A stretch of 64,000 bases of DNA. It comes from Stenomitos frigidus ULC18 (GTDB taxonomy: Bacteria > Cyanobacteriota > Cyanobacteriia > Leptolyngbyales > Leptolyngbyaceae). Location of the stretch: NCBI RefSeq assembly GCF_003003795.1, contig NZ_PVWK01000063.1, positions 1-64,000 on the forward strand. Direction: 5' to 3'. The position numbers and the translations under genes were made by a program. Of this stretch, positions 1 through 64,000 are shown piece after piece; within the stretch, counting starts at the first letter, position 1; each line of letters opens with the position of its first letter. The notes below the pieces were generated by a model. The model was given only the letters and a program-made list of their open reading frames with translations. It was not told the origin of the DNA and ran no database searches.

Positions 1-6
1 CGTCAT

Positions 7-1314
7 TCAATTGAAGGCAAGGGAATCCTTCTCAACTTTACCCCCTTGTGACCCGTCAACAATTAATTGACAGACCACTAGATAGGTTTCGTAATCTGCT
101 TCTTTCCACTGTTGCGCTTTGAGCAAATCCCGCAGTTTGGTGTAATCAACACCTTTCTCGGAGCTGAGATCATCGTTAATGTTTGTTGGTGGTAGGGCAT
201 CGGGTATAAAGGGTGGAAAAAGTGGAGCTTTAGATGCTTGGGCAGGAGCAGATAAATTAACGCTCAACTGAGCCAAAACAGGCATAATATTTTCGTCTTG
301 TAGTTTGAGAAGCTCCTGGTAGCGCTTCAGCTCGTCGCAGGTTTCAGGGCTTAGTTCTCCATTCTCAGCATTAAGAGCAGCCTGGAGTGCCTGGATAAAT
401 TCCCCAAGGTTGCGATTGTATTCGCGGGAGGGTTCTAATACTGCCGCTTCAATGGCGCTTGCATCGGCTTCGGTCAGGTTCAGCTCACGTCGCCGCCGTT
501 GTAAAATTCTGCGCCCCACTACCGATATCTGACCGTTGCGGACGCATTTCTCAACTTCCTTGCGATATTCCAGTGTCGGATCGCCCAATGGCGCTTTCGC
601 CAGTTGAATGGTATAGCCTTCCCTGCCCACGTAAATTTCTGGCTTCATCGCGGGGGCAGCTTCCTGCACTTTGCGTTGGGCGTAGTGGTGCAGTTCGTCT
701 ACGGTGATTTGTCCATCGTTGTCGGTGTCGGCGGCTCCGGTGCGAATGCCTTCTACCAGGAAGCGAGTGTAAACGGATAGTTCTTCGTCCGCTTGAGCGA
801 AGGCATACTCGACAGCACTGGAGGCAGTCAACACGGCGCGACCTTCACCACCCAGTTGGGCTTTCACATCAACGGCGCTATCGTCTTTAGCCATCATGCC
901 TGTAGCGAAGGCACCGCTAAAGCAACAGTCGAGAATCACGACCTGTCGTCGGGATTTGGAGTTGGACATGACATCATGGACAAAACTGGCGGCAACAGCG
1001 GTGGTTCGCAGGCGATGTTTCTCAGTGATGCGGGTTGCTAGCGAGAATTTGCCCGTGTCGTCTTTGATGCCGTGACCAGAGAAGTAGAGTAAGACGAGAT
1101 CATCTTTCTGCCGATCGCGAAACAGGGCATCGATAGCGTCTTCCATCTGAGTACGATCGGGATTCTCCAGCAAGCGAACCTCATCAAACCCACCCCTTTC
1201 AGCATCGTTCAGCACGGCTTGGACGGCATTGATATCTCGAAGGGCAGCAGGCAGGTTGGCGAGGGCAGTATCGGCAAATTCGCTGACTCCAATGAGTAAT
1301 GCCACTTTAACCAT
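7..1314 (-). CDS. Caspase-like (C14) protease with EF-hand and GUN4-like C-terminal segment
   Basis: A 435-residue protein. The N-terminal half is a caspase/metacaspase p20-like domain: the catalytic dyad is visible as YFSGHG (His81) and DCCFSG (Cys131). Residues 196-207 (DTDNDGQITVDE) form a canonical EF-hand loop, so calcium binding is likely. After a helical, charged linker the last ~45 residues start like a GUN4 domain (DYTKLRDLL, then QWKEADYET) but stop about one third of the way in. The stop codon lies within 10 bases of the window edge, so whether the domain resumes beyond it cannot be seen. Caspase-GUN4 fusions occur in cyanobacteria as stress or signalling proteins of unknown substrate. 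The family assignment is firm. The GUN4 reading rests on motif recognition, and calcium regulation is inferred. Confidence 0.88.
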   Translation of the reverse strand: MVKVALLIGVSEFADTALANLPAALRDINAVQAVLNDAERGGFDEVRLLENPDRTQMEDAIDALFRDRQKDDLVLLYFSGHGIKDDTGKFSLATRITEKHRLRTTAVAASFVHDVMSNSKSRRQVVILDCCFSGAFATGMMAKDDSAVDVKAQLGGEGRAVLTASSAVEYAFAQADEELSVYTRFLVEGIRTGAADTDNDGQITVDELHHYAQRKVQEAAPAMKPEIYVGREGYTIQLAKAPLGDPTLEYRKEVEKCVRNGQISVVGRRILQRRRRELNLTEADASAIEAAVLEPSREYNRNLGEFIQALQAALNAENGELSPETCDELKRYQELLKLQDENIMPVLAQLSVNLSAPAQASKAPLFPPFIPDALPPTNINDDLSSEKGVDYTKLRDLLKAQQWKEADYETYLVVCQLIVDGSQGGKVEKDSLAFN

Positions 1315-1432
1315 GCTGCGCTCTCACTGCCGCCAATGACTGAAACGATCACTGCTTTCAGAATAACCGCAAATGTAGTGGCTGGCTGTGACTTCGGTGG
1401 AGTGAAAAGGGGGAGTGATCACTCTATCTGTG

Positions 1433-1724
1433 AGATCGTTCCTGGCTCAAACAGCAACGCTTTCATGCAAAACAGGAACAATGCGGTTTCAAGTCGGAAT
1501 GGTCTCACTTGAAACAGGAACGATCGCATTTCAAACAGGAATGGTCTCACTTGAAACGGGAACGATCGCATTTCAAACAGGAACGATCGCATTTCAAATG
1601 GGAGCGTTCTCACTTCAAATGGGAACGATCGCATTTCAAATAGGAACGATCGCGCTTCAAACAGGAATGGTCTTATTTAAAATAGGAATGCTCTGACTTG
1701 AGACAGGAATGTTCTCACTTCAAG
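1433..1724. repeat. 21-bp tandem repeat array, about 13-14 units
   Basis: Units of exactly 21 bp with consensus close to GGAACGATCGCATTTCAAACA. The GG positions fall at 1475, 1496, 1517, 1538, 1559, 1580, 1601, 1622, 1643, 1664, 1685 and 1706, with two weaker units upstream. A second variant (GGAATGGTCTCACTTGAAAC) is interspersed. Because 21 is a multiple of 3, both strands stay open in one frame and give heptapeptide repeats. No ribosome-binding site or known protein supports translation, so it is called as a non-coding repeat. Confidence 0.9.
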
Positions 1725-1742
1725 TGCGATCGCTCTCGAACA

Positions 1743-1807
1743 AAACCTCGGAGTTTTACGTACTTGGTGGTCGGTAGAAGCGCTACTTGAGCAAAACTCC
1801 GAGGTTT
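1743..1807. terminator. Perfect 15-bp inverted repeat, likely terminator or MITE remnant
   Basis: AAACCTCGGAGTTTT (1743-1757) is the exact reverse complement of AAAACTCCGAGGTTT (1793-1807), separated by 35 nt. It lies immediately downstream of the methyltransferase stop codon. The A/T-flanked stem could terminate that transcript. The symmetric ends and long loop also fit a small mobile palindromic element. Confidence 0.65.
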
Positions 1808-1812
1808 CTGAG

Positions 1813-2556
1813 TTAAAACTGTACTTTGAACAACTGAAAGACTTCTCCCGGTAGCGTCTTCACAACTTTGCCGCCTGCTGTCTGGATCAGTTTTTTCCAG
1901 GCCGCGATCGGTTCCAAAAAGACTTCTGTGCCCAGGTACATTTCCAAAATCGCCCAATTCTCAGCCAGCGGTGTTTCTGGGTCGATCGCATCAAAGACAA
2001 ACACACCGCCGGGTTTCAACACGCGCTTCGCTTCTGCCAACACCGCCGCCCAATAGTCGAGCGGATAGTAGCAGCTCACGCCAGTGGCGATCGCGAGATC
2101 AAACTGCTTTGCCTCATAGCTCAGTTGATGCGCGGCTCCCAACGCCACCCCTTTGAACAGCTTTGAGTTCAGTTGCGGCCCACGTGCGTTCAAAATATCT
2201 CGCGCCACATCGCTAATCTCTTGCCCGTAGAACAGTGCCTCCCACTCGCGCCACGGGTAAATCAAAAAACTTACCCCGCAGCCGATGTCCAGGCAATGCT
2301 GGTTTTTCTTCGGTTGAGCAACATCCCAGAACGGCGATGTCAGCTTCGCTTGTAGAGAACCAGAAGTACGTTCCCGAAAGATCGGCATTGCTTCCACTTC
2401 TTCTGGCAAGTCAAACGCTTCACCGCGATACTCACGGTTAAAGCGCACCGAAACAGCTGCAATCTGGCTCTGCCAATCTTGCGGTGTCTTCAGTGAACTA
2501 AGGTAGCTGTTGCTAGAGAACGCCCCCTGGGACTCAGACTCGTGCTTTTTTGCCAT
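1813..2556 (-). CDS. Class I SAM-dependent methyltransferase
   Basis: A 247-residue protein. The SAM-binding glycine-rich loop is visible as CLDIGCGVSF (around residue 88), followed by the acidic strand-2 end (YGQEIS), the DLAIATGVSCYYP motif IV region and the post-motif AKRVLKPGGVFVFDAID. This is the Methyltransf_11/25 fold acting on a small molecule or lipid; the substrate is not readable. The first ~70 residues (FNREYRGEAFDLPEEVEAMP) look like a substrate-cap extension. It is flanked by repeats on both sides and is not in an obvious operon. Confidence 0.85.
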   Translation of the reverse strand: MAKKHESESQGAFSSNSYLSSLKTPQDWQSQIAAVSVRFNREYRGEAFDLPEEVEAMPIFRERTSGSLQAKLTSPFWDVAQPKKNQHCLDIGCGVSFLIYPWREWEALFYGQEISDVARDILNARGPQLNSKLFKGVALGAAHQLSYEAKQFDLAIATGVSCYYPLDYWAAVLAEAKRVLKPGGVFVFDAIDPETPLAENWAILEMYLGTEVFLEPIAAWKKLIQTAGGKVVKTLPGEVFQLFKVQF

Positions 2557-2595
2557 ACCCAGATTCGTTCCTCTAACAACAGTGTTTCTTGAGGC

Positions 2596-2735
2596 ATCAG
2601 CTATCAGCTATCAGCTATCAGCTATCAGCTATCAGCTATCAGCCTCAGTTCAGTGCTGAACGCTGAACGCTGATTCAATCAAAGCCATCAGCTATCAGTC
2701 TAAATTCAGTACTGACCGCTGACCGCTGACCGCTC
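2596..2735. repeat. Short tandemly repeated heptamers (STRR-like)
   Basis: Seven uninterrupted copies of ATCAGCT/C occupy 2596-2644. They are followed by CTGAACG heptamers near 2656-2672 and CTGACCG heptamers at about 2711-2733, with another ATCAGCT pair between. Degenerate 7-bp repeats of this kind are typical of intergenic DNA in filamentous cyanobacteria. Copy number is probably variable between strains. Confidence 0.9.
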
Positions 2736-2741
2736 CTCCCA

Positions 2742-2921
2742 TCAACGTCCCGTCAGCGCCCGGTTAAAGTTCTGACGGTAAGATTTGTTGAAAATGAGGA
2801 CGGGCCAGAGTAACGCTAGATAAACACGACCGCTGCTGAAATTGGTGCGTCTGAAGCCAGACAAGAATTTCCAGATGCCGAACCCATAACCAATGAGTGC
2901 CAGTACACCAACTATTTCCAT
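2742..2921 (-). CDS. Small conserved cyanobacterial membrane protein, 59 residues
   Basis: This short gene reads from ATG at 2921 to TGA at 2742-2744. It starts MEIVGVLALIGYGFGIWKF, a single hydrophobic helix, then has an arginine-rich turn (SGFRRTNFSSGR) and a second hydrophobic stretch (VYLALLWPVLIFNKSYRQNF) with a basic tail ending RALTGR. A ribosome-binding site (TTGAGG) lies 8 nt upstream of the start. The LLWPVL.NKSYRQNF pattern resembles small conserved proteins I associate with cyanobacteria, but I cannot name the family or a function. Two helices with positive loops suggest a thylakoid or plasma membrane hairpin. Confidence 0.75.
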   Translation of the reverse strand: MEIVGVLALIGYGFGIWKFLSGFRRTNFSSGRVYLALLWPVLIFNKSYRQNFNRALTGR

Positions 2922-3560
2922 GTATCGATCCTCAATTCACTGAAAAAACTCGACTGAAAAAACTAGATCTGTAGTTGAAGCTACGCCTGTCTACCCGATC
3001 GCTCCAGATGCTGGCTGTCAAAAACAACGTGCCAACAACGAAAAACGATAAGAGTCTAAGTTAACGAACGATCGCTCACCCAAAAGTCGAGTTGTCTCAG
3101 CATAGACGCTTCATAGACCCCTCAAGCTCTGCTTAAAAACTTATGTAAAGTTCCAGGCATAGCAGCTTGAGACTTTTGGGATGGCTTTCTAACCTAGCTC
3201 TATCCTAGCTTGCAGCTTACGGGCGATCGTAACAAGCACAGACTTTTCCAGCGGTGAACACAGATTTTTCTGTTTATGCCCTTGATGGACGTCCGAATCG
3301 TCTTTAACGTATGACACTAGAGATGGGGGGAGGGCGTGGGGAAGTTTTGAGTTACAGAGTTACAGAGTTACAGACGTTTGCAAAGGAGTCAGCCACAGTG
3401 GGAGCATCTTGCTCGCAGGCGTGAGCGAGACGCTCCCACTCAGTTGATGTGACTGATTCAAACGAAAATTGCTGTAATGCTGACTTCCTCCTGCCTGTTG
3501 CCTCCCTTCTCACTCAAACTCTTTTTTCAAAACGCTTGGAATCACTAGGATGGCGAATGT
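2922..3560. other. Intergenic region with repeats, no gene recognised
   Basis: Between the divergent small membrane protein and the guanylyltransferase gene. It contains three tandem copies of GAGTTACA (3349-3372) and one copy of a dispersed hairpin repeat (about 3375-3480). No reading frame here has a ribosome-binding site or recognisable product. The promoter of the downstream plus-strand gene must lie here but was not pinpointed. Confidence 0.6.
3375..3480. repeat. Dispersed hairpin repeat, copy A
   Basis: Begins CGTTTGCAAAGGAGTCAGCC, contains a hairpin (GTGGGAGC paired with GCTCCCAC around GCTCGCAGGCGTGAGCGAG), and ends with CACTCAGTTGATGTG then CTGATTCAAACGA and GCTGTAA. A second copy lies at about 12745-12893 between xseB and nadB. 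The shared flanks and hairpin show it is a dispersed intergenic repeat rather than a simple terminator. Confidence 0.8.
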
Positions 3561-6101
3561 ATGCGAGCAGTTTTGATGGCAGGCGGTTCGGGAACACGGC
3601 TTCGACCGCTGACGTGCGACCTGCCCAAACCGATGGTGCCAGTGTTGAACCGCCCGATCGCGGAGCATATTCTGAACCTGCTTAAGCGCCATCGTATTAC
3701 TGAAATCATTGCGACGCTGCATTACTTGCCCGACGTCATGCGCGACTACTTCCAGGATGGCAGCGACTTTGGCGTACAGATGACCTATGCCGTTGAAGAG
3801 GATCAACCCCTCGGCACGGCAGGCTGCGTGAAGAATATTGCAGATTTACTTGATCGCACGTTTATCGTGGTCAGTGGCGACAGTATCACTGATTTTGACC
3901 TGAGTGCTGCCATTCGGTTTCACAAACAACGGCAGTCGAAAGCCACGCTGATTTTAACGCGCGTACAGAATCCGATCGAATTTGGCGTGGTGATTACTGA
4001 TAAGGACGATCGCATCCGTCGCTTTCTCGAAAAGCCCTCCACCAGCGAAGTCTTCTCAGATACGGTGAATACGGGCATATATATTCTTGAACCGGAAGTG
4101 TTGGATTACCTACCACCCAATCAAGAAGCAGACTTCTCGAAAGATCTCTTTCCACTGCTGCTCGAAAAGAATGAGCCCATGTATGGTTATGTCGCCGAAG
4201 GCTACTGGTGCGATGTTGGGCATTTAGACACCTATCGCGATGCTCAATATGACGGGTTAGAGCGAAGAGTGAAGCTGGATATTGCTTATGAGGAGCGATC
4301 GCCGGGTTTATGGGTGGGGCAGAACACCTACCTCGACCCTAGCGCCAGAATTTCAACGCCTGCCATGATTGGCAGCAACTGCCGGATTGGTGCGCGAGTC
4401 CAGATCGATGGGGGCACGGTGATTGGCGACAACGTGACGATCGGGGCCGATGCTGACCTTAAGCGCCCGATCATCCTCAATGGAGCCATTATTGGGGAAG
4501 AAGCCCATTTGCGAGCCTGTGTCATTGCACGCGGTACACGGGTCGATCGTCGCGCTCATGTGCTGGAAGGTGCAGTTGTGGGGCCTTTGTCTACGATCGG
4601 CGAAGAAGCGCAAGTGAGTCCGGGTGTGCGGGTCTGGCCTAGCAAACGGGTTGAGTCTGGGGCAACGTTGAATATCAACCTGATTTGGGGACACGCCGCC
4701 TATCGCAATCTCTTTGGGCAACGTGGCGTCTCTGGTCTGGCAAATATTGACATTACGCCAGAGTTTGCCGTGAAGCTAGGTGCTGCCTATGGTTCGACCT
4801 TGAAGCCCGGTGCCCATGTTTCTGTCTCACGCGATCAGCGCAGCATTGCGCGGATGGTGTCACGATCGCTCATTGCCGGGCTCATGTCGGTCGGCGTGAA
4901 TGTCCAAAACCTGGAAGCAACTGCGATTCCGTTAGCGCGTACGATTGTGCCAACGCTGTCGATCGCGGGCGGTATTCATGTGCGGATGCATCCCGATCGC
5001 CCTGACCATCTGTTAATTGAGTTCTTCGACGACAACGGCATCAACATCTCCAAAGCTCGCGAGAAGAAAATCGAAGGCGCTTACTTTAAAGAAGATTTTC
5101 GCCGCGCCCAAATTCAGGAAATTGGCAATGTCGTCTATGCAAATCAGGTCGTTGAGATCTACAGCGCTTGTTTTGAAAAGCACCTGAACATCGAAGCAAT
5201 TCGCCACAGTAGCTCCAAAGTAGTCATCGATTATGCCTATGCGGTTTCTGGTGCAGTACTACCCCAACTGCTCGCTAAATTTGGTTGCGATGCGGTTGTG
5301 TTGAATGCCAGCCTCAGCCATACCGCACCCAATCCGGCCGATCGCGAAGTCTTACTGAGCCAGTTGGGGCATGTGGTAGAGGCACTCAAAGCCAACTTTG
5401 GCGTGCAGGTGTCGGCAAACGGCGAGCAAATGATTTTGGTGGATGAAGCTGGCAGCGCCATTCGTGGTGAAGTGTTGACCGCACTCATGGCAGATATGCT
5501 GCTGGTGCACCATCCCAGAGGCACGATCGTGGTGCCCGTCAATGCGTCTAGTGCGGTCGAACAAATTGCCCACCGTCACGATGGGAGAGTCATTCGCACA
5601 AAGGCAAACCCTACCGCACTCATGGAAGCTTGTCATGCTAATGCCAATGTCATTCTGGGTGGCAGTGGCGACATGGGCTTCATTTTCCCGCAGCTACATC
5701 CGGGCTTCGATGCCATGTTCTGCATTGCCAAGCTAATCGAAATGCTCACCCTCGAGGAGCGATCGCTCGGACAGATTCGCGCCGATCTACCCCGTGTTTG
5801 CCACAAAACCTGCACCGTCCGCTGCCCCTGGACGGCCAAAGGAGCGCTGATGCGGCACTTGGTCGAAACTCACCCGATCGATAGCCTGGAACTGGTCGAT
5901 GGCGTCAAGATCTTCAACCATCAGCACAATAGCTGGGTGCTGATCTTGCCGGATGCGGGTGAGCCAGTGGTGCACATTTATGCCAACAGCAACGATCGTG
6001 GCTGGGTCGACGAAACGCTACGGGAATACCGCTTGCGGGTACAAAACTTTGTTGATCAACATCAGGGTACAGAAGCAGCCAAAGCGGAAAGCCAGTATTA
6101 G
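3561..6101 (+). CDS. Mannose-1-phosphate guanylyltransferase fused to phosphomannomutase-like domain
   Basis: An 846-residue fusion. Residues 1-235 form a nucleotidyltransferase domain with signature MAGGSGTRLRPLT...PKPMVP and the sugar-binding RFLEKPS motif. Residues ~250-370 are hexapeptide left-handed beta-helix repeats (IGSNCRIGARV, VIGDNVTIGA). Residues ~380-830 have the phosphohexomutase fold. Where the mutase phosphoserine loop (TASHNP) is expected, this protein reads GGIHVRMHPDRPDH, with no serine, so mutase activity is doubtful. Similar fusions are common in cyanobacteria and make GDP-mannose or another NDP-sugar for polysaccharides and glycoproteins. The nucleotide specificity is not certain from sequence. 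It stands upstream of ssb but a hairpin separates them. Confidence 0.9.
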   Translation: MRAVLMAGGSGTRLRPLTCDLPKPMVPVLNRPIAEHILNLLKRHRITEIIATLHYLPDVMRDYFQDGSDFGVQMTYAVEEDQPLGTAGCVKNIADLLDRTFIVVSGDSITDFDLSAAIRFHKQRQSKATLILTRVQNPIEFGVVITDKDDRIRRFLEKPSTSEVFSDTVNTGIYILEPEVLDYLPPNQEADFSKDLFPLLLEKNEPMYGYVAEGYWCDVGHLDTYRDAQYDGLERRVKLDIAYEERSPGLWVGQNTYLDPSARISTPAMIGSNCRIGARVQIDGGTVIGDNVTIGADADLKRPIILNGAIIGEEAHLRACVIARGTRVDRRAHVLEGAVVGPLSTIGEEAQVSPGVRVWPSKRVESGATLNINLIWGHAAYRNLFGQRGVSGLANIDITPEFAVKLGAAYGSTLKPGAHVSVSRDQRSIARMVSRSLIAGLMSVGVNVQNLEATAIPLARTIVPTLSIAGGIHVRMHPDRPDHLLIEFFDDNGINISKAREKKIEGAYFKEDFRRAQIQEIGNVVYANQVVEIYSACFEKHLNIEAIRHSSSKVVIDYAYAVSGAVLPQLLAKFGCDAVVLNASLSHTAPNPADREVLLSQLGHVVEALKANFGVQVSANGEQMILVDEAGSAIRGEVLTALMADMLLVHHPRGTIVVPVNASSAVEQIAHRHDGRVIRTKANPTALMEACHANANVILGGSGDMGFIFPQLHPGFDAMFCIAKLIEMLTLEERSLGQIRADLPRVCHKTCTVRCPWTAKGALMRHLVETHPIDSLELVDGVKIFNHQHNSWVLILPDAGEPVVHIYANSNDRGWVDETLREYRLRVQNFVDQHQGTEAAKAESQY

Positions 6102-6114
6102 AATGGAGTATTAG

Positions 6115-6151
6115 TTGTTAGTTTTTTGAGCAAGTAACTAAAAACTAACAA
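6115..6151. terminator. Hairpin between guanylyltransferase and ssb
   Basis: TTGTTAGTTTTT (6115-6126) pairs perfectly with AAAAACTAACAA (6140-6151) across a 13-nt loop. It lies 14 nt after the guanylyltransferase stop codon and 32 nt before the ssb start. It probably ends the upstream transcript. The stem is A/T-rich and therefore moderately weak. Confidence 0.6.
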
Positions 6152-6183
6152 CCAATAGCTAAAAACTTTTTCAGGAACGCTCC

Positions 6184-6699
6184 ATGAATAGCTGCATCCT
6201 AATGGCAGAGATTGTCCAGGCTCCCGAGCTACGCTACACGTCAGACACTCAAACGCCGATCGCCGAAATGTTCGTGGAGTTCCCTGGTTTACGTGCCGAA
6301 GACCCACCTTCGCGGCTCAAAGTGGTGGGCTGGGGCAATCTGGCACAAGAAATTCAAGAGCGCTTTCATCAGGGCGATCGCGTGGTGATTGAAGGAAGCT
6401 TGAGGATGAATACGGTCGAACGTCCCGAAGGGTTTAAGGAAAAACGTGCCGAGCTCACCGCCCAGCGTATTCACAGTTTGGGAGCAGATACCGCTTTAGA
6501 AGCGTCTACTGCTGTGGCAGCGCCTGCGAGCACAAATAATCCAGCCACAAAACCAAGCGCTGCGGCTACGCCAGCAACGAAGACAGCGCCATCAGCGCCA
6601 GCGTCAGCCACACCAACCGCGAAAGCGAAAGCAGGTAAGTTTCAAGCTGCACCTGAAACCACCGCTTCAGAACCAGACTTTGATGAGATTCCGTTCTAA
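6184..6699 (+). CDS. ssb: Single-stranded DNA-binding protein
   Basis: A 171-residue SSB. Residues 1-100 form the OB fold (MNSCILMAEIVQAPELRYT, LKVVGWGNLAQEIQERFHQGDRVVIEGSL). Residues ~105-160 are a low-complexity Ala/Pro/Thr/Lys linker, and the protein ends in the acidic tip DFDEIPF that recruits replication and repair proteins. It protects ssDNA in replication, recombination and repair, working with RecA and exonuclease VII encoded nearby. Length and layout are normal for the cyanobacterial family. Confidence 0.95.
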   Translation: MNSCILMAEIVQAPELRYTSDTQTPIAEMFVEFPGLRAEDPPSRLKVVGWGNLAQEIQERFHQGDRVVIEGSLRMNTVERPEGFKEKRAELTAQRIHSLGADTALEASTAVAAPASTNNPATKPSAAATPATKTAPSAPASATPTAKAKAGKFQAAPETTASEPDFDEIPF

Positions 6700-6770
6700 A
6701 AAGGTGCTGTTAGAAAAGTCCTAGTATAAGAGTGGCAGGTATGGGAGTCTGAAAGCGGCTGTCTGTTTCC

Positions 6771-7352
6771 CTATAAAAACTCCTTTAAAAAGGCGAAGAC
6801 GTCATCTTCCCAGCAGGGTTCTGGCAACAGAGCAAGCAATCTCTGGCTCACATCCGCTTCGATCGCATAGATGTCATCACGCAAAAACAGTTCAGACAAC
6901 GCTTGAGTATCTCGCGCTCTCAGAGGCGATAGTGGTGCAGCGAAACTGTTGGCCTCAGCAGCGTAGTCAATGGCAGTGTTTGCAGCCAGCCTAGCAAGCG
7001 TACCCTTGCTTAACAGGCTGACTCGTGCCCTTCGAAGCGCGTTTAGTCCTGCCGCTTGCCGCAGCGCATAGAGTCCATCGAGTTCGGTTTCGTGCGCCTG
7101 CGCACTCTGTGAGCGTGAGCTTTGACGGTGTGAGAAGGACTCGAAAAACGTCCCTCCATGACTCTGAGTAGCTGAACGACTTTCAGAGGCATCTGAATTA
7201 ACACGTCTACCATTTGAGGAAAACTCATGTGTATGATCGGACGGGTCGCGATCGCTTTCGATGCTGCGTTGTCCCTCCGCAGCATCAGGTTGCTTTTGTA
7301 ACGAATCAATTGACAGAGAGGAACCATTGTCCCCCGGTGAAGAAAGCAACAT
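6771..7352 (-). CDS. Uncharacterised protein, possibly real
   Basis: From ATG at 7352 (a TTG four codons upstream is also possible) this encodes about 193 residues. The first ~90 are Ser/Arg/Gln-rich and probably disordered. The C-terminal ~100 are helical and better composed (LYALRQAAGLNALRRARV, then TQALSELFLRDDIYAIEADV, LLALLPEPCWEDDVFAFLKEFL). I do not recognise a family. No strong ribosome-binding site precedes the start, and an overlapping frame (7043-7423) is also open, so the N-terminal half may be misassigned. It is convergent with ssb. Confidence 0.45.
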   Translation of the reverse strand: MLLSSPGDNGSSLSIDSLQKQPDAAEGQRSIESDRDPSDHTHEFSSNGRRVNSDASESRSATQSHGGTFFESFSHRQSSRSQSAQAHETELDGLYALRQAAGLNALRRARVSLLSKGTLARLAANTAIDYAAEANSFAAPLSPLRARDTQALSELFLRDDIYAIEADVSQRLLALLPEPCWEDDVFAFLKEFL

Positions 7353-7423
7353 AGTAAGCACCAAAATAACTCTGCTGCTGCAATCTGAAAATGAGCGATC
7401 GTGTCGTCATTCACCTGGGTCAA

Positions 7424-8483
7424 TGACGTACAGCCTCACCATCAACCACATAAGACAACATTGAATTTCCAGTAGATGCGCTGACTTCAAACCCGTATTT
7501 AGCGTCTTAAACTGCTGCTGCACCGATAAAAGCAAAGGCTCTCATCCGCTAAGCTTGCTTAATGACTTAAAGAATGACTTAAAGAAGTGATACCAAACAT
7601 CCCTCAGTCGGAGCATTTCAGCACCAGCAAAGTCTAAATTTACCACTCTAATGGTGAGGGCTTGGGGTATGCTGCAGCGGTTCCTCTAGCAATGCCGCGG
7701 TTTAAGTGTGATATCAATCACATCGTTTAATATAGCGGTTCTTCATTGCATTCACTACCCTTAATTGTTACTACAATCAAGAGTAGCTTGACTCAAGCAG
7801 GAAACCCTTCTTAAGCATTAGCACGGTGATTTTGAAGATCAACTAGATGCTTAAATTTTTCTGAAATTTTATGTTCAATGCCTGGTGCATCCTGACCCGC
7901 AGAGGTGGACTTTGTTCTCAAGGCACGATTTCAATCGCCAGTCCCTTAGACCCGTTAGGCTTTTGAAGCGCTTGTACAAGGCAACCAGCCCGGAGAGTCT
8001 ACAACGATTACCTGAGAGTGCTGCGCCAGTATGACCGTTGATCAGGAGCAGTACCAAGCGGTAGGGGATCGTCCAAAAATGATCCAGTGATGGTGCGGTT
8101 ATGTCTTCAGGTTGGGCATTCTAAGGTAGAGATGAGGCCCATCTTTGGAAACACCCAAACGGCACGTTCGTCAAGGCTAAAACGTTGAAACGTCAGTGCG
8201 ACTCTTGAGTGGGTGACGTTTAACCGGAGCGTAATCGCATGCTTGGAGACTAGCCCCATGGGTCAAAGGCGCGATTACACATCCAGTCCGGCACGAACTC
8301 CAGATTCTAGAACCGGCGCTGGCAAAGACAGCCCTTTGGCCCCAGATAGGGTTTGTTTGGTAGAGGCGGTTTCCAACCATCCCCCCTAGCCGTCGGAAGC
8401 CCCCTTTAACAGCGTGCTTACAACACGTTCAGTCAGCTCTCATGCTGTGAGAGCAACGCTCTTCAGCCTCACACTGCTTAACA
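7424..8483. other. Gene-poor 1-kb stretch
   Basis: Only short frames without ribosome-binding sites are present. A 12-bp sequence, AATGACTTAAAG, is duplicated near 7560-7584. The 7900-8350 part has the base composition of coding DNA but is interrupted by stops in all frames I followed, so it could be decayed gene sequence. I could not assign it to any family. Confidence 0.4.
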
Positions 8484-8495
8484 TTGGGATTAGTT

Positions 8496-9308
8496 ATGCT
8501 CGACTCACACTCATTAGCTGAATACTCTTCACAGGTGTTGAATGCTTCTGGCAACACCGAATTAGAGCAGCGCCTGGGTTTATATCGTGTCTTTTTGAAG
8601 CTCTATGAACATCATCGGAGCCTGCTGGATGAAATCCTGGATCTAGAAAACACTGGGATGAAAGCACGCAAGCAAGTGGCTTTACAGTATGTACAAGGAG
8701 TTGTACAAGATCAGCAGGTGCATGTAATGACAAACCTGCTTAGTGGCAAAACGCGATCGGTGCTGCAGCCTCAGGGCATTTGGGTCATTGGCCGCGATCG
8801 CAAAATGGCGCTACCGATTCAAGATAAGCGTCTATCTCGCCGTCATGCCGCTATTCAGTACATCCAGGATCAAGGCTTTTACCTGATTGATTTTAATAGC
8901 ACCAACGGTTCCTTCGTCAACAGCGAACCAGTGCGACACTGTGTCTTGCTCAAAGATGGTGATCAAATTCGGTTGGGGAGTCTGGTGTTTATTTTCTTTA
9001 TCAGCCACACTCCCAAAACGGCTGAAGCGTTGCCAGACGATCTCATCAACCAGGTCACTACTGCTCGCCGGGCGTACGAGTCTGGAACCGACGATTCGAC
9101 GATCACGGATTCGGGTGTGCCGTTATCCACAACAGACTGGGACACACCATTGTCGGCTGATGCGAAAGATACCTCTATGTTTTTGAGACCACCTCTGCCT
9201 GGTAGTGACCTACCACCAGAGCAAGCATCTTACCCGATCAGCATGAGACAACAATCGGAGATCTTAGATCGCTTTATGAAGCGAGATACACCTGGTAACC
9301 ATAACTGA
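8496..9308 (+). CDS. FHA-domain protein
   Basis: Start placed at ATG 8496, with GGGA a few bases upstream; a TTG four codons earlier is the alternative. The 270-residue product has a helical N-terminus (residues ~10-75) and then an FHA domain with its diagnostic residues: VIGRDR, LSRRHAAI and STNGSFVN (about residues 75-165). The C-terminal ~95 residues are Ser/Thr/Asp-rich and probably flexible. FHA domains bind phosphothreonine, so this is likely an adaptor in Ser/Thr-kinase signalling. A second FHA protein, fused to a cyclase, is encoded at 15796-16830. Confidence 0.88.
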   Translation: MLDSHSLAEYSSQVLNASGNTELEQRLGLYRVFLKLYEHHRSLLDEILDLENTGMKARKQVALQYVQGVVQDQQVHVMTNLLSGKTRSVLQPQGIWVIGRDRKMALPIQDKRLSRRHAAIQYIQDQGFYLIDFNSTNGSFVNSEPVRHCVLLKDGDQIRLGSLVFIFFISHTPKTAEALPDDLINQVTTARRAYESGTDDSTITDSGVPLSTTDWDTPLSADAKDTSMFLRPPLPGSDLPPEQASYPISMRQQSEILDRFMKRDTPGNHN

Positions 9309-9410
9309 GAACGTCTCAACTAAGAAGTCTTCAAAATCTAAAAGTCCCGGCGGTAGGCAGACCCGATCGGAGTAAGCATCCCCCAAGCCCTACAGCGATC
9401 GTGTTTTGTG

Positions 9411-9436
9411 AAAAAGCACCGAAGGGGTGGGGGTGC
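9411..9436 (-). terminator. Rho-independent terminator of recA
   Basis: On the minus strand, GCACC and GGTGC enclose a C-rich loop and are followed directly by TTTTT. It lies about 75 nt after the recA stop codon, as expected for an intrinsic terminator. Confidence 0.7.
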
Positions 9437-9509
9437 TCGTTACCTCATGCTTTACAGGCAGAGCCATCGCGCTCATGCCCAACGGTTACACCCTTTTCTC
9501 ACGGGCAGT

Positions 9510-10589
9510 TTAATCCTCTTCTTCAAGCGAGTCATCCTCGTCATCGTCTGCGTCGATCGGAGCCACAGAGTTTGCCGAGACAACCGCACCAATCTCTAGC
9601 TTATGTCGCACCTCTTGCTCAATTTTCTGGGCGACATCGGGCTTCTCTTCCATATATTTGATGGCATTGTCACGTCCCTGGCTAATATTCTCGCCACCAT
9701 AGCTGTACCAGGCTCCTTTGCGAACAAGCACACCCGTTTCTTCTGCCAGGTCAACTAAACAGCCCAGTGTTGAGATGCCCTTGCCAAAAATAACGTCAAA
9801 TTCAGCAATGCGGAACGGGGGCGCAACTTTGTTCTTGGCAACCTTGACTTTGACTCGAATGCCGAACTCTTCGGTGCCTTTCTTCAGCGTTTGAATCCGG
9901 CGCGTATCTAACCGTACAGAGGCATAAAATTTAAGTGCCTGACCACCTGTTGTAGTTTCAGGACTGCCGTAGGTCACACCAATTTTTTGTCGCAGCTGGT
10001 TAATGAAGATGACCGTACAGCCAGACTTGCCCATATTCCCAGCAATTTTTCGCAAGGCTTGGCTCATGAGGCGGGCCTGCAAGCCGACATGAGAGTCGCC
10101 CATCTCCCCTTCAATTTCAGCGCGGGGTACGAGGGCGGCAACGGAGTCAATGACAATGACCTCGATCGCGGACGATCGCACCAGTTGATCAACAATTTCA
10201 AGCGCCGCTTCACCGGTATCAGGCTGAGAGATCAAGAGATTATCGATGTCTACACCCAACGCTTTGGCGTAAACGGGATCGAGAGCATGCTCCGCGTCAA
10301 CGAATGCAGCGATACCACCCGCTTTCTGCACTTCCGCTAAGGCATGTAGCGCCAGTGTGGTTTTACTTGAGCTTTCAGGTCCATAGATTTCAATGACGCG
10401 CCCTTTAGGAAGACCACCACCGAGCGCCAGGTCTAGAGTCAATGCCCCAGTAGAAATCGTTTCGACCCGCATCCGGGTAGCATCGCCTAAGCGCATGATG
10501 CTACCTTTGCCAAAGTTACGCTCAATCTGAGTCAGAACGAGATTTAAGGCTTTGTTTTTGTCAGAATTGTCAGTTGTTTTAGCAGCCAT
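9510..10589 (-). CDS. recA: RecA recombinase
   Basis: A 359-residue RecA that catalyses ATP-dependent strand exchange and promotes LexA/UmuD-type autocleavage. Visible motifs are the Walker A loop [11 protein letters not shown], the Walker B strand [30 protein letters not shown] and the loop-2 region [12 protein letters not shown]. The tail is strongly acidic ([14 protein letters not shown]), normal for RecA. A GAGG ribosome-binding site lies about 6 nt before the start. It is divergent from xseA across 443 bp. No confident LexA box was found upstream. Confidence 0.98.
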
Positions 10590-11032
10590 GAGCGCCTCAA
10601 TGCGGAAGGTTCAGTAGGTAGGTAGACAGGAGAATTGAAACTTTAAACGACAGCAGATTAGACCACTTGGACTTTGAGTATGAGGTTCATCAGGGTTTCA
10701 GAGCCGTTCATGCATCTAAAGTTCATAGTCGTTAGCCAGAGTGAGATCAAGCGTTAGAGGCATTCTATGCTAAGCAGTTCCCCAGGAACTGCTCACGCGA
10801 TCGCGGGTCTAGATCCATCAGCAAAAAGCTTCACGCTTCAGTTATTTAGTCATCCAATGAAATGTACTAACGTATGCGATGAAGTCTAGTTAATCTAGAG
10901 AGGGTCGAGCGTCATGACGCTACCCTTAGTTGTCACCCGTTACAACGCCTCCATGACCTCAAAAAGTGATCCAAGAAACATCGCTGCCAGAATCTTTTTG
11001 GTGACACTAGTGACTCTTCCAGGTTACATACA
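10590..11032. other. Divergent recA-xseA intergenic region
   Basis: The region contains promoters for both genes. The clearest structure is a perfect hairpin AGCAGTTCC (10773-10781) / GGAACTGCT (10785-10793) with a 3-nt loop. I looked for the cyanobacterial LexA motif (AGTAC-N-GTACT type) and saw only half-site-like GTACT near 10864, which is not convincing. Confidence 0.5.
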
Positions 11033-12280
11033 ATGACCTCCTATCTTCCTCATTTGTTGGTTCCGGATACGGCGCTATCGGTAGCAGGGCTAACGGGTTA
11101 CATCCAGGCTCTGTTAGAGCAAGACAATCACCTGAGCCAGGTCTGGGTTACAGGGGAAGTATCCAGCGCCACTCGCTATCGCAGCGGGTTGTTCTTTACG
11201 CTACAAGACCCTGATGCTAAAGCAGCGATCAGTTGTGTTGTGTGGAACAGCCAATTGGAGAGGCTGACCACTTTACCCGCTCAGGGAGAGCAATTAATTA
11301 TTCTGGGGCGCATCCACGTACATCCTCAGCGGGGTCAGTATCAGCTGATTGTATGGCAGGCTTTACCAGCGGGCGAGGGTCTGCGGGCACTACGTTATCG
11401 CCAATTACGCCATCGCCTGGAAGCAGAGGGCTTGTTTGACCCCGCACGCAAGCGCTCATTGCCGATCCATCCCCAAACGTTGGCTGTTGTCACATCACCG
11501 CAGGCAGCCGCATGGGGTGATATTCAGCGAACGTTGCGACGACGGTATCCGGGTTTGCATGTATTGTTTTCTCCAGCGCTAGTACAGGGTGATCAGGCTC
11601 CAGCCTCAATTGTGCACGCCATTCAGCGAGTTGAACTAGATAATAGAGCGGATGTACTAATTCTATCACGAGGTGGCGGTGCGATCGAAGATATGGCGTG
11701 CTTTAATGACGAGCGCGTGGTACGTGCGATCGCAGATTGTTCGATTCCAGTCATTGCTGGCATCGGTCACCAGCGGGATGAAACCCTAGCAGACCTTGCC
11801 GCTGATGTCTGTGCGCATACGCCGACCGCTGCAGCCGAGCAAGCCGTGCCTCAACTAGCCATGCTGCAGACAGAGCATCAAGAGAGGGTGCTGGCGCTCA
11901 AAACTGCCATTTACGACTGCTTGGGGGCAGCGCAGCAACAGCAGCAAGCTTTGAGCGATCGGCTCCATAAGCTGCGGCTCGATCGTAAGCTCCAGCAAGA
12001 ACGGCAAAAACTCCACTGGATGCGCCAACGACTGATTCAAGGCAGTGCGCTGCAAACTCAGCAAGCAACGTCTTACTGCCAATCACTCCAGCAAAAGCTG
12101 GCAACACTTGATCCTGAAGCGGTGCTGAAACGGGGCTATGCTGTAGCACGGCACGCAAACGGGACGATCGTCCGTACGGCCCAAGCGGTAACACCAGAAG
12201 AGACGCTGACGATTCAGCTTGGTCAAGGACAGCTAACGGTTAAAGTAACAGCCGTACTGCCACGATCGCTTAACGTTTAA
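11033..12280 (+). CDS. xseA: Exodeoxyribonuclease VII large subunit
   Basis: A 415-residue XseA. The N-terminal OB-fold region runs from LSVAGLTGYIQALLEQD to LRALRYRQLRHRLEAEG. The catalytic domain has the conserved blocks AVVTSPQAAAWGDIQ, ILSRGGGAIEDMACFNDE, IPVIAGIGHQRDETLADL and ADVCAHTPTAAAE. The long C-terminal coiled coil (residues ~275-370) binds the small subunits, and LDPEAVLKRGYAV is the conserved C-terminal motif. It degrades single-stranded DNA in repair. xseB follows 85 bp downstream. Confidence 0.97.
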   Translation: MTSYLPHLLVPDTALSVAGLTGYIQALLEQDNHLSQVWVTGEVSSATRYRSGLFFTLQDPDAKAAISCVVWNSQLERLTTLPAQGEQLIILGRIHVHPQRGQYQLIVWQALPAGEGLRALRYRQLRHRLEAEGLFDPARKRSLPIHPQTLAVVTSPQAAAWGDIQRTLRRRYPGLHVLFSPALVQGDQAPASIVHAIQRVELDNRADVLILSRGGGAIEDMACFNDERVVRAIADCSIPVIAGIGHQRDETLADLAADVCAHTPTAAAEQAVPQLAMLQTEHQERVLALKTAIYDCLGAAQQQQQALSDRLHKLRLDRKLQQERQKLHWMRQRLIQGSALQTQQATSYCQSLQQKLATLDPEAVLKRGYAVARHANGTIVRTAQAVTPEETLTIQLGQGQLTVKVTAVLPRSLNV

Positions 12281-12365
12281 GTCGTTAAGTTTAAGCCGTC
12301 AAAAGTTTGAGAAAAAGGTTCAAGTATAAATATACTAGCGATGGAGACCCTGCCATTCATTTGTC

Positions 12366-12647
12366 GTGAGCATTCCTAAAGACACTCCCGAATCCCCGTC
12401 CAGTCGAAGCGATCTTGATCGTAGAACGATGACAGACTTGCCAGAACAGGGTTGGAGCTACGAAGAAACTGTGCAACAGGTAGAAGCGATTATGTCGCGT
12501 ATTGAGTCAGGAGAGTTGGAACTGGCGGATGTCTTTGACCAGTTCGCTGCTGCTGTGAGCTATTTACGCCAGTGTGACCTGTTTCTGACCCAACGTCAGC
12601 AGCAAATGGATTTGCTGATCGAAACGTTAACCGATGACCTGGAGTAG
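12366..12647 (+). CDS. xseB: Exodeoxyribonuclease VII small subunit
   Basis: Given from GTG at 12366 (93 residues); the conserved part begins near ATG 12429, which would give a more typical 72 residues. Neither start has a strong ribosome-binding site. The core [42 protein letters not shown] and [12 protein letters not shown] is the XseB helical hairpin. It binds XseA in several copies to form active exonuclease VII. It forms an operon with xseA. Confidence 0.9.
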
Positions 12648-12744
12648 GTCGTTTACAGGGAATGTCTCTACAGAATGCGATCGACCGCATGAGAGCATCA
12701 CCCAGTTTTAGCGGCTAGGTTTTAGCGGCTAGAAGTTGTTTACA

Positions 12745-12893
12745 GCCGTTTGCAAATGGGTCAGCCCCCGTGCGTAAAGCCTCGCGGCATACAAGAAACG
12801 CGGAGCGAGTGCTTTGCACTTACATCCTGCTCGCAGGCGTGAGCGAGACGCTCATACTCAGTTGATGTGGCTTATTCAAACGATGCTGTAAGA
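12745..12893. repeat. Dispersed hairpin repeat, copy B
   Basis: Shares CGTTTGCAAA, GTCAGCC, the core GCTCGCAGGCGTGAGCGAGA, and the end ACTCAGTTGATGTG then TTATTCAAACGA with the copy at 3375-3480. It carries about 45 extra bases (around 12770-12815). Just upstream, GTTTTAGCGGCTAG is duplicated in tandem (about 12705-12732). Confidence 0.8.
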
Positions 12894-12911
12894 AGCAATG
12901 GCAATACGGCG

Positions 12912-14684
12912 TTATTCTGGCTGCTTTACAACAGGCGCTTTGCTCCAACGGGTGCCGTTTAGAGCCGTTTCATCATTCTTACAAACGAGGGTATGCGCTT
13001 CCCAAGCCGTTTCTGTGTCAGGGTAATCAACCCGATAGTGACCGCCACGACTTTCAGTGCGGAAGTGTGCGCTCTGGAGAATGAGCCATGCAACATCAAG
13101 CAAATTGCGAGTTTCTGCCCAGACTCTTAGCTGTGCGTCGATCGAAACCTCACCTAAAGCAACGTCTTGTGCGGGCTCAAGGTGCTGCAACCGTTGGGTA
13201 ATCGCAAGATCAGAAAACTCTTGCTGCCAACGTTGGATTTGCGCGATCGCCGTTGCCATCATGATCCCATCGCGACAAATGCCTGCACTCTGCCATACCA
13301 GACGGGGAAGCTCTTGCCGTAAGGCTTGAATTTTCATCAGATCGCTTTCCAAAAGGTCGGCGATCGATGCATTCAGAGGGTAGCGTTCAGATGCCTTCGC
13401 CGCGTCCGCATCTGTCGCTCCAGTAACAGGCTGCCTAATGTTGGTTGCCTCTAATTCTAAGTGAGCGAACTGTGCCCCAAACACCAAACACTCCAGCAGC
13501 GAATTACTGGCTAGTCGATTGGCCCCATGAACCCCCGTGCTGGCTGTTTCACCCACTGCATAGAGACCGGGAATCGACGTTTGGTTGACCAAATCTGTCG
13601 CAATGCCTCCCATCCAATAATGGGCAGCAGGCGCAACAGGAATGGGCTCGTGAAAGACATCAATGCCCCACCGTTGGCAAACCTGAATGATGTTAGGAAA
13701 GCGATGCTGAATGGTTTCGGGTGCGATCGGTCGTAAATCTAGCCAGACATGCGCTGCTGCTGGGTCCGCATGTGTTTTTTGCAGGTAGCTGAAGATGGCA
13801 CGACTGACGACATCTCTAGGAGCTAGTTCGCCTGCTGGATGGTAGTCAAAGGCAAACCGTCGTCCGTTGTGGTCGATCAAATGAGCACCCTCGCCCCGCA
13901 CCGCTTCGCTGATCAAAAAACGGGGTGCGCCAGGCTGCGTTAAGGCCGTCGGGTGAAACTGGACAAATTCCAGGTCGCGCAACATGGCTCCAGCACGATG
14001 GGCGATCGCCACACCATCCCCTGTACTCAACTCAGGATTGGTTGTTTGGGCAAAGACTTGACCACCGCCACCCGTTGCTAGAATCACAGCAGCCGACCGG
14101 AGCCAACGCACGTGCCCTTCGTAAAGCAGACAAATGCCCTGGCAACGTCGTGTAGCCTGATCTAGCCAAACATCAAGCGTTAGCGCCTGTGAAAAGACAT
14201 GGATGTGCTTGCGACTAAGCACCTGTGCTGTCAGCGTACTCACCACTTGCCGACCCGTTGTATCAGCCGCATGTAACACTCGTCGTCGAGAATGAGCCGC
14301 CTCCAGAGTCAGCGCCAGTTCGCCGTTGTGGCGATCGAACGAAACCCCCATTGCGACTAGCGACTGAATGCACTGCGGTGCCTGCTCTACAAGGAACTTA
14401 ACTGCGTCATAGTCACACAACCCAACTCCGGCTTGTAAGGTATCGGCTAAATGCAGTGCCGGAGAATCGCCTGGATCAACCACCGCTGCAATGCCACCCT
14501 GTGCCCAGTCGCTAGCAGACAGCGAGAGGGTGTCTTTAGTCAGCAGCCCGATGCGGTAATGGCTAGGAAGGCAGAGTGCAGTATAAAGCCCAGCCGCACC
14601 TGCCCCCACGATGAGAACATCAAACTGAGGTAATTCAGGCGCAGAAGGCGATCGCAAAACGGACGATTGCAAAGATGCTACCAA
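12912..14684 (-). CDS. nadB: L-aspartate oxidase
   Basis: A 590-residue FAD enzyme that oxidises L-aspartate to iminoaspartate, the first step of de novo NAD synthesis. The Rossmann motif is DVLIVGAGAAGLYTAL (residues ~23-38). SDWAQGGIAAV, LATGGGGQVFAQTTNPELSTGDG, LEFVQFHPTAL, RGEGAHL and GLYAVGETASTGVHGANRLASNS are the conserved succinate-dehydrogenase/NadB flavoprotein blocks. The C-terminal helical domain (residues ~440-560) is complete. It is slightly longer than average at both ends. Confidence 0.95.
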   Translation of the reverse strand: MVASLQSSVLRSPSAPELPQFDVLIVGAGAAGLYTALCLPSHYRIGLLTKDTLSLSASDWAQGGIAAVVDPGDSPALHLADTLQAGVGLCDYDAVKFLVEQAPQCIQSLVAMGVSFDRHNGELALTLEAAHSRRRVLHAADTTGRQVVSTLTAQVLSRKHIHVFSQALTLDVWLDQATRRCQGICLLYEGHVRWLRSAAVILATGGGGQVFAQTTNPELSTGDGVAIAHRAGAMLRDLEFVQFHPTALTQPGAPRFLISEAVRGEGAHLIDHNGRRFAFDYHPAGELAPRDVVSRAIFSYLQKTHADPAAAHVWLDLRPIAPETIQHRFPNIIQVCQRWGIDVFHEPIPVAPAAHYWMGGIATDLVNQTSIPGLYAVGETASTGVHGANRLASNSLLECLVFGAQFAHLELEATNIRQPVTGATDADAAKASERYPLNASIADLLESDLMKIQALRQELPRLVWQSAGICRDGIMMATAIAQIQRWQQEFSDLAITQRLQHLEPAQDVALGEVSIDAQLRVWAETRNLLDVAWLILQSAHFRTESRGGHYRVDYPDTETAWEAHTLVCKNDETALNGTRWSKAPVVKQPE

Positions 14685-15062
14685 TTTAAATTTTGGGATG
14701 TTCGCTCAAAAAGGCACTGCCCTTCAGGACATAACGCTATTCTCAAGCATTCGCGATCAGATTGAAACCCATTCGCTTATACAGCTAGTCGCTGGAACAA
14801 AGATGGCCCGTTCCAGACTGACGGCTGCTTGCGGCTGTCGTTCGATGCTAGTTCTAGTCTAGCCGTCTGCCTGTTTAAAGTTGGCGGACGACTAGATGGC
14901 CTCAGGATGATCGTTTGCGGGTTTTCAATCCTCAAAAAACTACTGACAGAACCGTAGCAACGAGTCAAGCATGGGCTAAAGACGAAAATTGCTCTCTGAC
15001 TGTTTACCAGCCATTGAGCAATTTGGTTGAATGATTGAACCAGCGGGGATGAAATTCGATCG
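14685..15062. other. nadB-psbU intergenic region
   Basis: No gene was recognised. An imperfect inverted repeat (TCTAGCCGTCTGCC at 14858-14871 against GGCGGACGACTAGA at 14883-14896, 12 of 14 pairs) lies between the psbU stop codon and the nadB start. It could end the psbU transcript, which runs toward nadB. Confidence 0.45.
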
Positions 15063-15515
15063 TTAGCGGTAAATACCGTTGTTGATCCGATCCGCTCCCT
15101 CTACCAAGGCTTCTTCAACATCAGTGGCAGTGAAATTATCCAGATTTGCCTTCAGCACGTCCTTCTGCGCCTCCGTCAACCCTGCGATCTTCAAAACATC
15201 CTCAACTGAATCGTAGGGTGCATTTTTGACAATGAGCCCCGCAAGCGTGGGATATAAACCTGGATACTGCCTGAATGAACGCACGTTGGTGTTATTCAGA
15301 TCAAGCTTTTTACCGTATTCAGAACTGAGCTTTTCGCCCACAGCATCGCGAATCGCTTCAGCTGCAAGCAATGTTGGAGCAAAGGCCACTCGATTCAACT
15401 GATACCCTGCCACATTGCCTAAATTTACCGCTAGCGCCCTTTGTGGCATCCCCAGCGAGCCAAGACAACCAACCAATACGCAAAGAACCATTAACACACG
15501 AACCAAGCGTTTCAT
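15063..15515 (-). CDS. psbU: Photosystem II 12-kDa extrinsic protein PsbU
   Basis: Start set at ATG 15515 because GGGAGGAATAG sits just upstream and the protein then begins with a normal signal peptide ([19 protein letters not shown], cut near PQRALA-VNL). An upstream in-frame extension of 15 residues lacks this support. The mature domain ([40 protein letters not shown], then [17 protein letters not shown]) is a helix-hairpin-helix fold typical of PsbU. It binds the lumenal side of PSII and stabilises the oxygen-evolving cluster with PsbO and PsbV. Confidence 0.96.
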
Positions 15516-15671
15516 GAATCTATTCCTCCCTTCCTGTCGCATGAAAACCATACACAGCATTTATTCAGAGACTATCATTTTCTGGTCATCATCTCTCACT
15601 ATGGCTCGTCTGCCTAGAGTGTCTAGGTGAAAATCTTTACACTTCGCTCAGCAAGGCGCGTGAAGGATAGC

Positions 15672-15752
15672 GTGGGTCAAAGGTTTGGGGAGCGTAGCCA
15701 CAAGAGACCGTTTGCAGTGCCCTTTGTATCGGTCGGCTACGGATTGACCCAC
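15672..15752. repeat. Nested inverted-repeat element
   Basis: Three stems nest around one centre: GTGGGTCAA (15672-15680) with TTGACCCAC (15744-15752), GTAGCC (15694-15699) with GGCTAC (15735-15740), and GACCG (15706-15710) with CGGTC (15730-15734). It lies between psbU and the cyclase gene, 44 bp past the cyclase stop. It could be the cyclase terminator, a structured RNA, or a REP/MITE-like element. Confidence 0.65.
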
Positions 15753-15795
15753 TGCTGACTAACGCTACGATCGACTGCTGATGAACGGATGAGTA

Positions 15796-16830
15796 CTACT
15801 CTCTGCTCTTCATCTGCAGGAACGTTTCTAAGTCGGGAAACGAGCAGGCATGAGCCACAGTCGGCATGTCATAGCCCTTGAGATGAACCGTATAGTTTCT
15901 GAACAAATCGATCGACGTAATCTCCATGTTGGTCAGATGCTGATAAGTTGTTTCACCAACAGCAATATCCAGACCAATCTGCTTAGTGGATGTTTCCAGT
16001 CGAAAAGCAGCATTCACCGTATCACCTAAGGCAGTATAGTCGGGCCGATCGCCACTGCCCGTGTTACCGACCATGGCGTAGCCTGTGTTGATGCCAGCAC
16101 CAATGCGCAGTGGAAATGGTAAGGGATAAAGGTTATACAGATCGCTGGTCATCTTGTGTAGAGCATTCAGGGCACGAAAAATGCGGAGCATTTCATCGTC
16201 ATTTACACCCTGTGGGCCGTGAATCCAAATTGCCATCACAGCGTCGCCGATATACTTATCAACCCAGCTGCCATATTCGCGAATGATATCGCCTGCGTGC
16301 CGAAACCAGGTGCCGATCACCTCTGACAACACCTTCTCGTCTAATTGGCGTGTCAACACGGTAAAGTCTCGAATATCGACAACCAACACTGATATCAAGC
16401 GACGCACGTGCAGCGTCGCGGTCGCCGTAAATTCTTTTGAATCTGAACCCGCTGCAGAATCAGCAGGAGGGTTGAGTGTCGGGCAGTAGAAGTCAAGATC
16501 GGTCTGACCAAAGGTGAGCCGATCGCCATTATGCAGCGTGACGGGAATGCTCACTCGACGACCATTCACAAAGGAACCGTTTCGACTGCCCAAGTCAATC
16601 AAATAGAATTCGCCTGTCTCCATGCACTGCAACATCGCGTGATTACGCGAAATCCAGCGATCGGGCAACACAAAATTGTTATCTTCACTACGCCCAATGG
16701 TCCAACAGTTACTACCCGCAAGCGGCAACCGCCGACTACCAGAGTCAGTTCGGAGAACTAGATGGGGAGTGGGTTGCAAAGTCACCACAGGCTGAGACAA
16801 ATAATCCTTTCCTATGATGCATCCTGACAT
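15796..16830 (-). CDS. FHA-domain class III adenylate/guanylate cyclase
   Basis: A 344-residue protein. Residues ~25-110 form an FHA domain (WTIGRSEDNN, WISRNHAM, SRNGSFVNG). Residues ~145-320 form a class III cyclase domain. Both metal aspartates (VVDIRDFT and GDAVMAIW), the YTALGDTVN substrate region and the transition-state Asn/Arg (NAAFRLE) are present, so it should be active. It probably makes cAMP in response to a phosphothreonine partner; ATP versus GTP preference is not certain. There is no transmembrane segment, so it is likely cytosolic. Confidence 0.93.
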   Translation of the reverse strand: MSGCIIGKDYLSQPVVTLQPTPHLVLRTDSGSRRLPLAGSNCWTIGRSEDNNFVLPDRWISRNHAMLQCMETGEFYLIDLGSRNGSFVNGRRVSIPVTLHNGDRLTFGQTDLDFYCPTLNPPADSAAGSDSKEFTATATLHVRRLISVLVVDIRDFTVLTRQLDEKVLSEVIGTWFRHAGDIIREYGSWVDKYIGDAVMAIWIHGPQGVNDDEMLRIFRALNALHKMTSDLYNLYPLPFPLRIGAGINTGYAMVGNTGSGDRPDYTALGDTVNAAFRLETSTKQIGLDIAVGETTYQHLTNMEITSIDLFRNYTVHLKGYDMPTVAHACSFPDLETFLQMKSRE

Positions 16831-16952
16831 ATCTCTCTATGACAGTGTAGTCTTCAGACAAAAATTCGTTCAAAAAAACTTTGAACTGAACAGTCTTCAA
16901 ACAGTTGGCTGAGAGAAAATGCTACGGAGCAAGTTGTATTCTAAAGCCTTAT

Positions 16953-17708
16953 TTAGGCAACGATCGCCGCTAACCAAAACAAGCCGTCTACCAAGATTGT
17001 ACTCAACACTGCGCCACTAAACCCCCACCAATGAAGCTGTCGTGAAAAGAGAGGCAAAACGCTCACGGTGAGAAGCAGGAGTGCTAATGAAATTGCCCAG
17101 CCAGCACCCCACGGCGTTTGGATCTGTGCAAGAGCGCTTTGGAAGATTGGCTGCACCGCATCACTCTCAACTTGCATGAGCTGACGCCAATAGGGAATTA
17201 AATCAACCAGATAAAAGTAAACATCCGTCACAACGGTTCCGAGAAGGGAGCCGAAGTAAAAGAAATTTCCCACCTTGCCGATGTTGCGGGAAACACCCCA
17301 GATGGCAAAGGGTAAGCCGATCGCCTCCACAGGCAGATGCAACAATGGCTCCCAACGCAGCCAGCCCCAATACACAGAGCCTGCAAGCCACGTCCACGTG
17401 AACCCGATGAGCAAATCACCCCAGCGCTGGGTAGCAGGACGCTTCAACAGTTTCAGCCCCAGAAGCAACCAACCCATCGTCAGTCCTAAACTAATCCAGG
17501 GGACAAGGCGTACTAAGGGTGCCTGCATGAAAACAGGCACTGAAACTAAAACGATCGAAGCCGCAAAAATCAACCAACGCTGTAACGTTTCAGACCGCCT
17601 GATTGGAGGATTTGATGGCGCTTCACTTGCTTCAGCGAGAGACTCGACTGGGTAGATCGCTGGCGGAGCGAGGCAGATAGGGTCGGTGCGAGATGTGGAG
17701 GAAACCAA
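16953..17708 (-). CDS. DUF3120 family membrane protein
   Basis: A 251-residue integral membrane protein with a soluble N-terminus of ~40 residues and about six hydrophobic segments (IFAASIVLVSVPVFM, ISLGLTMGWLLLGLKLL, LIGFTWTWLAGSVYWGWL, FFYFGSLLGTVVTDVYFYL, WAISLALLLLTVSVLPLF, FSGAVLSTILVDGLFWLA). It matches the cyanobacterial and chloroplast-lineage DUF3120 family, whose function is unknown. A CsoR/InrS-like palindrome lies 56 bp upstream (17764-17784), hinting at metal-responsive control. Confidence 0.85.
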   Translation of the reverse strand: MVSSTSRTDPICLAPPAIYPVESLAEASEAPSNPPIRRSETLQRWLIFAASIVLVSVPVFMQAPLVRLVPWISLGLTMGWLLLGLKLLKRPATQRWGDLLIGFTWTWLAGSVYWGWLRWEPLLHLPVEAIGLPFAIWGVSRNIGKVGNFFYFGSLLGTVVTDVYFYLVDLIPYWRQLMQVESDAVQPIFQSALAQIQTPWGAGWAISLALLLLTVSVLPLFSRQLHWWGFSGAVLSTILVDGLFWLAAIVA

Positions 17709-17763
17709 AGTCTTGCTTATCTTTCTTATTTAATTTACTTTACTTAACATAACACAGACTCGC

Positions 17764-17784
17764 ATATACCCCCCTGGGGGATAT
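17764..17784 (-). promoter_or_regulatory. CsoR/RcnR-type operator-like palindrome
   Basis: The sequence ATATACCCCCCTGGGGGATAT has a C-tract/G-tract core flanked by AT dyads, which is the form bound by CsoR, RcnR and InrS metal-sensing repressors. On the minus strand it falls between TTGAAT (17788-17783) and TATATG or TATGCG, possible -35 and -10 elements for the DUF3120 gene. The dyad is near-perfect with one mismatched pair. Regulator and metal are inferred. Confidence 0.5.
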
Positions 17785-17788
17785 TCAA

Positions 17789-18148
17789 CATACTATCTTA
17801 AATTTCCGCTAAAGTTCTGCCGGAGCTGTTCTCAACTTGACGTGCGTTGGCTAAGCTCACGATGTGTACGATTAGGCGATCGAGTACACTAGCGTTGCAG
17901 AATATTGTGTGCTTGCAGATTGCTCTTTCCAAAATTGGGGCTTTTCAGAGATTATTGAGATTAATGGCTGAAACGTCCACTCAAAAGGGAGAGAGCTTAC
18001 CTGCGCAGACCGTATCCAGTGAACGTCGCGTCCGAAGTCTTTCATTCAACTGTCATTTTGTCCTTGTGACAACGTGTGGCTTAGAATCTAAAGCGCTACA
18101 CATCCAGGGGGTAACCCGATGTGTCGCAATCGTTTTGGGGAAAAGTAG
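17789..18148. other. Intergenic region upstream of uppP
   Basis: Divergent region between the DUF3120 gene and uppP. Apart from the palindrome at 17764-17784 no structured element or credible gene was seen. A 106-codon frame at 17847-18167 overlaps the uppP start and lacks a ribosome-binding site. Confidence 0.5.
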
Positions 18149-19099
18149 ATGGTTTGGTCGGCATTAAATCCAGCGTCTTCGCTAGCCGATATGGGCTGGT
18201 ACAGTCTGGGGGCTCTTGGGCATACACTCATAGCAGCCGCCACTTCAACGAGCACAGCTGCGTCTGATGTAAATGTGATTGAGGCCTCGTTTGAATCCTT
18301 CATGCTAGGGATCGTGCAAGGTATTACAGAGTTTCTGCCGATCAGCAGCACAGCTCATCTGCTCATTGTTACTAGACTTTTTGGCTGGGGTGTCACAGGT
18401 CAAAAAACGTTTGTCGACGCCATTCAGTTTGGTAGTGTGATTGCTGTCGTTTGGTATTTCTGGACAGATATCTACCAAATTTTGACTGGCGCGTGGTCTG
18501 CCTTTCGACAGCAAGACTGGCAACGGGAAGAGTGGAAGATTTTGGTTGGTATCATCGTTGGCACCATTCCCGCGCTTAGCGCAGGGTTTGTGCTTAAGAA
18601 ACTAAATTTGCTGCCAGATGGCGTGATGCTCATTGCTGTGATGTCGATCGTCATGTCTCTCCTACTCGCCTTGGCTGAAAAGCTTGGTAGTCGTAAACGA
18701 GGCTTTGACGATCTCCAAATTGGGGATGGCATTTTAGTGGGTCTAGGGCAGATGATTGCGCTGCTTCCTGGGGCCTCCCGGTCTGGCTCCACGCTGACAA
18801 CCGGGCTCTTTTTGGGCTTAGAGCGCCAGACGGCAGCCAGGTTTTCCTTTTTACTGGGCATCCCAACGTTGACGATCGCAACGTTGGTACAAGCTAAAGA
18901 TTCGCTCAGCAACAGTCAGATGCTGATTCCTTTACTAGTTGGCATTTTCTCGTCGTTTATTTTCTCGTATCTGTCGATCGCGTGGTTATTACGCTTTCTA
19001 CAGCGCCAGAGCACCTGGGTTTTTGTGTGGTACCGCCTCGCGTTTGGAGTGGCATTGTTAGCAGCACTCGCTGGCGGCATCTTCCAACAAAATAGTTAG
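18149..19099 (+). CDS. uppP: Undecaprenyl-diphosphatase
   Basis: A 316-residue polytopic membrane enzyme (BacA family) that dephosphorylates undecaprenyl diphosphate to recycle the lipid carrier for peptidoglycan and polysaccharide export. The two active-site blocks are clear: GIVQGITEFLPISSTAHL (residues ~53-70) and LLPGASRSGSTLTTGLFLGL (around 210). About eight hydrophobic segments follow the family pattern. It has an extra ~45 residues at the N-terminus relative to the core, with an additional weakly hydrophobic stretch. An internal later start is possible. Confidence 0.95.
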   Translation: MVWSALNPASSLADMGWYSLGALGHTLIAAATSTSTAASDVNVIEASFESFMLGIVQGITEFLPISSTAHLLIVTRLFGWGVTGQKTFVDAIQFGSVIAVVWYFWTDIYQILTGAWSAFRQQDWQREEWKILVGIIVGTIPALSAGFVLKKLNLLPDGVMLIAVMSIVMSLLLALAEKLGSRKRGFDDLQIGDGILVGLGQMIALLPGASRSGSTLTTGLFLGLERQTAARFSFLLGIPTLTIATLVQAKDSLSNSQMLIPLLVGIFSSFIFSYLSIAWLLRFLQRQSTWVFVWYRLAFGVALLAALAGGIFQQNS

Positions 19100-19194
19100 T
19101 GCAAAACAGCTAGAAGAGAAGAGTGTAGATTGGAAGGATAAGGGATAAAGGGTGAAACCAAATCCCCAGACCTTAATTCCTAACCTCTCCTTCC

Positions 19195-20535
19195 ATGAGT
19201 GACGCTGCTATTCGCCCAGCTCTAATTACTGCTGTTCTGCCGGACTCGATCGCGGCAGAAATTGGGTTTGAGGTCGGCGATCGATTAGTATCAATCAACG
19301 ATCAGCGTCCCCGTGATTTGATTGACTACCAATTTCTATGTGCCGACGAAGTTCTGTTACTGGAAGTGTTGGACAAAGGTGGTAAAGCCCACCACGTTGA
19401 AATCGAGAAGGATTACGACGATGATTTGGGCCTCGAGTTTGAAAGTGCCCTGTTTGATAGTTTGATTCAGTGCAACAACCGCTGCCCTTTCTGCTTTATC
19501 GACCAGCAGCCACCGGGCATGCGGCAAACTCTCTACCTCAAAGACGACGACTACCGACTCAGCTTTCTTTACGGAAGCTACCTGACTCTCACAAACCTGA
19601 CCCAGCGCGAGTGGGATCGAATTGAGCGGATGCGGTTGTCTCCCCTTTTTGTGTCTGTCCATGCTACGGAGCCAGACGTACGCTGTCGCTTACTCAAAAA
19701 CCCTCGTGCAGGGCAACTGCTCGATCAGTTGCGTTGGTTCCAAGAGCGGCGGCTGCAAATTCACGCTCAGGTCGTGCTCTGCCCTGGGATCAACGATCGC
19801 GACCATCTCACTCAAACCTTGCTTGACCTGTTCCAATTCCATCAAGGTGAGGTGCCTGCTGTCGCTTCCGTTGCAGTTGTACCTGTTGGATTGACGCGCT
19901 TTCGCCCCAGTGAAGATGAGCTGATCCCCGTCAGTCGTGAAAAGGCGCAGGAAGTCGTTGCGCAGGTGCAGGCATTACAAGCCAAGTTTCGCCAGCAGAC
20001 CGGCTCTACGTTTGCCTGGTTGGCTGATGAATGGTTTCTGCTTGCCCATCAAGAGCTACCGCCTGAATCACACTACGAAGACTACCCGCAAATTGGCAAT
20101 GGAGTTGGCTCTATCCGTCAATTCCTCAAGCAGTTTCAAGCTGCAGGGCGATCGCTGCCCAAACGGTTAGCAACGCCATGTCACTTGACCTGGGTGGTTG
20201 GCAATGCGGTTGAGCTTGCCTTTCAGCCGATTCTCCAGCGCTTAAACAATGTCGAAGGGCTGGAGGTGAACATGGTTGCTCTTGCTAGCGAGTATTGGGG
20301 GCAATCGATGACCGTGACAGGCTTACTGACTGGACAGGATATCCTTCATGCCCTCAAGGGACAAGCGCTAGGCGATGCCATTCTCCTACCATCTCTGATG
20401 TTGAAGCACAACGACACGCGCTTTCTCGATGACACGACGGTTGCAGAACTGAGTGAGCAGTTGCAGACGCCTATCCTCATCGTTGGGGATGTGGATCATT
20501 TGGTTGAGACAATAATAGGGAAAAGGGGGGAGTGA
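19195..20535 (+). CDS. Cyanobacterial radical SAM FeS protein (TIGR03279 / DUF512)
   Basis: A 446-residue protein. A PDZ-like domain opens it (ALITAVLPDSIAAEIGFEVGD). The radical SAM cluster motif is CNNRCPFCFID (residues ~93-103, CxxxCxxC). The C-terminal DUF512 region runs from roughly residue 200 onward, with LTWVVGNAVELAFQPIL and GQALGDAILLPSLML. The family is widespread in cyanobacteria and also in some clostridia; no reaction is established. It follows uppP by 95 bp and precedes the ExbB/ExbD genes, all on the plus strand. Confidence 0.93.
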   Translation: MSDAAIRPALITAVLPDSIAAEIGFEVGDRLVSINDQRPRDLIDYQFLCADEVLLLEVLDKGGKAHHVEIEKDYDDDLGLEFESALFDSLIQCNNRCPFCFIDQQPPGMRQTLYLKDDDYRLSFLYGSYLTLTNLTQREWDRIERMRLSPLFVSVHATEPDVRCRLLKNPRAGQLLDQLRWFQERRLQIHAQVVLCPGINDRDHLTQTLLDLFQFHQGEVPAVASVAVVPVGLTRFRPSEDELIPVSREKAQEVVAQVQALQAKFRQQTGSTFAWLADEWFLLAHQELPPESHYEDYPQIGNGVGSIRQFLKQFQAAGRSLPKRLATPCHLTWVVGNAVELAFQPILQRLNNVEGLEVNMVALASEYWGQSMTVTGLLTGQDILHALKGQALGDAILLPSLMLKHNDTRFLDDTTVAELSEQLQTPILIVGDVDHLVETIIGKRGE

Positions 20536-20685
20536 GAAGTCTTCCTCTGTTTCTCAAGCACCTAACGCCTCTCAGCGCCAATGCCTCAAATGTGTTGCCG
20601 ATTCAGGTGCACCTGATAAGCTGTGGAAGGATTTTACTCGCCTTTACAAGGCGATGCTTCTTCTAATGGTGCGTTAACATTCGGC

Positions 20686-21342
20686 ATGATCTTTCAGCAA
20701 ATTTCTAAAGTATTTGAAGCAGGCGGCGTCGTCATGTGGCCGCTGCTAGGCTTTTCAATTCTGGCAGTTGCATTGATTCTGGAGCGCTTACGGTTTTGGT
20801 TCCAGATCACTCAACGCCAGGATAAATTCGTCCGCGAACTCTTAGACCTATATCAACGCAGCCCCAGAGCAGCGTTGCTACAGCTAGAGCAGAACTTGGA
20901 TCTGCCGATCGCCCGTATTTTTATGGCCGCTCTGGGGCTTGATCGCCCCAATCCAGAAGAATTTCGTCTAGCGTTAGAGAGTGCTGCTCAGGCAGAGATG
21001 CCGTTGCTTAAGCGGTTTAATATTGTGTTTGAGACCATTATTAGTCTGTCACCGCTGTTAGGGTTGCTCGGCACCATCCTGGGGCTGATCCGTTCCTTCG
21101 CCTCCCTCAGAATTGGTGATGCGGGTAGCAATAACGCTGTTCCCGTCAGCTCTGGTATCAGCGAGGCATTGACTTCAACCGCTTCCGGTTTGGCGGTGGC
21201 AATCTTTACGCTGGCGTTTGCTAACACGTTTCGCGGACTTTACTTGCGGCAGATCGCCTTGATTCAAGAGTATGGCGGTCAAATGGAGCTACTCTACCGA
21301 CGCCGCTACGAACGAGGAGAAATTCCCTATGCGTCTTCCTGA
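20686..21342 (+). CDS. MotA/TolQ/ExbB-family proton channel protein
   Basis: Start placed at ATG 20686, giving the usual N-terminus MIFQQISKVFEAGGVVMWPL; an upstream GTG (20623) would add 21 residues. The 218-residue protein has three membrane segments: one near residue 20, and two around VFETIISLSPLLGLLGTILG and ALTSTASGLAVAIFTLAFAN. The conserved LLGTILGLI and Thr/Ser-rich TM3 line the proton path. It partners the ExbD-like protein, whose start overlaps this gene's end by 14 bp. Together they energise an outer-membrane process such as TonB-type transport. Confidence 0.92.
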   Translation: MIFQQISKVFEAGGVVMWPLLGFSILAVALILERLRFWFQITQRQDKFVRELLDLYQRSPRAALLQLEQNLDLPIARIFMAALGLDRPNPEEFRLALESAAQAEMPLLKRFNIVFETIISLSPLLGLLGTILGLIRSFASLRIGDAGSNNAVPVSSGISEALTSTASGLAVAIFTLAFANTFRGLYLRQIALIQEYGGQMELLYRRRYERGEIPYASS

Positions 21343-21736
21343 AGAACCGGACATTCCGCCGCAGATTAATATTGTGCCGATGATCGACGTGATCTTTGCA
21401 CTGCTAACGTTTTTTATTATGTCCTCGCTGTACCTGACCCGATCGGCAGGGCTGCCCGTTAACCTTCCCAAAGCGGCAACCGCTCAAACTCAGTCTCAAA
21501 GCCAGATTGTGGTGACGATCAATCAGCAGGGGCAGCTTTCTCTCAACCGTCAACCGGCACAGCTAGGAGATTTACAGACCAGAATTCGTGCGCTTGTAGG
21601 CAATAACCCCAGCACCCTCGTGGTAGTCAATGCCGACGAGCGCGTTAGTCACGGTCAGGTCATCGCTGTTATGGATCAGTTGCGTTCGATTCCAGGTATA
21701 AAGCTGGCGATCGCGGCACAACGCCCTGCAAAATAG
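21329..21736 (+). CDS. ExbD/TolR-family protein
   Basis: Start set at ATG 21329, which has GAGGAG upstream and overlaps the ExbB-like stop, a sign of translational coupling. The 135-residue protein reads EPDIPPQINIVPMIDVIFALL, a single N-terminal membrane helix with the essential membrane Asp in PMIDVIF, then a periplasmic domain (SQIVVTINQQGQLSLNRQPA ... LVVVNADERVSHGQVIAVMD). It forms the proton-driven motor with the preceding channel. Convergent with ugd. Confidence 0.93.
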   Translation: MRLPEEPDIPPQINIVPMIDVIFALLTFFIMSSLYLTRSAGLPVNLPKAATAQTQSQSQIVVTINQQGQLSLNRQPAQLGDLQTRIRALVGNNPSTLVVVNADERVSHGQVIAVMDQLRSIPGIKLAIAAQRPAK

Positions 21737-21772
21737 TTTTGAGTTCTGAGTTTGGCAACAGCAACTCAAAAC
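21736..21772. terminator. Bidirectional terminator between exbD-like gene and ugd
   Basis: GTTTTGAGTT (21736-21745) pairs with AACTCAAAAC (21763-21772). It sits between two convergent genes, with T-rich edges on both strands. Confidence 0.55.
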
Positions 21773-21803
21773 TCAAAACTATGAATTCAAAACTCTCTCT
21801 TCC

Positions 21804-23219
21804 CTATCCTCTGCCAACACCGACATAGCGGAAGCCAGCTTGCTCTAGCGCTTTGCGATCGAGGAAATTACGCCCATCAATCATGACCGGAGCGTGCATG
21901 AGCGTCGCCATTTTGGCATAGTCGAGCTGACGGAATTGCTTCCAGTCTGTGATCAGCACCAGCGCATCGCAGCCATCTGCCAAGCGCTCTGGATCAGTCT
22001 CGACCAGCACGTCCGAGAGCCCATGTCGCATCCCCGTTTGTGAGACGATCGGATCGTACGCTTTCACCTTAGTGCCCAGACGCGCCAACTGTTCGATGAT
22101 GTTGAGTGCTGGTGCATCTCGTAGATCATCTGTATCGGGCTTAAAGGTTAGCCCCAGCAACCCAACCGTCTTGCCTTTGAGAATCTTGAGCACTTGCTGC
22201 AGTTTTTCGATCACAATCACGCGTTGATGCTGATTGACGTTAACAGCCGCTTTCAACAGTTGCGCTTCGTAGCCATAGTCATCAGCCGTGTGAATAAGGG
22301 CAGATACGTCTTTGGGGAAGCAGGAGCCACCCCAGCCAATCCCGGCTTGCAGGAACTTGCTGCCCACGCGCGAGTCTAACCCAATGCCTTTGGCGACTTC
22401 AACGACATCAGCACCAACACGATCGCAAATATTGGCAACTTCGTTAATGAAGCTGATCTTCGTTGCTAGAAACGCATTCGCTGCGTACTTAATCATTTCT
22501 GCCGAGCTGAGATCAGTCACAACCACTGGCACCGAAGGAAGCGCTGGATCGGCAGCATACCGACGGTCAACTATGGGCGCGTAGAGCTCTTGCATGAGCG
22601 CGATCGCTTTCGTGCCGGTGCTTCCCAGAACAATCCGATCTGGGTTAAACGTATCGTAAACGGCGCAGCCTTCCCGCAAAAACTCAGGATTGCTGACAAC
22701 ATCAAACTCCGGCTCTGGTAGCGAGGATTTTCTGGTGACTAAATCTTCTGTCGCGCCACCTCCGGCCAATACCGATGCATTCACAGTCGCCCGTTGCTCG
22801 GCAAAGCCTTCCATAATCAGCATTCTCACCCAATCGCCTGAGCCGATCGGCACCGTGGACTTGTTGACAATCACTTTGTAGTCGCTGGTAAGATGAGCAC
22901 CGATACCCCGTGCTACAGCTTCAACGTAGCGGGTATCGCTTTCACCGTTTGGTAGAGCGGGTGTACCAACCGCGATAAACAGGATTTGTCCATGCGAAAC
23001 CCCTCCGGCTAAATCGGTCGTGAATTCAATCTTTTCTGATTCAATGGCAGTTTTGATGATGTCTGATAGTCCTGGTTCAAAAATAGGCGACTGACCCATC
23101 TGCATCAGTTTGACTTTCTCTTCATTATTGTCGACGCAAATCACATGATGACCAACATGGGCAAGACAAGCTCCAGTCACCAAACCAACGTATCCAGTAC
23201 CAATCACACAAACGCGCAT
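21804..23219 (-). CDS. ugd: UDP-glucose 6-dehydrogenase
   Basis: Start set at ATG 23219 (MRVCVIGTGYVGLVTGACLA) with GAGGG upstream; the open frame runs 42 codons further but that part has no support. The 471-residue enzyme oxidises UDP-glucose to UDP-glucuronate with two NAD+. It shows the GTGYVG dinucleotide loop, the SNPEFLREG motif, the catalytic cysteine in GWGGSCFPKD (about residue 275) and a C-terminal UDP-binding domain (GLTFKPDTDDLRDAPAL). UDP-xylose synthase follows upstream on the same strand, so the pair makes UDP-glucuronate and UDP-xylose. Confidence 0.96.
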   Translation of the reverse strand: MRVCVIGTGYVGLVTGACLAHVGHHVICVDNNEEKVKLMQMGQSPIFEPGLSDIIKTAIESEKIEFTTDLAGGVSHGQILFIAVGTPALPNGESDTRYVEAVARGIGAHLTSDYKVIVNKSTVPIGSGDWVRMLIMEGFAEQRATVNASVLAGGGATEDLVTRKSSLPEPEFDVVSNPEFLREGCAVYDTFNPDRIVLGSTGTKAIALMQELYAPIVDRRYAADPALPSVPVVVTDLSSAEMIKYAANAFLATKISFINEVANICDRVGADVVEVAKGIGLDSRVGSKFLQAGIGWGGSCFPKDVSALIHTADDYGYEAQLLKAAVNVNQHQRVIVIEKLQQVLKILKGKTVGLLGLTFKPDTDDLRDAPALNIIEQLARLGTKVKAYDPIVSQTGMRHGLSDVLVETDPERLADGCDALVLITDWKQFRQLDYAKMATLMHAPVMIDGRNFLDRKALEQAGFRYVGVGRG

Positions 23220-23364
23220 AGGAAAACCCTCAAGAAGTACTAGCGGTAGGCAAAAACAAAGTGGAGGCACGAGCGCATCTACGGTCGACCACCGTTGAGC
23301 CCTATTCCTAACGAACTCAATGATGGTATGGATTTTATAATGCACTCAGTTCAGCAAAAACTTC

Positions 23365-24363
23365 CTATGCAAGCGGTTTGACCCGATCAGGTATGGGGGA
23401 ACCTTCATTTGCATTGCTGCCGGATGCTGCTTCTGGGTCAAGTATGCGTGCTCGAAAATCGGCGATGGTGTAATCAAGACCCTGTTGCAGCGGGACAGTT
23501 GGCTGCCAACCTAACCATTGGTTCGCTCGGGTAATATCAGGTTTACGGCGACGAGGATCGTCCTGAGGGAGGGGCTCAAAGCGAATCTCGGATGATGGGT
23601 CGATCTTCTGCTGCACCGCTTGAGCCAACTGCAAAATGGTGTACTCATCGGGGTTGCCCAGGTTAATCGGCCCCTGGTGTGCACCGTTCATTAGACGCAT
23701 CAAGCCTTCTACCAGATCAGAGACATAACAAAAACTGCGCGTCTGGGAACCGTCACCATAGAGAGTTAACGGCGTGCCTCTTAGTGCCTGAACGACAAAA
23801 TTACTGACGACGCGACCGTCGTTTTCTAGCATTCTGGGGCCGTAAGTGTTGAAAATTCGGGCCACTCGGATTTCAACATCATTTTGGCGGTAGTAGTCAA
23901 ACGCCAGTGTTTCAGCAACGCGCTTGCCTTCGTCATAGCAGCTCCGAATGCCGATCGTGTTGACATTGCCCCGATAGTCTTCTGTTTGGGGGTGGACTTC
24001 AGGATCGCCATAGACTTCAGAAGTGGATGCCAGCAAGAATCTGGCTTTAACCCGTTTGGCCAACCCCAGCATATTCAGCGTGCCGATCACGTTTGTTTTG
24101 ATCGTCTTGACGGGATTGTACTGGTAATGCACTGGTGAAGCTGGGCAGGCAAGATGATAAATCTGGTCTACTTCCAACCGGATTGGCTCGGTCACATCGT
24201 GACGAATCAGCTCAAAGTAGGGATGATCAAACCATTTCAGCAGATTTCGCTTGTGTCCGGTATAAAAGTTATCTAGACAAATAACTTCATGACCTTCTAG
24301 CATCAAACGATCAATTAAATGGGAACCGATGAAACCAGCGCCGCCCGTTACCAGAATTCTCAT
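23365..24363 (-). CDS. UDP-glucuronate decarboxylase (UDP-xylose synthase)
   Basis: A 332-residue short-chain dehydrogenase-type enzyme that converts UDP-glucuronate to UDP-xylose. The NAD-binding loop is [12 protein letters not shown]. The family signature [20 protein letters not shown] is distinctive for UXS proteins, and the catalytic Tyr-x3-Lys is SCYDEGKR (about residue 144). [10 protein letters not shown] and [18 protein letters not shown] are the substrate-binding blocks. It is transcribed toward ugd, 145 bp from its start, and together they form one nucleotide-sugar pathway. Confidence 0.95.
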
Positions 24364-24494
24364 AATTGCTCAAAAAGGATATAGGGATTCTGCAAGCTAA
24401 TTTTCTTTTCAAAGATTAACTAGCAGAGCCGCTTTAACATAGCCTAATCACTGAGAGTTCACGAAATCTTCAAAGCTAGAACGCGAATCGCTGC

Positions 24495-26303
24495 TTATTG
24501 ATCCAACCGGAGGACAGCCATGAAGGCTTCCTGCGGCACATCAACCGTGCCGATCGACTTCATTCGCTTTTTCCCTTTTGCTTGCTTTTGGAGCAATTTC
24601 TTCTTACGCGAAATATCGCCGCCGTAGCACTTGGCAAGCACGTCCTTACGTAGTGCTGGAATATTTTCACTGGCAACAATCTTGCTGCCGATCGCGGCTT
24701 GAATGGGGATCTTGAACTGGTGCCGCGGAATCAATTCTTTCAGCTTTTCGGTCAACGCACGACCCACTCCATAGGCTTTATCGCGGTGAACAATGGTGGC
24801 CAAGGGATCGACTGGATCGCCGTTGATCATAATATCTAGCTTGACCAGTGGGTTCTCCCGGTAGTCGATAATCTGGTATTCCATGCTTGCATAGCCGCGC
24901 GATCGTGACTTCATCTGATCAAAAAAGTCGGTTGCAACTTCTGCCAGTGGCAGCTCGTAAATCAACGTGGTGCGCCCTGGTGTCAGGTACTTCATGTCCT
25001 TGAAGATGCCACGTCGACCTTGACTCAGCTCCATTAAGGTACCAACGTAGGCTTCAGGGGTAATCATATCGACCTGGACGTAAGGCTCTTCGATCTTTTC
25101 CCGCAACTGTGGGTCGGGCAGACGGCTAGGGTTGTCAATTTCCAGAACCTCACCCTTGATCGTCGTCACACGGTACACCACTGATGGCGATGTCGTAATC
25201 AGATCCAGGTTGTACTCTCGTTCTAGCCGTTCCTGAACGATTTCCATGTGCAACAGGCCCAGGAAGCCACAGCGAAAGCCAAACCCCATTGCGCTAGAGG
25301 TTTCTGGCTCGTAGTGTAGTGCAGCATCGCTCAACTTAAGCTTTTCCAGCGCTTCGCGTAAATTCTCAAACTGGTCGGCATCAATGGGAAACATGCCGCA
25401 GAAGACCATCGGCTTGGCTTCAACGTAGCCAGGAAGCGGTGCAGTAGCAGGGGCTGCCGCTAGCGTGATCGTGTCACCAACACGGGCATCTTCTACGGCC
25501 TTGATGGCGGCTGCCAGATAGCCGACTTCGCCAGCGTGGAGTTGATCGACTTGTACCTGAGTCGGCGAGAGTACACCGATCTCGTCCACTGGATACTCTT
25601 TGCCAGAAATCATGAGTCGAACGCGATCGCCCCGTTTGAGAGCGCCATCGACGACCCGGAAGTAAACAATGACGCCGCGATACGGATCATAGTAACTATC
25701 AAAAATGAGCGCCCGGAGGGGTTCATGCACCGTATCTTGAGGGGGTGGCACCTGCCGTACGATCGCTTCGAGGATGTCTTCAATGCCAATGCCTTCTTTG
25801 GCAGAAGCCTCGATCGCGTGGGTGCAGTCTAAGCCAATGACCTCTTCAATTTCCTTTTTTACGCGATCGGGCTCTGCACCAGGGAGATCGATCTTGTTCA
25901 AGACCGGAATGATTTCCAGATTGTGCTCTAGCGCCAGGTAGACATTTGCCAACGTTTGCGCTTCTACGCCTTGAGACGCATCCACGACAAGCAACGCACC
26001 TTCACAGGCAGCCAGCGATCGTGACACTTCATAGGAAAAATCTACGTGCCCTGGCGTGTCAATGAGATTCAGCACATACTGCTGCCCATCTCGCGCTGTG
26101 TAGTTCATCCGCGCGGCCTGCAGCTTGATTGTGATGCCTCGCTCCCGCTCCAACTCCATGTTGTCCAGAAACTGTTCCTTCATTTCCCGCGCGTGCACCG
26201 TGCCTGTATCTTGCAGCAGGCGATCGGCAAGCGTAGACTTGCCGTGGTCAATGTGAGCAATGATGGAAAAATTACGAATATGAGAGACGGGCGCGTCAGT
26301 CAT
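24495..26303 (-). CDS. lepA: Elongation factor 4 (LepA)
   Basis: A 602-residue translational GTPase. The G1 motif is [16 protein letters not shown]3 is [15 protein letters not shown] and G4 is NKIDLPGA. The LepA-specific C-terminal domain is present ([20 protein letters not shown], then [20 protein letters not shown]). It remodels stalled ribosomes by back-translocation under ionic or cold stress. Length is normal. Confidence 0.98.
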
Positions 26304-26672
26304 GCACTTCTTTAGTAGTTGGTTCAGGACAGAGAAGCAGAGTCATGCCATTAACATTCAGCTTCCAGACGTTGGACTCTGGGGTACTGAATAGTTGTTA
26401 CACATAGAATAAGTGCTCTACTTTACGCATTGTAATGCTTTCTTGGCAGCAGGATTGCACTCGATCGCGCTGTCCTGTTGAATGTTCTGATGTACTCTCA
26501 GGAAGAGATATGTAAAATTTATAAAGAAACTGCGAGATTCTGTGCCATACATTGATACTAGCTGGCTTTTAAGCATTGCCTACCGCTTTACACAAGTAGT
26601 AGGCTAGGCGGGGTGGATTGATTCCATACGTTGCTTTGCGCCTTTCCTCAAACGATCCTTCGGTTTCCCCCT
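26304..26672. other. Divergent region between lepA and the RHH-like gene
   Basis: Promoters for both flanking genes must lie here. No hairpin, repeat or short gene was recognised. Confidence 0.5.
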
Positions 26673-26903
26673 ATGAACGAGCCTGCTGTCCACTCCTATC
26701 CATCCACTGAAAAGGTGGAGGTTTCGATTCAGCTTGATCCTGACCTCTTAGAGCAGCTCAAGCACTTGACCAACGATCCAAGCAAAGTGATTGAAGTAGC
26801 CATTCGACAGTGGCTGAGAAACCAAGGTGAGCGGGAAGATGAACTGGCACGTACCTTGAAGCGTAATCCGCCTGTGCCACCACGAGGTGAATGGAATGAT
26901 TAG
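26673..26903 (+). CDS. Small ribbon-helix-helix-like protein
   Basis: From ATG 26673 it encodes 76 residues. The central part EKVEVSIQLDPDLLEQLKHL, then SKVIEVAIRQWLRNQGERED, has the strand-helix-helix pattern of CopG/MetJ-type proteins, as found in antitoxins and small regulators. The C-terminal tail LARTLKRNPPVPPRGEWND is proline-rich and reads like a cyanobacterial conserved tail. No toxin gene adjoins it, so an antitoxin role is not supported here. Confidence 0.7.
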   Translation: MNEPAVHSYPSTEKVEVSIQLDPDLLEQLKHLTNDPSKVIEVAIRQWLRNQGEREDELARTLKRNPPVPPRGEWND

Positions 26904-27131
26904 CACTGGCTGCAAGCTGACCAGTTGTACTTAGTCTGAACTAGTGGTGACGATCTAGCGTGGACGGTTTGTTTGGTGCTGAGCGGCTTGCTTTTAGGGT
27001 TGGCTCATTTCTCTGTTGGTTGGCAATTTGTCTTAGTCTTTGGATAGCCTCATTCTGCCCCGAAGTTTTACTGCATCTACCCTGCGTGATTGCCATCTAG
27101 CACCATCTCAAAAGTCCCCATTCTGACTCTG

Positions 27132-28961
27132 ATGACCTCTCCTATAGATTTTCAACGCTCCCTGTCAGAAGGTTTGGCAATCACCTCGGCAAAAGATCAG
27201 TTGCCAGAATTTACAGATGAGTTGGTGTTTATTCAAGACACGGCAGGGCTCTATTTAGCGTTTCATTGGCAATGTGCAGCTCACTACAATCTTTTGCCAG
27301 AGAATGTCGTAGGAAGTCGGCTCGGCGAGATCTTTAGTCCTGTAGAATTAGCACCCTACCGGGAGCGACTTCAGCGTGTTTTGAGCCGGAGTGCAGCAGA
27401 GGAGTTTCGCAGCTATTTTCGCTGTGGTGAAGAGACTCTATTGTTCGATTTAGTTATGAGTCCTGTTTTAATCCCGCATCGATCGCCGACTGCGGTTGTT
27501 GTAGCAGGGCGGCTGATACTTGTTCCCAGTGATACTGCTGAAGCTCCACAATTGGCAGAACAAAGCGCCTTGGACACCGTTTCACTCAATAGTTATGCGG
27601 TGCTTTCGTCAAGTTCCGATCGCTATCAAAAACTGCTGACTCAAATCGCCTCGAACATTCGTCGGACGCTAGACCTGCCCACGATCTGGCAGCAAACGGT
27701 GCAGGGGCTAGGCAAAGCCTTGGGTGCGAGTCGGTGCCTTGTATGCCCTTACGAGCATCGCACTCATGAGCAGCGGACGTCTAAAGTCAAGGTGGTGGCT
27801 GAGTATTACCAGGACACCTTCCCGCCCATGCTGGGGCTAGAGTTTTGGGTGGCGGATCATGCAGTGCTAGCAGGCGCGATCGCCTCGCTCCAACCCATTA
27901 CCGTCCGAGGAGAGTCAGCTTTCCAAGGCATTAATGCCGAATGTAAGCAGCAATCGACTCTGGTAGTGGCAACTTGCTACCTGGATCAACCCAATGGGCT
28001 GATTGTGCTACAGCAATGCGATCGCGATCGCGAATGGACAGCCGCCGAACTGGAGTTGATGCAGGAGATGGCCGATCAGGTTGGCACTGCGATCGCCCAT
28101 GCGACTCTGTTTACTGCCAGCAACACCTTAACCGCCGATCTGCAGCGGGCAAACGCCAGCTTGATTCAAAAACACCGCGAGCTTGAAGAAGCCAGACGGC
28201 AAGCCGAAGAAGCCTCTCGACTCAAAAGCGAGTTTTTAGCGAACACATCGCACGAACTACGAACACCGCTCAATGGCATGATTGGCTTTCTCAAGCTTAT
28301 TTTAGACGGCATGGCCGATGACCCAGCCGAGCAAAATGAGTTTATCAACGAGGCCTATGAGTCTGCCCTTCACTTGCTTGAGATTATTACGGATGTGCTC
28401 GATATTGCCAAGATTGAAGCAGGTACGCTGCAAATCGAGCTTAAGTCTGTGGATCTAAACGAGCTTTTGCACGATGTGCAGCGCTTTGCCCATAGCCAAA
28501 TGCATCTCAAGAAACTCAGTTTCGAAATTCAGAAGCCGCCAACCGACGATGAAATTATCCTTTTTGGTGACTATTTACGGCTTAAGCAGGTGATGTTTAA
28601 TCTGGTTGGCAACGCCATTAAGTTTACTCACGAAGGTGGCGTGACGATTAGCATTGAAGTCATTAAAAAGAAGATCAAGTTTCAGAACCAGGATCTTCCT
28701 GGGATGGTGAAAGTTCGTGTCGCTGATACTGGCATCGGCGTTTCCCTCGACAAGCAAGACCGTCTGTTTCAATCATTCAGCCAGATCGATGGTTCGCGCA
28801 CTCGACAGTATGGTGGCACCGGATTGGGGTTGGCAATCTCCCAAAAGCTAGTGGAAGCAATGGGTGGAGATGTCCATTTTTACAGCATGGGTGAAGGGCT
28901 GGGCTCGACAGTGACCTTTACGGCGCTGCTGTACCAGGAACCTGTGATGATTACGTCTTAA
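27132..28961 (+). CDS. Sensor histidine kinase (PAS-GAF-HisKA-HATPase)
   Basis: Start set at ATG 27132; an upstream TTG adds 14 residues. The 609-residue protein has a PAS-like region (residues ~30-130, [20 protein letters not shown]), a GAF domain (~175-330), a short coiled coil ([20 protein letters not shown]), a HisKA helix with the phospho-acceptor histidine in [12 protein letters not shown] (about residue 374), and a HATPase domain (N box [16 protein letters not shown]1 [11 protein letters not shown]2 [10 protein letters not shown]). There is no transmembrane segment or receiver domain, so it is a cytosolic kinase with an unlinked response regulator. The signal is unknown. Confidence 0.93.
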
Positions 28962-29000
28962 GCGTTTCAGAAGATTAAGCGCTTCAGAAGATTAGGTACT

Positions 29001-30251
29001 TCAGAAGACAGTGCCATCGCTCTCGATTTGAATGGGAGGACTGCCGTCAGGGCGCAAGCTAGACGCAATGCGCCGACCTGCAACCCAAGTACCACCCTGG
29101 AGAATTTTGACTAAGGGAAGGTCAGTAGCGGTGAGCTTCAGTTGCTGTCGTATGGTCTCAGCCATGCGATCGAGCAAAATAACGGTCAGGGCACGCCATT
29201 CAACGATCGCCTCCGACCCTGGCAAATGTGTCTGTTGTAAGACGATCGGGTCTTTAATTTGCAGCAGCCCTAAGTCCACGCATAAACCACCATTGCGGTA
29301 TTCTGGCAACCCTGTGAGAGTATCTAACCCGGTAATTTCTAAACCCAGTGCTTGAAGCGGTTCTAAGAGCGAGTAGGTCAACCATTGGGAAAGCTTGTGA
29401 AACGGCACCAGTTTTGAGTGAGGGCGATCGTTCGGTAAGGCAGGATGAACCCAAACGTCACCTAAGTTGTTCTCCGCGATGGTGAGGCGCCCGGGCCAAA
29501 TAGCACCAAAGCTCGATAGCACTGCACCAAGAACAGTACTTGCTTCTAACTGTCCGTGAGAAGCTTGACCAAGTAGGTAGTTGGCTAATAAACCAGGACG
29601 AGAATTCTGGGAACCAAAGACCGTAGGCTGTTGCTGAAGACTATCGCCCAACTTTTGCAGCAGCTGTAGCCGCCCCTGAACACCAACTAGCGAGTTTTCT
29701 GCACTGACTTGAAACGCGTTTCTCAAAGCGTCTTCGGTCAGCGTTTGCAGCCCGATCGCATCGGCTTGGAGTGGCACTTTGGGATCGCTAGAAAAAACAC
29801 CCTGACAGAACGCATGAAAGCTAGCGATCGCCAAACCTTCCGATCGCCGCCAAACCTGTCCAGTACCCGGCTCTGTATACTGCCAGCGATCGCCGGCGCC
29901 TGCATCGAGCAAGACGCTGACGATCGCCAGATCAAACTTTGCCTGAGCCTTTCCCAGCGGGGTCAGGCCATCCAGCTTTGCTTCGAGGTCTGCCAAACGA
30001 GACTGTCCGCCCACCTCAAAATGTCGCCAACGACTGTGAAAGGGCACCTGCAAATCGGGGTAACTTTCACGAGTGACCTGCAGCACATATTCAGCGACCC
30101 GATCCAACTGGCTCAAGTCACAGCGAAAGTAGTGCAGTTGATCAGCACACGCCAGATCGAACAGTTGCCCACACCGATCGCGGATCGCTGTGGGAGAACG
30201 AAAGTAGGCGATCGTAGCAGTCTCTTCTGGGCTGAGTAGTTTGAAAGTCAT
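29001..30251 (-). CDS. DUF1688 / URC4-like uracil catabolism protein
   Basis: A 416-residue protein matching the DUF1688 family, whose yeast member URC4 is needed for uracil catabolism through the URC pathway. Characteristic blocks are RDRCGQLFDLACADQLHYF, VPFHSRWRHFEVGG, RSEGLAIASFHAFCQGVFSS and the C-terminal ALTVILLDRMAETIRQQL. It lies 120 bp downstream of the URC1-like gene on the same strand, the usual bacterial URC pairing. The chemistry of this member is not settled. The family call rests on motif memory plus the telling neighbour. Confidence 0.88.
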   Translation of the reverse strand: MTFKLLSPEETATIAYFRSPTAIRDRCGQLFDLACADQLHYFRCDLSQLDRVAEYVLQVTRESYPDLQVPFHSRWRHFEVGGQSRLADLEAKLDGLTPLGKAQAKFDLAIVSVLLDAGAGDRWQYTEPGTGQVWRRSEGLAIASFHAFCQGVFSSDPKVPLQADAIGLQTLTEDALRNAFQVSAENSLVGVQGRLQLLQKLGDSLQQQPTVFGSQNSRPGLLANYLLGQASHGQLEASTVLGAVLSSFGAIWPGRLTIAENNLGDVWVHPALPNDRPHSKLVPFHKLSQWLTYSLLEPLQALGLEITGLDTLTGLPEYRNGGLCVDLGLLQIKDPIVLQQTHLPGSEAIVEWRALTVILLDRMAETIRQQLKLTATDLPLVKILQGGTWVAGRRIASSLRPDGSPPIQIESDGTVF

Positions 30252-30371
30252 TGCAGCGAGCTTCAGTCAAGTGAAGTACGACCAAGGCAGAGGGGAGCAG
30301 GAGGGCAAGGGAGACAGAGTCCGTGGGCATTAAGAGAGAGTTTTGAGTTTAGCTGTCTCCCTACTCCCTCG

Positions 30372-31637
30372 CTAATCGCTGAGACTACGACCTTTGACTT
30401 CGGCTAAGACAGCTTCTGTCGGCACCAGTCCCTCGGTGTAATACCCAGCAGCTTTCTTCGCCTCCATTTCAACTTGCGCATCGGCTGGGATTAAATCATC
30501 TGGGATTGGGACACGTTCGACAACCGTAATACCAGACTGAGTAATGGCATCAAATTTCATGTTGCTCATGGAGATCAGGCGATCGATGCGCGTAATGCCG
30601 AGCCAGTGCAACACATCGGGCATGAATTCCTGGAAGCGCATGTCCTGCACTCCTGCTACACATTCGGTACGGGCAAAGTAGGCATCCGCACGATCGCCCC
30701 CTTCCTGGCGCTTACGCGCGTTATAGACCAAAAACTTGGTCACTTCGCCGAGTGCCCGACCTTCTTTTCGGAAGTAAGCAATGATACCAGCACCACCTGC
30801 CTGTGCGGTCTGTACACAGCCCTCAATGCCATGCACCAGATAGGGGCGGCAGGTGCAAATATCAGACCCAAACACATCGGAGCCATTGCACTCGTCATGA
30901 ATGCGGACTGCCAGCTCGCGATGCGGATCGGTGATGGCTGCGACATCACCGACGATGTAGACCGTCATGCCACCGATCGGTGGCAAAAAGACGTGCAAAT
31001 CGGGGCGAGTAACCAATTCGGGAAACATCCCTCCTGTCTGCTCAAAGAGCGCTCGTCGCAAGGCCGATTCGCTCACCGCCAGGCGCTTGGCAAGCCCTGG
31101 TAAGTACCAGACAGGCTCGATCGCCGCTTTCGTCACGACCAAATCCCCATTCGCTTTCATAATAGTGCCATCGATTTTGAGGCGACCCTTGGCGGCCGCT
31201 TCCTGAAGTTCTGGCATGTTGATGTGCGCCTTGGTGATGGCGATCGTCGGACGAATATCATAGCCCTCCTCATATAGGGACTTATAAACCTCTCCCACAA
31301 TGGCACCGAAGGGGTCTAGCGAAACAATCTTCTCGGGATCTGCCCAGGCAGGATGCGGTCCCAGAAAGGCGGCTGGGGAGGTATTAGTCAGGTCTGCCCG
31401 ATGATTAGACTGTAACTGACCACTCGCCACTGCTAAGGCTCGGTAAACGCCATAAGCGCCAGAGTGGCTACCAATCACATTACGCTGGGCGGCATTGGTC
31501 AACGTACCAACGATCGGTCCACGCACGAGCGGATCAGCTTCGCCCCATTGAATCGCCAGCGGCTTGGGGCCAAAGCGAGACGGGTGGGAGGTCAGAACAA
31601 TATGTTTCGATTGAGACCCGGTCTTTTTGCTTGACAT
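30372..31637 (-). CDS. GTP cyclohydrolase II-like protein, URC1 family
   Basis: A 421-residue protein. The C-terminal half resembles RibA: the zinc cysteines are kept (HDECNGSDVFGSDICTCRP), as is the YFRKEGRALGE catalytic region. The ~190-residue N-terminal extension (GPIVGTLTNAAQRNVIGSHSG, then DIRPTIAITKAHINMPELQ) marks the URC1 subgroup rather than riboflavin RibA. URC1 with URC4 opens uracil in the URC pathway in yeasts and some bacteria. The adjacent DUF1688 gene supports that role over riboflavin synthesis. Confidence 0.9.
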   Translation of the reverse strand: MSSKKTGSQSKHIVLTSHPSRFGPKPLAIQWGEADPLVRGPIVGTLTNAAQRNVIGSHSGAYGVYRALAVASGQLQSNHRADLTNTSPAAFLGPHPAWADPEKIVSLDPFGAIVGEVYKSLYEEGYDIRPTIAITKAHINMPELQEAAAKGRLKIDGTIMKANGDLVVTKAAIEPVWYLPGLAKRLAVSESALRRALFEQTGGMFPELVTRPDLHVFLPPIGGMTVYIVGDVAAITDPHRELAVRIHDECNGSDVFGSDICTCRPYLVHGIEGCVQTAQAGGAGIIAYFRKEGRALGEVTKFLVYNARKRQEGGDRADAYFARTECVAGVQDMRFQEFMPDVLHWLGITRIDRLISMSNMKFDAITQSGITVVERVPIPDDLIPADAQVEMEAKKAAGYYTEGLVPTEAVLAEVKGRSLSD

Positions 31638-32344
31638 AGATGCTCCCTGTAAAAGTGTGACCTGAGACCAAAACGGCAGACCCTAGCTGTACTGACATAT
31701 GACATGAGCCTTTTTGCTGAGTACGTAACGCTGACATTTTTCTTAAATGTCAAAGGCTAACACCCTACGTAAACAACGTTGGGTATCAATACACTTAGCC
31801 GCTATTAGCCTCTAGCTTCTTGGCGCATAGAGTGCATTGCTCGTAAAGTTCCCAGGCTTGGTAGAAAATTCAACTTGCATCAACTACGCTTACGTAAGCT
31901 GTAGCCTTAGTGACGAATCGAGCTACGATTCTACCAATAGCACTTCACCAACAGAATACTTGAAGCATCAGAATCTTCCGAAAGAATTACGTCAGAAACC
32001 TAAAGGCTAGAAGCCAGAAACCCCGATTCAGCACTAAGGGTCGTGGCTTAAACAACCTGTAATTCTGGCTTAGCAGTGTAGTTCGATTGGTAGTGCCCTG
32101 AAGGTAATGATGGCTGAAACAGCTTAAGAGCCTGGAGTCTATTGAGGCACCATCGTATGGAAAGCGCCAAGTATCGACCCAAGTCAGAAGCCGCAACGCT
32201 GATTCTCTCGTTGCTCGCTTGGCTACGTTGCTGCAAAGAGGTGAAAAAAGCTGGGATACTTCCGGTCTGTAAAATTGACTTTAAGCTCTGAAAGCCTTAT
32301 CTAGAAGATCCTCTAGCTATCATTACCTACGTAGGACTACCCGT
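31638..32344. other. Intergenic region upstream of the URC genes
   Basis: It holds a small perfect hairpin TGACATTT (31732-31739) / AAATGTCA (31745-31752) about 95 bp upstream of the URC1 start, a possible operator. The remainder (31800-32340) shows no gene, tRNA or repeat that I can support; two overlapping short frames there lack ribosome-binding sites. Confidence 0.5.
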
Positions 32345-33835
32345 TTAAGGACGTTGCCAGAGTTTAATTGTCTTGTCAAAACTGCCGCTAATCAGTGTTT
32401 GCCCATCGGGCGTAGACGCAAGCGACGCGATCTCGCCTGTGTGACCAGTCAGCGTATCCAGCAATTTGCCCGTCTGCACCTGCCATAGCTTGATGGTTTG
32501 ATCCTCGCTGCCGCTGGCGAGGGTTTGACCATCCTGGCTAAACGCAAGGGTATGAATATAGTTTGTGTGACCAGTCAGCGTATGGGTCGGCTCGTTCGCG
32601 ATCGCAGACCATAGCTTGACTTCCCAATCATTGCCGCCGCTCGCAAACTGGCGACTATTGGGACTAATTGCCACGGCAAAAACCGCTCTGGAAGAACCAC
32701 CGAGCGTTTTGAGAAACTCGCCTGTTTTCAGGTGATAAAGTTTGACTGTCTGATCTTCACTGCCACTGAGCAGCATTTGTCCGTCTGCACTCAACGCCAC
32801 TGACCAAACTGAAGCGGTGTGCCTCGTCAACGTGCGAATCAAGCGCCCGGTGCTTAACTGCCAGCAGCGTACTGTGCCATCCCAGCTACCGCTCACGAGG
32901 GTCTGTTTGTCAGGGCTGATTGCGATCGCTTTCACCAAACCAGAATGTCCCGTCAACGTGCGGAGTAGCGTTCCGGTTTGCAAATGCCAAAGCTTAATCG
33001 TTTCGTCCTTGCTGCCACTGGCGAGGAGTTGACCATCGGCGCTAAACGCTACCGACCATACTGGCGCCGTATGTCCCTCAACGGTGCAAACGTGCTTACC
33101 CGTGCAGAGATTCCAAAGCTGGATGGTTTTGTCCTTGCTGCCGCTAGCCAGCAGTTTGCCATCACGACTGACAGCGATGCCTAAAACAGCTTCTGTATGG
33201 TTTTGCAGGGTTTTGACACAGTGCCAGGGCGCTTGCTTGGGCGATCCCACTGTTTGCGTGGATGGTGTTGGTACAGGGTCACAACGTGCTGTTTTTACGT
33301 TTGAGTCGGGTGCTTTAGACGCAGATGATGCCGACGGGCGAGGTGCTTTCGTTCGCCGAAGACCGAGCTTTGCTGCTTTGGCTAAATCCGCCTCAGCACC
33401 TAATTCAAAGCCCAACATCGAATGCACGAACCCCCGATAACGATACGCTTCAGCATAGTCGGGGTTCAACCGAATCGCAGTATTGAAGTCTTCTAACGCT
33501 TCTTTATACTTACCGGCTTTAACCGCTTCTGCGCCTAAGTTGTAATACGTCTCAGCCTTAGTCGCTTTGGTTGCAACCCGTGTTTGCTCTGGTGCCGTTG
33601 ACTTGTGCTGTTCTGACTTGTGCTGTTCTGCCGATGGCTGATACGTTTTGAGCGCCTGATAGGCCTCATTAATGGTTTTGATTTTCTCCTCTGCCTGTTG
33701 CTTGAGCTGCAAGTCGTGGGCAAAGCGATCGGGGTGCCAGATTTTAGCCAAACTTCGGTACGCTTGCTTGACCTCTGCTGGCGATGCGCCCGGTTTTAGC
33801 CCAAGCATCTCGTAGTGTTGATTGATGTCACTCAT
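32345..33835 (-). CDS. DnaJ-TPR-WD40 protein
   Basis: A 496-residue chimera. Residues 1-65 form a J domain with the HPD tripeptide (KIWHPDRFAHD). Residues ~90-155 carry two tetratricopeptide-like repeats (YYNLGAEAVKAGKYKEALED, YAEAYRYRGFVHSMLGFELG). After a Ser/Pro linker, residues ~205-496 contain seven WD40 repeats, each ending in KTIQLW, ETIKLW, GTVRCW, QTVKLY, WEVKLW, QTIKLW or KTIKLW, enough for one seven-bladed propeller. It probably recruits Hsp70 (DnaK) to clients held by the propeller. The client is unknown. Confidence 0.93.
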   Translation of the reverse strand: MSDINQHYEMLGLKPGASPAEVKQAYRSLAKIWHPDRFAHDLQLKQQAEEKIKTINEAYQALKTYQPSAEQHKSEQHKSTAPEQTRVATKATKAETYYNLGAEAVKAGKYKEALEDFNTAIRLNPDYAEAYRYRGFVHSMLGFELGAEADLAKAAKLGLRRTKAPRPSASSASKAPDSNVKTARCDPVPTPSTQTVGSPKQAPWHCVKTLQNHTEAVLGIAVSRDGKLLASGSKDKTIQLWNLCTGKHVCTVEGHTAPVWSVAFSADGQLLASGSKDETIKLWHLQTGTLLRTLTGHSGLVKAIAISPDKQTLVSGSWDGTVRCWQLSTGRLIRTLTRHTASVWSVALSADGQMLLSGSEDQTVKLYHLKTGEFLKTLGGSSRAVFAVAISPNSRQFASGGNDWEVKLWSAIANEPTHTLTGHTNYIHTLAFSQDGQTLASGSEDQTIKLWQVQTGKLLDTLTGHTGEIASLASTPDGQTLISGSFDKTIKLWQRP

Positions 33836-34243
33836 TGATGGAGTTTACGTCGAGAAGCGGTGAAGTAGTTCCATTAGCGTTCCCCCAATGCCCTATAGGT
33901 AACAACGCCAAAGCTGTAGACGCTCCAGGACTCTTACGATCATTCTGCACGTTCAAAAAGGTGTGAGGGGAAAAGGGCTGTATCTCTCACAGAATTTTCA
34001 TGTCATTAAGACTCAAACCTGACGAATGATTAACAGTAACCGACGCTAATTCGCGGCCTTTCTCACAGAGCATCTGGTCGACTAGTAACCCTAGCTAGAG
34101 CGGGTGATCAGTCGCTTCTCGCGATGGCATCTCCCATGAGAGGCAAATTTTCTAACGCCTGATCCAATACCAACGGTAGTAGGTTATACACTTGCGAGAG
34201 AGCTAATTTGGGTTCTAGATGTTTAGTATTTGAGGAAAATGTT
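33836..34243. other. Divergent region, nothing recognised
   Basis: Between the DnaJ-WD40 gene and the small acidic protein. No repeat, hairpin or short gene was found that could be supported. Confidence 0.45.
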
Positions 34244-34537
34244 ATGGGTAACGCTAAAGATACGTCCGCTCGCGTAGAGTCGGATTCTTACGATAGAGGC
34301 ATTATCCCCGCTGAAACTGCAGCCCGTAAAGAGAGAGAGGGCGCAGATTTTAAGACTCATCCTACCGAAGACAACTCTGATAGTGTGCAGACCGAAGGCG
34401 GCTACACCGTAGACAAAGAAGGTCTGTTGAATAACTACGCCGTAGAGCCCGAAATGTACTACGAAACACCCGGCGATGCCCGTCAGGACGATGAAGAAGC
34501 AGAGCCTAAGCCAGGTCAAGGTCCTGGTCTGGTCTAA
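34244..34537 (+). CDS. Small acidic protein with Psb34/HLIP-type N-terminal motif
   Basis: Start set at ATG 34244, which has TTTGAGGA upstream; a TTG at 34208 lacks it. The 97-residue product is highly charged and acidic (ending DDEEAEPKPGQGPGLV) with no membrane segment. Residues ~65-85 read TVDKEGLLNNYAVEPEMYYE, strikingly like the motif (LNNFAxEPxxY) that opens Psb34/ssl1498-type and some HLIP proteins of cyanobacteria. The membrane helix of those proteins is absent. A role near photosystem assembly is inferred only from this motif. Confidence 0.75.
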   Translation: MGNAKDTSARVESDSYDRGIIPAETAARKEREGADFKTHPTEDNSDSVQTEGGYTVDKEGLLNNYAVEPEMYYETPGDARQDDEEAEPKPGQGPGLV

Positions 34538-34689
34538 ATTTCATATTAGTTAGTAGGGGTGGTTCGGGAACCTCTCCTACACGTCCAAACTCTAGATTGG
34601 CTTAAGGCTTAAGGGTTGAACCTTTTTAACAACGCAGCGTAAAGTGTGATTGAACCCCGATCGCCTGACTTCATCGCTTTACCTGCCTT

Positions 34690-35604
34690 GTGTCTCAAAT
34701 TTTTGTCCAGATTGCTAGCTACCGTGATGCTGAACTAGCCGCAACTGTGCGGGATGCCATCCAGAAGGCTGCCAAACCGCAGCAGTTGTCGTTTGGTATT
34801 GTTTGGCAGGGCAAGCCTGGCATTGACCCGATCCCTACAGAGTACTTGCACTACTGTCGCCTTTTGTTAGTGGATGCCGATCGCAGTCGTGGTGTGTGCT
34901 GGGCGCGATCGAAAACGCAATTGCTTTGGGAAGGAGAACCCTACACGCTGCAAATTGACAGCCACATGCGGTTTGTCCACGGTTGGGATGAGCTGTTGCT
35001 ACACATGCTAGCGCACTGCTCTAGCCCGAAAGCACTGCTCACTGCCTATCCACCTGCTTATACGCCACCCGATCAATTGCACCATGGCGACCCAACACGA
35101 CTGGCGGCATCCCATTTCACGGAGCAGGGCATTTTAAGCTTAGTCAGCGGCACAAGCTTAACCCATTACACCAAACCCCAATTAGGCATGTTTATGGCTG
35201 CCGGGTTTTGGTTCGCCCCCTCACAGCTTTTGAGAGAGATTCCCTACGATCCGCTGCTTTATTTTCAGGGCGAAGAGATCAACTTAGCGGTGAGAGCTTG
35301 GACTCATGGCTGGGATATTTACCATCCCAACCAGATTGCTTGCTATCACGAATACACGCGCCCTGGTAAACCGCGACATTGGGACGATCATCATCATTGG
35401 TGGCAACTCGACCAGGTTGCTCATCGGCGGCTGAATGTGCTCCTGGGAATCGGACTAGGCGAGATAAACCTCGATCGCTATGGATTGGGGACACAGCGTC
35501 GCCTCAGCAGCTATGAACAATTCAGCGGCGTTGATTTTAAGCGTCGTAAGTTAACGGCTAGTGCCAGGAATGGGTTGCCGCATAACGGAGCAATATCGTC
35601 TTAG
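34690..35604 (+). CDS. Glycosyltransferase of the GlcNAc-transferase (PF11397, GT60-like) family
   Basis: A 304-residue protein read from GTG 34690. The N-terminus IFVQIASYRDAELAATVRDA and the RGVCWARSKTQLLW...YTLQIDSHMRF block match the family of soluble GlcNAc transferases related to the Skp1 and polypeptide enzymes. The DxH in QIDSH would bind the metal and nucleotide sugar. FQGEEINLAVRAWTHGWDIYHPN is the conserved acceptor/catalytic region. The acceptor is unknown. It opens an accessory block with a GT2 enzyme and a dioxygenase. Confidence 0.85.
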   Translation: MSQIFVQIASYRDAELAATVRDAIQKAAKPQQLSFGIVWQGKPGIDPIPTEYLHYCRLLLVDADRSRGVCWARSKTQLLWEGEPYTLQIDSHMRFVHGWDELLLHMLAHCSSPKALLTAYPPAYTPPDQLHHGDPTRLAASHFTEQGILSLVSGTSLTHYTKPQLGMFMAAGFWFAPSQLLREIPYDPLLYFQGEEINLAVRAWTHGWDIYHPNQIACYHEYTRPGKPRHWDDHHHWWQLDQVAHRRLNVLLGIGLGEINLDRYGLGTQRRLSSYEQFSGVDFKRRKLTASARNGLPHNGAISS

Positions 35605-36161
35605 GCAATTTCTAGCGAACAAAAGACCCGTAGAGGCAGGTTTGTTCGTACGATTAACGTAACGGCTAATTGTCAAGACTCTGGCAAAACCTGCCCGTAC
35701 CCAATGGTAAATTTTTCTTGGAAATCTCCTTAGCAGTCATGTAGAGGGGGATTTTGCCATGAAGCAGCAGCAAAACTGCTTACGTATCGACCCAGTTCAC
35801 CCTTACGGCTGACTCTAGTTGTAGCAAAAACGTTTAATCGATGTGTGGGAGCTAGCTTGTCAAGACGCTAGCGACGTACGTTTTTATTTGTTCAAAGATA
35901 AGTTTGCTATAAAGATACGGTAAGCGTCGTCTTTGCACTTTCTAATTTGCGTAAAGATACTACGAGTGCAGTATCGGTAATCTTAATCGTTTAGTTTAAT
36001 GCTGAATCAAGGCACGACTCAGTTTTTGCAGAGACCTTGATCGGAAACTTGGGCGAATCTACTAATTCTGGTAACTCTACTAACGGCTGATTCAGTGCTA
36101 TGTTTGCGTTCAATTGCCCTGTCAAAGCAAAATCCAACATTTTTAGGGAGGTCATCGGCTT
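35605..36161. other. Intergenic region with a small inverted repeat
   Basis: GGCAGGTTT (35635-35643) pairs with AAACCTGCC (35687-35695) just downstream of the glycosyltransferase gene and may end its transcript. No gene was recognised in the remaining ~460 bp. Confidence 0.45.
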
Positions 36162-37175
36162 ATGACTAAGCTACTTTTGATCGCGATTCCCACGTACAAT
36201 CGAGCCTCGCAATTACAGACTCAACTCGCCTGGATTGCAAAAGAAATTAAGGGTTTTGAAGCTGACTGTGAGGTGATTGTCTATGACAATTGCTCTACTG
36301 ATGGTACGCAGGCAGTCATTAGTGAGTGGCAGCCCGTGTTTGGCGGAACCACTTTAAAATCAGTCCGCAATCCAGAAAACATCGGTGGCATGAGAAATCT
36401 TGCCCTCAGCTTGAGTGAGTCCAAGAGTCGCTTTACTTGGACGCTCGGCGACGACGATCCCGTTGATGAGGGCACGCTTGCGTTTGTAATGCAAACGTTG
36501 AGAAAGTATCCTGATCTCGGTTTGCTGTATCTGAACTATTCGGCTTACTATACGCAGCTTGATCAGATGAACCATGATCGCTGGCTCCCAACTGATTTTG
36601 AGCAGCAGCCTGTGGATGGTAAATTGGCGTTTCAGCGCTGTATTGAAGGCCCATACACGGTTGGTGGCGTGATCTTTCTCTCTGCGACAATTTTTCGGAC
36701 TGAATTTACGCAAACAGCGTTACGTCAATGGCCGGACAGCGTTAAAAACTGGGGTGGCATGGCCTTTTGGACAGGCTACTGCGCCACTCAGGGAGATATC
36801 TTTGTTACAGAAGCCAAGCATCTTGTTTGTGTTGTGGGTGTGAGCAAGTGGGAGGGTGAGAAAAAAATTCACACCCGCATGCTGAGCAAGGATATTCCTG
36901 AAGTGTGCTTCAAGCTTCAAGAAATTGGGTATCCGCACCAGATGTCTCGACGAGTCATTCAAAGAAGCCTCGGCAGTTACTTTTATTGGGCTCGTGATGT
37001 CTTGTCTTACCTGCGCCCTTTCAAGGATTGGCCACTGGAGATGGCATCTGTGGGTGCCTTTCTGCTCTTTTCACTGGGCGCATCAGTCCTAGAGCCGAAC
37101 AAACTCAAAGAGTCGTCAGAGTCGCTAGAGCCGTCTGCAATGAGCTATGGAACAGCACAAGAGCGCGATCGATGA
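36162..37175 (+). CDS. Family 2 glycosyltransferase
   Basis: A 337-residue GT-A enzyme. LLLIAIPTYNRASQLQTQL and CEVIVYDNCSTDGT form the nucleotide-sugar-binding start, and FTWTLGDDDPVDEG carries the metal-binding DDD motif at about residue 97. The C-terminal half contains a hydrophobic segment near residues 285-310 that may tether it to the membrane. The start has GGGAGG about 10 nt upstream. Donor and acceptor are not predictable. Confidence 0.9.
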   Translation: MTKLLLIAIPTYNRASQLQTQLAWIAKEIKGFEADCEVIVYDNCSTDGTQAVISEWQPVFGGTTLKSVRNPENIGGMRNLALSLSESKSRFTWTLGDDDPVDEGTLAFVMQTLRKYPDLGLLYLNYSAYYTQLDQMNHDRWLPTDFEQQPVDGKLAFQRCIEGPYTVGGVIFLSATIFRTEFTQTALRQWPDSVKNWGGMAFWTGYCATQGDIFVTEAKHLVCVVGVSKWEGEKKIHTRMLSKDIPEVCFKLQEIGYPHQMSRRVIQRSLGSYFYWARDVLSYLRPFKDWPLEMASVGAFLLFSLGASVLEPNKLKESSESLEPSAMSYGTAQERDR

Positions 37176-37296
37176 TCTCACGGGTAAGCCTATTTGCGTC
37201 ACGGTATGTTCAAGTACGCTGACCGGTTCTGCACCATCCATCTTGCCTCACCTGTGTTCATGCCACTTCAATGTTCACTCCAATTAATGCCCTTCG

Positions 37297-38163
37297 ATGC
37301 TGAAAATCATTCTTCGCAAAATCCACCGCATCCTGTCTGACATCAAGTACAGCTTTGATTTGCGCCAACATGCCAAACACCTGCCTGCGCTTTCTCCACA
37401 GGATCGAGCGATCGTTGAGGCGTGTCGCAAAGAGGGTACATGTGTCACGTCTTTAGAAGCACTGGGGCTACCTTCAACAGAGATGCTTGAAGAAGCGAAA
37501 GAACTACTGGTGGATATGCAAGCAGTCTTAGCACGTCGTACGAACCTAAAAACCTGGGGGACGTGTGAAAACCCTGCCTACCCTCAGATTTTTACCGTGA
37601 CCGATCTGCCCGTCATTGCTGATTGGGCGCAGAATCAACGACTGCTCAATATCATTGAAAATTACATCGGGCTTCCGGTTGCCTTTCAAGGCGTACATTT
37701 GCGGCGAGATTTTGCGAACGAGCATCCTGTAACGACTGAGTTTTGGCACCGGGATCTAGAAGACCGCCGCGTGATTAAGCTGTTTGTTTACTTGTCGGAT
37801 GTGGCAACCGAAGCAGGTCCCTATGAGTACATTCCACGATCGAAAGTGACGCCTGCGATCGTCCGGCAGATTGAAACTAGCTTCAAGCAGCGAGTGGCTT
37901 CCAACCCCTATGATATGGGGTTGATTGATGACGAGATGGCAGCGATTGTCCCTCGCTCAGACTGGCACTCCTGCGAGGGACCTACGGGCACGGCAGTGTT
38001 TTCTGATTCAGTAGCAGTGTTTCATCATGGCAAGTCTCGCCAGCAGGGACGGTCAGCGCTTTTCTTTGTCTACACAGCCAAAAACCCTTTGAGACCACAA
38101 GACTGCACTCAATACAGCGATCGTACGTACGCTCGACCAGAACAACTTCAGCCCCAGACCTGA
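37297..38163 (+). CDS. PhyH-like Fe(II)/2-oxoglutarate dioxygenase
   Basis: A 288-residue protein. The metal triad is readable as His151-x-Asp153 (EFWHRDLED) and the distal histidine in VAVFHHGKSR (His243 or His244), with Arg252 (GRSALFF) placed for 2-oxoglutarate. The sequence LSDVATEAGPYEYIPRSKV resembles the phytanoyl-CoA dioxygenase fold. It follows the GT2 gene by about 120 bp, so it may hydroxylate a glycolipid or polyketide made by this block, but the substrate is unknown. Confidence 0.85.
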   Translation: MLKIILRKIHRILSDIKYSFDLRQHAKHLPALSPQDRAIVEACRKEGTCVTSLEALGLPSTEMLEEAKELLVDMQAVLARRTNLKTWGTCENPAYPQIFTVTDLPVIADWAQNQRLLNIIENYIGLPVAFQGVHLRRDFANEHPVTTEFWHRDLEDRRVIKLFVYLSDVATEAGPYEYIPRSKVTPAIVRQIETSFKQRVASNPYDMGLIDDEMAAIVPRSDWHSCEGPTGTAVFSDSVAVFHHGKSRQQGRSALFFVYTAKNPLRPQDCTQYSDRTYARPEQLQPQT

Positions 38164-38210
38164 TGCCTTGCCACAACACATGAGCGTTCATTGGTGACGC
38201 AGCACCTGTT

Positions 38211-39017
38211 TTACGGCTCTTCAGGTGGCTTTGCTTCAAGCGTCTTTACTTCAAGCGGTGGTGGCTCAGACTGGTGTAACTCGAGCTCGATCGGCACGGG
38301 TAGTGATTCCAAACTTGGCAGCACCATCAGCTCGGCTTCAGCAGTTTGTTTAGTTGTGATCGGTAACCGCAACGGTTTTGGTTGCTCGATCCAGCAGCTG
38401 GCGAGTGGCAGCGTTTGCTCCAAGTCATCCAACGGTCGTGGAATCACCATGACTGCATGCAGTTCACCAATGCGCTCTGCTTCATGCATCCCGGCTTCTA
38501 CTGCGACTGCGACATCTGCTACAGCCCCGCGAATAATCACGGTGCACAAACCTGCGCCGATCGTTTCATGAGCAGAGAGCTGCACATCGGCAGCTTTAAG
38601 CATGACATCGGCCGCACCGACCATGGCTGGGAAGCCGCGTGTTTCGAGTAGCCCGATCGCCTGATTACTGAGCCTGCTGGAACGCGAGCCTTGTGCGACT
38701 TCCGCCAACAGCTTGCCAATGGGCAGCACCGCCTCTAAATTTGGCAACGGGCGCGCAATGACCAGGCTAGAGACCACTTGACCAAACTGCTCCGCTGCTT
38801 CTACCCCTGCTGCCACAGCGAGACGAACGTTGGCAATACCGCCGCGAACGATCGCGGTGCACTGTCCATTGCCGATTTTTTCGTATCCCACTAACGCAAC
38901 CTCAGCCGACTTTAGCATCATGTCCGCCGTGCCGACGATCGCCGGAAAGCTTTGAGTAGACACCAGACCCAGGGCTGTATCGCTAAAATCGTTTGGGTCT
39001 TGTTGACCTCCCTCCAT
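38211..39017 (-). CDS. ccmO: Carboxysome shell protein CcmO (tandem BMC)
   Basis: A 268-residue protein with two bacterial-microcompartment domains in tandem: residues ~12-95 (ALGLVSTQSFPAIVGTADMM, YEKIGNGQCTAIVRG) and ~118-205 (AIGLLETRGFPAMVGAADVM, ETIGAGLCTVIIRG). It forms pseudohexameric trimers in the beta-carboxysome shell. The last ~60 residues are a Pro/Glu-rich tail. It is the most distal gene of the minus-strand ccm cluster, joined to ccmN here, whereas in some beta-cyanobacteria ccmO lies elsewhere. Confidence 0.96.
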   Translation of the reverse strand: MEGGQQDPNDFSDTALGLVSTQSFPAIVGTADMMLKSAEVALVGYEKIGNGQCTAIVRGGIANVRLAVAAGVEAAEQFGQVVSSLVIARPLPNLEAVLPIGKLLAEVAQGSRSSRLSNQAIGLLETRGFPAMVGAADVMLKAADVQLSAHETIGAGLCTVIIRGAVADVAVAVEAGMHEAERIGELHAVMVIPRPLDDLEQTLPLASCWIEQPKPLRLPITTKQTAEAELMVLPSLESLPVPIELELHQSEPPPLEVKTLEAKPPEEP

Positions 39018-39200
39018 CTTGAACCTCGTTACCGCTTCTTAGATTGTAGACTTTGGCTCTCAGATTGCAGGCAGCAGGCAGCAGACGGAAAATATTTTTA
39101 GATCGCAGACTTTAGATTGTGGGCTTTAAGTCTCATTTAGACAGTCAGCTTCCTATCTACGTCAATCATCACGCTTCTCTCTCCTGAACGCTTCCTACTC

Positions 39201-39773
39201 TTACTCCTGACCTTTCAGAAACGTTTGTCGGTGTGGCAATAAGGTAGATAGTAGGCGGTTCAGGTTCTCCTGCCCATAAACGGGAGTACTAAAGCTGAGC
39301 TGAATTTCTGCTGCTGGTTGGCTTGAAGCAGGATCGACAGCCCCATTCAGCAGCTCTTTTTGCAGAGACTGCCCTTCAGGCGTAGGTTCAGGAACAGCCA
39401 CTGCAGCAGTTTCAGCCACTTGCTCCCCAGGCATGCCCAAGAGCGATAACGGCGGTATGATCGTGCCGCGATCGATCGAATGATTCCAAAGCGTTGAGGC
39501 TGCACCGATGCAAGCACTGGCCCCAATCTTACCCGCACCGATGAGCAGCACCCCTGCGCCAATGGTGACTTCTGCTTCCACCTCAAGCGTGCCCTGATGC
39601 GCATGGAGAATGGTACCCATGCCAAGGCAGACACCCGCGCCAATCACAATGTGGCTCTCTGGATCTGCCTGAAGTAAAACGCCAGACGCAATCACAGCAG
39701 TTGGATGAATCGTAACATCGCCACTGACACAGAAGTGTGAACTGTTAACAGGCTGTAGCGACGGCACATGCAT
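39201..39773 (-). CDS. ccmN: Carboxysome assembly protein CcmN
   Basis: Start set at ATG 39773 (MHVPSLQPVNSSHFCVSGDV); the open frame extends 45 codons further without similarity. The 190-residue protein has left-handed beta-helix hexapeptide repeats (residues ~15-115) that bind CcmM, a Pro-rich linker, and at its C-terminus an amphipathic helix (PVYGQENLNRLLSTLLPHRQ) that is the encapsulation peptide contacting CcmK shell proteins. It links the Rubisco-CcmM core to the shell. Confidence 0.95.
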   Translation of the reverse strand: MHVPSLQPVNSSHFCVSGDVTIHPTAVIASGVLLQADPESHIVIGAGVCLGMGTILHAHQGTLEVEAEVTIGAGVLLIGAGKIGASACIGAASTLWNHSIDRGTIIPPLSLLGMPGEQVAETAAVAVPEPTPEGQSLQKELLNGAVDPASSQPAAEIQLSFSTPVYGQENLNRLLSTLLPHRQTFLKGQE

Positions 39774-39930
39774 GAAGATGAGAACCTCGTTTGAAAACTG
39801 GAAGGCAGTGAATTGGTTGCTGTTAGTTGTTAGAACACATTGCTGTTTGAAACTAGCAACTAACAACGTTGGTTGTCTGCCTGCTTCAGCATGACTGAAA
39901 CGCCCCAAGACGTTTCAGCTTACAGTGCGA

Positions 39931-42303
39931 TCATTTGCTGGGTCGCTTAATCGTTGTTTCGAGCACTCGTTTCTTAGCGTGAGGGTCAGTCCCGACCAAT
40001 CGTACGTAGGCTCGGCTATTTTCAGCAACCGCAGCTTCCAGAGCGGCCAGCACCTCGGCTTCACGCTTTGCCTGGATGACACCGCCCGTTTGCCAGGAAC
40101 TGGTTTTAAACCGACGTTCATCAGCATACTCAGTGCTAATTTGATAGCCCTGTGCCAGTGCTCGCCGTACGTGTTCTACTGCTTCTTGGCTTAAGTTCGT
40201 TGCAGGTGTATAACTGCTTGAAGGCGCGTAACTGGAGCTACTGCCACCATTGGAAGGCCCAAAGCTGGAACTACTTGCAGCACTAGACTGAGGCACAGGA
40301 GCTACGCCCGGTCGCTGAATAATCAACTCCGCAACCCGCCGCTTGGCTTCCCGATCGACCCCAATCAGACGCACATATTCGCCACTATGCTCAGCAAGGC
40401 AATGTTCGAGTGCGGCAATCACATCCGCTTCGCGCTTGGCATCGATCGCGCCACAGCCTTGCCAGGAACTGGTTTGGAAGCGCCGTTTGTCTGCATGCTC
40501 TGAGCCAATTTGGTGCCCTTGAGCCAGCAATTGTCGTACTTGCGCGATCGCCTCTGCACTCAAACTGCCTGTCGTCGCAGCAGACCCTGGCTGACTGCCA
40601 AAACTGCCTGTTGGAGCGACTGTAGACGCTTGCCCCGAGGGCTGATGTACCGTACCGGGTCGCTGAATAATCAACTCCGCAATGCGTCGTTTCGCTTGTC
40701 GATCGATCCCAATCAGGCGCACATATTCGCCACTATGCTCAGCGAGACAGTGTTCGAGTGCGGCAATCACATCTGCTTCGCGCTTGGCATCGATCGCGCC
40801 ACAGCCTTGCCAGGAACTGGTTTGGAAACGGCGCTTGTCTGCATGCTCTGAGCCAATTTGGTGCCCCTGAGCCAATAACTGCCGTACTTGCGCGATCGCT
40901 TCTTGGCTCAGTCCCGTGGTAGCAGGCGTATGACCTGAACCGCTGCCCGTGTAGCCATACGTCGCAGCACTACCGCTAGACGTGGACTGTGTTGAAGCAG
41001 TGAAAGGAGTACCGGGTCGCTGAATAATTAGTTCACCCACACGTCGCTTGGCTTGAGGATCAATGCCAACTAGGCGCACATACTCGCCGCTATGCTCAGA
41101 AGCGCAGCGTTCGAGTGCTGCCAGGACATCGACATCACGCTTGGCGGTAATGGCGCCACAGCTTTGCCAGGAACTGGTTTGGAAGCGGCGCTTGTCTGCG
41201 TACTCTGAGCCAATTTGGTAACCCTGATTGAGCCATTGCTGCACCTGCGCGAGTGCGCCCTGATCCAGGTGATTGCCTTGGGCAGGGCTGGCGTTACCCG
41301 CACTAGAATGCGCTCGCTCAGCGCCACTTGTGTCAGTTGCAGGAGCTGCTTTTGTTTGGTCGCCAGTCCGCGTGTTGGGTCGCTGAATAATCGTTTCCAA
41401 CACTCGCCGCTTAGCGGCTGGATCAATACCAATTAAGCGTACATATTCCTTACTGTGCTCGTCTAGACAAGCACCCAAAGCTGCCAGAACCTCTGACTCC
41501 CGCGTTGCCTGAATCGGCTCACAGCTTGTCCATGATGCCGATTGAAACCGTCGTACATCTGCATGCTCAGTACCAATCCGATAATTCTGAGCGAGCAACT
41601 GTCTTACCTGCTGCACCACTTCTGTACTCAAGCGCGTGTTCGCTGAGTTAACTAATTCACTTGATTCGTAAGCCCGCGTCATTTCATCCCTCACAGAGGC
41701 TATACAGCTAACATTATCAGCGCAGTGATACCCCGATCGCAGCGCATCGTTAATACCCACTACATGTGTCGCAAACTTAACATCGCCTGCCTGCACATTC
41801 GGTAGGCGATCGGCTTGCTGCTGGTTCGTAATCACTGACCCGGAGGCAACATATTTTCCGGGCGGAATTTCAACATCTTGAATGAGAGCATGCATCATGA
41901 CAATACTGCCTTGCCCCACCCGCGCATTGAAAATGGTGGAGCGGAAGCCAATAAAACAATCGTCGCCCACATAAGCAGGACCGTGGATGAGCGCCATGTG
42001 GGTAATGGACGCATTGTCTCCAATCCAGACAGAGTAAGACTGATTGTCATCACCAATGACACGCCCGCGCTCTAGGCCATGAACCACCACACCATCTTGT
42101 ACATTTGTTCCCTTGCCGATATGAAAGGGGCTACCCTCATCGGCACGGATGGATGTTCCAGGTGCAATCAGCACCTTGGCACCAATGCGAACATCCCCAA
42201 TGATGTTTGAGAACGAATGCACATAGGCAGTTTCGTCAATTTTTGGGATGGTCAGGCTTTTCGACCAGGGGGTCGGGGGAGCCGCAGAGCTACGAGCTAC
42301 CAT
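39931..42303 (-). CDS. ccmM: Carboxysome scaffold CcmM, gamma-carbonic anhydrase plus five RbcS-like domains
   Basis: Start set at ATG 42303 ([17 protein letters not shown]), with AGGAGA upstream. The 790-residue protein has a gamma-carbonic anhydrase domain (1-210) followed by five RbcS-like SSUL modules from about residue 225 onward, separated by Ser/Thr/Gly linkers. Metal ligands His75, His102 and His107 are in place, and Cys194 and Cys200 (CADNVSC) match the disulfide of active CcmM. The first four SSULs carry the paired cysteines; the fifth has lost both. An internal ATG at 41682 should give a short form. It condenses Rubisco and supplies CO2. Confidence 0.97.
41680..41692 (-). promoter_or_regulatory. 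Internal ribosome-binding site and start for the short form of CcmM
   Basis: On the minus strand GAGGG (41692-41688) lies 5 nt before ATG (41682-41680), in frame at Met208, exactly between the carbonic anhydrase and the first SSUL domain. In other beta-cyanobacteria a short CcmM without the anhydrase domain arises by internal initiation at this place. The product would be 583 residues with five SSUL domains. Confidence 0.75.
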
Positions 42304-42573
42304 AAAAGAATTCTCCTGTGAAAAACTTAGCGAAAGCTCGGTTACGGATGGAGTCGCGGGGAGAGTGTGGAGTGCATTCAAACCAAAAACGCTGGACCAC
42401 GGACCACAACAATTTTCAATCTAAGCAAACGGGTACCAACTTCTGAAGGTGAACAAAGAGTCACCTCAGCGATTGGAGTTTGCTCATTCGAAAACTGCTT
42501 TAAGTAGGCTTTAACTTGTTACCGACCCACTTAAAGGGTTGCAGTCTACAGCCCAGAGTCTGACGTTTTAGAA

Positions 42574-42876
42574 CTAACGGTAGTCATCTCTCTTGTTGTA
42601 AAGGCGACGATCGTCGACATTGACCGTGTCGATGATCCCCACTACCACAGCATCGATCGGGCGATGTTCGCTACCCGCCACCTGGCGAGCAGCACTACCG
42701 CAGCTAACCAACACCCATTCATCCAGCCCAGCACCCACCTGATCGGCGGCCACTTCATAGCGTGGAAGTGGCAAACCCTCCTCATCCATAAACTGCAAGA
42801 GGAGGAACTTGACACCGCTCAAACTTGGCTCTTTTTGAGTGCTGACAACCGTGCCACGAACCTTTGCAATCTGCAT
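42574..42876 (-). CDS. ccmL: Carboxysome vertex protein CcmL
   Basis: A 100-residue EutN/CcmL family protein (MQIAKVRGTVVSTQKEPSLS, VKFLLLQF, GAGLDEWVLVSCGSAARQV, PIDAVVVGIIDTVNV). It forms pentamers that cap the twelve vertices of the icosahedral shell. It lies 6 bp downstream of ccmK1 and 270 bp upstream of the ccmM start. Confidence 0.97.
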   Translation of the reverse strand: MQIAKVRGTVVSTQKEPSLSGVKFLLLQFMDEEGLPLPRYEVAADQVGAGLDEWVLVSCGSAARQVAGSEHRPIDAVVVGIIDTVNVDDRRLYNKRDDYR

Positions 42877-42882
42877 GCTGCT

Positions 42883-43236
42883 CTATGGTCTGGTGTAAGG
42901 ACCGGCATGAATTGCTCTGCCGCTAACGCTATCCCGGAACTGCTCCACTTCATCGGTGTAGCGGATGGGGAGAACATATTCCAGGTTCTCGTGCGGACGA
43001 GCAATGATGTGGGTTGAGAGCACCTGTCCACCGCTAACACGCTTCACGTTGTCAACGCCAGCTGCGACCGAAGCTTGTACTTCCGAAACATCACCGCGCA
43101 CAATCACTGTCACGCGACCACTGCCAATTTTCTCGTAACCCACGAGTGTCACGCGAGCGGCTTTCACCATCGCGTCGGCAGCTTCTACTACAGCAGGAAA
43201 GCCAAGTGTTTCGATCATTCCAACAGCAATTGCCAT
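42883..43236 (-). CDS. ccmK1: Carboxysome shell hexamer protein CcmK1
   Basis: A 117-residue single BMC-domain protein ([59 protein letters not shown]). KIGS lines the hexamer pore. It differs from the upstream CcmK mainly by a longer tail ([17 protein letters not shown]), which is why I label it K1. It is second in the operon, 184 bp after ccmK2. Confidence 0.94.
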
Positions 43237-43420
43237 GAGTCGTACTCCCTAAATTAAATAGCTGAAAAGGTCAGTTTTTTGGACGTTAAACATTTGCTTA
43301 AACCGATAGCTAACAGCTGTTCTGATGCTCAGAATGACAGAAACAGCTTGAAGTGAGCGGCTTTAAACTAGCGTCAAAAGTCCAGTCTATGAACAACTTG
43401 AGGATGAAACACCCTTCTAA

Positions 43421-43729
43421 CTACACCCGGAATTGTTCGATCGCTTCGGTGTAGCGAATCGGCAGCACGTACTCCAGGTTTTCGTGAGGGCGCGCAATGA
43501 TGTGAGTGGATAAAACCTCACCACCATTAACCCGCTCTGCTGACGCAACGCCTGCCGCGATCGATGCCTGTACTTCAGAAACATCACCGCGCACAATTAC
43601 TGTTACACGCGCACTACCAATCTTCTCATAACCTACGAGGGTCACGCGGGCAGCTTTCACCATCGCATCCGCAGCTTCCACAACCGCAGGAAAACCCTTT
43701 GTTTCAATCATTCCAACAGCAATCGGCAT
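43421..43729 (-). CDS. ccmK2: Carboxysome shell hexamer protein CcmK2
   Basis: A 102-residue BMC-domain protein, nearly identical to CcmK1 over the first ~95 residues ([33 protein letters not shown]) and ending EAIEQFRV. It tiles the facets of the carboxysome shell. It is the first gene of the ccm operon; the start has AGGAGAGGGGT before it, and two 17-bp direct repeats lie 34-70 bp upstream. Confidence 0.95.
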
Positions 43730-43762
43730 ACCCCTCTCCTAACTCAGAGTCATAAGTCACTA

Positions 43763-43799
43763 TGCAAATATTTTGTAATATGTGCAAACATTTGGTAAT
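43763..43799 (-). promoter_or_regulatory. Direct repeats upstream of ccmK2, possible operator
   Basis: TGCAAATATTTTGTAAT (43763-43779) and TGCAAACATTTGGTAAT (43783-43799) match at 15 of 17 positions with a 20-bp period, about two helical turns. They sit 34-70 bp in front of the ccmK2 start codon. They could bind a dimeric regulator or overlap the promoter. No known CcmR/NdhR or CmpR consensus was recognised in them. Confidence 0.5.
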
Positions 43800-44598
43800 A
43801 ATGGGCTTCACGAAAGAATACTCCCTAAATTGATGACGGGAAAGGCCATTATTTATCGCTATTTGGAAGCTTTGAGTACCTTCAATTCTAAGAATAGAAC
43901 GATTGTCTAACGTTTGGCAATATAACTGTAAATAATATTTTCGGATTTTAGTTATTAAAAAACCTGATTCTAGCGCTTGCACTTTTTGTCACCTAAGTCT
44001 CCTCGTGTCTGTGAAGTTGGCTCCCCTATGCCAGCCAGTGGATCATCGATCGAAAGGGGCTACCCCGAGCGTCTAGCCCTTGTCGAAGCGATCCTCGTAG
44101 AACCTCATACCTTTGTCAGTACCAGCTTCCGCAGGTATTGTTAACGAAAGGTCGTGGCCTTTAGAATTATAGATCGAATGCGATGAAAATTATTGATTCT
44201 TGCCTATAGACCTGCGTCGTGTGGTTTGGCTCTAGTAATTAATAAAGGTGGTTGCGACAGAATCACCCTCTTGCGAATAGATGCGGCTTGAAAGCTCGGC
44301 TGTAGCGTAACCATTCTCAATAGATTTGACTTTCTCTGTGAGCCCAGAGAGCAATGAGCAATGTTACCAGGGAGCAACAAGCCAACGACTAATTTTGTTG
44401 TTTTAGGTTTTGCTTTTTTACGACAACAGGCTTAAGCTAAAGTAAAGCTAATTAAACTAAGAAGTTAAAAAAGCTAAAGAACTGATAACTAATCAAAGTT
44501 TAAAAGTTTCTTTGACCTTGTTGAGATTGTTTGATGCAAGTTTTTAGAAGCTAGAAAGATTGCTCGAAAACTAGAAAGACTGCTGAAATTTCAGTGCA
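43800..44598. other. Divergent ccmK2-ndhF3 control region
   Basis: About 870 bp separate the carboxysome operon from the NDH-1MS operon, unusually long for this window. The ndhF3-proximal 150 bp are AT-rich (runs of TTAAAAAAGC, AAAGCTAA). No gene was recognised. I looked for an NdhR-type site (TCAATG-N10-ATCAAT) and found none intact. Confidence 0.5.
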
Positions 44599-46446
44599 AT
44601 GGTATTTTCAATGGTTCAATTTCTCCTCCAAACTAGTTGGTGGATACCTTGTTATGGGCTAGTAGGTGCAATGCTGACGCTGCCGTGGTCAATCGGCATT
44701 ATCCGGCGTACGGGGCCCCGACCCGCCGCTTACTTTAATCTCTTGATGACTGTAGTGGCGTTTGTGCATGGCACTGCCCTTTTTCGATCGACCTGGAATC
44801 AGCCACCGCAAGCACTGGTTTTCCATTGGCTACACACGGTAGACCTAGATTTAACCTTTGTCCTCGATATCTCAGCGGTGAGCGTGGGTGCAATGGAACT
44901 GGTCACAGGTCTCAGCCTGCTGGCACAGTTGTTTGCGCTAGGCTACATGGAGAAAGATTGGGCTCTGGCACGCTTCTTTGCCTTAATGGGCTTCTTTGAA
45001 GGCGCCATGAGCGGACTGGCCATCAGCAATTCGCTGCTGCTGACCTACTGTCTGTTAGAAATGCTGACGCTCTCAACCTACTTGCTAGTGGGTTTTTGGT
45101 ACGCTCAGCCGCTGGTTGTCACGGCTGCACGAGACGCGTTTCTGACTAAACGGGTTGGCGACATTTTGCTGCTCATGGGCGTTGTTGCGCTATCCACACT
45201 GAGCGGCAGCTTGAGCTTCCCTGACCTCTATGAATGGGCAGAGACCGCTACGCTGTCACCATTAACGGCAACGCTACTGGGGTTGGCACTGATTGCAGGG
45301 CCAACGGGAAAGTGTGCTCAGTTTCCACTACACCTTTGGCTGGATGAGGCGATGGAGGGACCGAACCCGGCTTCCATTCTGCGAAACTCCGTCGTAGTAG
45401 CCAGTGGTGCCTACGTGCTGATTAAGCTTCAACCGATTTTGAATCTTTCGCCTGTGGCGTTGACGGCGTTGATTGTAATTGGTTCTATGACCGCGATCGG
45501 GGCTTCGCTGGTGGCGATCGCACAAATCGATATTAAACGGGCGCTGTCTCATTCCACCAGTGCGTATCTGGGCTTGGTCTTTGTAGCGGTAGGCACCCAA
45601 TGGACGGGCTTTGCGCTCATGCTGCTCTTCGCGCACGCGGTTGCTAAAGCGTTGATGTTTATGAGCGTTGGTTCTATTATTACTACCACCCAAAACCAGG
45701 ACTTAACAGAGATGGGTGGTCTCTGGTCACGGATGCCCGTCACCACCACTGCCTTTGTCGTTGCGTCTGCTGGCTTGGTCGGCATTCTGCCGCTGGGTGG
45801 CTTTTGGGCACTGCGATTGGGGATGGACGATTTTTGGACGGCTGACCCCTGGTTGGTTGGCGTTGTGCTCTTGGTTAACGGGCTGACAGCCTTGAACCTG
45901 ACGCGGGTTTTTCGACTGGTATTTTTGGGTGCTCCGCAGCCGAAAACCCGCCGTGCACCGGAAGTTGGCTGGGCCATGACAGTACCAATGGTATCGTTAA
46001 CGATCGTAACGCTGCTGACACCCTGGATGATGCAGAGTCTATCTGTGCTGCCCGATTGGGCGTATTTCAATCACACAGCTGCGTTTTTGTTGGTGCTATC
46101 CGGTCTAGTTGGGTGTGGTGTCGGCACCACGGTTTACCTGCATAAAGCATGGTCTCGATCGGTGCATCTACCGTGGCGTCTGTTGCAAGATCTCCTGTCC
46201 TACGACTTTTACATTGAGCGACTGTATGAGCTCAGTGTGGTCAATGGCGTTGTGCTGATGGCGCGCTTCAGCAACTGGTGCGATCGCTACATTGTTGACG
46301 GGCTGGTCAATTTTATGGGCATCGCTTCGATTTTTAGCGGCGAGAGTTTGAAGTACAGCATTACCGGTCAGTCTCAGGCGTATATGCTCACAATGTTGGT
46401 GGCAGTGAGCCTATTGGGCGGCTTTTTAATTTGGTTCGCATGGTGA
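44599..46446 (+). CDS. ndhF3: NDH-1MS subunit NdhF3
   Basis: A 615-residue antiporter-like NDH-1 subunit with about 15 membrane helices. Motifs include LVLVGFWY-type helix 5 with the glutamate of LLLTYCLLEMLTLSTYLL, GPTGKCAQFPLHLWLDEAMEGP (pumping lysine and proline break) and AQIDIKRALSHSTSAYLG. The context with ndhD3 and cupA identifies it as the F3 form of the low-CO2-inducible CO2-uptake complex in the thylakoid. Met5 (44611) is an alternative start. Confidence 0.95.
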   Translation: MVFSMVQFLLQTSWWIPCYGLVGAMLTLPWSIGIIRRTGPRPAAYFNLLMTVVAFVHGTALFRSTWNQPPQALVFHWLHTVDLDLTFVLDISAVSVGAMELVTGLSLLAQLFALGYMEKDWALARFFALMGFFEGAMSGLAISNSLLLTYCLLEMLTLSTYLLVGFWYAQPLVVTAARDAFLTKRVGDILLLMGVVALSTLSGSLSFPDLYEWAETATLSPLTATLLGLALIAGPTGKCAQFPLHLWLDEAMEGPNPASILRNSVVVASGAYVLIKLQPILNLSPVALTALIVIGSMTAIGASLVAIAQIDIKRALSHSTSAYLGLVFVAVGTQWTGFALMLLFAHAVAKALMFMSVGSIITTTQNQDLTEMGGLWSRMPVTTTAFVVASAGLVGILPLGGFWALRLGMDDFWTADPWLVGVVLLVNGLTALNLTRVFRLVFLGAPQPKTRRAPEVGWAMTVPMVSLTIVTLLTPWMMQSLSVLPDWAYFNHTAAFLLVLSGLVGCGVGTTVYLHKAWSRSVHLPWRLLQDLLSYDFYIERLYELSVVNGVVLMARFSNWCDRYIVDGLVNFMGIASIFSGESLKYSITGQSQAYMLTMLVAVSLLGGFLIWFAW

Positions 46447-46461
46447 TTCTGGAGTTGTACG

Positions 46462-47979
46462 ATGCTCAGTGCTTTGATCTGGATACCGATTTTGGGTGCG
46501 GTGCTCATTGGTGTTGGACGAGAACCGTTGATTCCTGCACGAGCGCGTTTGATCGCTCTGCTGGCGACGGTGAGTGCGTTCGTCTGGACAATCTGGCTGG
46601 GCAGTCAGTTTGATGCCGGGCAAACGGCAATGCAGTTTATTGAGCATCTCGTGTGGATTGAACCGCTAGGCTTGACGTATGACCTGGGCATGGATGGGCT
46701 GTCGCTGCCGTTGGTCGCACTTAACGGCTTGCTAACTGCCATTGCGATCGCCAGTGGATCACCGTCAGTGAATCGACCCCGACTCTACTTCATCTTGCTA
46801 CTGCTGCTGAATGCGAGTGTAACCGCGGCCTTTCTGGCGCAGAATTTGCTGCTATTTTTTCTGTTCTACGAGATCGAGTTGATTCCTCTCTACCTATTGA
46901 TTGCCATTTGGGGGGGTGCCAATCGGGGCTATGCCGCCACCAAGTTTCTGATCTATACCGCCATTTCGGGCATCTTGATTTTGGCAGCGTTTTTAGGCTT
47001 AACCTTGCTGACGGGCGTTTCCGGTTTTGGCTACAACCCTTTGCTCACTCAAGTTTTGCCATTGGGACAGCAATTTCTGCTGCTAGGGGCGCTGTTGATT
47101 GGCTTTGGCATCAAGATCCCGCTGGTGCCTTTCCACACCTGGTTGCCCGATGCCCACGTCGAAGCCTCTACCCCAATTTCAGTGCTCTTAGCAGGTGTAT
47201 TGCTGAAGTTGGGCACCTATGGGCTGCTGCGCTTTGGGTTGGGTTTGTTTCCTGAAGCTTGGGCAGTCTTAGCCCCCTGGCTGGCGACATGGGCTGCGGT
47301 GAGTGTCCTGTACGGGGCGTTTATGGCGATCGCTCAGACCGACATGAAAAAAATGGTGGCGTATAGTTCGATCGGGCACATGGGCTATGTGCTACTAGCT
47401 GCTGCCGCCGCCACGCCTCTGAGCCTGCTAGCATCGGTCTGTCAAATGGTGAGTCATGGGCTGATTGCAGCGATGCTCTTTTTGCTGGTTGGTGTGGTGT
47501 ACCAAAAAACCGGTACCCGTGATTTAACCGTATTGCGAGGGCTGCTGAATCCTGAGCGCGGGTTGCCGCTGATTGGCAGTCTGATGATTATAGGAGTGAT
47601 GGCGAGCTCTGGTATTCCCGGCATGGTGGGCTTTATTTCAGAATTTTTGGTGTTCCGGGGCAGTTTTCCGATCTTTCCAACGCAAACGCTGCTATGCATG
47701 GTAGGCACTGGCCTCACAGCCGTATACTTTTTGCTGCTGGTTAATCGTGTTTTCTTTGGGCGCTTGTCAGAAGGTGCCCAGAACTTGCCTCCGGTGTATT
47801 GGAGCGATCGCGCTCCAGCCCTGGTTCTCACAGCTTTGATTGTAGCGCTGGGGCTTCAGCCTAACTGGTTGATTCACTACAGCGAAACCACAACGACCGC
47901 GCTAGTCAATGGCCGGCTAGCGATCGCCCAGGCAGCGACTCTCACCAAAGCACCGCTCAAGGCAGAAACAGTGGAATAG
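46462..47979 (+). CDS. ndhD3: NDH-1MS subunit NdhD3
   Basis: A 505-residue antiporter-like NDH-1 subunit. ENLLLFFLFYEIELIPLYLL-type helix 5 (here AQNLLLFFLFYEIELIPLYL) carries the conserved glutamate, KIPLVPFHTWLPDAHVEAST has the pump lysine and His, and AQTDMKKMVAYSSIGHMGYV the second lysine. GGAG lies 7 nt before the ATG. It starts 15 bp after ndhF3, so the two are co-transcribed. With CupA it drives CO2 hydration to bicarbonate. Confidence 0.96.
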   Translation: MLSALIWIPILGAVLIGVGREPLIPARARLIALLATVSAFVWTIWLGSQFDAGQTAMQFIEHLVWIEPLGLTYDLGMDGLSLPLVALNGLLTAIAIASGSPSVNRPRLYFILLLLLNASVTAAFLAQNLLLFFLFYEIELIPLYLLIAIWGGANRGYAATKFLIYTAISGILILAAFLGLTLLTGVSGFGYNPLLTQVLPLGQQFLLLGALLIGFGIKIPLVPFHTWLPDAHVEASTPISVLLAGVLLKLGTYGLLRFGLGLFPEAWAVLAPWLATWAAVSVLYGAFMAIAQTDMKKMVAYSSIGHMGYVLLAAAAATPLSLLASVCQMVSHGLIAAMLFLLVGVVYQKTGTRDLTVLRGLLNPERGLPLIGSLMIIGVMASSGIPGMVGFISEFLVFRGSFPIFPTQTLLCMVGTGLTAVYFLLLVNRVFFGRLSEGAQNLPPVYWSDRAPALVLTALIVALGLQPNWLIHYSETTTTALVNGRLAIAQAATLTKAPLKAETVE

Positions 47980-48026
47980 GCGTCTCCGTCCGTCCCATCC
48001 CCAGATCGTCGTTCCTTTGGCACATT

Positions 48027-49172
48027 ATGACCGACACCCTCAGAGCGATTCCCCCATCCTCCTCGCATCCGTTAGCGCCGTACATCGATCGCTTAAAAGC
48101 GGGCGGTGCGCTACTGCCGGATACAGCAGAAAATGTCACAGAGGTCGTAGGCATTCTCAAAAGCTATGGTGTTGTGCTGGACGCCTATTACCGCAACCTG
48201 CTCTACATTTCTGAGCATCAATTTTTGGTGTTTTTTCCGTTTTTCAAGTATTTCAATGGCGATGTCTCTCTAGCCAAACTCTTGCGTCACTGGCAACACG
48301 ATCGCATTAATTTTGAATATGCCGAATACTGCATGAAAGCGATGTTTTGGCATGGCGGTGGTGGTTTAGATGCCTATCTGGATACACCAGAGTTTACAGC
48401 GCACTCGCAGCCAGCGATTCGGTCACGGATTAAAACGAATCCAATGCTACTCAGTTTGAACCGCTTGTTTCCTGAGTTTCTGCCAGAGCATGTGCGGCAG
48501 TTGTGTTACTACAGCGCGCTAGGTCAATTCTGGAAAGTCATGAGTGAGATGTTTCTGTCACTCTCCGATCGCTACGACCAGGGAGACATTGATTCCATCT
48601 CGCAAGTAGTCGCTCATATTCAAGCAGGGTTGGTTGCCGCTGCGAGTCTACCCATTACTTACACGGTGACGTTGCGAAACCAAACGCATGAAATTATCCC
48701 GGCAGCCGCAGGTTTGACGTTTCTTCCTGATGCGGCGGTGCCCTACGTTGAAGCAGTCTTCTTTCGCGGCACACCATTTTCAGGCACGGTTTCGTATAAC
48801 GCTCAGTCGCATCAAATTCCGCCAGACCAGAGTCGTTTTAGCTACGGTGCTCTGTTTGCTGATCCCTTGCCGATCGGGGGAGCGGGAATTCCGCCCACGC
48901 TGCTGATGCAGGACATGCGGCATTATTTACCAGATTATTTGCACGCTATCTATCGACGTGGTCAGCGTGGCGAAGACGATCTGCGGGTGAAGATTTGCGA
49001 GACGTTTCAGAAGTCGATGTTCTGCGTGACCACGGCCACTATTTTTGGCTTAGCGCCGCATCCACTCGATACAGACGATCCAGAACAGCAGCGTCAAAAT
49101 CAAAGCTATCTGGAAGCCTGGATGGATCGCCTTTTGCAGTCACGCTTATTGAATGTACAGACGATCGCTTAG
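48027..49172 (+). CDS. cupA: CO2 hydration protein CupA (ChpY)
   Basis: A 381-residue soluble subunit of NDH-1MS. Conserved blocks include SEHQFLVFFPFFKYFNGDVS, AKLLRHWQHDRINFEYAEYC, RIKTNPMLLSLNRLFPEFLP and ILQDMRHYLPDYLHAIYRRG-type sequence (here LLMQDMRHYLPDYLHAIYRR). It carries the zinc-dependent carbonic anhydrase-like activity that converts CO2 to bicarbonate, energised by NdhD3/F3. The third usual partner gene, cupS, does not follow; the next plus-strand gene is an amidohydrolase. Confidence 0.95.
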   Translation: MTDTLRAIPPSSSHPLAPYIDRLKAGGALLPDTAENVTEVVGILKSYGVVLDAYYRNLLYISEHQFLVFFPFFKYFNGDVSLAKLLRHWQHDRINFEYAEYCMKAMFWHGGGGLDAYLDTPEFTAHSQPAIRSRIKTNPMLLSLNRLFPEFLPEHVRQLCYYSALGQFWKVMSEMFLSLSDRYDQGDIDSISQVVAHIQAGLVAAASLPITYTVTLRNQTHEIIPAAAGLTFLPDAAVPYVEAVFFRGTPFSGTVSYNAQSHQIPPDQSRFSYGALFADPLPIGGAGIPPTLLMQDMRHYLPDYLHAIYRRGQRGEDDLRVKICETFQKSMFCVTTATIFGLAPHPLDTDDPEQQRQNQSYLEAWMDRLLQSRLLNVQTIA

Positions 49173-49212
49173 TGCTTGTTTAATCAATCGATTTACGAGT
49201 TTGGCTGGTTGG

Positions 49213-49848
49213 TCAGTGGTCAGTGGTCTGCTGCGTTTTCACCCAGAGAGCTAAGCCGCCCCCACGCCCACGAGCAGCAATGAAATTTGGTGTCACTAGA
49301 AAGAAGGCGAAAAAGGGGAGATCAACAATAGATTGGCTATAAAAGTCCTCTGCTTGCACTCTGCGCCCCGGTACAGGGCCGTTATACGCTGTTTTACCCA
49401 AGACGCTTAACTGCACGTATGTAAAGTCAAACGCCAGCAACGTTTTCTTGCCCAAATAATGAGCCGGACCTGTAAACCGTAGACGGACTGGACCCATTTC
49501 AACCTGGTTACCGATCGCACCATGCCCTAACGCGACTGCATCACTTTCAGCCTGAAACGAGATCTGTGCGACAGCCAGCTTCGGGACATAAAAGCCGTTT
49601 CCTAGAACAATGCCGCCACGCCGTACTTTCCGTGTACCGGTCGCAAAACAAAGCTGCCAATTACCCAACAACGACTCAAAGGGGTAACTTTGATGCGCTC
49701 GCTTGGTTGTTTTTTCTGCTTGCAGCAGTGCCTCAACGACGCTTGCAGCAGTGGGGCGATCGCTCCCCTTGCCTTGAAACGCTGTTGCAGCCTGACTTAA
49801 AACTGTGATAAACGGCGATGGATGAGTCGGTATTAGTTCAGCAGTCAT
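49213..49848 (-). CDS. Probable PAP/fibrillin-like conserved protein
   Basis: A 211-residue protein without membrane segments. A helical N-terminus (residues ~10-55) leads to ESLLGNWQLCFATGTRKVRR and a beta-rich body (VRLRFTGPAHYLGKKTLLAF, TYVQLSVLGKTAYNGPV), ending LVTPNFIAARGRGGGLALWV. The LLGNW start and C-terminal GRGGGLALW recall plastid lipid-associated (fibrillin) proteins, which bind lipids in thylakoids and plastoglobules. The match is moderate. It is convergent with cupA and not part of its operon. Confidence 0.6.
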   Translation of the reverse strand: MTAELIPTHPSPFITVLSQAATAFQGKGSDRPTAASVVEALLQAEKTTKRAHQSYPFESLLGNWQLCFATGTRKVRRGGIVLGNGFYVPKLAVAQISFQAESDAVALGHGAIGNQVEMGPVRLRFTGPAHYLGKKTLLAFDFTYVQLSVLGKTAYNGPVPGRRVQAEDFYSQSIVDLPFFAFFLVTPNFIAARGRGGGLALWVKTQQTTDH

Positions 49849-49909
49849 ACAGTCTTCTCGTTACCAACAACACTAAGCTAACTGTAAGAGCAAGACCGGA
49901 ACAACGCTG

Positions 49910-51136
49910 ATGGATCTAAAAATTACGCAGGCTTGGTTGCCGGGACGATCGCACCCATGCGATATTGCGATCGACAAAGGCACCATCATCGAAATCGCGC
50001 CAGCGATCTCTGGTACAGCGACGACAATGCTTGAGGCCCAAGGCAAGCTGGTCATCCCTGGCTTGGTTGATGCCCACATTCATTTAGACAAAGCCTTTTT
50101 ACTCGATCGGGTAGATTGGCAAACTGGGACCTTTACCGAAGCACTGCAAGAAACCGCTAACGCTAAGCGATCGTTCACCATTGCCGATATTCAAACCAGA
50201 GCGCGCCGGGTGCTGGAACAGGCGATCGCCTTTGGCACCACGGCGATGCGATCGCACGTTGAAGTCGATCCGCTCATCCAGCTCACAGGCATCAAGGCGT
50301 TGCTGCCACTACGCGACAAGTATGCCTGGGGTATCACGCTTCAACTTGCCATTTTTGCCCAAGAAGGCATTACCAACCAGCCCGGTACAGAAGCCTTACT
50401 GCGGCAGGCAATGACACTCGGCGGCGATGTGATTGGCTCTGCACCCTATGTTGATCCTGAACCGGAACAAAACATTTGCATCGTCTTTGACATCGCTCAG
50501 GCATTTAATTGCGATGTGGATTTTCATCTGGACTTTCTAGACGATGATGCGCCGTTGCTGCTGCCTCTCGTCATTGCTGAGACACTGAAGCGTGGTTGGC
50601 GAGGACGAGTTTGCTTAGGACACATGACTAAACTGGCTGGCTTACCCCCAGGTGAATTGGAGGCGATCGCCACTGCAACTGCTACAGCCGGGATTTCCAT
50701 TTTGGCGCTACCGGCTACCGACCTTTACATGATGTCTCGCCGCGATACGCACAATGTTCGCCGAGGGGTAGCACCAGCCCAGACCCTGGCAGCATGGGGC
50801 GTCAATACAGGCGTGGCGACCAATAACGTGCAGAACTTATTCACGCCCTTTGGGGATGGCGACCTGCTCAAAATCTGCACCTTGCTAGCGCAAGTTCTTC
50901 ATCTCAATACGGCTGCCAGTCACGAGGCCTGTTTGGCAATGGCAACCACGCAGGCAGCTCAGGCGATCGGTCTCTCAAAGCATGGTCTTGTTCCAGGCAA
51001 TGACGCCGACCTGGTCATCCTTGAAGCCGCCTCTGTAACAGAAGCGATCGGTGCGGCCCCCAGCAATCGCACCGTGATTAAAAAGGGACGCATCGTGGCT
51101 CAAAGTCAACTCCACCAAACGCGATTCCCCACCTAA
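49910..51136 (+). CDS. CodA-like amidohydrolase (cytosine deaminase family)
   Basis: A 408-residue metal-dependent hydrolase. VDAHIHLDKAFLL gives the first two metal histidines, RSHVEVDP the next region, DVDFHLDF and GHMTKLAG the following histidines, and LALPATDLYM...RRDTHNVRRGVAP the end of the TIM barrel. The HxHLDKA motif and the RSHVEVDP block are typical of cytosine deaminase/CodA relatives, which turn cytosine into uracil. Creatinine or isocytosine analogues cannot be excluded. With URC1/URC4 elsewhere in the window it would feed a uracil-degradation route. Confidence 0.8.
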   Translation: MDLKITQAWLPGRSHPCDIAIDKGTIIEIAPAISGTATTMLEAQGKLVIPGLVDAHIHLDKAFLLDRVDWQTGTFTEALQETANAKRSFTIADIQTRARRVLEQAIAFGTTAMRSHVEVDPLIQLTGIKALLPLRDKYAWGITLQLAIFAQEGITNQPGTEALLRQAMTLGGDVIGSAPYVDPEPEQNICIVFDIAQAFNCDVDFHLDFLDDDAPLLLPLVIAETLKRGWRGRVCLGHMTKLAGLPPGELEAIATATATAGISILALPATDLYMMSRRDTHNVRRGVAPAQTLAAWGVNTGVATNNVQNLFTPFGDGDLLKICTLLAQVLHLNTAASHEACLAMATTQAAQAIGLSKHGLVPGNDADLVILEAASVTEAIGAAPSNRTVIKKGRIVAQSQLHQTRFPT

Positions 51137-51170
51137 TCTTTTTCTACCTCCGCACCATTGCAGCAATCGC

Positions 51171-52109
51171 TCACGGTGATTGCTCTGTCTGGGAAGCATG
51201 TTCGGCATCAGAAACTTGCTCAGCCTCAACCGTGATGGATGGCGAAACCGTTGCTTCGGTTGCTACTTCTACGCTCGTTGCGTCCACAACCTCTACAGCC
51301 GCTGCTTCTGGTGTCGTCTCTGGTAGTATGGTCTCGTCTGAGATGCTTTCTGGAGCAATGTGACTACTAGCTTTAGCTTCAGCAGGGTCTCCGGCAATAG
51401 TCCTCTGTGAGTCAGCGGTCTGTGCCTTAGTCTCAGGTGCGCGAAACTGCTTTCTGACGTATACAGGCTTACTCTCACGTTTCGCCGTCAAGCCTTTGAA
51501 GGAACTGGCGATCGCTGCCAGTGGGCTCTCCTTTGGTTGGGAACGATCGTCAACCGTGACTGGAGCGACTTTGGTCACGATCGTGGGAGGTGCTTTTGTC
51601 GCATCTTGCTTCGCATTGGCAAAGTCGGCAGGTGTCAGCGGGACATAGGACTCTGGATCAGGGCTAGTAGGCGGTGCACTGGTCGGTTTTGTGGTTGTCG
51701 TCACTAGCGCCTCCGCCCAGGCTGTGAGTTTGGCAACCTGCTTGTTTATTGGCTTTAACAAGGGCGCGATCGCCTGGGAGCGAGACAGTCCATCCCACGC
51801 TTTTGCCAGGGCTGCTTGCCATTCTGTGGGCGTTGGTATAGCTGTTTGTTGATCTACAGGAGCCAGCTGGCGTCTCAGCGTTAACGTCTGCCAACCCAAC
51901 CAGCCCAGTAGCGTTACACTTGCCGTCTGTCCTAACACCACGCCACCCGTAATGCGTCCCGCACAAACCCACAGCACCAGTGCATAAAACAACCCCAACC
52001 CACTCCAGATGAAATCGTTCTTACGATGCACCTCTGGGAAAAAGAATGCCGCCATATAGAGCCCCAAGCTGCTCAACCCCACGATTAGTGCCAGAATATA
52101 CGCCAGCAT
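51171..52109 (-). CDS. Ycf66 family protein
   Basis: Start set at ATG 52109 (MLAYILALIVGLSSLGLYMA) with GGAG upstream; the open frame runs nine codons further. The 312-residue protein has an N-terminal domain with three membrane segments (residues ~1-90: helix 1, DFIWSGLGLFYALVLWVCAG, ASVTLLGWLGWQTLTL), which is the Ycf66 module of cyanobacteria and some plastids. The rest (~100-312) is Pro/Thr/Glu-rich and probably disordered, ending in an acidic tail. The function is not known. Confidence 0.88.
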   Translation of the reverse strand: MLAYILALIVGLSSLGLYMAAFFFPEVHRKNDFIWSGLGLFYALVLWVCAGRITGGVVLGQTASVTLLGWLGWQTLTLRRQLAPVDQQTAIPTPTEWQAALAKAWDGLSRSQAIAPLLKPINKQVAKLTAWAEALVTTTTKPTSAPPTSPDPESYVPLTPADFANAKQDATKAPPTIVTKVAPVTVDDRSQPKESPLAAIASSFKGLTAKRESKPVYVRKQFRAPETKAQTADSQRTIAGDPAEAKASSHIAPESISDETILPETTPEAAAVEVVDATSVEVATEATVSPSITVEAEQVSDAEHASQTEQSP

Positions 52110-52433
52110 ATGGCTACTCCAAACGATGCCGAACAACTATTTATAGATCGATTCTGTCAGGGAGTGTTGAAGTTGCAGTGACGAGTTTGCTTTACAGATG
52201 GCAACAGCCATCTGTTCCTTCGACTCAGCCTCCTTTGCTGTAAGCGCTTAGAGTCAAGAACGGGGGGAGATTAGAACAAAAAAACTCATCTTTTTTTTCC
52301 AGCTTTCAGCCCCTTCACTGAGCGTCACATCCAGCACAGCTTAAGATTCTCTTCCAGGCTAACCTGATGTTCTCAAGCTACCCTGAAAGGGATTAAACAG
52401 CCCAAGCACTTGCAGAATTAAGCAGAGAATCTT
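52110..52433. other. Divergent region upstream of gnd
   Basis: Contains an A-tract next to a T-tract near 52280-52300 and no gene or clear operator. Promoters for ycf66 and gnd should be here. Confidence 0.45.
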
Positions 52434-53945
52434 ATGGCACAAAGCTTTGGTGTAATTGGTCTAGCGGTCATGGGCGAAAACTTGGCGCTAAACGTCGAGC
52501 GTAACGGGTTTCCCATCGCAGTTTATAACCGTAGTCGTGAAAAGACAGATGCCTTTATGGCACAGCGGGCAGTCGGTAAGAATGTTGTCGCGGCTTACTC
52601 GTTAGAGTCATTCGTTGCTGCCTTAGAACGTCCTCGCAAGATTTTGATCATGGTCAAGGCAGGTGCTCCTGTCGATGCCACGATCGAGCAACTCAAACCG
52701 CTGCTGGATGAAGGCGATATCTTGATCGATGGCGGCAACTCTCTGTTTACGGATACAGAACGCCGTGCTAAAGATCTGGAGTCCGCCAAATTCACCTTTA
52801 TCGGCATGGGCGTCAGCGGCGGTGAAGAAGGCGCACTCAACGGTCCTAGCCTGATGCCCGGTGGTACAGAACAGGCATATAAATATCTGGAACCCATTCT
52901 GACCAAAATTGCCGCTCAAGTAGACGATGGTCCGTGTGTCACCTATATCGGTCCTGGTGGCGCGGGGCATTACGTCAAAATGGTACATAACGGCATCGAG
53001 TACGGCGATATGCAACTCATTGCCGAAGCCTACGATCTCCTCAAAAGCGTCTTAGGGCTAAACGCAGAGCAACTACATGAAGTTTTTGCCGAGTGGAATA
53101 CCACAGATGAGCTTGATTCCTACCTGATTGAGATCACAGCCGATATCTTCAAGAAAGTTGATCCCGATACAAACACCCCTCTGGTGGAGTTGATTTTAGA
53201 TGCTGCTGGACAAAAGGGGACTGGACGCTGGACTGTTGCTGACGCGCTAGAGCTTGGCGTGTCGATCCCTACCATCATTGCGGCGGTCAACGCTCGCATT
53301 ATCTCGTCCTACAAGCAGGAGCGGGTGGAGGCATCTAAAGTCTTGACCGGTCCGACGGCGAAATTTGAGGGTGATGTGAAAGCGTTCGTGACGAAAGTGA
53401 GGGATGCACTCTACTGCTCTAAGATGTGCTCCTATGCTCAAGGAATGGCGCTTCTCAGTAAAGCCTCAGAAACCTATGGCTTTCATTTAGATTTGGGTGA
53501 ATGCGCTCGCATCTGGAAAGGGGGATGCATCATTCGTGCACGCTTTTTGAACAAGATCAAGCATGCCTTTGATGAGAATCCCTCCCTGCCCAATCTCTTG
53601 CTGGCACCTGAGTTCAGGCAAACCATTCTGGATCGGCAGGAAGCCTGGAGAGAAGTGATTGCAACGGCTGCCAAAGTGGGCATTCCGGTGCCTGCTTTCA
53701 GTGCCTCACTGGATTATTTTGATAGCTACCGTCGCGATCGTTTACCGCAAAATCTGACTCAGGCTCAGCGCGATTACTTTGGGGCTCATACCTATCTGCG
53801 TACGGATAAGGAAGGTGTGTTCCATACTGAGTGGATGAAGCCTGATGAATCGGTGCAACAGCAAACTCCCGATGTGGTTTTAGAGGGTCAGCCTCAACCC
53901 TCTCGCTCTGAGGTTCAGAAGCAGGAAGCTGAAACGCTTAGCTAA
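52434..53945 (+). CDS. gnd: 6-phosphogluconate dehydrogenase (decarboxylating)
   Basis: A 503-residue enzyme of the oxidative pentose phosphate pathway, yielding ribulose 5-phosphate, CO2 and NADPH. GLAVMGENLALNVE is the NADP loop, VSGGEEGALNGPSLMPGG and the catalytic Lys/His in GGAGHYVKMVHNGIEYGD are intact, as is the C-terminal YFGAHTYLRTDKEGVFHTEW. A tail of ~30 residues beyond the usual end (VQQQTPDVVLEGQPQPSRSE) is extra. It supports night-time carbohydrate catabolism. Confidence 0.98.
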   Translation: MAQSFGVIGLAVMGENLALNVERNGFPIAVYNRSREKTDAFMAQRAVGKNVVAAYSLESFVAALERPRKILIMVKAGAPVDATIEQLKPLLDEGDILIDGGNSLFTDTERRAKDLESAKFTFIGMGVSGGEEGALNGPSLMPGGTEQAYKYLEPILTKIAAQVDDGPCVTYIGPGGAGHYVKMVHNGIEYGDMQLIAEAYDLLKSVLGLNAEQLHEVFAEWNTTDELDSYLIEITADIFKKVDPDTNTPLVELILDAAGQKGTGRWTVADALELGVSIPTIIAAVNARIISSYKQERVEASKVLTGPTAKFEGDVKAFVTKVRDALYCSKMCSYAQGMALLSKASETYGFHLDLGECARIWKGGCIIRARFLNKIKHAFDENPSLPNLLLAPEFRQTILDRQEAWREVIATAAKVGIPVPAFSASLDYFDSYRRDRLPQNLTQAQRDYFGAHTYLRTDKEGVFHTEWMKPDESVQQQTPDVVLEGQPQPSRSEVQKQEAETLS

Positions 53946-53973
53946 CGGGATCACTCGCTCAAAACCGCTGATA

Positions 53974-54007
53974 GGGTGCGTGCGTTAAGTCGTAGCGCGC
54001 CCTTTTT
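53974..54007 (+). terminator. Rho-independent terminator of gnd
   Basis: GGGTGCG (53974-53980) pairs with CGCGCCC (53996-54002), with one G-U pair, and is followed by TTTTT (54003-54007). It lies about 30 nt after the gnd stop codon and faces the convergent caspase gene. Confidence 0.7.
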
Positions 54008-54014
54008 AGTCGAT

Positions 54015-57000
54015 TCAATTGATCGTTCCAAACGGCTTGCTGTCAGCACTCCCGCCCTCACTGCCTTTTTCTAGTGCTGGACAAGCATTCGGCGACAAAC
54101 GGAGATAGCGTAGGCATTCTTCGGGCTGTAGCTGACGAAGGCTGCGATCGCGGGCAAGGTGTAATAGTTCTTCCCGGGTTGCTGCCCAGAGGTGAACTTT
54201 CCCACTTTTGCTGAGGCTGGCAACATAGCGACCGTCCGGGCTAAAAAAGGCTTGTTGAATTTGTTCTTGGGTGGCATCTGGCTCTGCAGAACGCAACAAT
54301 GCCTGCTCTGTGCCTGTCTTTGCATCCCATAAGCGCACACTGCCATCCATACTAGCAGTTACTAGTGTGGTGGCATCAGGGCTAAACTCTGCATCTAGCA
54401 CCGCGCCGCGATGTCCTGCCATGACAACCCGCAATGTGCCTGTTGCTGCATCCAGCACTCTGGCGGTGCCGTCCCAACTTGCGATCGCCACCAACTGCCC
54501 ATCAGGACTAAAGTGAGCGCTACTAATCACATCGCGGTGGTAAAGCGTCGTGATCAGTTGACCGGACGCAACCTGCCAGATGCGTGCTGTGCGATCGCGA
54601 CTAGCGCTCACGATACGCTGGCTGTCTGCGCTAAATTGTGCCTCTTCAATGCTGGCTTCGTGGCCTTGTAGACTCTGTCTGAGTTGACCTGAGGGCAAGT
54701 CCCAGATATGGATAGTGCGATCGTCCACACCTAAAAGCGTTCTGCCGTCGGGACTGAAGGCAAGCTGGCGTATCGGATCTAATCGTTTCAGTTCACCTTG
54801 CTTGACTGCGCCAGACAGGTTGGCAGCGATGGCGTTTATCTTATGAAGGCGGCGCACACGCTGAAGAGACTGATCTGGCTGAACCTGCCAAACGTCTACC
54901 GAGCCATTGATGGTAGCGGTCGCAATAAGCTGCGTATCAGCACTAAAAGCAACGCCTGTCAGCTTGGGGTTAGACGGTATGTTGAGCAAGCGTTCGGGTG
55001 TAGTCGAAGTCTCAATGCCGTCTAACGGCTTTTGACCGTCGGTTGTTGGGGCGACATAAGGCAATAACAGTACCGAATCTACGGCTGAGGCGGTAGAGAC
55101 CGTGGTGGTTGTGCTCAATGATTTGGAGGGCACCCAGGCTAACTCTGTCGATGCTGGTTTCAGTCCCTTGAGCGCTGGCTCGATCGCGACTCCAAAGACG
55201 TTTAAAAAATTGAAGGCATTGATTCCGGTTAAACGCGCTGGATACCATGACTGACCGGGCGTCACAGACGCGATACGGGAGACATTGCTTGAGCTTGCCG
55301 TTGGTTGAGTGGGGTTCCAAGTGCGCAGGTTACCATCGATCGCCACCGTTACCATACCGCCAAACCCTTCAGGCAGTGCTTTCACTGTCTTTGAAAGAAG
55401 ACTGCTTGGCGTTGCTGCCGCAGTTCCAAGCTGCTGAAGCGGTAAGGTTGAGGGCAGGCGTCGAAACGCAGTCCACTGTATTTGACTATTGATGGTTTTC
55501 AGCATGGGAAATTCGCTCCCCATTTCGGTTGCCCAGAGTCGTGCTGAACCGTCTGTACTGGCGGTGGCAATCAGCGAACCATTACCGCTAAACTGAACGG
55601 TCTCGATCGCGCCTGTATGCCCCTTCAGTCGGCCTAACAGCTCTCCAGTTTGCACGTCCCACAGGTGCGCAACCTCAAGCCTTCGCTCCTCTCCCCAGCC
55701 ATGAGCAGCCATAACTAGCTGACGACTGTCGGGACTGAAGGCAACTCTGTCGGTCGATTCCTTCTGTCGCAACATGCCTTGTCTAGCCTGTTCGCTGCTC
55801 CCCAACTCATTGTTAGGCTCCAACTGGTTCCACAGTTGACCAGTTTTGACCTTCCAAAGCTGAATTTGACTCGCGTTAGCAGCCGCAAGAAATTGCCCAT
55901 TTGGGCTAAACAATACTTGTGTTAGCGGTTGTGGCGCTTGCCAAATGGCTTGCCTGTTGCTGCGCTGCGCTGGTATCGCAGCAGCAGTTAGAACGCGGCG
56001 TAGCTGCCCAGTACTGCTTTGCCAGAGGCGCGCACTGCCATCATCACTAGCCGTCGCGATCAACCGTCCATCTGGGCTGAATGTTGCATCGTTGACTGGC
56101 TTCGGATGACGCAGTAGTTTACGACGTTGACCCTGACTGATTTGCCAGAGCTGGGCCACAGTGCCACTAGACGTCAATAGTGCTTGACTGTTGGGGCTAA
56201 AGGCTAGGCTGTTCACCATAGTGGTGTGGCGAAGGCGAGCCTGTAGTGCCCCGTTTTTAATCTGCCAAACTCTCACCTCATTGCCTGCCCTCGCTGCTAT
56301 CCAGTCGCCGTTAGGGCTAAAGATCAATTGCCGCGCAGGCTCTCTAAAGCCACTTAGTGTCAGCAGGCGTTTACCGGATTCAACTGACCAAACTTGAACA
56401 TCAGCAGAGTTTTGAGCGATCGCTGCTAGCTGTTTACCGTTCGGGCTAAAGGCGATCGCGATGATCGGCGTTACACGTTGAGAGCGTCTCCCTGCTGGTT
56501 GCTCAGTGGTTGATGGCTGATTACTAGCATCACGCCACGGCAAAATCTTTTCTACAGTTTGTGTTTCGATCGACCAGAGCTGCACTGTGCCATTATCGCC
56601 AGCGGTCGCTAGTTGACGTTGATCGGGACTGAAAATGGCTTGATGGACGGCTCCCTGGTCTCCTTGCAGATTGGCTTGCAACCGCAGTTTTTGCAGCGCC
56701 GATCGTAGGCTTGCCTGAGCCTCATAGGTGTAACCACCTTTTTCAGCAGCGAGTCGGCTGATCAATAGCGCAGCCGTTGGGTCGCTCTCTGGTTCTTGTA
56801 AAATCGATTGCGCTACGGCCGCTTGCTGCCTGGATGTGGCAATTTGCAGTTGATATTCTTTTTCTGCCTGACTTTTGACGACCGCGCGGTACTGACTAAA
56901 TGTGACTACTAGCGCGACTAAAAGCGTACAGGGAACAGCCAGTTGCAGTAGCCGCCGTTCTTTCTGGGCACGGCGGTTTTCCTCGCGACTGACAGCAATA

Positions 57001-59330
57001 TACCGTTGTGCTAGCGCTGATAGCTCGTCGGGGTAGGCGATCAAATAGTCCTCAGCCTCTATAAGTCGATCGCCGTGTAGCAAATATTCGGGCGATCGTG
57101 ACTGCTCCGAAGCAGCCCATTCCTTTGCAACATGTTCGATTCGGCGCTGCCGCTGAAGTAACTCTCGGTTTTCATCCAGCCAGGTGCGCAACAGCGTCCA
57201 ATTCCGAATCAGTGCTTCGTGGGCAACATCCACCGTTTCCTGATAATCACTATCGCTGCACTGTCCTGCGGCTAGTTCACCTAGCTCATTCGTTCTTCGC
57301 CGCGTCATAACAGCAATACTGCGATTGGTACTATCTCCTAGTAAGATATCTGAGGTGCGATCGGCATCAGGATCGTGCTGCAAGAACTTACCCCGGCGCA
57401 TCTGGGCAAAGCGTAATGCCGTAGATACATTGGCAAGCTCCTGCGTAGTCCTGTCTACGCGATTACAACTGGAGCCAATGCGGTTTGTGACAACCAATTT
57501 GGCTGTGACCAGTTTTTCCAGCACTCGCTCGACTAGTTCAGCTGGGAACCAGGGACTGACGAGTTCAGACTTGGAAATCCGCCGACGGGTATCCTCAGTG
57601 CCATCGCCGATTTGCGTCAAGGCAATAAAAACCCGCTTGGCGACGCGTTGTTCTTCGTGGGTGAGGCTATAAAAGATGTCATTTGCCCGCTTCTGCAACG
57701 TCCCCCTAACGCCGCCCAGCTCATTGTAAGCATCTAGCGTTAATCGAGCAGGCCCACCACCAGGGTCGAGCTGCCGCTGCTGCCAGAGTTCGAGCAGTGT
57801 GTATTGTAAGAGCGGCAGTTCTCCTGGTGCGCCCACAACGTCAAGCAAAATGTTGTAAATCAGGTTGGGTTCGCAGACGATACCTGCCTTATCCGCTGGC
57901 TTGACTATAGAGGCTTTGATCTGGTCGTAGGTCAACGGGGTCACCGTCACCAGATGCTGCTCAATTTTCTCTGCCAGTCTGTTGTAAAGGGAGTATTTGC
58001 CAAAAAAGTCTGCCCGAAGCACGACGACAACGCTGAAGCAATCGCCGAGTTCGCGGAGAGCGGTAATGAGACTATTAAAAAAACTTTGTCGATCGCGTTC
58101 TGCATGGAGACCTTGACAGAGAGTGAAGATCTCCTCAAATTGGTCAATGATTAACAGCAGCCGAGAATTTCTGCCATGCTTGGCAGACATCAGGCTGGCA
58201 CGCACCAGGTGAGACAGGCCAGCGCCTCCATCCAGGAGCAGGGTTTCTGCTCGCCGCAATTGCTCAGCACGATCGATCGCTGAGTCTTTGGGGTTAACGA
58301 AGGCGGTTGCCAAACTTTTTAACGGTTGATCGGTGGGGCTAATCAGTTGAATACGCCATCGATCGCTTCCCGAAAACTTTTTACCCTGCCGCAAGGTGTG
58401 GATTAAGCCAGCTCGCACTAAGGAAGATTTGCCGCTACCCGACGCTCCCACGATGGCAACAAAATTCCCAATTCTAAGTTTTTCGATCAATTGATCAGTC
58501 AGGTCTTCGCGCCCAAAAAAATACTCAGCGTGTGCCTCATCAAAAAACTCTAGACCTCTGTAAGGGCAAACGTCCTGGGCAAGCTCTGTCTTGACGATCG
58601 GCGAAGCCCCTTGACCCCGCGTGAGGAGAATTTCACTGCCAGAATTTTCAAACAGTGGCTGTTGCTGCTCCCGCTTCAGTGCGTTACTCACCCAATCCGT
58701 GAGTGCATAGTTAGTGACAGTGCCATTCACCGTGCGGGATGGCTCTAAGCCATCTAACAGTGCCTGAGTAAAGACGCTGTACTTACCGATCATCGATTCG
58801 TAGGCCGCTTCGTATTCGCGTGATGCCGCCATAAATAAGCGATCGGTGCCTGAGCGCGCACCCGGATCAGCCTCAAGGAAATTGAGCAGTTCACCACTGT
58901 GACAGCAATCTAACAGCACGATGCGTTGACGTACTGGGCTTTCCTGCAACAACCGCCGTAGCCAAAATAGCGATAATCCATAAAAGCTGTTGCTTGGATT
59001 AGCGTCACTGGTGGCCAGAAATCCTTCTTGCACACCAGCATCTTTTTGTAACCCGTGCCCCGAAAAGTAAAACAATGCTGTTTGCGGAATGTTGTTGCCC
59101 TTTGGCTTAAACAGCTTGACGAGGGCTCCTTCCAAATCAGCAACAGTCACTTGAGTTTTGAAGCCAATTCTGGATTGACCTGCTTGGACAATCTCTGGCA
59201 TCCGAGCAACCCGGAAATCCCCATCTGCATGTAGGCGCTGAGCGATCGCTTCAGCATCATGGGAGGGGGCACTTAAACCCGGTAACCACTGATAAGTACT
59301 AATTCCGACAACTAAAGCATCGCGTGACAC
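54015..59330 (-). CDS. Caspase-nSTAND ATPase-WD40 giant protein
   Basis: A 1771-residue protein. Residues 1-240 form a caspase-like domain with YFSGHG (His92) and DCCHSG (Cys143), both catalytic residues kept. Residues ~255-690 are an nSTAND-type P-loop NTPase (VAIVGASGSGKSSLVRAGLI near 295; LLLIIDQFEEIF near 393). One membrane helix follows (about 793-812, VPCTLLVALVVTF). The C-terminal ~900 residues carry WD40 repeats in two blocks separated by a low-complexity, repeat-free insert (roughly 1280-1450). This is a sensor-ATPase-effector layout as in STAND and apoptosome-like proteins: the WD40 part would sense, the NTPase oligomerise, the protease cleave. Signal and substrate are unknown. Confidence 0.93.
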   Translation of the reverse strand: MSRDALVVGISTYQWLPGLSAPSHDAEAIAQRLHADGDFRVARMPEIVQAGQSRIGFKTQVTVADLEGALVKLFKPKGNNIPQTALFYFSGHGLQKDAGVQEGFLATSDANPSNSFYGLSLFWLRRLLQESPVRQRIVLLDCCHSGELLNFLEADPGARSGTDRLFMAASREYEAAYESMIGKYSVFTQALLDGLEPSRTVNGTVTNYALTDWVSNALKREQQQPLFENSGSEILLTRGQGASPIVKTELAQDVCPYRGLEFFDEAHAEYFFGREDLTDQLIEKLRIGNFVAIVGASGSGKSSLVRAGLIHTLRQGKKFSGSDRWRIQLISPTDQPLKSLATAFVNPKDSAIDRAEQLRRAETLLLDGGAGLSHLVRASLMSAKHGRNSRLLLIIDQFEEIFTLCQGLHAERDRQSFFNSLITALRELGDCFSVVVVLRADFFGKYSLYNRLAEKIEQHLVTVTPLTYDQIKASIVKPADKAGIVCEPNLIYNILLDVVGAPGELPLLQYTLLELWQQRQLDPGGGPARLTLDAYNELGGVRGTLQKRANDIFYSLTHEEQRVAKRVFIALTQIGDGTEDTRRRISKSELVSPWFPAELVERVLEKLVTAKLVVTNRIGSSCNRVDRTTQELANVSTALRFAQMRRGKFLQHDPDADRTSDILLGDSTNRSIAVMTRRRTNELGELAAGQCSDSDYQETVDVAHEALIRNWTLLRTWLDENRELLQRQRRIEHVAKEWAASEQSRSPEYLLHGDRLIEAEDYLIAYPDELSALAQRYIAVSREENRRAQKERRLLQLAVPCTLLVALVVTFSQYRAVVKSQAEKEYQLQIATSRQQAAVAQSILQEPESDPTAALLISRLAAEKGGYTYEAQASLRSALQKLRLQANLQGDQGAVHQAIFSPDQRQLATAGDNGTVQLWSIETQTVEKILPWRDASNQPSTTEQPAGRRSQRVTPIIAIAFSPNGKQLAAIAQNSADVQVWSVESGKRLLTLSGFREPARQLIFSPNGDWIAARAGNEVRVWQIKNGALQARLRHTTMVNSLAFSPNSQALLTSSGTVAQLWQISQGQRRKLLRHPKPVNDATFSPDGRLIATASDDGSARLWQSSTGQLRRVLTAAAIPAQRSNRQAIWQAPQPLTQVLFSPNGQFLAAANASQIQLWKVKTGQLWNQLEPNNELGSSEQARQGMLRQKESTDRVAFSPDSRQLVMAAHGWGEERRLEVAHLWDVQTGELLGRLKGHTGAIETVQFSGNGSLIATASTDGSARLWATEMGSEFPMLKTINSQIQWTAFRRLPSTLPLQQLGTAAATPSSLLSKTVKALPEGFGGMVTVAIDGNLRTWNPTQPTASSSNVSRIASVTPGQSWYPARLTGINAFNFLNVFGVAIEPALKGLKPASTELAWVPSKSLSTTTTVSTASAVDSVLLLPYVAPTTDGQKPLDGIETSTTPERLLNIPSNPKLTGVAFSADTQLIATATINGSVDVWQVQPDQSLQRVRRLHKINAIAANLSGAVKQGELKRLDPIRQLAFSPDGRTLLGVDDRTIHIWDLPSGQLRQSLQGHEASIEEAQFSADSQRIVSASRDRTARIWQVASGQLITTLYHRDVISSAHFSPDGQLVAIASWDGTARVLDAATGTLRVVMAGHRGAVLDAEFSPDATTLVTASMDGSVRLWDAKTGTEQALLRSAEPDATQEQIQQAFFSPDGRYVASLSKSGKVHLWAATREELLHLARDRSLRQLQPEECLRYLRLSPNACPALEKGSEGGSADSKPFGTIN

Positions 59331-60247
59331 TATGTAACCCTCCCCAACAGTTTTTTGTCATGGGGCTGAACAATGTACTTAATAAGACTTGGTGATAAAT
59401 ACAGGGTTCAAACCGTCTAAAAACAGCAACAGGGCACACTTAAGACTCACATTGGAAGATCACCAAGAGTGATTGATCGCTCTGAAGAACAAAAACAATC
59501 GAGCAATTTGCACACGTTCAAGCTTGTTAAAGCTAATTCCTGTGGCTAGGTGAAATCTAAAGCGTTTGGCTTAGATTTCACCTAATCTAATAACAACGGC
59601 ATTTAGAATCCTTTGCCTAAGCCGATTTCAAGGATTGAAGTTAAATCTCATTCTATGCTCAATCCTGGGCTTGCTGATTTAAATGTAGTGAATTTTGAGG
59701 CAGGCGTAAAAGGGGGTAACACCCCTAAGGGTGATTTTTAAAGCGATATTCGCCTGTCCCAGCTAAATAAGGGCTTTTACGTAAAGAACCTTATTTAGCT
59801 GGCTGGCTCAAACAATTGCAAAAGACTTTATGTGATTAAAAACTGCCGCAAAAATACTGTTTTTTATTCAAATAATGTTGAAAATCGCACACTTGCTGCG
59901 TAACTTTACTGAGCTTGAATGACTCTCAAGAAGGATTTTCGTTGACAAGGCTGAGATGAAAACAGATCAACCGTCGAGCACACGGATGTTTACTGAGGAA
60001 AACTCAGTGCCTTACAGCTCCGTGTCTCAAAAGTCACTTTTCTTATTTCTGCCTAAACTGAATCTTATTTCTGCAACTGATGTGATCGGCAAGGCCCTGT
60101 AGCAATGACAGTTAAGCATCACTTGATACTATGAACGCTGATGCAAAGTTAGTCTCAAGTTAAATTACTAGGGCTACCAAGCTGCTTGAGCATAACTGAG
60201 CTGCTGCTGCTCATTAAATAGCCTGGTGTTTGTATTAGCCCTAAATA
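59331..60247. other. Gene-free 0.9 kb with strong hairpins
   Basis: No gene recognised. Two perfect 14-bp stems are present: TAGGTGAAATCTAA (59547-59560) with TTAGATTTCACCTA (59571-59584), loop 10 nt; and CCAGCTAAATAAGG (59759-59772) with CCTTATTTAGCTGG (59789-59802). Between them lie a small palindrome CACCCCTAAGGGTG (59720-59733) and a CAGGCG/CGCCTG pair (59701-59706, 59751-59756). Confidence 0.6.
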
Positions 60248-60340
60248 TATAGCAGTCCTAAATCATTCGTAAAACGGAAGGGCTTTGTGAAAAAGGATTC
60301 CTCCGGAATCCTTTTTCACAATCCAGATAGGAGTGCTATA
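60248..60340. mobile_element. 93-bp palindromic MITE at the prfA 3' end
   Basis: Terminal inverted repeats TATAGCAGTCCTA (60248-60260) and TAGGAGTGCTATA (60328-60340) match at 12 of 13 positions. Inside is a perfect 17-bp stem, TTGTGAAAAAGGATTCC (60285-60301) and GGAATCCTTTTTCACAA (60305-60321), with a 3-nt loop. It has no coding capacity. It ends 4 bp before the prfA stop codon, and the T-flanked stem is placed to act as the transcription terminator of the operon. Confidence 0.8.
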
Positions 60341-60344
60341 AGTC

Positions 60345-61466
<1,122 letters not shown>

Positions 61467-61579
61467 TCACCGAAAAACATAGAGGGGCTAACTAAATCTA
61501 AGAGACTCGATTTCAAAGCTTAGATTTGCTGTTTAGCTTTTCATCTAAGATCTTCAATCGTGACCTACAGTCAGCCTGT

Positions 61580-61834
61580 CTAACGCTTTTTCTTCTTTTG
61601 CGGCTGAGCCTCTGCAGCCTCTTCGCCTTCTAACATGCCGTACTTTCGAAGGAAACGATCGACGCGCCCTTCGGTATCAATAATCTTTTGAGTACCCGTG
61701 TAGAAGGGATGATTCCCCGACCAAACGTCCACATGTAGTTCAGGTTTGGTCGAACCAATGGTCATGACCACTTCCCCATTGCAGTAGACTTTTGCGTCGG
61801 GATACCACTTGGGGTGAATATCAGGCTTAGGCAT
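61580..61834 (-). CDS. rpmE: 50S ribosomal protein L31
   Basis: An 84-residue L31 (IHPKWYPDAKVYCNGEVVMT, ELHVDVWSGNHPFYTGTQKI, DTEGRVDRFLRKYG) with a basic tail ending KKKKR. It has a single cysteine and lacks the CxxC of zinc-binding L31, so it is a zinc-independent (C-minus) form. Between rpsI and prfA. Confidence 0.97.
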   Translation of the reverse strand: MPKPDIHPKWYPDAKVYCNGEVVMTIGSTKPELHVDVWSGNHPFYTGTQKIIDTEGRVDRFLRKYGMLEGEEAAEAQPQKKKKR

Positions 61835-61923
61835 CGTTAACTCTCCAACTTACCGTCTCATTTTTCAATTCTAGCGCTCAGCCGTGTCAACCTAAAGACT
61901 GACAGCTAAGCATACATCCCGTC

Positions 61924-62334
61924 CTAACGTTTCGAGAACTGAGGTGCTTTACGCGCTTTGCGTAAGCCGTACTTCTTCCGTTCTTTGGCACGGGGATCAC
62001 GGGTCAAGTAACCTTCAATCTTCAAAGGCTTACGATTGTCGGGATCGAGCTGGCATAGAGCGCGTGCCACACCTAAACGTACTGCATCGGCTTGTCCAGT
62101 TAATCCGCCACCATGAGCATTCACCAAAATGTCGTACTCACCCTCAAGGCCTAATGTTTCCAGTGGGGCTTTAGCAACAGATAAATACTCGGCATTAAAT
62201 TGAAGATAAAGATCTCCGGGTTTACCGTTGATGGTCAATTGACCGCTGCCAGGAACTAAACGCACCCGTGCCACTGCCGACTTCCGCCGACCGGTTCCCA
62301 AATATACAACTCGACCTTGGTCTATGGCTTGCAT
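61924..62334 (-). CDS. rpsI: 30S ribosomal protein S9
   Basis: A 136-residue S9 ([60 protein letters not shown]) ending in the conserved FSKR that contacts P-site tRNA. Its start overlaps the rplM stop as TAATG, so the two are translationally coupled. Confidence 0.98.
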
Positions 62335-62789
62335 TAGTGCTGTCCTCCTGGAATTGTCTGAATCGCTAACGTTTGAGGCATCTGAGCTTGATGCGGATGG
62401 TCAGACCCTGCATAAACCTTCAGCTTTGTGAAAAGCTGTCGACCCAAGGTATTTTTGGGCAACATTCCCTTCACGGCTTGCTCAATGATGCGTTCTGGCA
62501 AACGCGCCTGAAGCTTTGCAAAGGTTTCGGTCTTCATCCCACCAGGACGACCGGAATGGCGACGATACAATTTCTGACTGCGCTTTCTGCCAGTGACATC
62601 AATTTTTTCGGCATTAATGACAATCACAAAATCGCCCGTATCCATATGAGGCGTGAACGTTGGCTTGTTTTTGCCACGTAGTACTGTGGCAATTTCGCTC
62701 GCGAGGCGACCCAAACGCTGATCGGTAGCGTCGACAAGATACCAGTTGCGCTCGATTGAATCGACAGAAGGGAGGTAAGTCTTGGTCAT
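62334..62789 (-). CDS. rplM: 50S ribosomal protein L13
   Basis: A 151-residue L13 ([80 protein letters not shown]). Early-assembling 23S rRNA-binding protein. Follows truA by 64 bp and overlaps rpsI. Confidence 0.98.
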
Positions 62790-62853
62790 AACAGTCTCAT
62801 GTACTTGAAAGGGTGATGGACAAAACGTAAAGGAATAACGTTAAGGCAGGTTT

Positions 62854-63702
62854 TTAGGTCACAGGCAGTCGTTCAGGAAATGCCTGTAGACTGAATGCAG
62901 GCTGGGTGTCGTACCAAACATCGGGTGGAAACGGAAACTCTGGATAGCCAACTCGCAGCAAGCACAAGCCTTGTGGTGGAGCGGCATACTTCACCTGCTC
63001 TCGATGCTCCTTTTCCCAGACTTCAGTAAAGCTAATGGGTGATCGTACTCCCCGTCCTACTTGCACCAACATTCCTACTAAGAGACGCATCATGCCATAG
63101 AGGAAACCACTTGCCTGCATCTCAATATAAATTAGGGAGCCTTCACGCTTACATTCTGCCGCTTGCACGTCTACCCAAGAGTGGGGACGATCCGACCCAG
63201 CACGATGGAAGGCTGAAAGATGGTGGCGTCCAACCATAGGGGAAAGAGCTTCTCGAATCAACGATTCATTCAGCGGCTCGTAGTAGTAATGCCATGCAAA
63301 TGGGCGGATAAATAGATTAGGGCGAGGATCGGTATACAGCGTGTAGCGGTAGCGCCGCCAGATCGCAGAGAACCTGGCATGCCAAGTCGAACTGACTGTA
63401 GCTGAGGCACGAATCAGGATGTCCTTTGGCATGCGAGCATTGAGAATCGATGACCAACGAGAAGCCGGAATGTGCGAGGGAGCATCAAAGTGGGCTACCT
63501 GAGCGGCTGCATGAACACCAGAATCGGTTCGACCTGCCGCATGGATACGAACGGGATGCTGCAGAACCGTCTCCAAAACTGTTTCGATTTCTTCTTGGAC
63601 GGTTCGGTGTTGCGGTTGTCGCTGCCATCCATGAAAATGAGTACCTAGGTATTGAATCACTAGGGCAACTCGTTGGGTTGGCAGGGGCGCAGAAGACGGC
63701 AT
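62854..63702 (-). CDS. truA: tRNA pseudouridine(38-40) synthase TruA
   Basis: A 282-residue TruA that isomerises uridines 38-40 in the anticodon stem. The catalytic aspartate is in AAGRTDSGVHAAAQVAHFD (about residue 60); YRYTLYTDPRPNLFIRPFAW and MMRLLVGMLVQVGRG are further family blocks. It starts 4 bp after the rplQ stop. Confidence 0.97.
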   Translation of the reverse strand: MPSSAPLPTQRVALVIQYLGTHFHGWQRQPQHRTVQEEIETVLETVLQHPVRIHAAGRTDSGVHAAAQVAHFDAPSHIPASRWSSILNARMPKDILIRASATVSSTWHARFSAIWRRYRYTLYTDPRPNLFIRPFAWHYYYEPLNESLIREALSPMVGRHHLSAFHRAGSDRPHSWVDVQAAECKREGSLIYIEMQASGFLYGMMRLLVGMLVQVGRGVRSPISFTEVWEKEHREQVKYAAPPQGLCLLRVGYPEFPFPPDVWYDTQPAFSLQAFPERLPVT

Positions 63703-63706
63703 GGAA

Positions 63707-64000
63707 TCAGGTTAGCTCAATGATTGCCATCTCAGCGTTGTCGCCGCGGCGGTGAACAGTACGAATAATGCGGGTGTAGCCGCCATTGCGATCGCCGTAG
63801 CGAGACGCTGCTTGCTCAAACAGTGCGTGCACTAATTGCTTGTCGAACAAATAGCCTAACGCCTGTCGACGTGCTGCGAGTGAGCCGTCTTTAGCAAGTG
63901 TAATCATGCGATCGGCCTCGGAACGAACAGCACGAGCACGAGTTTTGGTCGTTTTAATGCGACCATTACGAATCAGCTCCGTGGTCAGTGATCGCAACAA
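63707..64000 (-). CDS. rplQ: 50S ribosomal protein L17, 5' end outside window
   Basis: The 97 visible residues ([66 protein letters not shown]) are the L17 core and complete C-terminus. About 19 N-terminal residues (normally MRHRCRVKKLG...) lie past the window end, so the methionine at the edge is not the real start. It heads the visible part of the operon rplQ-truA-rplM-rpsI-rpmE-prfA. Confidence 0.96.

What the first reader, a model, noticed from the sequence alone, without database searches (positions are those of the whole stretch)
29001..31637. URC1-URC4 uracil catabolism pair in a cyanobacterium, with a CodA-like deaminase nearby
The GTP cyclohydrolase II-like gene has the long URC1 extension and sits next to a DUF1688 (URC4) gene, the hallmark of the URC uracil-degradation route known from yeasts and some bacteria. 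The amidohydrolase at 49910-51136 could supply uracil from cytosine. Together they suggest use of pyrimidines as a nitrogen source.
Basis: partly seen in the sequence, partly recalled or inferred. Interest (0 to 1): 0.6.

Follow-up and report, generated by a model that had tools for sequence, protein, structure and literature searches.

The report
Uracil-degradation gene pair in a cyanobacterium
Two neighbouring genes encode a known but little-studied route for breaking uracil down to urea; the pair is common in cyanobacteria, and its uncharacterised second enzyme has the predicted shape of enzymes that cut a base off a sugar, which suggests how it frees urea.

Summary
Window 30372-31637(-) is URC1 (PRK07198 758 bits, cut-off 403); 29001-30251(-) is URC4/DUF1688 (519 bits, cut-off 25). 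The pair is not rare: of 388 genomes of the class, 132 carry both, 14 URC1 only, 3 URC4 only, 239 neither. Many relatives add an adjacent upp; here it lies on another contig. Urease is present.

New here: a confident AlphaFold model of URC4 (pLDDT 92) matches the queuosine nucleosidase Qng1/DUF2419 (Z 27.8) and, much more weakly, DNA glycosylases. Profile alignment places Qng1 K199 and D231 on URC4 K286 and E317, kept in 53 of 54 proteins; the exception lies beside a stop-riddled URC1. URC4 is thus most likely the N-ribosidase that cuts ribosylurea (phosphate) to urea and ribose (phosphate).

The CodA part fails: the 49910-51136 amidohydrolase scores 226 bits (cut-off 403) and lacks two acidic residues of its CodA relatives; a true CodA-type gene is on another contig. 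Nitrogen-source use is plausible but unproven; the NtcA-like box found in heterocystous relatives is absent here.

The parts
30372..31637 (-). URC1, UTP cyclohydrolase-type protein (421 aa): N-terminal GTP_CH_N domain plus GTP cyclohydrolase II domain with HDECNGSDVFGSDICTC stretch
   Evidence: 757.9 bits vs cut-off 403; PDB 7eev/7ej3, 617.8 bits over residues 8-419; tree
29001..30251 (-). URC4 / DUF1688 / urg3 family (416 aa), predicted Qng1-fold N-ribosyl hydrolase; candidate active-site residues K286 and E317, also Q289, E351, R353
   Evidence: model pLDDT 92.3; Qng1 Z 27.8
30252..30371 (-). 120-bp gap between URC1 and URC4, same strand; likely one operon (inference)
   Evidence: coordinates; a URC1 match lies in the same fetched stretch as URC4 in 68 of 80 named relatives
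31638..32344 (-). region upstream of URC1; no exact GTA-N8-TAC site, unlike many heterocystous relatives
49910..51136 (+). amidohydrolase, NOT part of the system: distant CodA relative lacking two acidic positions, near CO2-uptake genes

Best explanation
The pair is the two-gene core of the URC uracil-catabolism route. Upp (elsewhere in this genome) turns uracil into UMP, and ordinary kinases raise it to UTP. URC1, a cyclohydrolase related to GTP cyclohydrolase II, opens the pyrimidine ring of UTP and sheds the three-carbon part, leaving ribosylurea or its phosphate. URC4 then hydrolyses the N-glycosidic bond, giving urea and ribose (phosphate), and urease turns urea into ammonia and CO2. Shown here: gene identities, coupling of URC1, URC4 and a URC-type upp across genomes, presence of upp and urease genes in this genome, and a Qng1-like predicted fold for URC4. 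Inferred: the reaction of URC4, its use of E317 (equivalent of Qng1 D231) and K286 (equivalent of K199), the phosphorylation state of its substrate, and the flow through this genome's scattered genes. From the literature: the yeast genetics that place URC4 at ribosylurea to urea. Recalled: UTP as substrate of URC1.
For: Family scores. Co-occurrence: URC1 and URC4 132 both, 14, 3, 239 neither; URC4 and URC-type upp (one search hits of at least 257 bits) 121 both, 14, 6, 247 neither, of 388. Gene order: a URC1 match near URC4 in 68 of 80 named loci (one of them, L080, broken), upp in 58 of 80, all three in 51 of 80; the three genes are annotated in a row in the 4 annotated plasmid stretches that I opened (Azospirillum twice, Pseudoroseomonas, Gordonia), of 13 plasmid hits; the fifth stretch opened, Cupriavidus, carries no annotation. 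Urease alpha match at E up to 0.001 in 133 of 135 URC4-positive genomes against 206 of 253 others. URC4 model pLDDT 92.3, pTM 0.91; the first 11 Foldseek rows are all DUF2419/Qng1 (best E 4e-10), next row E 0.24; VIA Z 27.8, rmsd 3.2 over 327 residues. Profile comparison score 46.1, E 1.8e-5, probability 78, collinear over 295 columns; best of 60 column shuffles 23.2, reversed profile 18.1. Pfam Q_salvage touches URC4 281-374 at E 0.0053. K286 and E317 in 53 of 54 aligned proteins and in homologues of Alphaproteobacteria, Betaproteobacteria, Actinomycetota and Myxococcota; the exception, L080 (K286Q, E317G), has a URC1 with four in-frame stops in the stretch that is held and a 61-residue upp piece. 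Passages read in PMC7530994 and PMC3869809 give the yeast pathway.
Against: The URC4-Qng1 link is a predicted-fold match with 16-20% identity; the A2 profile finds no PDB chain by sequence at E up to 10, and Q_salvage is below its cut-off (16.8 of 25 bits). The next matches, AGOG (Z 11.3) and MutY/OGG1 (about Z 8), are in the range that the tool warns may be only a common helical arrangement. The aligned acid is Glu where Qng1 has Asp, so catalysis could differ. The residue mapping rests on a profile alignment against only four DUF2419 sequences, not on superposed coordinates. Upp lies on another contig here. The genome also has a RutA/RutB-like pair, so URC need not be its only uracil route. 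No biochemistry of URC4 was found in the library searched.
Confidence: 0.77

Rival explanations
1. The pair trims the cell's own UTP or RNA-derived pyrimidines (pool balance, ribose recovery) rather than serving growth on external uracil or cytosine.
For: In this genome upp, the CodA-type gene and the permease hits are all on other contigs; no NtcA-like box upstream of URC1 here; the two genes flanking the pair are a histidine kinase and a WD40 protein, not an importer.
Against: URC-type upp tracks the pair (121 of 135 URC4-positive genomes); importer genes, CodA-type genes and NtcA-like boxes lie beside the pair in some relatives.
Confidence: 0.3
2. URC1 is a riboflavin-type GTP cyclohydrolase II and the neighbourhood is incidental.
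For: It contains the GTP_cyclohydro2 domain (59 bits).
Against: RibA/RibBA models give 44.5-62.9 bits against cut-offs of 148-764; tree split 100/100; RibBA is present elsewhere in the genome.
Confidence: 0.02
3. URC4 has a Qng1-like fold but acts on another N-riboside (for example UMP, uridine or queuosine-type nucleotides), not on ribosylurea.
For: Closest fold is a queuosine nucleosidase; substrate cannot be read from the fold.
Against: Close coupling to URC1 and the statement that yeast URC4 degrades ribosylurea to urea (PMC7530994 passages). PF10343 itself has no match in this genome, so nothing suggests queuosine salvage.
Confidence: 0.15

Closest known systems
URC pathway of Lachancea (Saccharomyces) kluyveri; urg1-urg2-urg3 of Schizosaccharomyces pombe
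   Same: GTP cyclohydrolase II-like gene, DUF1688 gene and uracil phosphoribosyltransferase gene; in S. pombe the three are clustered and induced by uracil (PMC2174524 passages)
   Different: Here upp is on another contig and urea would be used by urease; the yeast uses URC3 and URC5 products for urea (PMC7530994 passages)
UTP cyclohydrolase structures 7eev / 7ej3 (named GTP cyclohydrolase II in the PDB table; their link to the 2021 ACS Catal UTP cyclohydrolase paper, seen only as a reference, is recalled)
   Same: Near full-length match, 617.8 bits over residues 8-419, identical HDECNGSDVFGSDICTC stretch
   Different: Only sequence divergence seen
Qng1 / DUF2419 queuosine-5'-monophosphate nucleosidase (7ugk, 7u07, 7u91, 7ulc)
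   Same: Predicted fold (Z 27.8) and aligned K199 and acidic 231 positions
   Different: 16-20% identity, Glu for Asp at position 231, about 100 residues longer, below the Q_salvage cut-off
HhH DNA glycosylases (AGOG 1xqo, MutY, OGG1)
   Same: Weaker fold match, Z 8 to 11.3, possibly only a common helical arrangement
   Different: Small-molecule gene context; none was found by sequence
Rut pathway (RutA/RutB)
   Same: Another bacterial uracil-degradation route; RutA- and RutB-like genes in the same genome
   Different: Different enzyme families; both below their equivalog cut-offs here

Membership tests
URC1 / PRK07198 (UTP cyclohydrolase type) | score over curated cut-off, full length | tested here: met
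   757.9 bits vs 403, residues 5-420 of 421
URC1 / PRK07198 (UTP cyclohydrolase type) | phylogenetically separate from RibA/RibBA | tested here: met
   24 URC1 and 9 RibBA rows, 100/100 (URC1 rows are the window's and every third of the full-length, stop-free ones from the named loci)
URC1 / PRK07198 (UTP cyclohydrolase type) | UTP as substrate | not testable with these tools
   needs enzyme assay
URC4 / DUF1688 | PF07958 over cut-off, full length | tested here: met
   518.7 bits vs 25, profile 1-420 of 420
URC pathway | URC1 and URC4 together | tested here: met
   adjacent in the window
URC pathway | uracil phosphoribosyltransferase (URC6) in the genome | tested here: met
   C30:53168-53788, 265.8 bits vs 208.35; not adjacent
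URC pathway | urea-degrading enzyme in the genome | tested here: met
   urease alpha subunit E 6.6e-294; other urease subunits not searched
URC pathway | growth on uracil depends on the genes | not testable with these tools
   needs deletion strains
Qng1 / DUF2419 (PF10343) | score over family cut-off | tested here: not met
   16.8 bits vs 25: URC4 is not filed as a member
Qng1-like N-glycosidase fold (works like) | same fold over most of the chain | tested here: met
   Z 27.8, 327 residues, rmsd 3.2, predicted model
Qng1-like N-glycosidase fold (works like) | acid at position 231 and lysine at 199 | tested here: inconclusive
   K286 matches; the acid is Glu317, not Asp
Cytosine deaminase CodA (window 49910-51136) | NCBIfam cytosine deaminase cut-off | tested here: not met
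   226 vs 403, 224 vs 438, 196.7 vs 483 bits
Cytosine deaminase CodA (window 49910-51136) | conserved Glu after HxD and conserved Asp (catalytic roles recalled) | tested here: not met
   F and N at these positions
RibA/RibBA | score over curated cut-off | tested here: not met
   44.5-62.9 bits vs cut-offs of 148-764 in six models

The most novel reading that the evidence does not exclude
URC4/DUF1688 is a small-molecule branch of the Qng1 / HhH DNA-glycosylase fold group: a ribosylurea(-5'-phosphate) N-ribosidase in which a glutamate (E317) replaces Qng1's aspartate, which would explain chemically the urea-releasing step of the URC pathway in fungi and bacteria.
Probability: 0.68. Interest if true: 0.52.

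Novelty: new member of a known kind. Interest (0 to 1): 0.42.

Why it matters
The gene pair itself is a common member of a known pathway. What would matter is the second enzyme: a domain labelled 'unknown function' in Pfam gets a predicted fold, candidate catalytic residues and a concrete reaction, so the URC route's urea-releasing step becomes directly testable with one purified protein and two point mutants. It would also tie fungal and bacterial pyrimidine breakdown to the enzyme ancestry of queuine salvage. For cyanobacteria it says that about a third of the sampled genomes (132 of 388) carry a candidate uracil-to-urea route.

Tried and rejected
Rejected: riboflavin RibA identity of URC1. 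Rejected: the window amidohydrolase as the pathway's cytosine deaminase. Rejected as a claim for the window: NtcA control. GTA-N8-TAC upstream of URC1 was first counted in 27 of 68 loci against a mean of 4.15 in 20 shuffle rounds, but L080 in that count is an artefact (its gene start was extrapolated off the contig, so most of the locus was scanned); without it the count is 26 of 67. In 13 of those 67 a TAN3T box follows the site by 20-25 bp (14 with L080, shuffle mean 0.6), which is the usual activator layout (recalled). In 26 loci that I chose as heterocystous types after seeing the first count, 21 carry the exact site within 260 bp, mostly 130-155 bp upstream. The 14-column window over the site has mean conservation 0.79 against a median of 0.61, but windows in a promoter-like stretch nearer the gene are higher (0.81), so it is not clear which promoter is used. 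The window has no such site. Upstream of URC4 the same pattern was found in 17 of 80 loci (shuffle mean 2.7) and upstream of upp in 1 of 58 (shuffle mean 3.0); the URC4 ones look, by position and sequence, mostly to lie inside the coding sequence of the gene before it, so I do not use them. TPR gene near URC1 in 30 of 80 loci: no link to function seen.

Searches that found nothing useful: phmmer of URC4 against the PDB gave 25 matches at E up to 1, ankyrin- and DARPin-type short stretches, best E 0.0008, taken as chance because the model's fold differs and the profile search gave 0 matches at E up to 10. Papers: 'DUF1688' is in 4 papers of the library (listing); passages were read of two (PMC2174524, PMC4897934), the other two by listing only; nothing that I saw describes a structure. 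'DUF2419/queuosine/DUF1688' with two of three terms: 23 papers, 10 listed, none of the 10 with DUF1688. 'UTP cyclohydrolase' 2 papers, 'ribosylurea' 4, URC terms 7 and 8. A uracil/cyanobacteria/nitrogen-source search found 27 papers, 15 listed; none of the 15 looked like a growth study of cyanobacteria on uracil by title and abstract start. So 'not in print' is claimed only for what these searches show of an open-licence library. Passages only were read of PMC12507026, PMC2174524, PMC7530994, PMC3869809, PMC10741476 and PMC4897934. The Qng1 structure paper was not held, so the roles of D231 and K199 rest on mutant names in PDB titles and recall.

Sampling: A2, used for the model, holds the window protein and 53 of the 80 fetched named loci; hhalign kept 51 of its 54 rows. 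One search kept the best 80 of 582 confirmed places, so the 80 loci lean towards the window's relatives. Co-occurrence counts used hit lists copied by hand (the list sizes 135 and 146 agree with the tools' tallies); the urease count was read by eye. The 257-bit line for 'URC-type upp' was chosen by eye; the next hits score 254.5 and 253.3. Of 13 plasmid hits 5 were opened.
Full report
Observation. The first is GTP_CH_N plus GTP_cyclohydro2 and reaches 757.9 bits on NCBIfam PRK07198 (cut-off 403), while the six RibA/RibBA models listed give 44.5-62.9 bits against cut-offs of 148-764. Its best PDB relatives are 7eev and 7ej3 (617.8 bits), against 44 bits for GTP cyclohydrolase II 2bz0, and the cysteine-containing HDECNGSDVFGSDICTC stretch is identical in 7eev/7ej3. 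The second is DUF1688 over its whole length (518.7 bits), annotated as 'URC4/urg3 family protein' in public plasmid records.

Riboflavin test. In a tree of 24 URC1 and 9 RibBA proteins the groups separate with 100/100 support. The genome has its own RibBA on contig C144.

How common. In 388 genomes of the class, DUF1688 is in 135 and URC1 over its cut-off in 146: 132 have both, 14 URC1 only, 3 URC4 only, 239 neither. Of the three URC4-only genomes, one (G123) keeps a below-cut-off URC1 remnant with six stops. Related genomes are not independent, so the Fisher value is not a probability. Many genomes also have a higher-scoring upp (at least 257 bits): 121 of 135 URC4-positive genomes against 6 of 253 others. 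In 80 named loci, a URC1 match is in the fetched stretch in 68 (one broken, L080), upp in 58, all three in 51; some stretches end at a contig edge, so these are lower bounds. In the window's close kin (Tildeniella nuda L033, Stenomitos rutilans L034, Lyngbya HA4199 L093) no upp match is in the stretch; in the window's genome it is on contig C30.

What relatives keep beside the pair. Clusters of neighbours within 7 kb (one or two representatives of each were named): BMP/PnrA-type substrate-binding protein in 9 of 80 loci, its permease type in 15, its ATPase in 9; an NMT1-type binding protein in 12; a ureidoglycolate lyase-like protein in 8; a CodA-type gene in 4 (two of the four scored: 691.9 bits vs 403, and 561.4 vs 483). 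NCBIfam's nearest models for the BMP system are B6 importers, below their cut-offs, so its substrate is open. Azospirillum plasmids carry urc1-urc4-upp followed by a BMP importer and, in the longer stretch, an amidohydrolase; Pseudoroseomonas and Gordonia carry urc1-urc4-upp; the Cupriavidus record has no annotation.

The fold of URC4. An AlphaFold model from 54 aligned sequences has mean pLDDT 92.3 and pTM 0.91. Foldseek against the PDB gives eleven rows at E up to 0.001, all of them the queuine salvage enzyme DUF2419 (Qng1), and then a gap to E 0.24. VIA-align gives Z 27.8, rmsd 3.2 over 327 residues for 7ugk, then 8-oxoguanine glycosylase AGOG at Z 11.3 and MutY/OGG1 near Z 8; the tool warns that Z under about 13 can be a common arrangement in helical proteins, so only the Qng1 match is relied on. 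A profile comparison with four DUF2419 proteins is collinear over 295 columns with score 46.1, E 1.8e-5, probability 78; 60 column-shuffled controls reach at most 23.2 and the reversed profile 18.1. Pfam's Q_salvage profile also touches URC4 281-374 at E 0.0053, below its cut-off. A plain profile search of PDB sequences found nothing.

Active-site reading. The alignment pairs Qng1 K199 with K286 and D231 with E317, and pairs Q289, E351 and R353 with residues invariant in the four DUF2419 proteins (numbering of K199 and D231 from the PDB mutant entries). K286 and E317 are each kept in 53 of 54 proteins and in homologues from Alphaproteobacteria, Betaproteobacteria, Actinomycetota and Myxococcota. 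The only exception, L080 from a Microcoleus bin, has lost both. In the same locus the part of URC1 that is held (residues 254-417, 56% identity) contains four in-frame stops, most of the rest would lie off the contig, and upp is a 61-residue piece. A decaying pathway losing just these residues is what the mapping predicts, though it is one case. The step that URC4 uses E317 and K286 for catalysis is inference.

Mechanism. [quoted passage not shown] An N-glycosidase fold for URC4 fits that step. Whether the substrate carries a 5'-phosphate is not known from these data; Qng1 is solved with queuosine-5'-monophosphate, which makes a phosphate plausible.

Completeness in this genome. Upp, urease alpha subunit (E 6.6e-294), an NCS2 nucleobase permease over its superfamily cut-off though closer to xanthine than to uracil permease models, and a CodA-type cytosine deaminase on contig C6 (680 bits) are present, so a route from cytosine or uracil to ammonia can be drawn. 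A RutA-like (409.7 of 498.3 bits) and RutB-like (328.9 of 378 bits) pair on contig C6 may be a second uracil route.

The CodA claim. The 49910-51136 protein scores 226 bits on the CodA model (cut-off 403), is 28% identical to the CodA-type protein of L047, and has F for the Glu in DFHxDE and N for the Asp in ASDN (the same in the two alignments). It lies downstream of NdhF3-, NdhD- and ChpXY-type genes, with a 211-aa opposite-strand ORF between. It is not counted as part of the system.

Nitrogen control. In many heterocystous relatives a GTA-N8-TAC box of the NtcA kind (recalled consensus) lies about 130-155 bp upstream of URC1 (caveats in Tried and rejected). The window has none. Nitrogen-source use is therefore plausible for relatives and open here.

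Verdict. A real, common member of a known pathway, correctly spotted; the added CodA claim fails. The value added is the predicted fold and active site of DUF1688, which I did not find in the open-licence papers searched.

Noticed in passing
L150 (own genome C6:18000-32000), 6841-7902 and 8353-9144: RutA-like and RutB-like genes side by side, near full-length but below NCBIfam equivalog cut-offs: a possible second uracil-degradation route in a cyanobacterium, followed by what looks by eye like an aldo/keto reductase gene.
   Followed up: partly
L041, L043, L048, L053-L055, L057, L059, L061, L062 and others, mostly 130-155 bp upstream of URC1: Conserved palindromic GTATT(N4)AATAC-type box fitting the NtcA consensus, upstream of URC1 in heterocystous cyanobacteria (21 of 26 loci chosen after a first count).
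   Followed up: partly
L080 (Microcoleus bin), 235-729 and 2468-3703: Decaying URC locus: the held part of URC1 has four in-frame stops while URC4 stays open but has lost both predicted active-site residues.
   Followed up: yes
Genomes G062, G177, G230, G326 (one genus) and G244: URC1 over cut-off but no URC4 match; in G062 and G326 the URC1 frame also contains stops. Looks like lineage-level loss.
   Followed up: no
Genomes G299, G142, G273, G297, G309, G123: URC4 split into two neighbouring pieces (G299, G142, G273, G297) or with one stop inside (G309, G123).
   Followed up: no
window 49910-51136: CodA-related amidohydrolase lacking two acidic positions of its relatives, near NdhF3/NdhD/ChpXY-type genes; function unknown, possibly not a deaminase.
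   Followed up: partly
   Followed up: no
L040, L044, L046, L047, L049, L050, L080: A gene of about 360 aa that looks by eye like a nucleotide cyclase sits between URC1 and URC4 in these Microcoleus-type genomes.
   Followed up: no
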